A stretch of 43,412 nucleotides of DNA from Methanocalculus taiwanensis (GTDB lineage Archaea > Halobacteriota > Methanomicrobia > Methanomicrobiales > Methanocorpusculaceae): the NCBI RefSeq assembly GCF_024372745.1, contig NZ_VOTZ01000022.1, forward strand, positions 1-43,412, written 5' to 3'. Below are positions 1 through 43,412 of this stretch, piece by piece. Under the pieces are notes generated by a model. The model did not search any database and had not been told where the DNA came from. It was given only the letters and a program-made list of their open reading frames with translations. Numbering within the stretch: the first letter of the stretch is position 1; the number at the start of each line of letters is the position of its first letter. The position numbers and the translations under genes were made by a program.

Positions 1-123
1 ACCGATTGCGCAGGCATGATAGACCTCAAGGATCTTCTTGCCGTCGTCACTCAGCTCGACCTCAAGGTCGTCACAGAGTGTCCCGCAGAAGGGGCATATT
101 ACATCTGATACGATATTTGCCAT
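1..123 (-). CDS. fwdB: Formylmethanofuran dehydrogenase subunit B, N-terminal fragment
   Basis: The 41 visible codons start at ATG 123 and run off the left edge. They encode the first 41 residues of the catalytic subunit of tungsten or molybdenum formylmethanofuran dehydrogenase, the first enzyme of CO2 reduction in methanogenesis. Visible are Cys10, Cys13 and Cys17 in a CPFCGTLC motif, which is the CX2CX3C part of the cluster-binding site of this family, followed by a typical DDLEVE stretch. The metal-ligand residue lies beyond the window, so W type (fwdB) cannot be separated from Mo type (fmdB). A candidate TATA box and two inverted repeats lie just upstream. Confidence 0.88.
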   Translation of the reverse strand, partial: MANIVSDVICPFCGTLCDDLEVELSDDGKKILEVYHACAIG

Positions 124-214
124 AGACCAAACCTCGCTTTTATTCCACGCGCCCGAAAAAAGATGAGAGCAGGGGGCATATGCACCGGTACTCTCCGGGA
201 ACACGGCAGGTTGT

Positions 215-264
215 GTTCGTGTTTAAACGAACTATACGTCTATAGACGAACCAATACTATAAAT
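215..264 (-). promoter_or_regulatory. fwdB promoter with two operator-like inverted repeats
   Basis: On the minus strand a TATA-like box (TTTATAG, 258-264) lies about 25 bases upstream of a predicted transcription start near 235-238. Between them is a perfect 12-base palindrome, CGTCTATAGACG (237-248). Just past the predicted start is an 18-base element with GTTCG/CGAAC arms around GTTTAAAC (215-232). The hexamer ACGAAC occurs at 227-232 and 246-251. This placement suits a repressor that blocks polymerase. The rest of 124-314 shows no gene. Confidence 0.55.
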
Positions 265-314
265 AACCTTCTTTCGGAGCAGAGAAAGAGAAAAAATCGA
301 GGTGGTGGAAGAGA

Positions 315-560
315 TTAGCGCTCTTCCCTTTCCATTTTAATTGCTTTTTTGGGGCATTCCTGAGCACAGATCCCGCATCCCTTGCAATAGTCGAGATCTA
401 TCTCATGGTCTTCATTGATACAGCCATCAGGGCAGTACATTGCACAGAGTCCACAGGCATTGCATGCTTCACGATCGACCACCGGCCGGAAGGTTCTCCA
501 GGAACCGGTCAAACCGGCAGCTCCCTTCTTCGGCCTGCTCATTGCAACAGGATCATTCAT
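315..560 (-). CDS. porD: Pyruvate:ferredoxin oxidoreductase (pyruvate synthase), delta subunit
   Basis: An 81-residue ferredoxin-like subunit with two complete 4Fe-4S motifs: Cys33, 36, 39, 43 and Cys59, 62, 65, 69, the last Cys of each followed by Pro. It passes electrons between the TPP/cluster core and external ferredoxin. In methanogens the complex makes pyruvate from acetyl-CoA, CO2 and reduced ferredoxin for biosynthesis. The start at 560 overlaps the porC stop by an ATGA junction, so translation is probably coupled. It is the last gene of the por operon. A delta subunit of another 2-oxoacid oxidoreductase would look similar; assignment to pyruvate rests on PorB. Confidence 0.88.
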   Translation of the reverse strand: MNDPVAMSRPKKGAAGLTGSWRTFRPVVDREACNACGLCAMYCPDGCINEDHEIDLDYCKGCGICAQECPKKAIKMEREER

Positions 561-1084
561 AGAACCAGCTCCTTGTAGGCGGCCTCTGCCGCTTTCACAT
601 TCCGCTCATCTGAAAACATATCACGGATGGCAGCTTCCGCCGATTCACGTGAGATAACACCCATCCTGGCAAGCGCCCCGAGAACCGGTGTATTTAAGAT
701 GGGACTTCCAGATACGACGAGATCGACTGCAAGCGCAATGCCCGTGAGATCGATGGTGAGGACTTTGACTCCGGGGAGATCAACAGGATGTGGGCTGTTG
801 ATCAACACAGTACCCGCCTTCTGAATCCCCTGAAGTACATCAACGGTATCCATGATGCTCGCATCAAGGACAACAATCAGGTTCGGGGATCGGATCTGGG
901 AATAGATCTTGATAGGTTCGGAATCGATCCTGACAAACGAGGTGACAGGGGCACCCCGCCGCTCCGCACCATAGAAGGGGGCGGCTGTTGCGTGCTTCTT
1001 ATCAAGGAAGGCAGCCATCGCAAGGAGCCGGGCAGCTGTCACACCACCCTGTCCGCCACGGGAATGAATACGGATCTCAAACAT
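557..1084 (-). CDS. porC: Pyruvate:ferredoxin oxidoreductase, gamma subunit
   Basis: A 175-residue subunit of the usual size for the gamma chain. The N-terminus has the family signature RGGQGG (about residues 9-14), followed by AAPFYGAERRGAPV near residues 35-48, both typical of the pyruvate/ketoisovalerate oxidoreductase gamma domain. This chain completes the heterotetramer and lies near the CoA site in the family. The ATG at 1084 shares one base with the porA stop codon (TGATG junction), and the stop overlaps the porD start, so it sits in the middle of a coupled operon. Confidence 0.9.
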   Translation of the reverse strand: MFEIRIHSRGGQGGVTAARLLAMAAFLDKKHATAAPFYGAERRGAPVTSFVRIDSEPIKIYSQIRSPNLIVVLDASIMDTVDVLQGIQKAGTVLINSPHPVDLPGVKVLTIDLTGIALAVDLVVSGSPILNTPVLGALARMGVISRESAEAAIRDMFSDERNVKAAEAAYKELVL

Positions 1085-2193
1085 CAGGCATCAACCCCAA
1101 ACCAGTACTCTTCACCCATCCGGCGGTTCCTGACAAACTCAGCGATATCATCATAGGTGACTTCCTGGCCCCCAAGCCCTGCCACCACCGAGAAGAGAGA
1201 AGAATCGCGATACCTGGATTTGATCGAATCGGTGAGGACCCCACCAAAACCAAACGAGTATCCCCTGTCAAGCACAACGAGATCGCGGTCACTTATATCA
1301 AGTTCAGGGAAAGGCCTGAACCAGCGAATCCGCAACGAACCGGCTTTGATACCCTCTTTTCTAAGATTATCCACTGCAACTTCAGCTTCCTTTCCGAGTG
1401 TGCCCATTGAGACGATAAGAACATCCGCATCATCGCAGAGATACTCATCAACAGGCCCGTACTTCCGTCCAAACCGCATGGCAAACTCTTCTTCCGCATC
1501 CGCAATCACCGCAGGCGAATTCCTCATCGCCTTCTCAATCTCCCATCGGAACTTGAAATGATCACCAGGGCCGGTGAGTGTACCGTATCCTGCGGGATTC
1601 CCGGTATCTATTCTGTGCGGAAGAACCATCGGGGGGATATAGTCGCCGATCTCCACCGTCTCAAGGGACTGCATAATGTGCGAGAGGACAAAGCCGTCAA
1701 GATTCACCATCACAGGCAGGAGTATCCCGGTATTTTCTGCAATCCTAAAAGCCATCAGAGTGGTATCATATGCCTCCTGGACGGTTGAAACAAAGAGCTG
1801 GATCCAGCCGGTATCGCGCTGTGAGAAGGCATCGGTATGTTCAGCCCAGACATTCCAGCCGGGACCGAGGGCACGGTTTACGTTTGCCATCACGATCGGG
1901 AGGCGGGCACCTGCTGCCCAGTGGAGCATCTCATGCATATAGAGAAGACCATGGGAACTTGTCGCCGTAAAAGAACGTACTCCTGTGATCGAAGCGCCGA
2001 TACAGGCGGTCATTGCCGAGTGTTCGCTCTCAACAGGGATGTAACGTGCATCCATCTCACCGGCGGTGACGTACTCTGCGATCTGTTCAACAATCTCCGT
2101 CTGCGGGGTGATGGGGTATGCCGCAACCACTGCCGGTTTTGCTGCCTTTACAGCTGCCGCCACAGCTTTGTTTCCTGTTGCTACTGTCAGCAT
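1084..2193 (-). CDS. porA: Pyruvate:ferredoxin oxidoreductase, alpha subunit
   Basis: A 369-residue alpha chain carrying the YPITPQ motif (residues 26-31), which lines the pyruvate/TPP site in this family, a conserved ESEHSA (about 55-60), and GPGWNVWAEHTD (110-121). Domain order fits the family: pyrimidine-binding TPP domain first, then a transketolase C-terminal-like domain. With PorB it forms the catalytic core that condenses acetyl-CoA with CO2. It overlaps the 3-prime end of porB by 7 bases, consistent with coupled translation. Confidence 0.92.
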   Translation of the reverse strand: MLTVATGNKAVAAAVKAAKPAVVAAYPITPQTEIVEQIAEYVTAGEMDARYIPVESEHSAMTACIGASITGVRSFTATSSHGLLYMHEMLHWAAGARLPIVMANVNRALGPGWNVWAEHTDAFSQRDTGWIQLFVSTVQEAYDTTLMAFRIAENTGILLPVMVNLDGFVLSHIMQSLETVEIGDYIPPMVLPHRIDTGNPAGYGTLTGPGDHFKFRWEIEKAMRNSPAVIADAEEEFAMRFGRKYGPVDEYLCDDADVLIVSMGTLGKEAEVAVDNLRKEGIKAGSLRIRWFRPFPELDISDRDLVVLDRGYSFGFGGVLTDSIKSRYRDSSLFSVVAGLGGQEVTYDDIAEFVRNRRMGEEYWFGVDA

Positions 2194-3068
2194 TCTCCTG
2201 CCTCCTCTTTCGCAAGCTGTGCAATATTCTTCTCAATTGCCTGCTCAAGCTCATTCACTGCCGAATCGGATATGCCTTTGAATCTTCCCTGGACCGACAG
2301 GTATTCCCTGAGTGGAGCTCTTTTCTTCATTGCACTTTTTGAGGGGGAGCTGATTCTGAGTTCACCGTATTTTCTCTCCCAGAGCACCCAGGAGCCGGTC
2401 TTCACCGCAAGCTTTCCAACGGTAACAGACATATCCGATGCTATCCGCCATCCCGGAGGACACGGAGCCAGAATATGAATGAACGAGGGACCTGGTGTGG
2501 CAAGCGCGGTCTTCACCTTTTCATAGAGATCCTTTGGATATGCAGGTGTTGCAGTTGCCTGGTATGGAATGTTATGTGCTGCGACGATCCTATCGAGATC
2601 CTTCTTCGCATCGGTCTTTCCTCCGGGTGTCGTCGTCGTCCTCGCACCCATCGGGGTTGCACCTGAACGCTGCATTCCGGTGTTTCCATATGCCTCGTTA
2701 TCATAACAGATATAGAGGAAATCAGTTCCCCGTTCAAGGGCACCGGAGAGCGCCTGGATCCCAATGTCGATTGTGCCGCCATCACCGGCATAGACAATAA
2801 CGTTTGTCTTCTTACCCATGCTCGCAAATGCCTCGCTCATCCCGGACGCACATGCCGCCGCCGCTGCAAAGGCAATATTGTATACAGGAACTGAAAAGGA
2901 CGTATTTGGATAAATTCCCTGTAGAATACTGGTACAGCACGCAGGAACAACAAGCACCGTGTCGGGACCTGCTGCCTTCAGCACGTACCGGAGTGTAAGT
3001 GACGAAGTACATCCGGCACATGCTGTCGTGCATTTTTCAAGGTACTCTTCCTTTGGTATCTCAGCCAT
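2187..3068 (-). CDS. porB: Pyruvate:ferredoxin oxidoreductase, beta subunit
   Basis: The beta chain holds the TPP diphosphate-binding domain (GDGGTIDIG, then CYDNEAYGNTG) and Cys ligands of a 4Fe-4S cluster (Cys17 and Cys20 in ACAGC, plus Cys in VPACC and APCPPGW). The QRSGATP and HGIP-like HNIPY segments match pyruvate synthase better than ketoglutarate or ketoisovalerate enzymes. I place the start at ATG 3068, before the conserved AEIPKEEYLEKC; ATG 3077 is also possible. Longer reading to 3122 adds an unconserved tail. An AT-rich TATA-like stretch near 3085-3100 predicts a transcript starting close to the ATG, so the leader is short. First gene of the por operon. Confidence 0.92.
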   Translation of the reverse strand: MAEIPKEEYLEKCTTACAGCTSSLTLRYVLKAAGPDTVLVVPACCTSILQGIYPNTSFSVPVYNIAFAAAAACASGMSEAFASMGKKTNVIVYAGDGGTIDIGIQALSGALERGTDFLYICYDNEAYGNTGMQRSGATPMGARTTTTPGGKTDAKKDLDRIVAAHNIPYQATATPAYPKDLYEKVKTALATPGPSFIHILAPCPPGWRIASDMSVTVGKLAVKTGSWVLWERKYGELRISSPSKSAMKKRAPLREYLSVQGRFKGISDSAVNELEQAIEKNIAQLAKEEAGEC

Positions 3069-3123
3069 CAAAATCATATAATGTCTGTAATTAATGAATA
3101 TTGAGCCTTCGGATTTGTCCATC

Positions 3124-3708
3124 TCATCCGACAGGTGTAATAGTGGTGAGTGAGCCAGGAAACATCAGGGGGACGCGCAAGGGATGAATACCAGGCGAGA
3201 TGATCTCAATGACGGGCGAATCATATGATTTCAGGTTCACAATGCGATTTGGCCGGATGGCAAGTGTAACCATATCCCCGGGAACCAGAATCGGATCATT
3301 GTCTGGACGGATCGGGGAAGATACAGAGAAACAGCCAGGGCCTGGAGTGGGCAGAAAGAGCGGGGCATTTGGGATCATCTGGCCGATATGATCCCGTCCG
3401 ATGAGGTTGATGGTGATCCTCCTCAGATCCACCGGATCCGATCCCGGCAGAACCCGGACAGGCAACAGGATCAGATCGGCATACCTGGGATCATCATTCA
3501 GATCAACTGCAAAGATTGTTCCGGATACCACAACACCCGAACCCGCCCGTGAGGTACCCTTGTGCACTTCTGTACCAGCACCCTCTGAGAGTTCGAGTCC
3601 GGCAGAGAGGAGGGTATGGGAGAATACAGCGGCAACCACAACAAATGCTATCAGAACAATTGCTGACTCAAGCCCGGTGAGGGCATCATCCACCGAAACC
3701 AACCTCAT
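3124..3708 (-). CDS. Archaellin (archaeal flagellin) family protein
   Basis: About 194 residues from ATG 3708. The N-terminus is a class III prepilin-type signal: a short charged leader (MRLVSVDDALTG) with a likely prepilin peptidase cut after Gly, then LESAIVLIAFVVVAAVFS, a hydrophobic helix very like Methanospirillum-type archaellins. The remainder is a beta-rich globular domain. The longer reading to 3837 has no signal and is rejected. The start lies 23 bases inside the upstream archaellin gene. No archaellum motor or assembly genes are in the window, so assembly must depend on genes elsewhere. A pilin or minor archaellin role is possible. Confidence 0.78.
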   Translation of the reverse strand: MRLVSVDDALTGLESAIVLIAFVVVAAVFSHTLLSAGLELSEGAGTEVHKGTSRAGSGVVVSGTIFAVDLNDDPRYADLILLPVRVLPGSDPVDLRRITINLIGRDHIGQMIPNAPLFLPTPGPGCFSVSSPIRPDNDPILVPGDMVTLAIRPNRIVNLKSYDSPVIEIISPGIHPLRVPLMFPGSLTTITPVG

Positions 3709-4237
3709 AATATTTATTTGCAACCAGCGTTTCGGGCACTCTGCACCGTATGTTGACAGGAACTCCCCGCGGAGGGGCGATAGTAAGCATAAACTCCGTT
3801 CCGGAAACAATGGCAGCAGGAATGAGCTCGAGCTCAACCCTGACGATCTCCCCCTCAGAGAGGAACGCGTTAGTTTCTCTCTCAGAAACCCATGACAGTG
3901 TCACATCGGATGCAGGAACCTCGTATATCTTCTCATTTGTCATAAGCGTATACCTAATCCCCGATGCTGAGATTCCCTCGCCATTCAACCCGCATGAAAA
4001 GACAACTCTCCTGAGACACACACCCAGATCATTCGCCTGCCCGACGACAGTGCCCATTACCATCACCGCTGTAGGGGATCTGCCCGCATCCATCGTGATC
4101 TCCTTCGCCTTGTCGGCTGAAGAAAAACCTGATCCGAGGATAACAAAAGAAAAGACCGCAGCGACCACAACAAACGCAATCAGGACTATTGCGGCCTCCA
4201 ATCCGGAGAATCCATCCTCATCTGCCATACGGATCAT
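3686..4237 (-). CDS. Archaellin (archaeal flagellin) family protein, upstream copy
   Basis: About 183 residues. It has the same architecture as its downstream neighbour: short leader ending in DGFSG, then LEAAIVLIAFVVVAAVFSF and a beta-rich body. I use ATG 4237, preceded by AAGG; ATG 4228 is also possible, while 4240 would be TTG. The body contains Cys residues in GVCLRR, FSCGLN and NIRCRV, which is unusual for archaellins. The helix shared with the next gene suggests tandem duplication followed by divergence. The stop lies 23 bases inside the next gene, so the two are probably co-translated. Confidence 0.78.
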   Translation of the reverse strand: MIRMADEDGFSGLEAAIVLIAFVVVAAVFSFVILGSGFSSADKAKEITMDAGRSPTAVMVMGTVVGQANDLGVCLRRVVFSCGLNGEGISASGIRYTLMTNEKIYEVPASDVTLSWVSERETNAFLSEGEIVRVELELIPAAIVSGTEFMLTIAPPRGVPVNIRCRVPETLVANKYYEVGFGG

Positions 4238-4309
4238 CAAACCTTATAATATCGTCCTCAGCAGGATACACGCCGATCTAAACCTCAATCATATCCGGAG
4301 GGATTTTTC

Positions 4310-4378
4310 CCGGCTTTTAAAGCCGGTGAACCATCCTGCCCAGGGATAGTGACCACAGGCGGGTTTTGCTCCCGCCTG
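4310..4378. terminator. Two short hairpins between the archaellin genes and the ABC operon
   Basis: The 230-base gap 4238-4467 holds no convincing ORF but two inverted repeats. CCGGCTTT/AAAGCCGG (4310-4326, arms 8 bases, almost no loop) lies just after a T-run. CAGGCGGG/CCCGCCTG (4356-4363 with 4371-4378) has a 7-base TTTTGCT loop. They lie upstream of the archaellin start and downstream of the ABC permease start region on the minus strand, that is between the stop of the permease gene (4468) and the archaellin promoter, so they may end the ABC operon transcript. Confidence 0.4.
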
Positions 4379-4467
4379 CACATAGTAATCGTCCTGATAC
4401 CAGATCACCTTTCCAGTATATTCTCAAAGAAAAGGGATATTTCTTTTCAAATTGACCCCGGGATTAA

Positions 4468-5646
4468 TTATTCATGCCGAAGCGCCTCAATCGGATTTGC
4501 TTCCGATGCCTTCCATGCCGGGTACAGCCCCGAGAGTACCGATGTCCCCACCCCAAAGACCATGCCGATGGGGATATAAATGAGGCTGGAAGGGGCTAGA
4601 AGATAGCTTGTATTCTCAAGCATTATAAGGAGCGCCACGTACCCGCCTGCGACAGAGAGTAATCCGCCGACCAGTGATCCTGCTATTCCAAGCAGGAGCG
4701 ATTCATAAAAGAACATACGCCGTATCTCCCGCCTGAGGCATCCAATCGAACGGAGCACCCCAATCTCACGGTACCGCTCCATCACCGACATCATCATCAC
4801 ATTGAAGATCGAGACACCGGCAACAATAAGGGATATCCCCCCGATTGCTATGGTGAATGTTGAGATCCTGCCAAAGGTTTCAAGGATCGTAGAGAGTATG
4901 GCACGGGTATCATAGACATCCACCTCAGTCTCCCTCCTGTTTAATGATTTTTCTATAGACTCCTTCACTCCTTCGATCTCCTCCAGGCTCCGCACCTTCA
5001 CAATGACACTATCATACCCTGTAGGGCTGTAGGTACTCTCAAACCATCGATCAGAGACGATAACTGCATTATCGCTGTTGATATCAAAACCCATCCCCCG
5101 TTCTTCCAGGATTCCCACAACACGGAGGCTCTGTCCAAAAGCCCCGATTGAGAAACGGCTCCCGGTCTTCATTGAATACGTCTCAGCAAGGCGGGGACCA
5201 ACCATTGCGCCGGATGCACCCCGGAGGTACTGCCCGTCAGATAATTCCAGAAGGAGCGGGACATCTGATGTCCTCATTCCATAAAGGGCAGCATACCCGG
5301 TCTCGCCGCCGACCCTGATCCGCTCACCGCCCGAATAGACCGGAATCACAGTATGGGGAACCGATGCCCTGGTGATACGCTCCAGCTGGCGGGAAGTGAT
5401 CAGATCATCCGATGCAATCCCCCCGCCCCGACCCATGGCACTGCCCCCGGTATGGGGGATAACGACGATCGTATCACCAACAGTTGTCAGATCCTCTGAA
5501 ATCGAGAGGACGAGAGAAGAGCCGAGGATACCCATTGACGTAATTGCAACCACACCGATGATGATCCCGATCATTGCAAGAAGGGAACGGAGCCAGTGGA
5601 GCCTGAGGTTCCTGACTGCAAAGAGGAGGAATATCGGCCGGTTCAT
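4468..5646 (-). CDS. ABC transporter permease, MacB/FtsX type
   Basis: A 392-residue permease: N-terminal membrane helix (about 15-40), a large extracellular MacB periplasmic-core-like domain (about 45-250), and three C-terminal helices in an FtsX domain (about 265-385) ending PAWKASEANPIEALRHE, the usual close of this family. Such permeases couple an ATPase to mechanical transmission or lipoprotein/peptide export rather than to a classic substrate tunnel. It overlaps the ATPase stop by an ATGA junction. Last gene of a four-gene operon (YIP1, CARDB-like, ATPase, permease). Substrate unknown. Confidence 0.88.
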   Translation of the reverse strand: MNRPIFLLFAVRNLRLHWLRSLLAMIGIIIGVVAITSMGILGSSLVLSISEDLTTVGDTIVVIPHTGGSAMGRGGGIASDDLITSRQLERITRASVPHTVIPVYSGGERIRVGGETGYAALYGMRTSDVPLLLELSDGQYLRGASGAMVGPRLAETYSMKTGSRFSIGAFGQSLRVVGILEERGMGFDINSDNAVIVSDRWFESTYSPTGYDSVIVKVRSLEEIEGVKESIEKSLNRRETEVDVYDTRAILSTILETFGRISTFTIAIGGISLIVAGVSIFNVMMMSVMERYREIGVLRSIGCLRREIRRMFFYESLLLGIAGSLVGGLLSVAGGYVALLIMLENTSYLLAPSSLIYIPIGMVFGVGTSVLSGLYPAWKASEANPIEALRHE

Positions 5647-6314
5647 TGTATCCTCCCATCTACAATGTTGATCACACGATCAGCATACCGGGAGAGAGTC
5701 GGATCGTGAGTAACCATAATGATGGTCTTCCCTTCCTCTTTCCTGAGATGTGAGAGGAGATCCATGATCTGTGCGCCGGTCTTTGTATCGAGGTTCCCGG
5801 TCGGCTCATCGGCAAGCAGAATCTCGGGATTGTTGATCAATGCCCGTGCAATCGCGACCCTCTGCTGCTGGCCGCCGGATAGCTCTGAGGGTTTATGTTC
5901 GAGCCGCTCTTCACTGATACCGACAGCTGAGAGAATGTTTCTGCACCTATCAGTACACACATCCGAACCGCCATTGAGTATAAGCGGGAGCCTGACGTTC
6001 TCTATCGCCGAGAGGAGCGGTATTAAGTTGAATTGCTGAAAAATAAAGCCGAGATGGCGGCGGCGCAGGATTGTCAGTTGATCATCACTCATCTCACCGA
6101 TATTCTGATCGCTTATGAATACCTCGCCATCTGTGGGGGTGTCAAGACACCCCATCATATTCAAAAGAGTGGATTTTCCTGAGCCTGAGGGCCCCATGAT
6201 CGCGATAAATTCCCCTTCATCGATCGAGAGGCTCACGTGATCAAGAGCAATGACATCCCCGCTCTTTAGAGAGTATATTTTTGAAACATCCTTGAACCGG
6301 ATCGCTGTCTTCAT
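5643..6314 (-). CDS. ABC transporter ATP-binding protein, LolD/MacB family
   Basis: A complete 223-residue ATPase. Walker A is GPSGSGKST (41-49), the Q-loop is in FQQFNL, the signature is LSGGQQQRVAIARAL, Walker B runs ILLADEP with the TGNLD D-loop, and the switch His is in VTHDP. Those features and the LIPLLSAIENV segment are typical of the MacB/LolD subgroup. It energises the FtsX-type permease encoded next (4-base overlap). Its own start overlaps the stop of the upstream secreted protein, so the unit is tightly coupled. Confidence 0.93.
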   Translation of the reverse strand: MKTAIRFKDVSKIYSLKSGDVIALDHVSLSIDEGEFIAIMGPSGSGKSTLLNMMGCLDTPTDGEVFISDQNIGEMSDDQLTILRRRHLGFIFQQFNLIPLLSAIENVRLPLILNGGSDVCTDRCRNILSAVGISEERLEHKPSELSGGQQQRVAIARALINNPEILLADEPTGNLDTKTGAQIMDLLSHLRKEEGKTIIMVTHDPTLSRYADRVINIVDGRIQ

Positions 6315-7441
6315 CGTTTCTTACGTGAGTAGACGAGAGCTCCGGCTACGATCGCAGCAGACAGCACGATGATCCCGATCACCAGAGGGGAAAGGCCTCC
6401 TTCCTGCTCTGCAACCGGCATCATGCCTGATTGAATCGTCACATGAGTAATCTCTTCATAGAGGTTTCCATCATCATCCCGGTACCTGGTGACAAGAGGC
6501 ACTTTCTCAGCTTCTTGTGCAGCAAATGTCACCTCAAACGAGGAGAAATCATCTGCATCAAGCGCCCCGACAACATATACCCTGAACGGATCAATTGGTT
6601 CAGCCGGCTCCCTGGTTGTCATCACGACCGAACGGGCGGTTTCAAGGCCGGCATTCGAGACATCGCCAGTGATCCGGTAGCCCCCGGCGATTGATGAGAC
6701 CTCCACATTCGAGACAATCGGCTCAGCCACCCGCTTGGCGGTGCCCGGCACAACCGGGAGGGTAAGAGATACAACATGACGATTCTGGCCATTCCGGTAT
6801 TCGACATTGAAAGAGATGACGCCTTCAGCAGTTGGAGTTACAGAAAAGGTCGCATTACTCTTCTGCCCTGAATTAAGTGTTCCGATAAATGCAGATGTCG
6901 GGACAACATCAGCTATCCCTGTTGAAGGGGTTATTGTGACACCAGAGAGTGCATTTTCACGCGGGTTTCCAACAGATATGGTGACTGTATCTTTCCTCCC
7001 CTCCATGAAGGTGTCTGGTCGAACGGAAATTCCTGCATCAATCTGGGTTTTATCAACCTTCACTGGAACCGGAAACATCATGTTGCCCGTCGGCATAAAA
7101 TTCAGCGAGAAACGGGGATAGAAGATACCTTCCTCACTCCCTGCCCGGACTGTGAAGCTTGTCGTCATGGTATCTCCGGATCCAAGCCTCCCGATGCCCG
7201 TGTAGTGGGGGCTCTCGATCACATAGATGCTGCGTGTCCCCTGGAGATTTACTCGTGATAATTCGACTGGATCAGTGCCTGTATTCTTTATAACGATAGT
7301 CACTGTTCCGGTATCATCGGGGAAAAAGATCTTTGGATCGAGCGATACATCGATCACCCCGATCTGTGAGGCGGCTCCTGTTGCACCAAGACCAGTTGAC
7401 AGTGCAATAGCGAGAGCCAGAAGAACCAGATAATGTCTCAT
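6311..7441 (-). CDS. Secreted CARDB/NEW3-like accessory protein of the ABC operon
   Basis: 376 residues with an N-terminal signal peptide (hydrophobic 4-20, Ala-rich cleavage region near 22-25), several immunoglobulin-like beta domains of the COG1361 type (repeated patterns such as VTIVIKNTGTDPVEL and VTISVGNPRENALSG), and a C-terminal helix (about 350-370) followed by SRKKR. It is thus anchored in the membrane with its body outside the cell. In archaeal operons with MacB-type ABC genes such proteins are presumed to bind or guide the substrate; that is inferred from context. One base overlaps the YIP1 stop. Confidence 0.8.
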   Translation of the reverse strand: MRHYLVLLALAIALSTGLGATGAASQIGVIDVSLDPKIFFPDDTGTVTIVIKNTGTDPVELSRVNLQGTRSIYVIESPHYTGIGRLGSGDTMTTSFTVRAGSEEGIFYPRFSLNFMPTGNMMFPVPVKVDKTQIDAGISVRPDTFMEGRKDTVTISVGNPRENALSGVTITPSTGIADVVPTSAFIGTLNSGQKSNATFSVTPTAEGVISFNVEYRNGQNRHVVSLTLPVVPGTAKRVAEPIVSNVEVSSIAGGYRITGDVSNAGLETARSVVMTTREPAEPIDPFRVYVVGALDADDFSSFEVTFAAQEAEKVPLVTRYRDDDGNLYEEITHVTIQSGMMPVAEQEGGLSPLVIGIIVLSAAIVAGALVYSRKKR

Positions 7442-8103
7442 CAGAATACCCCATATGATGCGATAACTATGATCAGATAGATCACAACCGGAATAATAAC
7501 TGTGATCCCTGCATCCCGTGTAGTAAGATTCCGTGCATGGCGGATACCATAGTACCAGATATTAGCAGCCCAGATCATGAAGACAACAGAGAGGAATGTC
7601 TGAAGGAGGGTAAAATCTGCCATCACCGGCTGGTTCAGAAACAATTCGGTTGCCTGCTCAACAGCTGTTGGATCCATAATATCATGGATGACTGGTGCAA
7701 CCACCTGATCACCAATCATTACCAGATAGGCAATACCGATAGCGGCTGCGGCAATCAGCGGTGCCATCCCATACCCGACTGCCTCAAGCACCTTCTTCAC
7801 CGATCCTTCTCCATGGAAGGCCATGCTTATCAGATAAAAGATTACAGAAGCAACAATCCAGACAATGATACCTCCAATGAAGCCACCGATAGCTCCAAAG
7901 ATCGTAATGACGCCTCCATACCCCTCAAGGGCAACATCATACATCGGAGCCATAAGTGCGGCCATCTGGTATCCGGCAACTGCCGAGAGTAGACTATAGA
8001 TACATACTATGCCAAGCGGCAGGCCAAGTGCCGCCTCCTCGTTTGAATGTTCTCCAAAGAACTCATCTGGTCTGAAAAGTGCTGTAATACTATTCGATGC
8101 CAT
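7441..8103 (-). CDS. YIP1 family membrane protein
   Basis: A 220-residue protein with about five membrane segments (roughly 30-50, 70-95, 105-130 region, 155-180, 195-218), matching the YIP1 domain layout: a soluble start (RPDEFFGEH), then Gly/Ala-rich helices, and a central FHGEGSVKKVLEAVGYGMAP motif typical of the family. Function in archaea is not established. It is the first gene of the four-gene ABC operon and sits behind an operator-like promoter (8118-8163), suggesting a regulated membrane-stress or export unit. Confidence 0.78.
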   Translation of the reverse strand: MASNSITALFRPDEFFGEHSNEEAALGLPLGIVCIYSLLSAVAGYQMAALMAPMYDVALEGYGGVITIFGAIGGFIGGIIVWIVASVIFYLISMAFHGEGSVKKVLEAVGYGMAPLIAAAAIGIAYLVMIGDQVVAPVIHDIMDPTAVEQATELFLNQPVMADFTLLQTFLSVVFMIWAANIWYYGIRHARNLTTRDAGITVIIPVVIYLIIVIASYGVF

Positions 8104-8117
8104 TGCCTGTTCACCAC

Positions 8118-8163
8118 CGGTACCTGATCACGGTACCTGAGAATGTAAAACATATGTTACATT
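8118..8163 (-). promoter_or_regulatory. Promoter of the YIP1-ABC operon with paired repeats
   Basis: Two direct copies of CGGTACCTGA (8118-8127 and 8131-8140), each with a palindromic GGTACC core, lie 13 bases apart. Further upstream for the minus strand is an AT-rich symmetric element with AATGTA (8142-8147), ACATATGT (8150-8157) and TACATT (8158-8163), which also supplies the TATA-like sequence. The transcript would start near 8127, so the repeats straddle the start. This is a plausible regulator site; the regulator is unknown. Confidence 0.45.
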
Positions 8164-8196
8164 TGTACTTATTACTTCTCATCACAAAACCCCAAT

Positions 8197-9021
8197 TCAA
8201 TCCTGTCCCGGCCGTTCGACAAATGCCAGTTCATCAGAGAGATCCCTCGTAAGGTCGGCATCGATAAAGCCCCCCTCTGATGGAAGCCGCATCATGAAGG
8301 TGAGGGTTTCATCAAGGGATACAGTGGCAGAATCGAGGGAAAAGTCCACGATATGCCCGCCGACACTCAGGTCGTCACTGATGAAATGGAGATGGTATCC
8401 CGGAACATTCAGCCCGCCAACATACTCAGGAAGAAGGAAGCCAACAGCTGTTCCGGTGATGTTGGTATGAGTGGCCATGTACTGGTCGGCAAGGGCATCG
8501 ACAAGGCGTGGGTACGGCCGTTCCTGCCCATGTGGGGCACGAACAGTTACCTCCGGGAAGGTTCCGTCGATCCGGATTGCATATTTCAGGTTTTCTGATC
8601 TGATTGCACCACCAATAGAATCCTCAAATTCAGCAAATCCTCTCGTTGAAAGATCTGGAATAATTATATCCTCGTCAAAGAAGGTGACTGCTGCAAGCGG
8701 TACCTTGAGATTGTGAGCGGCAACCACAACCGATCCATCCGCTCGAGCCTGGTACACCACACCATCAACCATGATCAGCTCGCCATCAAGCGAGTCGAAG
8801 GTTCCTATCCCGAGATCACCATACCGTGTCAGCTCGGATACCGGCATAACACCATCATAGACACTCTCAAGGAGGGCATCTATTGTTGAGACCTGAAAAA
8901 TAATCTCACGATCCGGCGACACATGATCAGGATATGTGGATCCGGAGATAAGCAGTGCACCACCAGCACCGATGAAAATACCGATCAGAAGAGCGATGAA
9001 CAGATATGAGGAGGAGCGCAT
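8197..9021 (-). CDS. budA: Alpha-acetolactate decarboxylase, membrane anchored
   Basis: About 274 residues from ATG 9021 (GTG 9030 is an alternative; GAGTGAT sits just upstream of the ATG). After an N-terminal hydrophobic segment (about residues 6-27) comes a full acetolactate decarboxylase domain: GDLGIGTFDSLDGE, VVYQ, and PEYVGGLNVPGYHLHF. The His-X-His pair and the later His in SVGGH match the three metal ligands of the family, and an Arg in VTVRAP is conserved. The enzyme turns acetolactate into acetoin. The anchor would put it outside the membrane. No acetolactate synthase is nearby. The flanking 9022-9232 shows no gene. Confidence 0.85.
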   Translation of the reverse strand: MRSSSYLFIALLIGIFIGAGGALLISGSTYPDHVSPDREIIFQVSTIDALLESVYDGVMPVSELTRYGDLGIGTFDSLDGELIMVDGVVYQARADGSVVVAAHNLKVPLAAVTFFDEDIIIPDLSTRGFAEFEDSIGGAIRSENLKYAIRIDGTFPEVTVRAPHGQERPYPRLVDALADQYMATHTNITGTAVGFLLPEYVGGLNVPGYHLHFISDDLSVGGHIVDFSLDSATVSLDETLTFMMRLPSEGGFIDADLTRDLSDELAFVERPGQD

Positions 9022-9232
9022 GCTAATCACTCTGCGATCATCCTATTTCAGGATGCCTGAGATACTCATTCCACTATTTCATCCAAATAAGGTCCATATG
9101 ATTATTATCCAGGCTCTTCGCTGATCGGTTTTGGCTTTTACATTGGGCTCGACTCAACAATGTGCAAACTATTGTTTGAATGATGCATAAGAAACTGTCC
9201 ACTCTGCTGCTGGATTTCCTGGAACCTGAAGG

Positions 9233-9619
9233 TCAAATGGATGGAATTTGTCCCAGGATCTCCTCATCTTCTTCACGCCACGCAGGATCGACGATTGCCA
9301 GAAAGACTAGATCCTTTACGCTCCTGTTCTCCACCCACTGGATCGCACCTGGCGGAATATATATCAGATTACCGGCTCTAATCTTTGAGATCTCATCATC
9401 AACATGCATCACACCCTCCCCTGAGAGGATGTAGTAGATCTCAGTGGAGCTTTTCAGTCTATGGGGAATGGTCGCTTCACCTGCCAAAACCCTTGCGTGA
9501 GCAAGGCTGTACCTGCATGCAACACCCATTGCAGTCATTTCCGGGTGAAAGAGCTCGGCAAGCAGGCAATGATCCCCTGCGCGTTCATGGATCATCCCTG
9601 ATAAATCAAAGATCCGCAT
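9233..9619 (-). CDS. Cupin domain protein
   Basis: A 128-residue single-domain cupin. Motif 1-like sequence HRLKSSTEIYYILSGEG (about residues 54-70) has the His and Glu of the metal site, and motif 2-like GNLIYIPPGAIQWVEN (about 87-102) has Pro-Gly, though Gln replaces the usual second-motif His. The fold suggests a small metal-dependent enzyme or a ligand sensor; substrate cannot be told. The tail after about residue 110 is acidic (EEDEE). It stands alone between acetolactate decarboxylase and a divergent RsbW-like gene. Confidence 0.8.
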   Translation of the reverse strand: MRIFDLSGMIHERAGDHCLLAELFHPEMTAMGVACRYSLAHARVLAGEATIPHRLKSSTEIYYILSGEGVMHVDDEISKIRAGNLIYIPPGAIQWVENRSVKDLVFLAIVDPAWREEDEEILGQIPSI

Positions 9620-9680
9620 AGTACCAACACTCTCTCCCCACCCCGGATAACTGCATCGGTGAGGAAATGGCTATTTCTTC

Positions 9681-9830
9681 ATGAACATAATAGATGTGAT
9701 ATCACGGCATGTCCCGAAGGAGTGGGGTCATACCCTCTTGGATAAACAACAGAACGGCTTTTATCCTTTATGCGCCTATCGAAGAGAGAATAATAGCCGG
9801 ATCATTTATGAGGAGATTACAGGACGCTAA
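9681..9830 (+). CDS. Possible 49-residue small protein upstream of the RsbW-like gene
   Basis: An open frame from ATG 9681 to TAA 9828-9830 would encode a 49-residue charged protein starting MNIIDVISRHVPKEWG and ending IIYEEITGR. It ends 14 bases before the GTG of the RsbW-like gene and on the same strand. Several codons are uncommon in the window (TTA, AGA, CGA, AAT), and no good Shine-Dalgarno precedes the ATG. It may be real, or the remnant of a partner gene, or chance. Confidence 0.28.
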   Translation: MNIIDVISRHVPKEWGHTLLDKQQNGFYPLCAYRRENNSRIIYEEITGR

Positions 9831-9844
9831 GGGGATGAACAGGT

Positions 9845-10264
9845 GTGTTTGTAAGCAGATCATTCCAGGCAGATATTGATCTTCTTCCGGATATGACGGC
9901 ATTTCTGGAGGCTTCACTGGAAGAAGCAGGCGCAGGACCAAAAGAGAGTTTTGACCTCCAGCTCTCAGCAGACGAAATCTTCACGAATATCTCTTTATAT
10001 GCATATCAGGAAAAAGTTGGAGAGGTTGAGATCACCATATCCTCAACAGAAGACGCAATAACAATCACCTTCACCGATTCAGGAACCCCGTTTAACCCTC
10101 TCTCTCTGCCGCAACCGGATATCACACTCGGAATAGATGAGCGGAAGATCGGCGGCCTGGGCATACATCTTGTCAGGGAGTTAATGGATACAGTCACCTA
10201 TCAGCGGCGGGATGAAAAGAATATTCTTTTCATTGAGAAGCATAGAGAGTCAACGAGGAAATAG
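9845..10264 (+). CDS. RsbW-like anti-sigma-type serine kinase / ATP-binding protein
   Basis: A 139-residue GHKL ATPase of the HATPase_c_2 kind. Visible are the N-box (DEIFTNISLYAY), the G1 box (FTDSGTPFNP) and the G2 region (KIGGLGIHLVRELMD). Bacterial relatives phosphorylate STAS-domain antagonists and bind sigma factors. Archaea have no such sigma factors, so a partner-switching role with other targets is likely. The start is GTG 9845, supported by AAGGGGATGA at a suitable distance; an ATG at 9835 is out of frame. No STAS or PP2C gene adjoins it. Confidence 0.82.
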   Translation: MFVSRSFQADIDLLPDMTAFLEASLEEAGAGPKESFDLQLSADEIFTNISLYAYQEKVGEVEITISSTEDAITITFTDSGTPFNPLSLPQPDITLGIDERKIGGLGIHLVRELMDTVTYQRRDEKNILFIEKHRESTRK

Positions 10265-10267
10265 CAA

Positions 10268-11212
10268 TCATGTCCTTCGTGTGGGGCAGAGAGCAACACC
10301 GCATTCATCACATGCCTCATGGCATGGCTCCATATGGACGGTGACATGGCACCGTGGGAACTCTGTCTTCAGATCTGCCTCCAGGTGGTCAGCCAGATCA
10401 TGGGCTGTACTGAGGAGGACATCATGCTCAAACATCACATGGAACTCGATGAACCTTTCAGGCCCGGAACGACGGGTTCTAAGTCCATGAAAGTTCACAT
10501 ACTCAGTACAATGGGCGATCAGGATCTCCCTGATCCGCTCGATCTCCTCTTCCGGAAGCCGGGTGTCAAGGAGATCTGCAAGCGATCGCCTCACAAGATC
10601 GATTCCTGTCTTAAAGATGACAAATGCAATGCAAAGCGCAACTATTGCATCAAGCAGGAGTATCCCTGTGATATGTATCAGGATAAGTCCGGCAAAGACA
10701 CCGACCGATGTATACACATCGGTTCTAAGATGCCAGGCATCGCTCTCAAGTGCAATTGACTCGGTCCTTTTTGCGATCTTCATCATCCTGTAGGAGATCA
10801 GGGTGTTTGCGATCGCTGATATGCCGACTGCCACCATCCCAAACCCGAGAAGATCGGGATCGAGCGTACTCTCACCCCTGATAAGAGCGGTTGAAGCTTC
10901 GTAAATGAGGAAAAACGCAACAAGGATGATAAGGGTCGCCTCAATGAGTCCCGAGAGTGATTCGAATTTCCCATGGCCGAACGTATGCTTATAATCCGGG
11001 GGATGCGCTGATTTCCTGACGGCAAAATAGGCGATAGATGAGGCGATGATGTCAGTTGCCGAATGCACTGCATCGGAGATGATTGCAACCGAACCTGTGA
11101 GAAAACCAATTGCCAGCTTCAGGATAACAAGGAAGGTGTTGCTTGCAATTGCTACTCCTGCAATCTGCTTCTTTTCGCGGGTGGCGGGATCGGGGTGTTG
11201 GGAAAAGGGCAT
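10268..11212 (-). CDS. Cation diffusion facilitator metal exporter
   Basis: A 314-residue CDF transporter with six predicted helices (from about residue 15 to 200) and a C-terminal ferredoxin-like cytoplasmic domain. The transport site is visible as His50 and Asp54 in TM2 (SDAVHSATD) and an HxxxD in TM5 (DAWHLRTD), a pair seen mostly in zinc-type members. HTFGHGKFE follows TM2-3. The tail carries CHEACDECGVALC, a Cys-rich end that could bind metal and is not universal in the family. It probably exports Zn or a similar divalent ion in exchange for protons. Convergent with the RsbW-like gene, 3 bases apart. Confidence 0.9.
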   Translation of the reverse strand: MPFSQHPDPATREKKQIAGVAIASNTFLVILKLAIGFLTGSVAIISDAVHSATDIIASSIAYFAVRKSAHPPDYKHTFGHGKFESLSGLIEATLIILVAFFLIYEASTALIRGESTLDPDLLGFGMVAVGISAIANTLISYRMMKIAKRTESIALESDAWHLRTDVYTSVGVFAGLILIHITGILLLDAIVALCIAFVIFKTGIDLVRRSLADLLDTRLPEEEIERIREILIAHCTEYVNFHGLRTRRSGPERFIEFHVMFEHDVLLSTAHDLADHLEADLKTEFPRCHVTVHMEPCHEACDECGVALCPTRRT

Positions 11213-11290
11213 TATTTCATTCTTTATTTTCCATAGAGGGGAATTATATTGATTATAAGTAAAATTATAGGCAGGATGCTGTGGAGAGGC

Positions 11291-12424
11291 TCACTCCCCA
11301 CACACCCGCTCCATCGCCTCTTCCAGCCGCTCCATCGATGTTGCATAGCTCATCCGCACCCAGCCTGGCGCACCAAATGCCGACCCAGGTGTGACCGCAA
11401 CATGCTTCTCCTCAAGCCATTCCGAGGCAATGACACTGTCATCGCCGCCGACATTCGCAAACGCATAGAAGGCGCCATCTGCGGGCGCACAGGCAAACCC
11501 TGCCTGCCTGAGCCGGGATATGACAAAACTACGGCGTCTGGCAAACTCATCCCGCATCTTTGCAACACAGGACTGATCACCCTTCAAAGCAGCAGCCCCG
11601 CCCCACATCACAAAGGTCGTCGGGTGGGAGACCGAGTGCTGCTGGATCCGGTTCATGTAATTGATCACCTCAGACGGGCCTGCCGCATACCCAAGCCGCC
11701 AGCCGGTCATCGCATAGGCCTTTGAGAACCCGTTTATCGTGACCGTCCTCTCTGCCATCTCGTGGATTGAGGCAAGCGAGATATGCTCTGCTCCATCGTA
11801 GACGAGCTTTTCGTATATCTCATCTGATAGCGCAAGGAGGTCATGATCAAAACAGAGATCCGCAATCATCCCAAGCGATGAACGCGTCAGGATAGAACCT
11901 GTCGGGTTCGATGGCGAGTTCACGATGATCATCCTGGTTGAAGGCGTGATCGCCTCTACAAGCGACTCACCCGGCTGGAACGTGACAGGGTCAAGAGGAT
12001 AATGGACGGCTTTTCCCCCTGCCATCTGGATGCAGGGTTCATATGAGACCCAGGAGGGATCAAGAATAATCACCTCATCACCGGGGTTCAGCACTGCCTG
12101 GCAGAGTAGCCGGATCGCATCTTTTGCTCCGGCTGTGACAATACAATCTACCGGGGATATCGGGATATGGTTCTCAGTTGAGAGTTTTTCAGCAACTGCC
12201 TCCAGCAGTTCGGGGATGCCGCGTGAGGGGGCATAGTGGGTCTCCCCCCTCTGAAGGGCATCGATTGCCGCCTCCGTGATATGGGCGGGTGTCGGGAAAT
12301 CCGGCTCTCCAATGGAGAGGCTGATCACATCGATCCCGTTCCGTTCCATCTCTTTTGCCCGATCGGCGATCGCCATCGTCGCAGATGGCATAATCGAGCC
12401 AATCGCCCTTGACAGATGCCTCAT
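11291..12424 (-). CDS. Pyridoxal-phosphate aminotransferase class I/II (aspartate aminotransferase-like)
   Basis: A 377-residue fold-type I enzyme. The PLP lysine is Lys235 in [24 protein letters not shown] (169-176) and DEIYEKLVY (201-209) hold the Asn, Asp and Tyr that contact PLP; an Arg near the C-terminus (GWVRMSYA) would bind the substrate carboxylate. This matches the aspartate/aromatic aminotransferase subgroup of archaea; which amino acid is preferred cannot be read from sequence. The start overlaps the ribH stop by ATGA, so it is the last gene of the riboflavin operon. Confidence 0.88.
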
Positions 12425-12828
12425 GCCAATCGCTGGACAAGCTTCACTGCGGATTCAACGGCTCTCCGGGCATAATCCACCCGCTCCTGCGCCTCAAGCC
12501 GGGTCATCCCCGGACCGGAAATCCCGAGCGTCACCGGTTTCTCATACTCAAGCGAGAGATCAATGATCTTTCTGGACGCATGCTGAACCACGATCTGGTC
12601 ATGGCCGGTTGAACCCTCGATGACACAGCCGATTGTCACAACCGCATCAACATTTCCGTCTTTTAACATCTTCTTGATCGCAAGCGGCATGTCATAGGCT
12701 CCAGGAACATATGACCGCTCGATCACTTCGGCTCCAAGGAACTTTGCGTGTTCTTCTGCCTCAATCTCCATCATATATGTAATGTCACGGTTAAATTCCG
12801 CAACGACAAATCCGAGTTTAATTGTCAT
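12421..12828 (-). CDS. ribH: 6,7-dimethyl-8-ribityllumazine synthase
   Basis: A 135-residue lumazine synthase. FNRDITYMM at the start, [14 protein letters not shown] in the middle, the [14 protein letters not shown] segment with the conserved catalytic His, and KPVTLGI all match archaeal RibH. It joins 5-amino-6-ribitylaminouracil with dihydroxybutanone phosphate to give the last-but-one intermediate of riboflavin. The same aminouracil feeds F420 synthesis through CofH, encoded elsewhere in this window. It lies 14 bases after ribC and overlaps the next aminotransferase by 4 bases. Confidence 0.93.
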
Positions 12829-12842
12829 AGAATCATCATCTC

Positions 12843-14431
<1,589 letters not shown>

Positions 14432-14483
14432 CCTGATCGTCCGTACTATAAGAAGATAAAGCTCTTAATAGATAGTGAAGCCT
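14432..14483. promoter_or_regulatory. Divergent promoter between the riboflavin operon and purE
   Basis: The 50-base gap is AT-rich (ACTATAAGAAGATAAAG, then CTTAATAG). TATA-like boxes can be read both ways: near 14443-14452 for purE, and the TCTTATAG complement for the minus-strand aminotransferase. Both transcripts would have leaders of only a few bases. The overlap means that binding of polymerase on one side would compete with the other. Confidence 0.45.
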
Positions 14484-14873
14484 ATGGTCGACGTAGCTGT
14501 CATCGCAGGATCCCAATCAGACGAAGCGATCGTTCGCAAAGTCTGCGCAACACTCGATGAATATGGCCTGAGCTATGAGGAAAAGGTGATTTCCGCTCAT
14601 CGTGACCCCGAACTGCTCGTAGAGTATGTAAAGGCCAGCGATGCAAAAGTCTTCATCGGAATCGCCGGGATGTCCGCTGCTCTTCCCGGCGTTATCGCCT
14701 CAAAAACCAAAAGACCCGTCATCGGCGTCCCGGTAGCAGGCAAACAGATGGGTGGCCTTGATTCACTCCTTTCAATTGTCCAGATGCCAAAAGGTGTTCC
14801 GGTCGCCTGTGTAGCAGTCGACGGGGGCGAGAATGCCGCCCACCTTGCCGCGCGGATTCTCGGCGTGGCATGA
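14484..14873 (+). CDS. purE: N5-carboxyaminoimidazole ribonucleotide mutase / AIR carboxylase catalytic subunit
   Basis: About 129 residues from ATG 14484; a GTG at 14475 would add three residues. GSQSD (9-13) binds the substrate phosphate, SAHRDP (37-42) carries the active-site His, and [11 protein letters not shown] and [27 protein letters not shown] match PurE throughout. It performs the carboxylation step to CAIR in purine synthesis. Which class it belongs to (mutase with PurK or direct AIR carboxylase) cannot be decided here; no purK is present. It overlaps the following GNAT gene by ATGA. Confidence 0.92.
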
Positions 14874-15418
14874 ACAATCAGCCTACCATCCAGGCGGGGG
14901 TGATCACCCTCGCCCCATTAACCACTGATGATGCCGGACGGGTTCGTCTCCTCGCCGGAGATCCCGCTATTGCAGAAACTGCAATCCGGATACCGCATCC
15001 CTATCCTGAAGGTGCCGCAGAGGAGTGGATCAATGACAGTATCAGTGGATGGAGTGAGGGGAAATCAGCGGTTTGGAAGATTATACTCACTGATTCCAAT
15101 CTCCTCATCGGAGCAATCGGCCTCACAATCGATCCGCCATATAATCATGCCGAACTCGGCTACTGGATCGGAAAACATTACTGGAATTGTGGATATGCGC
15201 AGGCCGCAGCCAGGGAAATAATACGGTTTGGTTTTGAAACAATCAGGATCAACCGGATCTATGCGACGTGCCTTCGGGAAAATCCCGCTTCAATCAGGGT
15301 GCTTGAACATTCAGGGCTCAAATATGAAGGCTGTATGCATGAGCATGTCTTTCATCGGGGACGATACCACGATCTGCTCTTCTATGGAATCGTTCACAGT
15401 TCTTCAAAAAAGGAGTGA
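14870..15418 (+). CDS. GNAT family acetyltransferase (RimJ/RimL-like)
   Basis: A 182-residue GNAT domain. [24 protein letters not shown] has the W.G..AxG pattern of the RimJ/RimL group acetyl-CoA site (here with Cys-Gly-Tyr-Ala), and [26 protein letters not shown] is the conserved C-terminal part, where an Asn and the SxxVLE helix are typical. Members acetylate N-termini of proteins or small amines. The substrate is unknown. It is co-translated with purE by a 4-base overlap, although no functional link is obvious. Confidence 0.85.
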
Positions 15419-15419
15419 G

Positions 15420-16697
15420 TTAGTCTCTCTTCTGATCCGTGCAGAGGAGATCCCGCACCATCTTCACAGCACAGAGATCCCCGCACATCGAGCAGGTTTC
15501 ACGCTCAGAATCCCGGTCATGAATTGATCTCGCATAGTCTGGAAAGAGCATCTCGGCATACTGTGCTTCCCAGTCGAGATCCCGCCGTGCAACAGCCATC
15601 CGAATCTCCTCAGGAGACCCGGTCACGCCTCCCCGCCGGGTGATATCCCCGACATGAGCAGCAATCCTGGCAACCCGCGTCCCCTCGATTATATCTTCAA
15701 CATTCGGAAGTGCAAGGTGCTCCGCGGGCGAGACCATGCAGAGGAAATCAGCTCCCGCAGATGCTGCAATCGCACCTCCGATGGCGCCCACCACATGATC
15801 GTATCCTGTTGCTATGTCTGTGACGAGCGGGCCGAGGAGATAGAGGGGCGCATTATCTGTCACCTCTTTGATCACCTTCACGTTCCATGCGACCTCATTA
15901 ATCGGGATATGGCCGGGACCTTCGATCATCCGCTGGACACCTGCATCAAGTGCACCTCTGGCAAGTTTTCCGAGTGTTAAGTATTCAGTCGTCTTGGCAA
16001 GACGGCCACTGTCAACAAGCGCACCGGGCCGCATTCCATCTCCCAGGCTTATTGTTACATCATCTTCCTTCAGAATCTCAAGCAGATAATCGTATTCAGC
16101 ATAGAGCGGGTTCTCCTCGCCGGTTGCAACCATCCATGCCACATGGAATGCCCCGCCGCGTGAGACGACACCAAGCATCCGGGGATCGATCCTGAGTGCT
16201 TCGAGCGCATCATGATTCACCCCGCAATGGAGGGTCAGGAAGTCCACACCCTCCCTGCATTGCTCACGGATCACCGAAAAGAGGATATCTGCGGTGAGAT
16301 CGGCTGCTGATCCCGCACGCCTGATTGCTTCATAAATCGGCACAGTCCCCACCGGAACCGGGAGGGAGAGGATGCGCTTTCGGATCGCCTTCAGGTCGCC
16401 TGCAGTCGAGAGATCCATCAGGGCATCTGTCCCGGCAGATATGGCGGCCTCTGCCTTCCTCATCTCAAGATCCAGATCACAAAGGCCCTGGGAGGTGCCT
16501 ATATTCACATTCACCTTGACGCGGCACCCTTCTCCAATGGCAACAGGGCGGATCGTGCGCCGCGGGTTGGCAGGAACTGCTATATGCCCGCAGGCGATGG
16601 CGCCTGCCATCCGCTGCGGCGGTATGCCTTCTGCTTCTGCGAGACCATTGAGCTCCGGAGGCAGGCCGATGCGGCACTGCCTGACGAGTGAGTGCAT
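15420..16697 (-). CDS. thiC: Phosphomethylpyrimidine synthase ThiC
   Basis: About 425 residues from ATG 16697. ThiC is a radical SAM enzyme that rearranges AIR into the pyrimidine half of thiamine. Visible marks: VNVNIGTS, MDLSTAGD, PVGTVPIYEA, DFLTLHCGV, MIEGPGHIP, YLLGPLVTDIATGYDH, and the C-terminal CSMCGDLC (CX2CX4C) that binds the 4Fe-4S cluster. AIR is also the substrate of PurE encoded nearby. A TATA-like box on the minus strand at 16719-16726 predicts transcription from near 16697, making the start leaderless; ATG 16706 or 16733 are longer options, the latter overlapping the divergent neighbour. No TPP riboswitch is visible. Confidence 0.93.
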   Translation of the reverse strand: MHSLVRQCRIGLPPELNGLAEAEGIPPQRMAGAIACGHIAVPANPRRTIRPVAIGEGCRVKVNVNIGTSQGLCDLDLEMRKAEAAISAGTDALMDLSTAGDLKAIRKRILSLPVPVGTVPIYEAIRRAGSAADLTADILFSVIREQCREGVDFLTLHCGVNHDALEALRIDPRMLGVVSRGGAFHVAWMVATGEENPLYAEYDYLLEILKEDDVTISLGDGMRPGALVDSGRLAKTTEYLTLGKLARGALDAGVQRMIEGPGHIPINEVAWNVKVIKEVTDNAPLYLLGPLVTDIATGYDHVVGAIGGAIAASAGADFLCMVSPAEHLALPNVEDIIEGTRVARIAAHVGDITRRGGVTGSPEEIRMAVARRDLDWEAQYAEMLFPDYARSIHDRDSERETCSMCGDLCAVKMVRDLLCTDQKRD

Positions 16698-16731
16698 AAG
16701 AACCATCTGTCCGGAGAGCTTATTATCCTGC

Positions 16732-17334
16732 ATGCCTATCCAGTGGATTCCCGGAAGCGGCTGGCAGGCGAACTCCTATATCACCGGCGGGATGCTGATC
16801 GATGCAGGCGTTCTCCCCATGGCTCTTGAACGGTTCAGGAACACGATTGAAACGATCATCCTGACTCACGGCCATTTTGACCATACCGCCCATCTGGCTG
16901 AGATTCAGGCGATGACCGGGGCAGAGGTGTGCATCCATAAAGAGGATGAAATTGCCCTTCGATCTGAAGTTGAAAGCCTTTCATTCAACTTCGGGGGCCA
17001 CCCACCCATGATGATACCTGACCGGATCCTCTCTGATGGAGACCGGATCGGAGAACTCCTTGTAATCCATACACCCGGACATACCAGGGGAAGCATCTGC
17101 CTCTACCATGAAGAAGAGCGCGCACTCATCTCCGGTGATACCGTCTTTCCCCATGGCTCATTCGGAAGGACTGACTTCCCCGGTGGGAATACCGATGACC
17201 TCAGGGCATCGATTGAGAGGCTGATTCCCCTTGATATTGACGCTCTCTATCCGGGACATGACCAGCCGGTGACTGAAGGAGCAAAAAAGCATCTCCTCGC
17301 CACGCAGCATTGCCTCAGATCGTACTATGGATAA
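16732..17334 (+). CDS. Metallo-beta-lactamase fold hydrolase (glyoxalase II-like)
   Basis: A 200-residue enzyme. The metal-binding HxHxDH is His46, His48, Asp50, His51 (THGHFDHT); further ligands are in HTPGHTRGS, SGDTVFPHGSFGRTDFPGG and the final PGHDQP. This pattern and length match glyoxalase II-like hydrolases and persulfide-type relatives. The frame is open upstream to 16372, but that extension runs antisense to thiC and is not homologous, so I start at ATG 16732. The start is almost back-to-back with thiC. The end overlaps the next gene by 8 bases. Confidence 0.88.
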   Translation: MPIQWIPGSGWQANSYITGGMLIDAGVLPMALERFRNTIETIILTHGHFDHTAHLAEIQAMTGAEVCIHKEDEIALRSEVESLSFNFGGHPPMMIPDRILSDGDRIGELLVIHTPGHTRGSICLYHEEERALISGDTVFPHGSFGRTDFPGGNTDDLRASIERLIPLDIDALYPGHDQPVTEGAKKHLLATQHCLRSYYG

Positions 17335-17752
17335 GGGAATCTACACCCTAATCCTCCGAACCGGAAAGACCACAATCCGTGCAGGAGCACTTGGCAATAT
17401 CGACATCCCGGAAGGATACCTGATCTATGTGGGATCAGCGCTTGGTCCCGGGGGCCTCATCCGGGTACAGCGCCACCTCACTACCTCTCAGGACAGACGA
17501 AAACCACACTGGCATATCGATTATCTCCTTCAGGACGAGAAAGTATTAATTATTGCGAGTATATCCGCAGAAACAACATCACGGCTCGAGTGCCCCCTGG
17601 CAGAGGCGATAGGAGGAGCATACATTCCGAATTTCGGCTCTTCAGACTGCAAATGCAGATCACACCTTTTTCTACGACCTGATGATCCGACAGAGACAGT
17701 AGCTCTTGCCTTTGCATCCCTTGGCCTGATAGCCGCAATCACAAGGTATTAG
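17327..17752 (+). CDS. GIY-YIG-like DUF123 domain protein
   Basis: A 141-residue DUF123 protein, a GIY-YIG nuclease relative. GIYTLILRTG at residues 4-13, GYLIYVGSALGPGGL (about 30-44), a conserved Arg and His in RVQRH, and HWHIDYLL (about 63-70) are typical; CPLAEAIG and FGSSDCKCRSHLF are the conserved C-terminal Cys/His-bearing parts. In some archaea this domain is fused to endonuclease III, which suggests DNA repair, but its biochemical activity is not settled. It overlaps the hydrolase gene upstream. Confidence 0.85.
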   Translation: MDKGIYTLILRTGKTTIRAGALGNIDIPEGYLIYVGSALGPGGLIRVQRHLTTSQDRRKPHWHIDYLLQDEKVLIIASISAETTSRLECPLAEAIGGAYIPNFGSSDCKCRSHLFLRPDDPTETVALAFASLGLIAAITRY

Positions 17753-17776
17753 TCATACCAGACAAAGGATACCCCT

Positions 17777-18331
17777 ATGAAGGTTCTTGGGATATCCGGG
17801 AGTATGAGAGCGGGAGGAAACACCGCCATCCTTGTTCAGGAGGTTCTCAGCCATATCTCTGAAAAAGGCATTCCTACTGAGTATATCACCCTTGCAGGGA
17901 AAGAGATCCATCCCTGTATCGGATGTGAAAAATGCAAGGAAGATAAAAGGTGTACAATTCAAAACGATGACTGGCCGGAGATTGCAGAGAAGATGGTCCA
18001 TGCCGACCTCCTTGTGATCGGATCTCCCACCTACTACTTTGATGTCTCGGGACAGGTGAAGAACCTGATCGACCGTACATACTCGCTCTACCATGACCGT
18101 CAGCTTGCCGGACGAAAAGCTGTGGCGATCACAATCTGTGCCGATAAAGGTGGTACACGTGCACTTGAAACCCTCGAGGCGTTCCTCTCAACGCATGAGT
18201 ACGGATATCTCGGCCATATCATCGGAAGAGGATACCTGCCGGGAGATGTCCGATCCGATACACTCGCCATGAACTCTGCAAAGACGATAGCAGATAGGAT
18301 CGTCTCCTATTTCGGAACCCTGGATGATTAA
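17777..18331 (+). CDS. Iron-sulfur flavoprotein / NADPH-dependent FMN reductase family
   Basis: A 184-residue flavodoxin-fold protein. GISGSMRAGGNT (5-16) binds the FMN phosphate. Cys47, 50, 53 and 59 form a compact CX2CX2CX5C motif as in Methanosarcina iron-sulfur flavoprotein (Isf), so a 4Fe-4S cluster next to FMN is likely. SPTYYFDVSGQVKNLIDR is the usual flavin-contacting loop. Isf proteins pass electrons from ferredoxin to O2, peroxide or other acceptors, so a protective role in an anaerobe is reasonable. It lies 25 bases after the DUF123 gene, probably in one transcript. Confidence 0.88.
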   Translation: MKVLGISGSMRAGGNTAILVQEVLSHISEKGIPTEYITLAGKEIHPCIGCEKCKEDKRCTIQNDDWPEIAEKMVHADLLVIGSPTYYFDVSGQVKNLIDRTYSLYHDRQLAGRKAVAITICADKGGTRALETLEAFLSTHEYGYLGHIIGRGYLPGDVRSDTLAMNSAKTIADRIVSYFGTLDD

Positions 18332-18346
18332 AAAGGGGTTTTTGAA

Positions 18347-18646
18347 TTGATTCAGAAAACAATTCAGCTCAAAAACCGGATCGCAGAAGGATACGCAATA
18401 CCTGTCGGGCCGGTGAACCTGGTCTTTATCACAACAGAAGAGGGGATGATCGGGTGCGGCGCTTTTGATATCGCAGCACTTGAGCGGTTTGGTATCCCTG
18501 CAGCGAAGATGAAACCGGTTGCGGGACCATCTATTGCCACCATCGATGAGATCCTGGATGCAAATGTGAAGGAAGTAAACAAACCCGCCGCAGAATGCGG
18601 CATAACACCAGGAATGATCGGAAAAGAAGCGCTCGAGCTCCTCTGA
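18347..18646 (+). CDS. DUF1805 domain protein
   Basis: A 99-residue protein that matches DUF1805 (YunC family): GYAIPVGPVNLVFI, GMIGCGAFDIAALERFGIPAAKM and a short C-terminal helix. The family occurs widely in methanogens and has no established function. No ATG exists at the 5-prime end; TTG 18347 is the best start, with GGGG about nine bases upstream. It follows the iron-sulfur flavoprotein after 15 bases. It ends just 4 bases before the convergent pdxT stop. Confidence 0.78.
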   Translation: MIQKTIQLKNRIAEGYAIPVGPVNLVFITTEEGMIGCGAFDIAALERFGIPAAKMKPVAGPSIATIDEILDANVKEVNKPAAECGITPGMIGKEALELL

Positions 18647-18650
18647 AATA

Positions 18651-19226
18651 TCAGAGGCCGAGCCTTTCAAGGAAGAGCCGGTGGAACCTCAGGTCCCCGC
18701 CAAGTTCGGGATGGAATGAAAACGCCATGTGGAGGTCGTGCCGGATCGCAACATACCCCTGTGGAAGGGACGCAAGCACTTCGGTTCCATACCCGACACG
18801 GGTTACCACAGGTGCCCGGATGAAGAGTGCATGGAATGGAGTATCAAGCCCCCTACATTCAATATCAGCCTCAAATGACTCACGCTGACGGCCAAAGGCG
18901 TTCCGCTTCACTGTCATATCCATGACACCAAGCGGCTCAAAGAGGCTGTCATCCTGCACTTCAGATGAAAGGAGCACCATCCCCGCACAGGTAGCAAAGA
19001 TTCCACCCTCATACTGCTGAAGAGGACGGAACATCCCCGCCTTCTGAATCAGCCGCATGATGGTTGTAGATTCACCACCCGGAAGCGCTATTCCGTCAAA
19101 CCGGTTGATATCGGATGCATCCCGGAAGAGAGAGACCTCTCCGCTAGAGCCCAGAGCATTCTGGAATGCACTCACATGCTCCGATACGTCGCCCTGGAGA
19201 GCGAGCACCCCGATCTTACCAGCCAC
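18651..19226 (-). CDS. pdxT: Pyridoxal 5-phosphate synthase, glutaminase subunit
   Basis: A 191-residue class I glutamine amidotransferase that supplies ammonia to PdxS. The catalytic Cys is Cys80 in FATCAGM, with the His/Glu pair in SFHPEL near the end. [10 protein letters not shown] and LPGGESTT are signature segments. I start at GTG 19226, where AGAGGT lies eight bases upstream; ATG 19244 would add six residues without a ribosome site. The gene overlaps the pdxS stop by 11 bases, in keeping with a 1:1 complex. Confidence 0.93.
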
Positions 19227-20112
19227 GTGTCTGCAACCTCTCATCCGGTGTTAAGGTATGGATATCAATACCCGGCATAGCTTCGCCGAGTCCACGGCTT
19301 GCATCAGCAATCACCTTTGGATCAGAGTAGTGGTGAACCGCCTCCACGATCGCTTTTGCCATCTTTTCAGGATTTTCAGACTTGAAGATCCCTGAACCGA
19401 CAAAGACACCATCTGCACCAAGCTGCATCATCAACGCAGCATCCGCAGGTGTCGCGATCCCACCTGCCGAGAAGTTCACAACCGGGAGCCGCCCGCGATC
19501 TGCAACATCAAGTACCAGCTCGACAGGCGCTTCGATCTTCCGGGCATAACCAGCCCGCTCCTGGGCATCCATCCCTTTCAGCATCCTGATCTCAGACTGG
19601 ATCGCACGCATATGCCGGACTGCCTCAACAACATTTCCAGTGCCCGCCTCTCCCTTTGTCCGGATCATTGCAGCCCCTTCGTTGATCCGCCTGAGCGCCT
19701 CGCCAAGGTTCCGTGCACCACAGACAAACGGCACCGAGAATGCTTTCTTATCAACATGAAATTCTTCATCTGCCGGTGTCAGGACCTCAGACTCATCGAT
19801 CATATCAACGCCAAGCTCCTGGAGAACCTGTGCCTCAACAAAGTGGCCGATTCTTACCTTTGCCATCACAGGAATCGAGACGGCTTCGGTGATCTCGACG
19901 ATCTTTGTCGGATCTGCCATACGGGAGACCCCACCGGCTTTCCTGATATCAGCAGGAACCCGCTCAAGCGCCATCACAGCAACAGCACCGGCATTCTCTG
20001 CGATCACCGCCTGCTCTGCCGAGACAACATCCATGATGACGCCTCCCTTCTGCATGGATGCAAAACCCCGCTTCAGAAGCTCTGTTCCAAACTTCAGCTC
20101 TTCAAGAATCAT
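19216..20112 (-). CDS. pdxS: Pyridoxal 5-phosphate synthase, PdxS subunit
   Basis: A 298-residue TIM-barrel synthase building PLP from ribose 5-phosphate, glyceraldehyde 3-phosphate and ammonia. Lys85 (MAKVRIGH) and Lys153 ([12 protein letters not shown]) are the two catalytic lysines of the family; [19 protein letters not shown] and [21 protein letters not shown] are conserved. A TATA-like box near 20138-20145 (ATAATTTAT on the minus strand) puts the transcript start close to the ATG, so it is nearly leaderless. It heads the two-gene pdxST operon. Two PLP-dependent aminotransferases lie 5-8 kb away. The gap 20113-20244 holds nothing else. Confidence 0.95.
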
Positions 20113-20244
20113 GTATTTATATGGATCAGCCGAGCCGATAAATTATGGCATGGCATGAGCAGCAGTTTCCGCCACAGATACGGGCAATCAGACATCACGC
20201 CATTCAAAACGCTCCCTTCTTCATTCCCGGCTCCAGCAACGGAA

Positions 20245-21183
20245 TCAGAAGGAAATCCACCCCGATAGCGGGGATATGAGGAGGAAGATGAGGATCAGAA
20301 GGAAGGAACAGAGAATAGTCGCGCCCCTGACAGAAGCGATCACACATCCTCCCCTCTGTTCAAGGGAGTGAACTGGATTTCCGATCAGGTATCCACCTGG
20401 TTTATCAAACAAAATACCACACCCACCGGCAATTATGGCCATCGGAATGCCGCCATTGAAACCGGGTCTCTTCTTTGCATCCCGGCGTAGCATGAAGAAT
20501 GCTTCTTTCCCCTTTCCCTGGAAGCAAAACCAGATCAGAAGGAGTAGACCGGCGATCCGCGCCGGGATAAAAGAGAGGAGATCATCGGCTCGGGCTGGGA
20601 ACCAGCCGAGTGCCTCCCGCTCATCCCGGTACCCGAGCATCGCATCCATTGTGTTTGCTGCACGATACATCGCTGCTCCGGGGAGACCAAGAATCGCAAA
20701 CCAGAAGAGGGGAGCAATGATCGAATCGACCAGGTTCTCGGCAACCGATTCATATGCGGCGGACCGAACCTGTTCATCAGTGAGAGTAGCAGTCTTCCGG
20801 GAGACCATCATCGAGACAGCTGATCTCCCGGCATCAGGATCTATTCGAAGCCCTGCTTCAACTGAGAGGGCATGCTCTTCGAGTGAACGCCATGCGAACG
20901 TACTCTTCAGGAGAAACGGTGCAACAAGAAGAGAGAGCCACCATACTCCATAATAATTCACCGCATGCTCAAAGAGAATAAAAGGAAGCACGAATAGGAA
21001 TACCGTCACCAGCCAGAAGAGGCAGCCGGCGATACGCTGTAAACTTCGCCGATATCCTGACGGCCGCCCCCACCATCCGATAAATCTGCCAAGCAGGGCA
21101 ACCGGGTGGTATGGGGAATGCGGATCCCCGATGCACCTGTCAATGAGAAGGGCCGCTACCAGGATGATTCCGGAGAACGGCAT
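20245..21183 (-). CDS. cbiB: Adenosylcobinamide-phosphate synthase CbiB
   Basis: A 312-residue membrane enzyme that attaches aminopropanol phosphate to the corrin ring in cobalamin synthesis. The start, LLIDRCIGDPHSPYHPVALLGRFI, carries the D..GDP..HPV.LxG signature. SMMVSRKTATLTDEQVRSAAYESVAENLVDSIIAP and GAAMYRAANTMDAMLGYRDE are also family hallmarks. About 5 helices are visible (roughly 5-20, 48-92 as a pair, 155-175, 205-225, 285-310). The start lies 28 bases inside the upstream membrane-protein gene. It probably ends the purA operon. Confidence 0.93.
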   Translation of the reverse strand: MPFSGIILVAALLIDRCIGDPHSPYHPVALLGRFIGWWGRPSGYRRSLQRIAGCLFWLVTVFLFVLPFILFEHAVNYYGVWWLSLLVAPFLLKSTFAWRSLEEHALSVEAGLRIDPDAGRSAVSMMVSRKTATLTDEQVRSAAYESVAENLVDSIIAPLFWFAILGLPGAAMYRAANTMDAMLGYRDEREALGWFPARADDLLSFIPARIAGLLLLIWFCFQGKGKEAFFMLRRDAKKRPGFNGGIPMAIIAGGCGILFDKPGGYLIGNPVHSLEQRGGCVIASVRGATILCSFLLILIFLLISPLSGWISF

Positions 21184-21710
21184 GCGGTGACGACCCCAAT
21201 CAGGAGAAGAAGTATAATAAAGACGGTGATGAATGCATCAACAGGTGCCAGGATAGCCCCGCGGAACGAAAGCCAGACGAGATAGGTGATACAGGCGATG
21301 ATACAGGGAATCAGGGTGAGCATATGAGGCATCTTCCTCATCACATACTCATCTTCAACAACAATCTCCTCTTCTTGTGGAATGATAACCGGGCATGCCT
21401 TGCTCACAACAACCTTCATCCGTGTTGTTCTGGAGCCATATCCGGTGATGAACTCAAGATCAAAGACACCATCCCCCGATGATTCCCGTACCGGTATCCG
21501 ATACTCGACATCGCCGTCAACATAGATATTTTCATGGAAAAAATCAGTGAAAGCCTGCCCGTTCTGGGTTCTGACTGTTGCATGGGTGGGAGAACCGCTG
21601 TTCCTTAACCGAATAACCAGATCACTCCCTGCATCGACGGGAGCTTCCCGTGCGGAGATTTCTATGGTGTTGACACCCCGGCGGTTCAGGTATACATCAA
21701 CGATAGTCAT
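21156..21710 (-). CDS. Conserved membrane protein with an extracytoplasmic beta domain
   Basis: A 184-residue protein not recognised with certainty. Residues 1-115 are beta-rich and include NTIEISAREAPVDAGSDLVIRLRN and DVEYRIPVRESS, resembling a small Ig-like domain of haloarchaeal and methanogen proteins. Two helices follow (about 130-150 and 158-178), with a loop between. The N-terminus has no signal peptide, so the beta domain is probably inside the cell, unless it is exported by the helices. The gene lies between trm112-like and cbiB and overlaps cbiB by 28 bases. Confidence 0.6.
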   Translation of the reverse strand: MTIVDVYLNRRGVNTIEISAREAPVDAGSDLVIRLRNSGSPTHATVRTQNGQAFTDFFHENIYVDGDVEYRIPVRESSGDGVFDLEFITGYGSRTTRMKVVVSKACPVIIPQEEEIVVEDEYVMRKMPHMLTLIPCIIACITYLVWLSFRGAILAPVDAFITVFIILLLLIGVVTACRSPESSW

Positions 21711-21725
21711 TCGGATCAGGCACTC

Positions 21726-21911
21726 CTATTCAGATGCAGACTCGGGAGGGAGCAGATTTGGAATCCCCTCATGAATCGGGTAATTCACCTGGCAGGCATC
21801 ACACCTGAGGGTTCCTTCGATGATCTCCTCCTCATTCTCTTCAGTCACCGTCAGCACGATATCGCCTTTGCAGACAGGGCAGCAGAGAATATCCATCAGC
21901 CATCTCTTCAT
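21726..21911 (-). CDS. Trm112-like zinc-ribbon protein
   Basis: A 61-residue Trm112p-family protein: MKRWLMDILCCPVCKGDI at the start, with Cys11 and Cys14 (CPVC), then Cys37 and Cys40 (CDAC) and IHEGIPNLLP at the end. Archaeal and eukaryotic members bind and activate several methyltransferases acting on tRNA, rRNA and release factor. The four Cys probably hold one Zn. Its start overlaps the purA stop by ATGA. A methyltransferase partner is not encoded in this operon. Confidence 0.85.
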   Translation of the reverse strand: MKRWLMDILCCPVCKGDIVLTVTEENEEEIIEGTLRCDACQVNYPIHEGIPNLLPPESASE

Positions 21912-22918
21912 CGCTTCGTCCTCAGATCAATTATTTGTGAAAGTTCAGGGCCTGTTGAAATGATGGTTACAGGGCATCCCACATCCTCCTCTACCTGATG
22001 GATGAAAACCTTTGCGGTCTCTGTAAGCTGATCGTACTCAGTGATGCCATAACAGACGGGATCTACCCGATCGATACCTGTGATTGCAACCTGGGTGCAT
22101 CCATTGATCATTGCCGAATACCGGGCCATCTTCCCATCCCAGTTTCCAATCCGGCGTTCCCTGTGGGTAACAGTCCCATACTCAATAATCCCCATCTCAT
22201 GGGATTTATCCAGGCTCATCTCGGTTGAGAACGGCCCTTCGCCAACCCGTGTCGGGAATGCCTTAAAGACGACGATCACATCGTCAATCTGTGTCGGGCC
22301 AACTCCGCAGTCTGCTGCGATCTGGGATGCCGAGGTATCCTTGCTTGTGACATACGGGTACGTCCCAAAGTAGAGTGAGATCCCAAAACCCTGTGTGCCC
22401 TCAAGGAGGACATTTTCTCCTTTTTTAATCGCGCAATTCACCTTCTCTGCGACATCGACAATATATGGAGCGAGTTCCGGGAGATCTTTGGCCTGGCGTG
22501 ACATCCTGAGCACACGATCGGCATTCGCAGGGCCGCACCCCGATCCGGTGCTTCCGATCTTCTTTGAAAGATGCTCGCTCTCCTTGTCGCGGGCAACATG
22601 CTCCTCTTCAATGACCCCACACCGTCCATCCACAAAGATCCTGCCGGATGCACCAATGAGATCAACCTCACGGAGAAAGACTCTGGGATCAACAAGGACT
22701 CCTGGACCGATACAGAGATCGGCGTGCTCATAGACAAAGCCGGATGGAACCATCCGGACACCATATTCTTTCTCTCCTACTAAAACAGTGTGGCCGGCGT
22801 TTGGACCAACCCCCCCACGGGAGATGATAGTCGGGTGATCCTTGTGAGCGATGTGAGCAACAATCTTGCCTTTCCCTTCATCGCCAAAAAAGCCACCAAC
22901 AATAATTGTACAGGGCAT
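21908..22918 (-). CDS. purA: Adenylosuccinate synthetase, archaeal short type
   Basis: A 336-residue enzyme, the short archaeal form (bacterial ones have about 430). GGFFGDEGKGKI (8-19) has the catalytic Asp and phosphate loop, GPNAGHTV holds the catalytic His, GSTGSGCGPA binds GTP/IMP, and LLEGTQG, VTSKDTSAS and FPTRVGEGPF are all typical. It adds aspartate to IMP on the way to AMP. A TATA-like GTTTTATC on the minus strand near 22950-22958 would serve it with a short leader. It leads the operon purA, trm112-like, membrane protein, cbiB. Confidence 0.94.
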   Translation of the reverse strand: MPCTIIVGGFFGDEGKGKIVAHIAHKDHPTIISRGGVGPNAGHTVLVGEKEYGVRMVPSGFVYEHADLCIGPGVLVDPRVFLREVDLIGASGRIFVDGRCGVIEEEHVARDKESEHLSKKIGSTGSGCGPANADRVLRMSRQAKDLPELAPYIVDVAEKVNCAIKKGENVLLEGTQGFGISLYFGTYPYVTSKDTSASQIAADCGVGPTQIDDVIVVFKAFPTRVGEGPFSTEMSLDKSHEMGIIEYGTVTHRERRIGNWDGKMARYSAMINGCTQVAITGIDRVDPVCYGITEYDQLTETAKVFIHQVEEDVGCPVTIISTGPELSQIIDLRTKR

Positions 22919-22981
22919 AGACGTATCAGTACATGTCTGTTGAGGAAGCTGATAAAACAGTTCCCTCGCAAAAAAACTATT

Positions 22982-23008
22982 GAATATACTGATTTTTTAC
23001 CGGTAAAA
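22982..23008 (+). promoter_or_regulatory. Signal peptidase-cofH promoter with a 14-base palindrome
   Basis: In the 130-base divergent gap between purA and the signal peptidase gene, GAATATACT (22982-22990) is a plausible plus-strand TATA box. It is followed at 22995-23008 by the perfect palindrome TTTTACCGGTAAAA, which lies between the TATA and a predicted start near 23011. That is where an archaeal repressor would block polymerase. Nothing else is seen in the gap besides the purA TATA on the other strand. Confidence 0.45.
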
Positions 23009-23048
23009 GGAAAGCATCAAGAACGAGCCGGATCATAACTACACAGAG

Positions 23049-23714
23049 ATGAACAGATCAACAAAGGCCAGGGCACCTAATCCGGAGAATGCGTCTCTCA
23101 TCACCCGGTTTCGAAGAAGTAAACATCCGGCAGTTTCCCTTTCCCGCGATCTCCTCTGGGTTGCGTGTGTAGTCGGCACAATTGCATTGCTTCTTTTCCT
23201 TGCATCCGGAACCTGGCCTGCCGTTGTGGCTGTTGAATCCGGAAGCATGCTCCCCGAGATGCAGGTGGGCGATCTCGTCTTCGTTGTTGCACCTGATCGT
23301 TTCAGTCCTCTGCTCACGGCTGAAGAGGGGATGGACTCGGGCCATATCTCATTTGGGCACCCGGGAGATGTGATCATATTCAGGCCAAATGGCGATGGGA
23401 GTATCCATCCGATCATCCATCGTGCCCTTGTCCGTGTCGATGCGGATCAGGCAGCAGAGCTGCTCGCTTTCGATAATCCCCATGGAGGGATTATCACCCG
23501 GGGGGACAACAACCCGGTGATCGATCAGGTGACAACACATCCGGGCATCGGCAGGATCGAGCCTGTCAGGGATGAATGGATCATTGGAAAAGCCCTCTTT
23601 GCCATTCCACTTGTCGGCTACCTTCCATTGCATATCGTTGAATTTGCCATCCTGATCATCGCTATCATTATCATTCAGGAATTGATCGCCTCCAGAAGAA
23701 GAGAGAAGGATTGA
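23049..23714 (+). CDS. Archaeal signal peptidase I (S26B)
   Basis: A 221-residue membrane protease that removes signal peptides. After a basic N-terminus comes an anchor helix (about 33-53), then the active-site SGSMLPEM with Ser66, the box with His124 (HPIIHRAL), and GDNNPVIDQ (152-160) with an Asp. The replacement of the bacterial Lys by His is a feature of the archaeal/ER type. A second hydrophobic helix ends the protein (about 185-212). It lies 9 bases ahead of cofH. Confidence 0.9.
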   Translation: MNRSTKARAPNPENASLITRFRRSKHPAVSLSRDLLWVACVVGTIALLLFLASGTWPAVVAVESGSMLPEMQVGDLVFVVAPDRFSPLLTAEEGMDSGHISFGHPGDVIIFRPNGDGSIHPIIHRALVRVDADQAAELLAFDNPHGGIITRGDNNPVIDQVTTHPGIGRIEPVRDEWIIGKALFAIPLVGYLPLHIVEFAILIIAIIIIQELIASRRREKD

Positions 23715-23723
23715 GGGCATACA

Positions 23724-24809
23724 ATGATTCAGACGAAGCAACTGCTTGAGGACTGCCTGGGCGGACACCGGCTTTCCAATGAAGAAGGGCTCCATCTGCT
23801 GAAGGCAACAGGGAGGGAGATATTTTCCATCTGCTGTGCCGCAGACGAGCTCCGGGAAGAGAGAGTCGGCGATGTCGTGACCTATGTTAAAAACCAGAAT
23901 ATCCATATCACCAATATCTGCAAAAATCTCTGCGGGTTCTGTGCATTCGGGCGGAGAAAAGGCGATCCCGATGCGTTCTTCGATGGCCCGGACCGGATAC
24001 GGCAGAAGGTGAAGCTCGCCCTCTCACGTGATATCACCGAGATATGCCTCCTCTCAGGCGTCCACCCGGATTACACTATGGAGAGTTATGCCGAGATTAT
24101 ACAGACCGTCCACGATAGCGCGCCGGGCATTGATATCCATACAGCAAGCCCGGATGAGGTTGCATACATCGCAAAAAGGAGCGGAATATCAACTCGTGAG
24201 GCGCTTGAGCGTCTGAGAGAGGCAGGGCTTGGAACGCTCCAGGGGACCGCCGCTGAGATCCTGGTAGATGATGTCCGGAAGGTAATCTGCCCGACGAAGG
24301 TGGATACGAACACCTGGGTATCAATCATCAAAGAGGCGCATCGAATCGGGATCAGGAGCACATCGACAATCATGTATGGTTCAGCAGAAACAGCCGCAGA
24401 TCGTATCACCCACCTGGGGATACTCAGGGACATACAGGATGAGACAGGGGGGTTCACCGAACTTGTACCCCTCTCATATCTCCACCAGAACACCTCCCTC
24501 TATGAACGGGGGCTGGCGCCCGCAGGCGCAACAGGGAGGGAAGATCTCCTTATGATCGCCGTCTCACGGCTCTTCCTCGATAACTTCGATCATATTCAGG
24601 TTCCCTGGGGAAAATTCGGAATCAAGCTAACACAGATCGCCCTTGCATCGGGTGGAGACGATCTGGGCGGGACAATGTTTTCAGATGATGTCTCGGTGGA
24701 GGCAGGCGGATCTGAAGCAGGGTACCTGGATCCAAAGACAATGGAGAGGATCGCAACAGATATCGGACGGCGCCTTGTCCAGAGGACGACAAAGTATAGC
24801 ATCCTCTGA
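23724..24809 (+). CDS. cofH: 5-amino-6-(D-ribitylamino)uracil--L-tyrosine 4-hydroxyphenyl transferase
   Basis: A 361-residue radical SAM enzyme, FO synthase subunit 2. The cluster Cys are Cys66, Cys70 and Cys73 in CKNLCGFC. GIDIHTASPDEVAYIA, GLGTLQGTAAEILVD, VICPTKVDTNTWV, TIMYGSAETAADRI and DETGGFTELVPLSYLHQNT match CofH rather than CofG. It couples a tyrosine-derived fragment to ribitylaminouracil, the first step of the F420 deazaflavin ring. CofG is not in the window. It shares a probable transcript with the signal peptidase gene. Confidence 0.92.
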   Translation: MIQTKQLLEDCLGGHRLSNEEGLHLLKATGREIFSICCAADELREERVGDVVTYVKNQNIHITNICKNLCGFCAFGRRKGDPDAFFDGPDRIRQKVKLALSRDITEICLLSGVHPDYTMESYAEIIQTVHDSAPGIDIHTASPDEVAYIAKRSGISTREALERLREAGLGTLQGTAAEILVDDVRKVICPTKVDTNTWVSIIKEAHRIGIRSTSTIMYGSAETAADRITHLGILRDIQDETGGFTELVPLSYLHQNTSLYERGLAPAGATGREDLLMIAVSRLFLDNFDHIQVPWGKFGIKLTQIALASGGDDLGGTMFSDDVSVEAGGSEAGYLDPKTMERIATDIGRRLVQRTTKYSIL

Positions 24810-24839
24810 TTTTTATAAAACTACCCTCAGCTTTTTTCA

Positions 24840-24902
24840 GAGGCAGGTTCACTGGTCGCTGAACAGATCAAATTATCCTGCCTCAGGCTCTTCTTTTTTA
24901 AA
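24840..24902 (+). terminator. Hairpin and T-run after cofH
   Basis: GAGGCAGG (24840-24847) pairs with CCTGCCTC (24877-24884), 8 perfect bases, with a smaller GTTCA/TGAAC hairpin nested inside (24847-24851, 24860-24864). It is followed by a T-rich run (TTCTTTTTTA, 24890-24900). T-runs alone can end archaeal transcripts, so this is a plausible terminator for the cofH transcript. Confidence 0.5.
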
Positions 24903-25246
24903 ATAAAAAGGAGGAGGGGGTTAGTACATGCCCGCACGGCATAGGATATATTGACTGGTGTGGAAGGTGGCGTGCCCCCGGTGCAGCCATCTGACTGTCC
25001 GGTGGTTTCGATTGACGTGTATTTCGATCGATTGAGAGGTGTGTAGCCGGACACTATGGAATGAATGTCTGAACCTATGAATACTTGAGGCCGGTTGCAC
25101 AGGGGGCAGGACGCACGCCTTCATCTGGATGGATGGGCGATACCGGGATCCACTGGATCCACGGTTGTCCATTACTACAAATGTTGGACTTAGATATAAA
25201 TCTTCTTCTCAATGCACGGCATTGACGCCTATTACGATGCACGGCA
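24903..25246 (+). promoter_or_regulatory. Gene-poor gap and promoter of the HTH-PAS gene with repeated elements
   Basis: The gap of about 340 bases has no convincing gene. Near its end GATATAAAT (25193-25201) is a good TATA box. The 13-base element ATGCACGGCATTG (25212-25224) recurs with one change as ATGCACGGCAATG (25237-25249), 25 bases on. GGCATTG (25218-25224) is also inverted as CAATGCC (25245-25251). The predicted transcription start (about 25220) lies between or within these elements, and the second copy covers the start codon. A regulator, possibly the gene product itself, may bind here. Confidence 0.45.
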
Positions 25247-26638
25247 ATGCCGAAATACATTTATCCGGATCAGGCGATACATACAGTGATGCAATCATAC
25301 CCTGCGGAGCTTGGCCGGATCACCGAACTACTCAGGAGCAATCCGCGCGGAATGTCTGTTGGCGAGATCGCTTCCACACTCGAAATCAACCGCAATACCG
25401 CCGCCCGATATCTCGATATGCTTCTTGTAGGGGGGCAGGTTGATAAACGGACATATGGGAAAGCAAAAGTCTACTTCCTCTCCCAGCGGATGCCGATACA
25501 CGCAATGCTCAACAGCTCCTCAGATCTTGTGATGATACTCAATGCCGGCGGAGAGATCATCCAGGCGAATGATCAGATCCTCTCATTCTGCAACACTTCC
25601 CGTGATGATACACTCGGATATCCCCCGGAAAAGACTGCCCTTTCCATCTTCTCCCACCCGTCACTGAAGACCTGGATCAATGATCCAGGTAGGGAGAGCG
25701 GATCAAAGGAGGTGATTCGTCTGATGAGGGGTACACGGGAGCATTACTTCCGCCAGAAGATTATCCAGACTGTCTTTGATGACGGAGATCCCGGAGTTAC
25801 AATCATTCTTGAAGAGATTACAGAACAGATTCTGGCTGAAGAGAAACTCAGGCAGAGCGAGGAGATGTTCCGGACTCTCGTCTCTGATATCAGCGATGTT
25901 ATCTGGGCAGCTGACGAGAAAGGGGCAATCACCTACATCAGCCCCTGTGCCAAAACGGTCTGCGGTCTCTCCCCTGATGAGATGATCGGGTGCCGCTTCA
26001 CCGATTTTATGAAAGATGAGGAGAAGAAACGGTTTCTTCGAACAATACAGCCATCCATATCCGCCCAAACGGCATGGCCCCTGGTTGAATGCACCTTTTT
26101 AAAGCCAGATGGGGAATCGATCGCAATCGAGCTTTCAGGAAACCCAATCATCATCAATGATGCCGAGAACCATCCTGTACTCCTTGGATACCGTGGGGCA
26201 TTCAGGAATGTAACCGAACGGAACCGTGCTGTCAAGCATGTCCGGCAGTGGAAAGAGTTTCTTACATCAATTGTCGAGAATATCCCTGATATGGTCGCAG
26301 TTGAGGAGATGGATGATCATACCCTTGTCTTCTTCAACCTTGCCGCTGAGGAGTTTATCGGTTTTCCACGTGAGTTTCTGGTGGGGCAGAAACCTGACCG
26401 CATCTTCCCCGAAGATTATGCCGCCTTCTGGGCAAGCACAACTGAAAAAGTCGAGGCATCACAGGAAAGCCTTTCTGCAATCCAGCAGTTCTCACGCGGG
26501 AATGGATCAGATCCAAGGACGCTCCGGATGAAGAAGATACCACTCTTCTCAAGCAAAGGCCGGATGCGCTATATCCTCTCTATCATAACTGACATCACCG
26601 AGGAGAAACTTGCAGACGGCAGGCTTCCGATATCCTGA
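25247..26638 (+). CDS. HTH-PAS multi-sensor regulatory protein
   Basis: 463 residues. Residues about 18-70 form a winged-helix HTH: LGRITELLRSNPRGMSVGEIASTLEINRNTAARYLDMLLVGGQV is a helix-turn-helix of ArsR/IclR-like kind. Then follow three PAS domains (about 80-195, 205-330, 335-455), with joins such as IILEEITEQILAEEKLRQSEEMFRTL and AFRNVTERNRAV that are typical of methanogen sensors. No kinase, so it may be a DNA-binding sensor. The last 29 bases overlap the histidine kinase gene in another frame. Confidence 0.8.
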   Translation: MPKYIYPDQAIHTVMQSYPAELGRITELLRSNPRGMSVGEIASTLEINRNTAARYLDMLLVGGQVDKRTYGKAKVYFLSQRMPIHAMLNSSSDLVMILNAGGEIIQANDQILSFCNTSRDDTLGYPPEKTALSIFSHPSLKTWINDPGRESGSKEVIRLMRGTREHYFRQKIIQTVFDDGDPGVTIILEEITEQILAEEKLRQSEEMFRTLVSDISDVIWAADEKGAITYISPCAKTVCGLSPDEMIGCRFTDFMKDEEKKRFLRTIQPSISAQTAWPLVECTFLKPDGESIAIELSGNPIIINDAENHPVLLGYRGAFRNVTERNRAVKHVRQWKEFLTSIVENIPDMVAVEEMDDHTLVFFNLAAEEFIGFPREFLVGQKPDRIFPEDYAAFWASTTEKVEASQESLSAIQQFSRGNGSDPRTLRMKKIPLFSSKGRMRYILSIITDITEEKLADGRLPIS

Positions 26639-28346
26639 TCCTGTAAAGTGCATAGGGACCCTCCAGAACTTTTTTACTCCTGAAGAACGAATTTCATCCA
26701 TTATTTTAGAACAGGGAAGTGATCGGGAAGATCTGGAGGCATCCCCGGAATGCAGTATTCCAGCGGATGCTTCCGGGAGAGATCCAGAATATTTCTTTTT
26801 CGAGGAGATCTTTGAATCTTCACCAGAATGCATCCTCATTCTTGAAGGTGAGACCATTACCAGAGCCAATGCCGCATCAGGCGAGTTCTTCGGTATAGCA
26901 CCTGACAAGCTTGCCGGGAAAACGCCGGCAGATCTCTCCCCTGCAATGCAGCCCGACGGCGAGTCTTCTTGTGTGAGGATGGAAAGGCTGCTGCTGAAGC
27001 GGATCCGTGGCCCGGTTAAATTCGGATGGATACACATAGCTGCAGGCGGGATAGAGAGGAAGACAGAGGTGATTCTGACGCCAGTCAGGGTGGGCAGACA
27101 CAGCCGGATCATGGCAAATATCAGGGACATAACACCTCTCATCGATGCCCGGCAAAAGGTTCAATCCCAGTACCGCCTCCTCCAGATGACGAACACCATG
27201 ATCATGGCGATGCATACCGAAGAGAAGATCGAGGATGCGCTCGCTGTTGTAGCAGATGAACTGAATACCCTCTTTGAGAATTCACTCATTACCATCTATA
27301 TCACCAGCCCGGATTCAGAGGAAGCGCATCTCGCAGTCAGCAGAGGAGAACTCCCCGGACATAGAGAAAGCCAGGGGCATAACCGCCTTCCCACTACACA
27401 AGAGCCATATGCTACGGTATACCAGAGGGGAGATCCAATCTTCTGCGAGATCCACAACAGCAGGGTATCAGGTATCATCGGCAAAAATGAGATCTACAAT
27501 CCAGACATCCCGACTGCTGTTGGGATCATCCCGCTCATCTCAGATGGGACGATCCATGGTTCTATCAATATCTTCACGCAGGGAAGAGAGGGATTTGATG
27601 CCGATGAACAGTCCCTCCTGGTAAATATCGGGAGAGAGATCGGCGGAGCAATCCGGTCTGGCATGATGCGGGATGAGCTGAAGGCGACAAATGATCTGGC
27701 ACATCTCTTCCTTGATATCCTCGTCCATGATGTTAATAATGCCCATATGATCATCGGAGGGAGTCTTGAACTCCTGAAGGATGCGGAGGGCGAGGAGAAA
27801 GAGTCGTGTGTGAATCTCATCCGATCAACACTTGACACAGCAGCGGAGATCCACCAAAATGTCATGATGATCCGATCGATCCGCGAGGGTGGAGAGAAGA
27901 GCCAGAGACCGGTTCCCCTCGATGCTGTTATTCAGAGGGCAATTCCTCCCGGAATTAATGTCCATTTCGAGCCATCAGGCGCGGTTGTCTATGCCGATGA
28001 GCTCCTCTCAGGGATCTTCTATAATCTCTTCAGTAATGCAGTGAAATACGGCTGTGCTGATGCAGGAATTTGGATTTCTATCCGTGATGATATGGATGAG
28101 GTAACCGTCACAATTGAAGACAACGGGCCGGGGATTTCAGATACAGATAAAGAACAGCTCTTCTCAAGGAACCTGAGGATAGGATCAAAGAAGAAGGGGC
28201 TTGGGATAGGGCTGTATATCTGCATGACACTTGCCAGACGGTATGGCGGATCGATCAGGGTAACTGACAGGGTCGCCGGATGCCAGGAGGAGGGATCGGC
28301 ATTCATCCTTACACTCAGGTCTGCCCGGGATGCCACGCTAAAATGA
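26610..28346 (+). CDS. PAS-GAF sensor histidine kinase
   Basis: 578 residues. PAS about 65-175, a short coil, GAF about 190-350, a dimerisation helix with the phospho-acceptor-like His373 in ILVHDVNNAHM, and HATPase (435-572): N-box NLFSNAVKYG, G1 DNGPGIS (504-510), G2 KGLGIGLYIC. Predicted cytosolic as no helix spans the membrane. The only start before the PAS is TTG 26610, preceded by GAGGAG four bases upstream. Its first 10 codons overlap the end of the HTH-PAS gene in a different frame. It overlaps the next gene by ATGA. The response regulator is not adjacent. Confidence 0.85.
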   Translation: MQTAGFRYPDPVKCIGTLQNFFTPEERISSIILEQGSDREDLEASPECSIPADASGRDPEYFFFEEIFESSPECILILEGETITRANAASGEFFGIAPDKLAGKTPADLSPAMQPDGESSCVRMERLLLKRIRGPVKFGWIHIAAGGIERKTEVILTPVRVGRHSRIMANIRDITPLIDARQKVQSQYRLLQMTNTMIMAMHTEEKIEDALAVVADELNTLFENSLITIYITSPDSEEAHLAVSRGELPGHRESQGHNRLPTTQEPYATVYQRGDPIFCEIHNSRVSGIIGKNEIYNPDIPTAVGIIPLISDGTIHGSINIFTQGREGFDADEQSLLVNIGREIGGAIRSGMMRDELKATNDLAHLFLDILVHDVNNAHMIIGGSLELLKDAEGEEKESCVNLIRSTLDTAAEIHQNVMMIRSIREGGEKSQRPVPLDAVIQRAIPPGINVHFEPSGAVVYADELLSGIFYNLFSNAVKYGCADAGIWISIRDDMDEVTVTIEDNGPGISDTDKEQLFSRNLRIGSKKKGLGIGLYICMTLARRYGGSIRVTDRVAGCQEEGSAFILTLRSARDATLK

Positions 28347-30253
28347 CCCGCAATAATCTTAAAGAGCCAGGGTTTCTTCCCATCACGGAGAGGGAGAAAG
28401 AGCGCCTCGGGATTGATATCCTTGATATCATCATCGTCTCTGGCGATGCCTATGTGGATCATCCCTCATTTGCCGCTGCGATCCTCGGGCGGAATCTCTG
28501 GTCTGCCGGATATACTGTCGGGATCATTCCTCAGCCCGACTGGCAGCGCGATGAGGATTTTCTGGCACTTGGCATCCCCAGGCTCTTCTTTGCCGTATCC
28601 GCCGGGAATGTAGATTCAATGGTGAATGCGTACACCCCGAACAGGAAGAGAAGGCATAAGGATGCCTATTCATCAGGCGGGAGATTTAGACGTCCCGATC
28701 GTGCAACGATAGTCTATACGAACAGGCTCCGTTCGGTTGCCCGGAACACCGGTATCGTGATTGGAGGGATCGAGGCAAGCCTCAGGCGATTTGCACATTA
28801 TGATTTCTGGTCTGATTCAGTCAGGCAGTCCATTCTGGCAGATGCCCCTGCTGATCTGCTCGTATACGGGATGGGCGAACGAACCCTGCGGCTGATCGCC
28901 GATCGGATGAGTGCAGGGGATCCGATCCGATCCATCCGGGATATTCCCGGCACCTGCTGGACGATGCCTATAGCTGAATGGAAGAGTTGTGATCGTGAAG
29001 ATATAGTGATCCTCCCACATTATACAGATGTCCGGAAGAACAAGATCCGGTATGCAGAAGCATTTGCCGCCCATGCACAGGAACAGGACCCAATCCGGGG
29101 GTTCAGGATAGCCCAGCCACATCCAAAGACCGTGGTGATCCAGAACCCTCCTGCACTCCCGCCCGGCACCGCAGAACTTGATGCCATCTACGATCACCCG
29201 TTTGCCCGGGCTGCCCATCCCTCGTACCGGGAAGAGATCCCGGCACTTGAGCCGGTCAGATTCTCGGTCATCAGCCATCGGGGCTGTTTTGGGGACTGCT
29301 CCTTCTGTGCACTCGCCCATCATCAGGGGAGGATCATCTCAAGCCGGAGCGAAGATTCGATCGCAATCGAAGTGGAAAAAATCAGCAGGATGAAAACATT
29401 TCGGGGAACAATTCAGGATGTCGGGGGTCCATCTGCAAATATGTACGGCCTCTCGTGCCGCCAGTGGCAAAAGAACGGGACCTGCCCTGACCGATCCTGC
29501 GGGCCCGACTGCCCAAACCTCTCCACTGATCATACACAACTAATCTCACTTCTCAGGAGGGTCCGGCAGATTCCAGGGGTAAAACACGTCTTCTGTGGAT
29601 CCGGGGTCAGGTTCGATCTCGCGCTTGCCGATCAATCCGGGTATTTAAGGGAACTCGTCCACCACCATGTCTCCGGCCAGTTGAAGGTGGCACCCGAACA
29701 TATCTGCCCGCATGTGCTGGAACTGATGAACAAGCCAGGAAACGCTGCCTTTGAGGATTTCAGGAGGATTTTTCAGGAAAATCAGCCCCTCGACAAGAAG
29801 AAACAGTACCTGATCCCTTACTGGATCAGTTCGCATCCAGGATGCACAATTCCGGATATGATCGATCTCGCATGCTATATCAGGAGAACCGGACTTGCAA
29901 CCGAACAGGTGCAGGATTTCACCCCGACGCCGATGACGAGGTCGACAACGATGTACCATACAGGAATTGATCCAAAGACGATGCAGAAGGTACACGTCCC
30001 CCGTGATCGCGAACGGAGGATCCAGCGGGCGCTGCTCAGGTACATGGATCCCGACAACGCCCCGCTTGTCAGGGAAGGGCTGCTCCTCTGTAACCGTGGC
30101 GATCTGATCGGGTATGGTTCGGAGAGCCTTGTTCCTCCTGAAAGAAGAGAAACTGCATTATCAGGGAAGCGATATAGATCATCATATGAAACGGATTCTC
30201 ATCGCAGCGATCCTGATCGCCATACTCCTCGTTCCAGGCGGAGCCGCCCTTGA
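28343..30253 (+). CDS. YgiQ family (UPF0313) radical SAM protein
   Basis: 636 residues from ATG 28343. The N-terminal half holds SGDAYVDHPSFAAAILGRNL and GLEA-like GGIEASLRRFAHYDFW; the radical SAM core begins at SHRGCFGDCSFCALA, with CX3CX2C. APEH, YLIPYWISSHPGC and QVQDFTPTPMTRSTTMYHTG are family marks. The biochemical role of YgiQ is not established. The last 35 or so residues (after SLVPPE, ETALSGKRYRSSYETDSHRS and so on) look like random sequence and overlap the next gene by 68 bases, as if an earlier stop had been lost. Confidence 0.9.
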   Translation: MTRNNLKEPGFLPITEREKERLGIDILDIIIVSGDAYVDHPSFAAAILGRNLWSAGYTVGIIPQPDWQRDEDFLALGIPRLFFAVSAGNVDSMVNAYTPNRKRRHKDAYSSGGRFRRPDRATIVYTNRLRSVARNTGIVIGGIEASLRRFAHYDFWSDSVRQSILADAPADLLVYGMGERTLRLIADRMSAGDPIRSIRDIPGTCWTMPIAEWKSCDREDIVILPHYTDVRKNKIRYAEAFAAHAQEQDPIRGFRIAQPHPKTVVIQNPPALPPGTAELDAIYDHPFARAAHPSYREEIPALEPVRFSVISHRGCFGDCSFCALAHHQGRIISSRSEDSIAIEVEKISRMKTFRGTIQDVGGPSANMYGLSCRQWQKNGTCPDRSCGPDCPNLSTDHTQLISLLRRVRQIPGVKHVFCGSGVRFDLALADQSGYLRELVHHHVSGQLKVAPEHICPHVLELMNKPGNAAFEDFRRIFQENQPLDKKKQYLIPYWISSHPGCTIPDMIDLACYIRRTGLATEQVQDFTPTPMTRSTTMYHTGIDPKTMQKVHVPRDRERRIQRALLRYMDPDNAPLVREGLLLCNRGDLIGYGSESLVPPERRETALSGKRYRSSYETDSHRSDPDRHTPRSRRSRP

Positions 30254-30935
30254 AGCGGTGATTGGCGAGACTCTTACATTAGCAGGAACCGCACCCGGAG
30301 CAACCACCATCTACCTCTTTATGACCGGGCCAAACCTTGATCCGGCTGGCGTTCCCCTGCATAATCCATTCCTCTCTGCAGCAGCCGGCCAATTTTCGAC
30401 TGCCAGGGTATCATCATCTGGAAAATGGGAATACAAATGGAATACTGCCGGAATAGGGCTTGATGCAGGAACCTACACCGTTTTTGCGGTCAACCAGCCT
30501 CTTGACAGGCAAAACCTCCGCGATCCATCAGATTATTCCGTTATTCCGGTGACGCTCAGGAGTGGTACAATTACCACATCCCAGGCAATAGAAATACCAG
30601 AACCAAAGAGCAAGCTGGGATCACTCCAGGTAACTGTTGAGCCTTATGGCGCACGGGTAGATATTGACGGCGAGTATGCCGGAGAGACACCGCTTGGTAT
30701 ATCGCTCCCTGTCGGAGGACATGCCGTTGATATCTCGCATGAAGGCTACTATTCGTTTGGGATGAATGTGGTGATCTACGAGGGGGATACGACGTCAATC
30801 GAACGATCACTCAGACCAATCGAAACCCCGGAATCCCTGCCGACAGAGACGATCCCGCCGACACCGGAGGCTTCGGGATGGATGGTGGCTCTGTTTGGAG
30901 CTGCAATCTGCATAGGATATAGAATAACGCGTTAG
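30186..30935 (+). CDS. DUF3821-PEGA surface protein
   Basis: 249 residues from ATG 30186. Signal peptide (about 1-20, MKRILIAAILIAILLVPGGA), a DUF3821-like domain (about 24-145, LTLAGTAPGATTIYLFMTGPNL), a PEGA domain (about 150-215: LQVTVEPYGARVDIDGEYAGETPLG) and a C-terminal helix (about 230-247) for anchoring. DUF3821 is common in Methanomicrobiales surface proteins. Upstream reading to 30114 lacks a signal. The start lies inside the YgiQ tail. It converges on cheW, with the stops overlapping by a few bases. Confidence 0.82.
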   Translation: MKRILIAAILIAILLVPGGAALEAVIGETLTLAGTAPGATTIYLFMTGPNLDPAGVPLHNPFLSAAAGQFSTARVSSSGKWEYKWNTAGIGLDAGTYTVFAVNQPLDRQNLRDPSDYSVIPVTLRSGTITTSQAIEIPEPKSKLGSLQVTVEPYGARVDIDGEYAGETPLGISLPVGGHAVDISHEGYYSFGMNVVIYEGDTTSIERSLRPIETPESLPTETIPPTPEASGWMVALFGAAICIGYRITR

Positions 30936-31411
30936 CTACGCTGGGCATCTGCAAAGAAGCTCTCAAGAAGGCGCTTCATATCAAGCCAGAGGAGGAGGCG
31001 CTCGGTCTCCCCTTCATACCCCTCTTTCCGTATTTTTATGATCCCGCGGAGGTAGTCCGCCACCCGGTCACCATATCCTTCACAGGAGAGATCGATATCG
31101 GATTGCGGCACATGCATCACCGAATGGACGTCATCGACGATCATCCCCACATTGGAGCCCTGGGATGCATCTGGAACGAGGACGATGATCTTCCGCTCAC
31201 CATCGTTCTGATCCTCAATGGAGAGGAGATGGTTTAAAGAGAGGATGGTGGTGATCTCACCCCGAAGGTTCATGATCCCTTTAATATAAGGAGGAGTACG
31301 TGGGATCTCGGTGATCGGCTTCATCTCGACGATCTCACGGACGAGCTGGATATCAAGTGCATAATGCTCCCCTCCAAGTTCAAACTCCACAATCTCGATA
31401 TATCCATCCAT
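30932..31411 (-). CDS. cheW: CheW chemotaxis adaptor
   Basis: A 159-residue CheW domain: YIEIVEFELGGEHYALDIQLVREIVE, IPRTPPYIKGIMNLRGEITTILSL and VGMIVDDVHSVMHV match the double beta-barrel that links receptors to CheA. The tail (EGYGDRVADYLRGIIKIRKEG) is also typical. AAGGTGAAGG lies 5-prime of ATG 31411, a strong Shine-Dalgarno. A TATA-like TTTTATCC on the minus strand near 31440 precedes it. CheA, CheY and receptors are elsewhere. It sits between two PEGA surface genes. Confidence 0.93.
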   Translation of the reverse strand: MDGYIEIVEFELGGEHYALDIQLVREIVEMKPITEIPRTPPYIKGIMNLRGEITTILSLNHLLSIEDQNDGERKIIVLVPDASQGSNVGMIVDDVHSVMHVPQSDIDLSCEGYGDRVADYLRGIIKIRKEGYEGETERLLLWLDMKRLLESFFADAQRS

Positions 31412-31561
31412 GATAATCCTTCACCTTACCTTCACAGGGATAAAACCGGCGGAGCGGTTCGTATTGATGTATGTACACCATCCATATCTTATAAATTGAT
31501 CCCGGAGAAAGATCCGATACTTTTATATTCACATATTTCGTTTCGTATATCGGGATATCCC

Positions 31562-32878
31562 ATGCTGAAGATACGTTCGATTATTCTGGCTGCATTTGTA
31601 GTATTACTGTGTGCAGCGATCCCCGCTTCCGCCCAGGTCGGCGGAGATGTCGGGATCATTTCCGTCACCTCGGACCCTTCGGGAGCCGATGTGAATCTGG
31701 ATGGACATTATGAAGGAAGAACTCCGATTGAGATCAAAATCTATACCACCGGCACACCGCCCGGTTCAATCATTGTTTCAAAGTCCGGATATAAGGCAAA
31801 AACTGTCTCTGCACCACACCCATCGGCAGGACAGACCGAATATGTCCATGTGTCACTCGAACCAATTGAACCAACACCGACTGTGATGATCGACGGCTAC
31901 TTATCGATTGATTCCAGCCCGCGGGGTGCAACAATTCGTGTTGATGGCCGCTATGTCGGGACGACCCCTGTTACCACACAGGTAACCTCAGGGACAACAC
32001 ACCGCGTACAGGTGGAATATCCTGGATATGATTCGTGGTCAGCAGTCTATACAGCATACTCAGGACAGACCACCCAGGTCTATGCAAGCCTGACACCAAC
32101 CCCCCAGACAACCGGCTACCTCTCGATCACCTCAAGCCCGTCCGGGGCCGATGTCTATGTTGACGGATCGTACCGGGGATATGCACCGATGACTGTCGGT
32201 AATCTCATTGTAGGGGCTCACACCCTCGAACTCAGGCTCTCCGGATACCAGAAATCCACACAGACGGTACAGATCTATTCCGGCCAGACAACAACCAAGA
32301 ATGTAGTACTCTCACCAAGTACTCCAACAAGCGGTTCGGTTGCTGTCCAGTCATACCCCTCAGGCGCATCGATCTACCTCGACGGCAACTATCAGGGAAA
32401 CACCTATCCAAACGATTACTTTGATATCATTGGTGTTGCAACCGGGACACACTCACTCATGCTGAGAAAACCCGGATATTATGACTATACCACAACCATC
32501 TCGGTCACCGGCGGCGGGATCAAGTATGTCAGCGGAACACTGACACCACAGACTGCACCTGCAACAACCGGCAAGGCGAATGTCATGTCCGGGCCATCCG
32601 GCGCAGAGGTTATTATCGACAACCTCTTCCGCGGGTATTCACCGGTGCTTGTGCCGGATCTCTCTACAGGAACCCATTCTATCACCCTGAAGATGTCAGG
32701 ATACAGTGACTGGATGAGTTCATTTGATGTGACGGCAGGACAGACAACACAGATATCTGCTACACTCAGCCCGCAGCCTGCACCACCGGCGCCGACACCC
32801 TCAGGCAGTCTTCCGATCGCTGTTGTCGGAGCTGTCGGACTTCTTGGAGTACTCTTCTTCGTTTCACGACGAAGATAA
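31562..32878 (+). CDS. PEGA-repeat surface protein with five repeats
   Basis: 438 residues from ATG 31562: signal peptide (about 1-22, ending ASAQ), then five PEGA repeats and a C-terminal helix (about 415-433) followed by SRRR. The repeats begin at GIISVTSDPSGADVNLDG, GYLSIDSSPRGATIRVDG, GYLSITSSPSGADVYVDG, GSVAVQSYPSGASIYLDG and GKANVMSGPSGAEVIIDN; each ends near a SGQTT or TAGQTT turn. Repeats 2 and 3 are close to each other. TTTTATATTC (31521-31530) is a TATA box with a predicted start about 10 bases before the ATG. Frame is open far upstream, but only this start has a signal peptide. A stalk or S-layer-anchored role is likely. Confidence 0.85.
   Translation: MLKIRSIILAAFVVLLCAAIPASAQVGGDVGIISVTSDPSGADVNLDGHYEGRTPIEIKIYTTGTPPGSIIVSKSGYKAKTVSAPHPSAGQTEYVHVSLEPIEPTPTVMIDGYLSIDSSPRGATIRVDGRYVGTTPVTTQVTSGTTHRVQVEYPGYDSWSAVYTAYSGQTTQVYASLTPTPQTTGYLSITSSPSGADVYVDGSYRGYAPMTVGNLIVGAHTLELRLSGYQKSTQTVQIYSGQTTTKNVVLSPSTPTSGSVAVQSYPSGASIYLDGNYQGNTYPNDYFDIIGVATGTHSLMLRKPGYYDYTTTISVTGGGIKYVSGTLTPQTAPATTGKANVMSGPSGAEVIIDNLFRGYSPVLVPDLSTGTHSITLKMSGYSDWMSSFDVTAGQTTQISATLSPQPAPPAPTPSGSLPIAVVGAVGLLGVLFFVSRRR
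31630..32790 (+). repeat. Five tandem PEGA-domain coding repeats
   Basis: The coding region is divided into five units of about 70-75 codons, each with the S-P-x-G-A-x-(V/I)-x-(V/L/I)-D core and a Gly-Tyr turn near the end. DNA identity between units is partial; the protein pattern is clear. Repeats of this kind change number by recombination, so length may vary between strains. Confidence 0.75.
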
Positions 32879-32930
32879 TCCATACGAACCTTTTTTTCCA
32901 ATCAGGTACAATCTGCCGGACTGAGGCAGA

Positions 32931-33389
32931 ATGGCACAACCAGATGATGATCGATCCGGTCGAGTCCGATCGATCATGACACCAATCGCACGAACGGTTT
33001 TACCCGATACTCCAATACGTGATCTCATCGAAATCGGATCAGTCGAGGGATGTGGGGACATTCCGGTAACAACACCGGAGGGTACATTTCTTGGCGTCAT
33101 CACCCCGCTTGATCTGATCGGATCGATTATGCCTTCGGTCGGAATCCGGGGATCCGGGGCTGCACGATGCATCACCTGCCACCTGAAGAAGGAAGGTGCA
33201 ACTGCCCGTGATCTGATGAGCAGGGGGCATATCACAATCCAGGAAGATGATTTTATCATGGATGCGATGCAGATGATGCAGCGGAACCGGCATGGGGATC
33301 TGATTGTCATCGATTCCCAAAACAAGGTGGTCGGAAGGATTGAGATATGCAGGATTATACAGCATCTCCGGATCGTCGGAGAGCTTTGA
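32931..33389 (+). CDS. CBS domain pair protein
   Basis: 152 residues with two CBS modules (about 10-68 and 85-148): VRSIMTPIARTVLPDTPIRDLI, TFLGVITPLDLI, then ARDLMSRGHITIQEDDFIMDAMQMM and KVVGRIEICRII. CBS pairs bind adenosine nucleotides and regulate partners. A small linker carries Cys-X2-Cys (ARCITCHLKK), which is odd and could bind metal. The 3-prime end overlaps the antiporter gene stop by 35 bases convergently, so the two are antisense at the tails. Confidence 0.85.
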   Translation: MAQPDDDRSGRVRSIMTPIARTVLPDTPIRDLIEIGSVEGCGDIPVTTPEGTFLGVITPLDLIGSIMPSVGIRGSGAARCITCHLKKEGATARDLMSRGHITIQEDDFIMDAMQMMQRNRHGDLIVIDSQNKVVGRIEICRIIQHLRIVGEL

Positions 33390-34515
33390 ATCCCATCCTG
33401 AAGAAGATTGGAGCGATCAATACTGTTGCAATTACCATGATCGTCACGGTCGTATACAGGCCAGCGGTGATAATTCCGGCAGAGAGTGCAATTGATGCAA
33501 CGACAAGCGCCACCTCTCCACGCGGACAGAGTCCGATACCGACGATGAGTGCACTTTGGTTGTCAGGAAGAAACGGCCTGGATCCGATATAGCCGCCGAT
33601 GATCTTTCCTGAGAATGCAACCAGCACAAGAGGAATGAGAAGCGGATCAAGGAGGGTTTCAACAGAAAGCGTCAGTGAAAGCCCGATTGATGCAAAGAAG
33701 ATGGTGATCAGAAATCCCATTCCCAGATCCGAGAGACTCCCCTCGATCGATCTATCAGGCCGGATCCGGTCACTCAGAGCAAGGCCTGCAAAAAAAGCAC
33801 CTATAGCAAGGTGGAGACCGATAATATGGCTTGCTGCGGCTGATGCAAACGCGATGATTAAACTTGCCGAGTAGGCAGTTTCATGAGAGGCATGCCGCCG
33901 CACTGTTGCATACCACCGCCCGAGGATACGGCGGCCGCCTGTCACCATAAAGATGAGGAAGAGAAGGGCCAGAATTGCTGTGCCGGCAACCGAGGCAAGC
34001 CCACCACCAAGGGCAAAAGCTGAGAGCGTCGCAAGCAGGAGTATACCTATCAGATCATCGATGACGGCGCTTGTAATGATGATACTTCCAATAGGGGAAG
34101 AAATAGCATGTTCATCTACGAGCGCACGGACCGAGATCCCGATCGAGGTGATGGCAAGCGCTATACCGAGGAAGACGGAGGTGATTGTATCCATACCGAT
34201 GAGATATCCAAGACCAAAACCGGATGCAAAGGGGATAATAACACCACAAAGAGCGGTTAATGTACCGGCTTTTTCTGCTGAAGCGAGGTTTTTTAGATCG
34301 GTATCAATACCCGAGAGGAAGAGGAGGACGATCAGCCCGAGATCCGATAAAGCGGTGATCACTTCATTTGGTTCAATGATCCCAAGGAGCGAGGGGCCAA
34401 GGATCAGTCCGGCTGTAATCTCACCGACAAGCGCGGGATATCCGGCCCTTTCAACAATTTCCCCTGCACCTTTTGCGACAAGAAGAAGGATTACGATCTC
34501 GAGCACTACAAACAT
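33355..34515 (-). CDS. CPA2-family cation:proton antiporter (Kef/NapA type)
   Basis: About 386 residues from ATG 34515; reading to 34590 adds a non-homologous tail. About 12 helices: GEIVERAGYPALVGEITAGLILGPSLLGI at the start is a CPA2 signature, and SAVIDDLIGILLLA with the adjacent Asp-Asp pair (VIDD) marks the ion-binding core of electrogenic Na+/H+ antiporters. No KTN/RCK domain is attached, and none lies next to it. It probably exchanges Na+ or K+ for H+. A TATA-like run near 34544-34550 on the minus strand would serve it. Confidence 0.9.
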   Translation of the reverse strand: MFVVLEIVILLLVAKGAGEIVERAGYPALVGEITAGLILGPSLLGIIEPNEVITALSDLGLIVLLFLSGIDTDLKNLASAEKAGTLTALCGVIIPFASGFGLGYLIGMDTITSVFLGIALAITSIGISVRALVDEHAISSPIGSIIITSAVIDDLIGILLLATLSAFALGGGLASVAGTAILALLFLIFMVTGGRRILGRWYATVRRHASHETAYSASLIIAFASAAASHIIGLHLAIGAFFAGLALSDRIRPDRSIEGSLSDLGMGFLITIFFASIGLSLTLSVETLLDPLLIPLVLVAFSGKIIGGYIGSRPFLPDNQSALIVGIGLCPRGEVALVVASIALSAGIITAGLYTTVTIMVIATVLIAPIFFRMGFKALRRSGDAV

Positions 34516-34575
34516 TGATACTCTGCCATCTCCGGGATAAGGTAAAAAACCTTGCCGACCCATTCCGGAGTAGCT

Positions 34576-36615
34576 ATGACAGGGAGGCATACATCAGGCC
34601 GGGATGCCTATACGCTCCTCTCGGCATATGGCGTACCGGTGCCACAGGATGGTATTGCGACAAACCAAGACGAGGCTGTGGAGATTGCCAGAAGGATCGG
34701 GTTTCCGGTTGTATTGAAGATCGAGTCACCGGATATCCTGCATAAGAGCGATGTTGCCGGAGTACTGCCTGGGATTTCGGATGAAGAAGGGGCGCGGCGG
34801 GGATATGCCGAGCTGACCTACAGGGCGGGGACTCTCCGGCCCGATGCAGAGATCACGGGGGTCCGGATAGAGGAGCAGGCAGCACCGGGCCTGGAGATCC
34901 TGATTGGGGGAGCAACCGATCCGGCATTTGGAAAAACGATCACTGTCGGGCTCGGCGGAAAACTGGTAGAGCTTCTTGGGGATACAAGCATCCGGATCCT
35001 CCCAATCGACAGAGAGGAGATCCGCTCGATGATCCGGGAGATCCGGGGATACCACCTGATAAAAGGATTTCGTGACGAGCCTCCACGAGACGAAGAGGCG
35101 CTTCTTTCTGCAATTGAGAGAGCAGCAGCACTATTCCTCGATCACCCCGAATTCACCGAGTTTGATATCAACCCCTTAATCCTCTATGATGATGGATGTA
35201 TCGCTGTTGATGCCCGGTTCATCGCCGGGGAGGCGCATGAGGAGGAGGGGATCTCTGTCCGGCCGCTTGATCCCGCCATACTGAAACCCCGGTCAATTGC
35301 AGTCGTCGGCGCAAGCCCTGACCAGGGGAAGATCGGATATACGATCACGAGAAACCTCCTCTCATTTCCGGGATCGCTCTATCCGGTGAATCCAAAACAC
35401 GAGCAGATCCTTGGAAGGAAGGCATATCCAAGGGTAACAGACATTCCCGGATCCCTTGATATGGTGGTGATAGCGGTGCCTGCGGCGGTAGTGCCATCGA
35501 TCATTGCTGACTGTGCCAAAAAAAATGTGAAGACGGCGGTTATCATATCATTCGGGTTCCGGGAGTCAGGAGAAGAAGGAAGGCGGCTTGAAGAGGAGAT
35601 AGTCAGTATAGCACGAACCGGGGGGCTCCGGATCGTGGGACCAAACAGCCTTGGAATCATGGTGCCGCCGGAGCAGATCAACACCACATTCAGCAACAAT
35701 TCCGCAAGCCCCGGACCATGTGGATTCATCTCCCAGAGCGGGGCATTGATTACGACGATTGTGGACTGGAGCGTTACCGAGGATATCGGGTTTTCTGCTG
35801 TGATCAGTGCAGGAAATCAGTCGGATATCAGCTTTGTCGATTACATCGACCTCCTTGCCCGTGATGAGAAGACCAGGGTAATCCTCCTGTATATCGAGGA
35901 GATTCGTGAGGGTAAGCGGTTTCTTGAGACTGTGGCACGGGTATCAGCTGAAAAACCCATTGTTGCGATCAAGGCAGGCAGCTCCAGGATCGGCCGGGCA
36001 GCTGCGGCATCCCATACCGGTTCGCTTTCCGGAGACTACCAGACCTATCGAGCGGCATTCCGGCAGGCAGGAGTTGTTCCTGCCGACTCGATCAGGTCCG
36101 CCTTCCAGATAGGGGGTATACTCGCAGGGCAGGGCGTTCCAGGAGGGAGGAGGGCTGTTGTCGTTACAAGTGCAGGAGGGTTTGCTGTTCTCTCATCAGA
36201 TTATGCCGAGAGAAATGGCATAGATCTCGTCCCTCTCCCCGAAAAAGTACATGCAGAGATGGATGCAATCCTCCCGCCGGGATGGAGCGGCAGAAACCCG
36301 ATTGATATGATCGGTGACTCAACTGCGGGGCGGTTTGCCCGTGTCTTTGATATTCTCCTTGAAAATCAGGAATTCTGGGATAGTGTGATTATCATATCCG
36401 CTCCGACTGCAATCGCAGATCCAAAACAGCTGGCACTTGAGATCGTGCGGTTTTCAGAACATACCAAGAATATGGTGCTAGCCGCTCTGCCGGGAGGCGA
36501 TTCCGTGAAGCCCGGCTTCCCGGTCCTGAGGAGAGGCGGAGTGCCGGCTTTCTCTGAAGTAGAAGATCTCTTCAGATCAGTCGGGGAGATCCTTCTGACA
36601 ACACGGCGCGGCTGA
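34576..36615 (+). CDS. ADP-forming acyl-CoA synthetase, beta-alpha fused
   Basis: 679 residues. Residues 1-225 are the ATP-grasp (beta) domain, with His56 in ILHKSDV, which in the family relays phosphate; from about 232 on follows the alpha part (CoA-binding Rossmann SIAVVGASPDQGKIGY, then succinyl-CoA-ligase-like), with His480 in ASHTGSLSG, the phospho-His. The ATG at 34576 has GGAG six bases upstream; reading to TTG 34552 is not needed. The beta-alpha order is reversed from the more familiar alpha-beta fusion. It would make or use acyl-CoA with ADP/ATP. Substrate (acetate, aryl acids) is not decided by sequence. Confidence 0.88.
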   Translation: MTGRHTSGRDAYTLLSAYGVPVPQDGIATNQDEAVEIARRIGFPVVLKIESPDILHKSDVAGVLPGISDEEGARRGYAELTYRAGTLRPDAEITGVRIEEQAAPGLEILIGGATDPAFGKTITVGLGGKLVELLGDTSIRILPIDREEIRSMIREIRGYHLIKGFRDEPPRDEEALLSAIERAAALFLDHPEFTEFDINPLILYDDGCIAVDARFIAGEAHEEEGISVRPLDPAILKPRSIAVVGASPDQGKIGYTITRNLLSFPGSLYPVNPKHEQILGRKAYPRVTDIPGSLDMVVIAVPAAVVPSIIADCAKKNVKTAVIISFGFRESGEEGRRLEEEIVSIARTGGLRIVGPNSLGIMVPPEQINTTFSNNSASPGPCGFISQSGALITTIVDWSVTEDIGFSAVISAGNQSDISFVDYIDLLARDEKTRVILLYIEEIREGKRFLETVARVSAEKPIVAIKAGSSRIGRAAAASHTGSLSGDYQTYRAAFRQAGVVPADSIRSAFQIGGILAGQGVPGGRRAVVVTSAGGFAVLSSDYAERNGIDLVPLPEKVHAEMDAILPPGWSGRNPIDMIGDSTAGRFARVFDILLENQEFWDSVIIISAPTAIADPKQLALEIVRFSEHTKNMVLAALPGGDSVKPGFPVLRRGGVPAFSEVEDLFRSVGEILLTTRRG

Positions 36616-36616
36616 T

Positions 36617-37450
36617 TCAGTGGTGAAGCGGAGACTTAAGGGCACGGGGGAGAGCCTCTTTACTGGTTACCACAACAGATGAGCGCTCAAGCATCAGGTT
36701 CACATGTTCGTTCTGTCCAACATGCCTGAAATCGGTTCTGAGGGAAACAACAGGAATCCCTTTCGCATACGCATATCCAATCTCCCATGCGCAACCAGAG
36801 TCGGCATCAGCTCCATCAATTATAGCAACTATCCAGTCTGTTTTTTGAAGGGCATCACAATGAGACCGGAAGATATGATCTATTGCATCCCGATTCCGGC
36901 TTGCTGAATCCAGACCCACCTCCTGGGGAAGATACACCTCAAAACAATGGGTCGCAAGCAGATCCCTGATCAATTCATTGTACTTTCGTTCTGCTTCGGT
37001 GAAGAGCGGTGACGCGAGATAGACCCTGTACCGTGCGAAATCAAACGCATCTATGGCCGGTATTTCCGGGAACCGGGAGAGAAACACACCCCTGTGAGTT
37101 AATTTTTCTTCCGGGCCGTACCATGTGGTGTTCACGCCGCAGGTGGGTGATGAATCTGCCCCGATGATACAGAGTGGCTCCCCACGCTGGAGAATGATCT
37201 GCCGCACCTCAATTTCGAGCCGATCGATGATGAGTTCAAATTCAGGGGTATTCAGCCGCTCTGTGAATGTTCCGGGAGTCCGGTTCTTTCCGAGATAGAG
37301 CGTCTCTGCGCAGGGGAGCGCTACAACCTCAAGCCCGAATGCCGAGCACCGTTTCAGGCAGGCAGCATATGCCCTGAGATCCTCGTCCCGCGTAATTCCT
37401 TCAGCCCGGAGCGAGGGATCGAGGATACAGGGTGCAACCATCACATACAT
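36617..37450 (-). CDS. TudS-like desulfidase fused to nucleoside 2-deoxyribosyltransferase
   Basis: 277 residues from ATG 37450; longer readings overlap tsr3. Residues 1-135 match the TudS/DUF523-related group: Cys8 (APCILDPSLRAEG), Cys47 (ALPCAETLYLGKNRTPG) and Cys104 (SSPTCGVNTTW), with Ser100 and Glu49 nearby. In TudS three Cys at very like spacing hold a 4Fe-4S cluster that removes sulfur from thiouracil. Residues 140-277 match nucleoside 2-deoxyribosyltransferase: VYLASPLF, the Asp in TDWIVAIID, and DADSGCAWEIGYAYAKGIPVV with likely catalytic Glu223. It probably works on thiolated bases or nucleosides. Chemistry is inferred. Confidence 0.72.
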   Translation of the reverse strand: MYVMVAPCILDPSLRAEGITRDEDLRAYAACLKRCSAFGLEVVALPCAETLYLGKNRTPGTFTERLNTPEFELIIDRLEIEVRQIILQRGEPLCIIGADSSPTCGVNTTWYGPEEKLTHRGVFLSRFPEIPAIDAFDFARYRVYLASPLFTEAERKYNELIRDLLATHCFEVYLPQEVGLDSASRNRDAIDHIFRSHCDALQKTDWIVAIIDGADADSGCAWEIGYAYAKGIPVVSLRTDFRHVGQNEHVNLMLERSSVVVTSKEALPRALKSPLHH

Positions 37451-37526
37451 AGAGTCAGTATTGGAACTGATCATTGATGGATTGATCGCGGTGCTTGATG
37501 TGATATGAAGATTAGACACTACTATC

Positions 37527-38021
37527 ATGATCCCTCTCATCTCATACCGCGACAACACCTGCGATCCCAGGAAATGTACGATCAAGCGGCTCGAGCGGTA
37601 TGGACTTGTCAGGATTGTCCCGACATTCCGGCAGGTACCAAAAGGGACGCTCCTCCTTGATCCGACAGCCGGGGTTGTCATATCGCCTGCCGACCGGATA
37701 TGGATCCGTTCGATCACCGCCCTCGACTGTTCATGGGAGGTGCTTGAACGGGAAGAGCTCTCACAGTTCCGTGGGCGGAGGGCACTTCCGTTTCTGGTCG
37801 CAGCAAATCCGGTAAATTTCGGAAAGCCTTTTGTCCTCTCATCAGTCGAAGCGCTTGCCGCGGCATTGATCATCCTCGGTGAGCGCAATCAGGCAGAACT
37901 GATCCTTTCAAAAGTGCCGTTTGGTATCCGGTTCCTCGAAGTGAATGCCGAGCCGCTTGCAGAGTATGCAGCAGCTGTGGATAGTGCCGGAGTGCTCGCT
38001 GTGCAGGCTGAATACCTCTGA
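37527..38021 (+). CDS. tsr3: Tsr3-type rRNA aminocarboxypropyltransferase
   Basis: A 164-residue DUF367 protein. The RDNTCDPRKCT start, LDPTAGVVISPAD, ALDCSWEVL, LPFLVAANPVNFGKP and SSVEALAAALIILG are the family's SAM and RNA sites. It adds an acp group to a conserved small-subunit rRNA position, a late step of ribosome assembly. ATG 37527 is the first base after a divergent 76-base gap shared with the TudS-NDT gene. The gap has a TATA-like GATATGAAG on the plus strand. It ends next to the stop of the Nramp-C gene. Confidence 0.92.
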   Translation: MIPLISYRDNTCDPRKCTIKRLERYGLVRIVPTFRQVPKGTLLLDPTAGVVISPADRIWIRSITALDCSWEVLEREELSQFRGRRALPFLVAANPVNFGKPFVLSSVEALAAALIILGERNQAELILSKVPFGIRFLEVNAEPLAEYAAAVDSAGVLAVQAEYL

Positions 38022-39122
38022 TTACGGCTCGCCTTTCTCTGCTTCAAGCTCGGGATCGATCTCTTTTCTGATCCAGCAGACGAGATCTTTCATATCAATC
38101 TCCTTCTTGTACTGGTTCTCGATCACAAGGTACAGGATCAGCCCGGCTGCCGTGACCACCGACATCGGAAGGAGTGTTGCGCGAATGACGTCTAAAATCT
38201 CTGTAAAAGGAGTTCCAATCGTAAAAAGCGGCAGGATCACCAGGATATGAAGCGCTTCAGCTGCTACCCCGAGGATAGCGAGACGGAGCGGCGTGAGCGG
38301 CAGCCACCGCCTCCCGGCGAGACCACCCAGTATTCCGGCGACAATCGTTGCAACCGCACAGGGAAGAGCGGTCCAGCCCCCAAGCGAGTACCGGTAGAGA
38401 CCGCCGATTGCACCGGCTGCCGCCCCGGCTATGGGGCCTCCGATGAGTCCGGCGAGGATCGGGCCGAGATCCCGGAAATTCAGGAGGACTCCTTCAAAGT
38501 TAAAACCCCGGAATGTTCCATAAATTGAGAGTGTTCCAAAGATAAGAATCAGCCAGAGGAGATCGGTTTTATTTGCAACCCCCTTCCTGAATGCCGATGC
38601 AAGATCTGATCTGACAAAGACAAAAAGAACGAGAAGAACCATGGCAAGCCGCTCCATCAACGGAACCCCAAATGCCAGGATCGTCGCCTCTTCGAGAAGA
38701 GCGACGAGGAGGAATACCCCTGATCCGATCGCCATCACAGCAAGCCAGATACGGGATCCCCGATGTTCCCTTGGAAGATTATTATCGATATAGATCAACG
38801 CAAAGCCGATGACCGCAAAGAGGATCGATGAGACGACAGAGACATTCTTGATAACTGCTTCCGGGCGTCCGATGAAGATTGCAGCCATGATGATCACAGA
38901 GAAAGCAAGAAGGATCAGCCTGTAGAGTTTCTTTGCCGGTATCTGAATACCACCCGCTTCACGGAGAATTCCACAGACTGCACGCGCACGCCCGTCCATA
39001 CCGGAGATTGCAGCACCCGCAAGTAGTATGAACGAAGAAAGGACAAATACCGGAGCTGCAAGGGGTATTGTCATAAAGAGATGTGTTGAGACGGCAATAG
39101 CCGAGATGACCTCTTCATTCAT
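38022..39122 (-). CDS. Nramp-like C-terminal half fused to a 5TMR-LYT sensor domain
   Basis: 366 residues. Residues 1-145 have four helices (about 9-40, 66-84, 95-113, 125-145) that fit Nramp TM8-11: the region after TM8, GMDGRARAVCGILR, is like the Nramp motif with a charged patch. Residues 155-345 match 5TMR-LYT, the membrane part of LytS-type sensor kinases: NFRDLGPILAGLIGGPIAG, GAIGGLYRYSLGG and AGILGGLAGRRW. A charged tail ends it; no kinase domain follows. The ATG overlaps the stop of the preceding gene (ATGA), so the two are co-translated. A joint transport-sensing role is inferred. Confidence 0.72.
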   Translation of the reverse strand: MNEEVISAIAVSTHLFMTIPLAAPVFVLSSFILLAGAAISGMDGRARAVCGILREAGGIQIPAKKLYRLILLAFSVIIMAAIFIGRPEAVIKNVSVVSSILFAVIGFALIYIDNNLPREHRGSRIWLAVMAIGSGVFLLVALLEEATILAFGVPLMERLAMVLLVLFVFVRSDLASAFRKGVANKTDLLWLILIFGTLSIYGTFRGFNFEGVLLNFRDLGPILAGLIGGPIAGAAAGAIGGLYRYSLGGWTALPCAVATIVAGILGGLAGRRWLPLTPLRLAILGVAAEALHILVILPLFTIGTPFTEILDVIRATLLPMSVVTAAGLILYLVIENQYKKEIDMKDLVCWIRKEIDPELEAEKGEP

Positions 39123-39940
39123 GTGGTGGATTGAAGGCTGTACCCGGCCCCTATCGCCAGGAATACAAAACTCATGAGGCCGATAAGCCCAAATCCGATT
39201 AAGAGATCGGTTTTGACAATCCGCATCTTCTCGGGAAGATCGGTGATGCAGGGTTTTCCACCGGTCTTCTCATGAAGCCAGACCGAATAGAGGAGGAGGT
39301 TTAATCCTGCGCCAACCGCTCCAAGAAGGGCCATGATCTCGATATAATAGTGGGGATCCAGATGCGGAATGAGTCCTGCTGCAACCTCGGTTACCGGAAC
39401 ATGAAGGGCAAGAAGGCTGAAGAGTATACCGATAAAGAGGAGGATCATCATCCCGATGATCACCCGCTCCAGCCGCTCATAGCTTCCTTTCCAGAGGATA
39501 AAGAGGATCAGGGCAAGCGTTGCAATCGCGATTACCTGGATCGGGATCTCGAAGGGGAGCAGGTAATAGAGGAAATGCGCTGCGATGATGAGGAATCCCC
39601 CATATGCAAGCATCTCGAGGATATAGATGATCGTGATGAAGGTGACTTCCCAGTTCCGTGGCCCGGGAATTGACCGAAGACCTGAGAAGATCGTCTTTCC
39701 TGTAGAAAGTGTATATCGGGCGATCCCATATGCAAAGGCATACTTATAGATGAGCGCGACTGCAAAGACCCAGAGGAGGCCATAGCCGGTATGCAGCCCG
39801 GCATTGATGATCTCAACAAGCCCCGATTCGCCTGATACCTCAAGTGCAAGGATAAAGACCGGACCTAGAAAAAAGAAGCGTTCCGCAAGCTGCCTTCGGA
39901 AAGAAGTGATTAAGGCGGGAAGGGATGTTTGGATCTGCAC
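39119..39940 (-). CDS. Nramp-like divalent metal transporter, N-terminal half, degenerate motifs
   Basis: 273 residues, about seven helices. TM1 aligns with Nramp TM1 (FLGPVFILALEV...EIINAG), but DPGN is replaced by GESG (37-40). TM6 also aligns (LLGAVGAGLNLLLYSVWL), but the metal-binding MPH is AGL. So both unwound binding segments are altered and normal Mn/Fe transport is unlikely. The chain stops after TM7, and the next gene continues with TM8-11. The start is GTG 39940; a TATA-like CTTATATTA (about 39962-39970) lies about 25 bases upstream, so the mRNA is probably leaderless. Confidence 0.75.
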   Translation of the reverse strand: MQIQTSLPALITSFRRQLAERFFFLGPVFILALEVSGESGLVEIINAGLHTGYGLLWVFAVALIYKYAFAYGIARYTLSTGKTIFSGLRSIPGPRNWEVTFITIIYILEMLAYGGFLIIAAHFLYYLLPFEIPIQVIAIATLALILFILWKGSYERLERVIIGMMILLFIGILFSLLALHVPVTEVAAGLIPHLDPHYYIEIMALLGAVGAGLNLLLYSVWLHEKTGGKPCITDLPEKMRIVKTDLLIGFGLIGLMSFVFLAIGAGYSLQSTT

Positions 39941-39976
39941 CCAGTACTATTGTCATTTGTGTAATATAAGATCCGA

Positions 39977-40501
39977 TCAGATACGCACCATATATCCGGC
40001 TGATCTGATCATCCTGATGACCGCATCATCCCACTGGGAATCGGAGAGCCGTTCAAGATTATGAGCTTTTTCTGCGAAAATACTGAGCAGAACGGGATCA
40101 TCTGAAGCAAGATGTCGTGATTCCATGATCCTCCCTGCCCGCCTCCCGCCACCATCAAGGATGAGCATACGCCAGCACCCATAATCGCGGCAGATATCAG
40201 GGCGGGTTGCATGAACGCAGCAGTAGCCTTTCTCTTCCTTTTGTATGAAACGGAAGAAGGGGCATGCCTGGGGGCGGTTGGTGAAGGTGTTCTTCTCAAG
40301 TTTTTCATCAAGAAAGAGGGCTGTTTTATCGGGATCGATCGTGACCGTTGTCCTCTCGCCCGAATAGCGGTTCCTGACGACATACCGGAGATTGCCAAGA
40401 TCAGATTCTATTACATGGACAATGCCAAGGTGGCTACAACAGTCGCCGCACTGGCTGCATTCAAATGACAGGTCTATCCCTCCATACCTACTCTCATGCA
40501 T
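39977..40501 (-). CDS. YkgJ-family cysteine-cluster protein
   Basis: 174 residues with the family's Cys pattern: Cys15, Cys18, Cys21, Cys22 (FECSQCGDCCSH), then a Cys in QACPFF and the Cys-rich CCVHATRPDICRDYGC. These bind a metal or Fe-S cluster. The family is thought to take part in metal or Fe-S-dependent modification, but its activity is unknown. It overlaps the methyltransferase gene by 8 bases, and the Nramp-like gene starts 36 bases on, though that gene has its own promoter-like signal. Confidence 0.85.
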   Translation of the reverse strand: MHESRYGGIDLSFECSQCGDCCSHLGIVHVIESDLGNLRYVVRNRYSGERTTVTIDPDKTALFLDEKLEKNTFTNRPQACPFFRFIQKEEKGYCCVHATRPDICRDYGCWRMLILDGGGRRAGRIMESRHLASDDPVLLSIFAEKAHNLERLSDSQWDDAVIRMIRSAGYMVRI

Positions 40502-41228
40502 CTATCCCAAAGACCCAGATTGCCCATCCAAAGGCTTCCCTCCCATAAACAAGATATTCATCCTGGATTTTACAGAGGTACTCTTCCATCTCTTCCCTAT
40601 CAGGATCTGAAGGGTGCTCGTCAAGCCATCGGATGCATTGCTGCCAGATGGCACTCTCATAGCGGTCATGGTCGTCAGGAGATGCCCTGATCACTCCACG
40701 TAACCTGAGCCCGAGGTCACGGGCAGCAGCGACAAGACCGTACTCGGTTGGGATCTCCTGCCACTGGACGGCAAATTCGGGTGGAACGCGATCACTCTGC
40801 CAGTACCGATCCCCGATAACAATGATGCCACCGGGTTTGGTGAGAGACTCAAGGTGAGCGATTGCCGGGACTGCTCCCCCGAATATAAAGGCAGAGCCAA
40901 TTGCAACAGTACAGTCAGCGGCTTCTTCCGGCTCCCACACGGCGGCATCCCTTTCGATGATCTGAATCAGATCTGTTGCGCCTTTTTCAGCGATTGCTCT
41001 TTTTCCTGCCTCAACAGACTCTTTTCGCAGTTCGACACCGGTTCCTTTGATTGTATATGCGTCATGCCAGAATGAGAGGAGCGTTCCATTTCCGCAGCCG
41101 AGATCGTATACAACATCACCTTTCCTGATCCCGGCAAGCTCTCCTGCATGCAGAATCATCTCTCGCGTAACCGGATTCATCAGGGAGAGGTGTGACTGGG
41201 CAATTGTTTCGATCTCAAACGGGTGCAT
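40494..41228 (-). CDS. Class I SAM-dependent methyltransferase
   Basis: A 244-residue Rossmann methyltransferase. Motif I is VVYDLGCGNGTLL (about 39-51), an acidic residue ends beta-2 (GVELRKES), DAAVWEPEEAADCTVAIG is the post-motif region, and LTKPGGIIVIGDRYW is motif IV/V-like. Substrate unknown; the LGCGNG start and the later WQEIPTEYGLVAAARDLG helix resemble small-molecule methyltransferases. AGGAGATGAGG precedes the ATG, a good ribosome site. It is paired with YkgJ by overlapping frames. Confidence 0.85.
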   Translation of the reverse strand: MHPFEIETIAQSHLSLMNPVTREMILHAGELAGIRKGDVVYDLGCGNGTLLSFWHDAYTIKGTGVELRKESVEAGKRAIAEKGATDLIQIIERDAAVWEPEEAADCTVAIGSAFIFGGAVPAIAHLESLTKPGGIIVIGDRYWQSDRVPPEFAVQWQEIPTEYGLVAAARDLGLRLRGVIRASPDDHDRYESAIWQQCIRWLDEHPSDPDREEMEEYLCKIQDEYLVYGREAFGWAIWVFGIDA

Positions 41229-41286
41229 GGTACTTCCTCATCTCCTGATTATATTCTTCTTCCGGAAAAAAGTGAGTGGATAATGA

Positions 41287-42273
41287 TCACCCGATTGTAA
41301 CCTCTTCATCAAAAAGCAGCATATGTTCCGGTGAGAGCCTGCCGAGCACCGCAAGCGAGTAGGTGCGGAAGAATGTGATGAACGGCACCGAGATCAGGAG
41401 TACTACCGGAATTGCGATGATAAGGTAGGGAATTGCCAATAGAAGGAGGAGATGGATGTTTGCAATCTGTATCACGGCATACAGTACAAATCCGATCACT
41501 GCAAAGGGAATGGCAAGTATCGCAAGTGCCAGGAGGGTCAGGATAATGAGAACAAAACCCCCACCCAGTGCCGCGAGGAACCGGACGACGAGGTAGATGA
41601 TCCCCTGCATCCATTGGGTGCTTATAATTCCATAGAACTCCCTCCATCCATCAATCACGCCACAATCGTTCTCGATCATGATCGGCACCACAAAATCTAT
41701 GGTGATCAGCTGGATAATGCCGATGATGACCGCTGTTACCAGGATGATCGGAAGGAATACAAGGAGGGAAAATGCCAGTGAGATGCCGCCTGCCGGACCC
41801 GCGATACCTCCGGCTATGATGATAAGCGGTATGATAAGTGCGGCAAGAAGCAGCAGGAAGAGAAGCGCAACTCCAATTTCAAAAAGGAAGACCCTTCCCC
41901 CCTTCTCTGCACGCGGCCAGAAGTAGTGCCGTATCTTTACATCCCCTGTTCGTATGCAGTCAACAAAGACGAACTGGATGATCGATCCGATCAGCATGAA
42001 GAGAAGGGCGAGAGCTATGATCAGGAGGATGATGGCGATGATAAGCCCGGCCATATCCGGCAGTGCATCGGGAACAATAAAACCATCGAAAGCATCTGAG
42101 GGAAAGTCGCTTTCTGAGGACCATGCCGGCTGCGGGAACCCGGCGCCACCCCAGCCGATGAAGAGGGAGATAAGGGCGATGCGGAGCCAGACTCCTTTCC
42201 TGAAGGGCCAGAGGAGATCCCGCGTGCGCCTGATCGCTGAATCGATCTCAGAGAGGGCAAAATACTCTGTCAT
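41287..42273 (-). CDS. Multi-pass membrane protein of unknown function
   Basis: 328 residues. After a soluble start (ALSEIDSAIRRTRDLLWPFRKGVWLRIALISLFIGWGG) follow six or so long helices, between about 75 and 300. One helix group is rich in Ile/Leu/Ala, and the loop DFVVPIMIENDCGVIDGWREFYG is well structured. This plan resembles archaeal proteins related to the glycerophosphodiester-phosphodiesterase membrane domain (UPF0259-like), so a membrane organisation role is possible. I do not assign a function. The gap 42274-42342 shows nothing else. Confidence 0.6.
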   Translation of the reverse strand: MTEYFALSEIDSAIRRTRDLLWPFRKGVWLRIALISLFIGWGGAGFPQPAWSSESDFPSDAFDGFIVPDALPDMAGLIIAIILLIIALALLFMLIGSIIQFVFVDCIRTGDVKIRHYFWPRAEKGGRVFLFEIGVALLFLLLLAALIIPLIIIAGGIAGPAGGISLAFSLLVFLPIILVTAVIIGIIQLITIDFVVPIMIENDCGVIDGWREFYGIISTQWMQGIIYLVVRFLAALGGGFVLIILTLLALAILAIPFAVIGFVLYAVIQIANIHLLLLLAIPYLIIAIPVVLLISVPFITFFRTYSLAVLGRLSPEHMLLFDEEVTIG

Positions 42274-42342
42274 TGTTCAACCGTTCGTTTCGGTTTAAGA
42301 TAAAGATGATGAGAAGAGGAGGGGGAGATAGGGAGATCTGCT

Positions 42343-43239
42343 TCACCGGGATTCATCGGGTGCATCATTGAGATCATCAAAGAAGTCGGATGTAACCAGA
42401 TCATCCAGGTCACCCAGATCGTCCAGGCTGACATCTTCGCGCCTTTGCCCGGGAAAGAGCTTTGCCATCAGCATATCAGAGAGCTTCCGCAGCCTCTCCC
42501 CCATCACTTTTACCTGTGTTGTATCATGAATGTGAACGGCATACTTGGCAACGGTTCCATCGGTATCGAAGATTGGATGAATGCCGATATCATACCAGGA
42601 TCCCGCAAACTCTTCTTCGTACTTCAGCGAATAGTTCAGAATTGGCGGCAGCGTTTTGCCTCCCATCGTCGGGGAGAGATACCCGGATTCAACCATCTCT
42701 GATACCGCAGATCCAATAAGCTCGTCAATCTCTCTTCCGGCACGTTTTGCGAGGGCTTCATTTACGGCAAGGAACAATCCACTCTTATCCATGACAAAAT
42801 GGAGATCATGGGTCTCGTTGAGGAGTACGCGGATGATCTCTGCCTGTTCGCGGACAATCCTCTCCATCGCATGCTTGTAAAAAGCCATCTCGATGGTAGT
42901 CTTCAGCTCCTGCTCACGGACGGGTTTCAGGATATACCCAAACGGCTCCGTAAGTTTAGCTTCATTAATATACTGATCATCCGAGAACGCTGTCAGAAAA
43001 ATGACTGGAATCTTATAGCTCATCCGTATCTCTTCAGCAGCCTCAATTCCGCTCATCTCCCCGGCAAGCATAATATCCATCAGGATAAGATCAGGGTGGA
43101 GCTCACCTGCTTTTTGTACTGCCAGTTCTCCTGTCGGGGCAACCCCGCAGATGGAGTATCCCATATCCTCAAGGCTGCTCTTCAATGCCATCGCGGTGAT
43201 GGCTTCATCTTCAACGATCATTATAGTAGCTTTCGTCAA
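42343..43239 (-). CDS. Response regulator with PAS output domain
   Basis: 298 residues. Receiver domain (1-120): Asp11, phospho-acceptor Asp55 (LILMDIML), Thr83 and Lys105 (YILKPV) are all present. A coiled helix links it to a PAS domain (about 140-250: LNETHDLHFVMDKSGLFLAVNEALAKR), then a charged tail. No DNA-binding or kinase domain is seen, so the output may be protein-protein. The start is TTG 43239, with GGAGGAGG eight bases upstream; ATG 43221 is a weaker option as it clips the first strand. The kinase partner is unknown; the PAS-GAF kinase 14 kb away is a candidate. Confidence 0.88.
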   Translation of the reverse strand: MTKATIMIVEDEAITAMALKSSLEDMGYSICGVAPTGELAVQKAGELHPDLILMDIMLAGEMSGIEAAEEIRMSYKIPVIFLTAFSDDQYINEAKLTEPFGYILKPVREQELKTTIEMAFYKHAMERIVREQAEIIRVLLNETHDLHFVMDKSGLFLAVNEALAKRAGREIDELIGSAVSEMVESGYLSPTMGGKTLPPILNYSLKYEEEFAGSWYDIGIHPIFDTDGTVAKYAVHIHDTTQVKVMGERLRKLSDMLMAKLFPGQRREDVSLDDLGDLDDLVTSDFFDDLNDAPDESR

Positions 43240-43412
43240 ACTGATCCTCCTCCTTCAGAGTCAACAGGGAAGATGATCTCAAATGGTAACTGGTCAGCTA
43301 TACCTGTAAGCCACAGTGGGCATGAAGGGTTCTCTCCTGAATGCTCCTTTGATGGCGGCAAGTACTGACCCCTCATTCTTCTTCACAGTTGAGATATACC
43401 CTCTTACCCGGC
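43240..43412 (-). other. Right edge: upstream region with an unidentified open frame
   Basis: Minus-strand frame 43410 to 43294 is open for 38 codons and ends in TGA (protein ...KGAFRREPFMPTVAYRYS). It reads like protein and could be the end of an upstream gene, but the length is too short to be sure. Another minus frame, ATG 43376 to 43236, would give 46 residues and overlap the response regulator start. A TATA-like GGTATATC lies at 43393-43400. I cannot decide among these readings. Confidence 0.25.

Follow-up and report, generated by a model that had tools for sequence, protein, structure and literature searches.

A methanogen family with an Nramp-like fold, a replaced metal site and a fused 5TMR domain, and its frame-broken member in Methanocalculus taiwanensis

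Two overlapping open reading frames of Methanocalculus taiwanensis that resemble a pair of coupled transporter genes are, judged by comparison with their relatives, a single Methanocalculus gene that a one-base frameshift has interrupted; this frameshift is either a real, recent event or a sequence error. In its intact form, found by the same comparison and conserved across the Methanomicrobiales, the gene encodes one polypeptide of about 640 aa, in which an Nramp-like domain precedes a 5TMR domain. Our preferred reading is a LeuT-fold carrier or transceptor whose solute is not a metal but resembles an amino acid or is an organic acid, and which is equipped with a built-in carboxylate receptor. 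We infer its substrate, direction and coupling, and put the probability of this reading at roughly 0.45.

The window, i.e., the whole stretch of 43,412 nucleotides that was analysed, carries both frames on its reverse strand. Chain 1 (39119-39940, -) has 273 aa and a GTG start codon, chain 2 (38022-39122, -) has 366 aa and an ATG start codon, and the two share the ATGA overlap that the earlier note had described. Chain 1 corresponds to Nramp-fold TM1-TM7, the first part of the fusion gene. It matches Pfam family PF01566 (Nramp) with E 7.7e-21 over profile positions 5-226 of 357 (75 bits against a cut-off of 29.8); NCBIfam model NF037982 matches as well, and the NCBIfam name for this chain would be divalent metal transporter. 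Chain 2 holds the rest of the same ancestral gene, namely TM8-TM11, a helix H0 and the 5TMR-LYT domain claimed beforehand. The latter, a 5TM-5TMR_LYT domain of S-component fold (38121-38573, -), is matched by PF07694 at residues 184-334 (E 1.6e-38, 132 bits against a cut-off of 24.6). Residues 1-145 of chain 2, which had been taken for Nramp TM8-11, give no Nramp match when searched alone against Pfam, but residues 274-638 of the intact homologue L003 (639 aa) align collinearly with chain 2, and since the Nramp match of the intact homologue (L003/L052) runs unbroken over profile positions 5-344 of 357, the assignment to TM8-11 can be upheld. Pfam finds no kinase domain (C-terminal kinase or HATPase) in chain 2 or in the scanned intact homologues, and no further PF01566 match is present in the window's genome (2.34 Mb, 69 contigs).

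Across the 199 genomes of the class that were searched, the nearest homologues are each encoded by one uninterrupted frame of about 640 aa, both in the same genus (G145, G100, G033, G004) and in many other genera; intact relatives in general are single frames, mostly of 614-863 aa. The order PF01566 then PF07694 in one polypeptide holds in the scanned intact relatives except L032 and L033, which lack a PF01566 match by Pfam yet match chain 1 by BLAST; in the window the frame is broken. The closest relative, G145, is collinear from end to end, with about 91-92 % protein and 86 % DNA identity. DNA alignment with G145 and G055 locates the frameshift at 39123-39145 (-), in the variable TM7-TM8 loop, which is among the least certain stretches of the homologue model described below (low confidence at loop residues 271-274). 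At this junction the window is one base shorter than G145, and the missing base produces the ATGA overlap as well as the stop codon that ends chain 1. Because the relatives are single frames and one base makes the difference from G145, the split is attributed to a frameshift or a sequence error.

The earlier note had instead proposed two subunits that complete one fold. The ATGA overlap would indeed allow coupled translation, the break falls in a loop and neither half shows relaxed selection, but no relative is split by design and at the junction a single base separates the window from its closest relative, so that a genuine two-subunit protein is now very improbable. Intact single genes in the homologues are also the outcome that the earlier note itself had named as refuting its proposal. 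A same-genus copy that is also broken near this site (G055/L054) was considered as a second naturally split case and dismissed, its break being an NN gap. What does persist in the homologues is the fusion, together with the replacement of the metal residues by motifs of the GESG/AGL kind (31/31); the split itself is absent from these intact single frames. Programmed frameshifting was deemed unnecessary given the intact frame in the relatives. The relaxed constraint that would mark an old pseudogene is not seen in either half: with both chains summed and L005 as outgroup, non-synonymous against synonymous changes number 28/76 and 23/61 along the branches of the window and of G145, respectively. 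The strain might carry a newly formed pseudogene, the frameshift cutting the carrier domain and causing a real and recent loss of function, a possibility that we rate somewhat below even odds. The constraint on both halves equals that on the intact relative, implying that such a loss must be very recent, and a sequence or assembly error explains the split equally well. Either origin of the split is compatible with any functional reading of the family.

The fold was assessed on an AlphaFold2 model of the intact G145/L052 protein, computed from 29 related sequences (mean pLDDT 80, pTM 0.72). By our own helix assignment, seven TM helices precede the split point and four follow it, before H0 and the 5TMR block. 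TM1 is broken at residues 38-39 and TM6 at 209-211, as in LeuT-type carriers. Foldseek ranks BfraNramp, DraNramp and EleNRMT first, with target TM-scores of 0.79-0.82; YcsG, in the YcsG-FabL integrative model 9a52, scores 0.77, and the APC amino-acid carriers ApcT, AdiC and BasC form the next group at about 0.6. According to this model the intact protein has the 11-TM LeuT-type Nramp fold with broken TM1 and TM6, and the claimed Nramp fold of seven plus four helices is borne out on the homologue, at a TM-score of 0.82 to both BfraNramp and DraNramp.

The canonical Nramp metal site is lost. Alignment to E. coli MntH confirms that, as the earlier note had read, the window has GESG in place of DPGN at the unwound site of TM1 (39821-39832, -) and AGL in place of MPH at that of TM6 (39299-39310, -, AGLN for MPHx). 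The loss extends to the whole family. MntH residues D34, N37, M209 and H211 are replaced in 31/31 aligned fusions, and H216, D109 and E112 are replaced too; within DPGN, Asp has become Gly, Pro has become Glu and Asn has become Gly, while Met is Ser, Ala or Gly and His211 is Leu. None of the 31 keeps the canonical Asp, Asn, Met or His, and the aligned fusions are therefore without the Slc11/NRAMP signature for Mn and Fe. By contrast, E38, E43, E109, E158, K66 and R75 are invariant in these fusions (n=31), and such strict conservation of replacement residues argues for a working site rather than decay. The earlier note's conclusion, a transporter-like sensor or a carrier of some other substrate instead of a Mn/Fe importer, is supported by these results. 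DPGN and MPH are missing from other PF01566 clades of the phylum as well, so motif loss as such is not unique to the fusions; this particular combination is. The long relatives L032-L034 differ from the 31 fusions in having SGR-G in TM1. Two unfused Nramp-like relatives of 416 aa, on Methanomicrobiales/Methanoregulaceae contigs (L082:3512-4762 and L086:594-1844), have GWVG in TM1 and TGL in TM6; even the Glu found invariably in the fusions is missing from them.

Could the protein still transport a metal, through a site rebuilt from E38, E43 and E109? The PF01566 and NF037982 matches would fit, a published account of such fusions assumes metal transport (PMC11109136), YcsG has been reported as a Mn importer (PMC10448178), and both NRMTs and NRATs remodel the site within the same fold (PMC8806188). 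However, the TM1 Asp that is kept in NRMTs as well as NRATs (DxxG and DxxN, respectively; PMC8806188) is Gly in 31/31 fusions, the Asn, the Met and both TM6 His residues are replaced, and the sister clade of the window's group is tied to an amino-acid-type binding protein. Nor is the signature of the NRMT magnesium transporters present, which comprises DxxG in TM1 and TxxA/T in TM6 (PMC8806188): besides the missing Asp (31/31), TM6 of the window reads GAVGAG. We consider continued metal transport improbable, while acknowledging that the conserved acidic residues could form another metal site and that the report on YcsG counts against a non-metal carrier.

The 5TMR half offers a hint as to the ligand. 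In the pyruvate receptor BtsS, mutagenesis has identified R72, R99, C110 and S113 as necessary for pyruvate sensing (PMC10653868). Aligned to BtsS, the putative ligand-site residues of chain 2 (38358-38480, -) are N215-x-R217, R244 and C255, equivalent to N70-x-R72, R99 and C110; the window reads NFR at chain 2 residues 215-217, and it has Ala at the position of S113. Over the 32 aligned rows the equivalents of R72, R99 and C110 are kept in 24, 29 and 26, respectively, and S113 is mostly Ala (22). The conservation of three of the four pyruvate-binding residues suggests that the 5TMR ligand is a carboxylate. Against this, N, R and C are conserved in the 5TMR family generally, and Ser113 has been exchanged. 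The domain also occurs in larger arrangements. Fusions of 845-863 aa contain a second, tandem 5TMR domain (L041:2912-5503, L042:3069-5606), and proteins of 1152-1167 aa combine an Nramp-like part with two 5TMR-type stretches (L032:1388-4846, L033:2175-5678, L034:2685-6143). The C-terminal region of about 300 aa in L032-L034 was considered as a kinase and rejected: it has no Pfam match and is HATPase-like by eye only.

A second hint comes from the gene neighbourhood. Clustering of flanking genes revealed that in about half of the fusion loci a gene of about 400 aa lies directly downstream on the same strand, often overlapping the fusion gene by 4 nt; in L064 it is upstream. Its product belongs to Peripla_BP_6 (PF13458; E down to 4.5e-48), and its closest solved structures by sequence are branched-chain amino-acid binding proteins. 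In the sample of about 200 genomes of the class, where loci share ancestry and counts are thus not independent, the binding-protein gene adjoins 30/50 fusions, all of them in the sister clade. Conversely, 31/33 strong matches to this binding-protein family in the class adjoin a fusion, and one of the other two lies at a contig start; for weaker paralogues the figure is 0/12. Aligned to LivJ, its residues S79, T102, Y150 and the acidic residue at 226, which we take to be ligand residues, are kept in 18, 19, 18 and 19 of 19 sequences. On the tree, the fusions with a binding protein make up one side of a single starred branch, and the window's protein is among those without. LivH/LivM-type permeases (PF02653, the sole Pfam family searched, on which the absence rests) were found in 0/21 fusion-bearing genomes against 12/14 in a control search. 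In nine Methanocorpusculum loci (L062:3844-4872 and related ones), a different, Bmp/PnrA-like binding-protein gene (PF02608) lies upstream of the fusion in divergent orientation, although the genomes of that family that were tested yielded no PF02653 permease.

Because the metal site is lost family-wide and over half of the fusions adjoin an amino-acid-type binding protein, the solute handled by this family is probably not a metal but an amino-acid-like compound or an organic acid. For the window the amino-acid clue is carried over from the sister clade, since members of its own clade are without an adjacent binding protein: no such gene adjoins the window gene or any other Methanocalculus fusion. 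A partner encoded elsewhere in the M. taiwanensis genome was also sought and rejected; its two other Peripla_BP_6 proteins, of 683 and 691 aa, are not near the gene. The first (L133:1393-3444, contig C1) joins its Peripla_BP_6 domain to a Peptidase_C13 (legumain-like) domain, and the second is encoded at L134:1303-3378. At 39977-40501 (-), 36 nt upstream of the window gene in the same orientation, lies a gene of the CxxCxxCC family (PF03692), which occupies this position only in Methanocalculus relatives and possibly shares an operon with the fusion gene. On the downstream side, a DUF367/Tsr3-type gene is convergent with the fusion gene. Farther on, 36617-37888 (-) encodes a protein that resembles nucleoside 2-deoxyribosyltransferases (PF05014) and has a long N-terminal region; in other Methanocalculus loci, its relatives are encoded two genes downstream of the fusion.

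The strongest rival to a carrier or transceptor is a pure receptor, in which the Nramp-fold half has given up transport and forms an input module together with the 5TMR domain, joined in the sister clade by the binding protein; this module would pass its signal to a separate kinase in the cytosol. A kinase-type neighbour (Response_reg-HisKA_2) is located upstream in some loci of both clades. Specifically, L047, L050, L065 and L072, none of which has the binding protein, carry a Response_reg-HisKA_2-HATPase_c gene immediately upstream in the same orientation, with gaps of 15-128 nt; members of this gene cluster are divergently upstream in L057, L059, L061, L075 and L077. Moreover, 5TMR is the sensor of the LytS/BtsS kinases, and no adjacent gene points to the catabolism of a particular solute. 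Yet the LeuT-fold half retains its invariant polar set and, in the homologue model, the broken TM1 and TM6; the kinase-adjacent loci come from few lineages only, and no kinase adjoins the Methanocalculus gene. On this evidence a pure receptor is rather unlikely. The LeuT fold, the rebuilt polar core and, by analogy, the precedent of PxpT/YcsG all speak for a carrier or transceptor that acts on an organic solute.

Such a carrier or transceptor might work as follows. In the 11-TM Nramp/LeuT-fold domain, another conserved polar set takes the place of the metal and proton residues, and this half would bind and move the solute. The 5TMR half may sense a carboxylate outside the cell and either gate the LeuT-fold half or report on it. 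In the sister clade, as the genetic linkage indicates, a membrane-anchored LivJ-type protein could capture an amino acid and hand it over to the fusion, which is its only linked membrane partner. A similar substrate may apply to the clade of the window, with a binding protein acting from elsewhere or none needed. Taken further, this would define an undescribed class of methanogen systems in which a LivJ-type protein, in genomes without a LivH/LivM-type permease, docks on an Nramp-fold carrier or transceptor with an S-component-fold receptor, and of which the window's branch has no binding protein; we advance this tentatively and hold it to be doubtful at present.

The fusion as such is not new, contrary to the earlier note, which knew of no description of the arrangement. 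A fusion of NRAMP (PF01566) to 5TMR (PF07694) has been reported as mainly archaeal and as the sole case of an integral transporter fused to the 5TMR fold, and was taken for a divalent-metal transporter (PMC11109136, Commun Biol 2024). In the open-access literature we found neither an account of metal-site loss or binding-protein pairing nor any work on Nramp in Methanomicrobiales. What is added here is the replacement of the metal residues in 31/31 fusions, the invariant charged set, the three retained BtsS residues and the linkage to a LivJ-type protein without LivH/LivM. This matters for annotation, as the sole published account found speaks of a metal transporter plus sensor and the NCBI model of a divalent metal transporter for a family that is entirely without the metal site; an apparent pair of coupled genes, too, can be a single-base frameshift. 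If the pairing with the binding protein is functional, it would represent a new way to feed a LeuT-fold protein from a binding protein, a task that TRAP systems perform with a different fold, and would assign a testable substrate class to one of the unassigned Nramp outgroup clades.

Among known systems, DraNramp, BfraNramp and EleNRMT share the 11-TM LeuT-type fold, but their metal and proton residues are absent from the fusion family. A functional precedent is PxpT/YcsG, of Nramp family TCDB 2.A.55, which is required for the use of 5-oxoproline (PMC13274462) and thus has a genetic role in the uptake of an amino-acid-like organic acid; it resembles the homologue model in structure, as the Foldseek comparison with YcsG indicates, but it is without a 5TMR domain. 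The LytS-type pyruvate receptors BtsS and YpdA have in common with the fusion 5TMR the N-x-R motif, the second Arg and the Cys of the pyruvate site, whereas the fusion has no kinase domain, carries its 5TMR after a carrier domain and in most cases has Ala for Ser113. The sister clade, in which a binding protein is paired with a membrane carrier while an ATPase is not linked, would resemble TRAP transporters, which are binding-protein-dependent secondary carriers; these differ in membrane fold and in binding-protein family, and the window's clade does not have the adjacent binding protein. Finally, the archaeal fusions of PMC11109136 have the same architecture, with 5TMR C-terminal to an Nramp-like transporter domain; the main text of that paper makes no mention of binding-site loss or of a binding-protein partner, and both are added by the present analysis.
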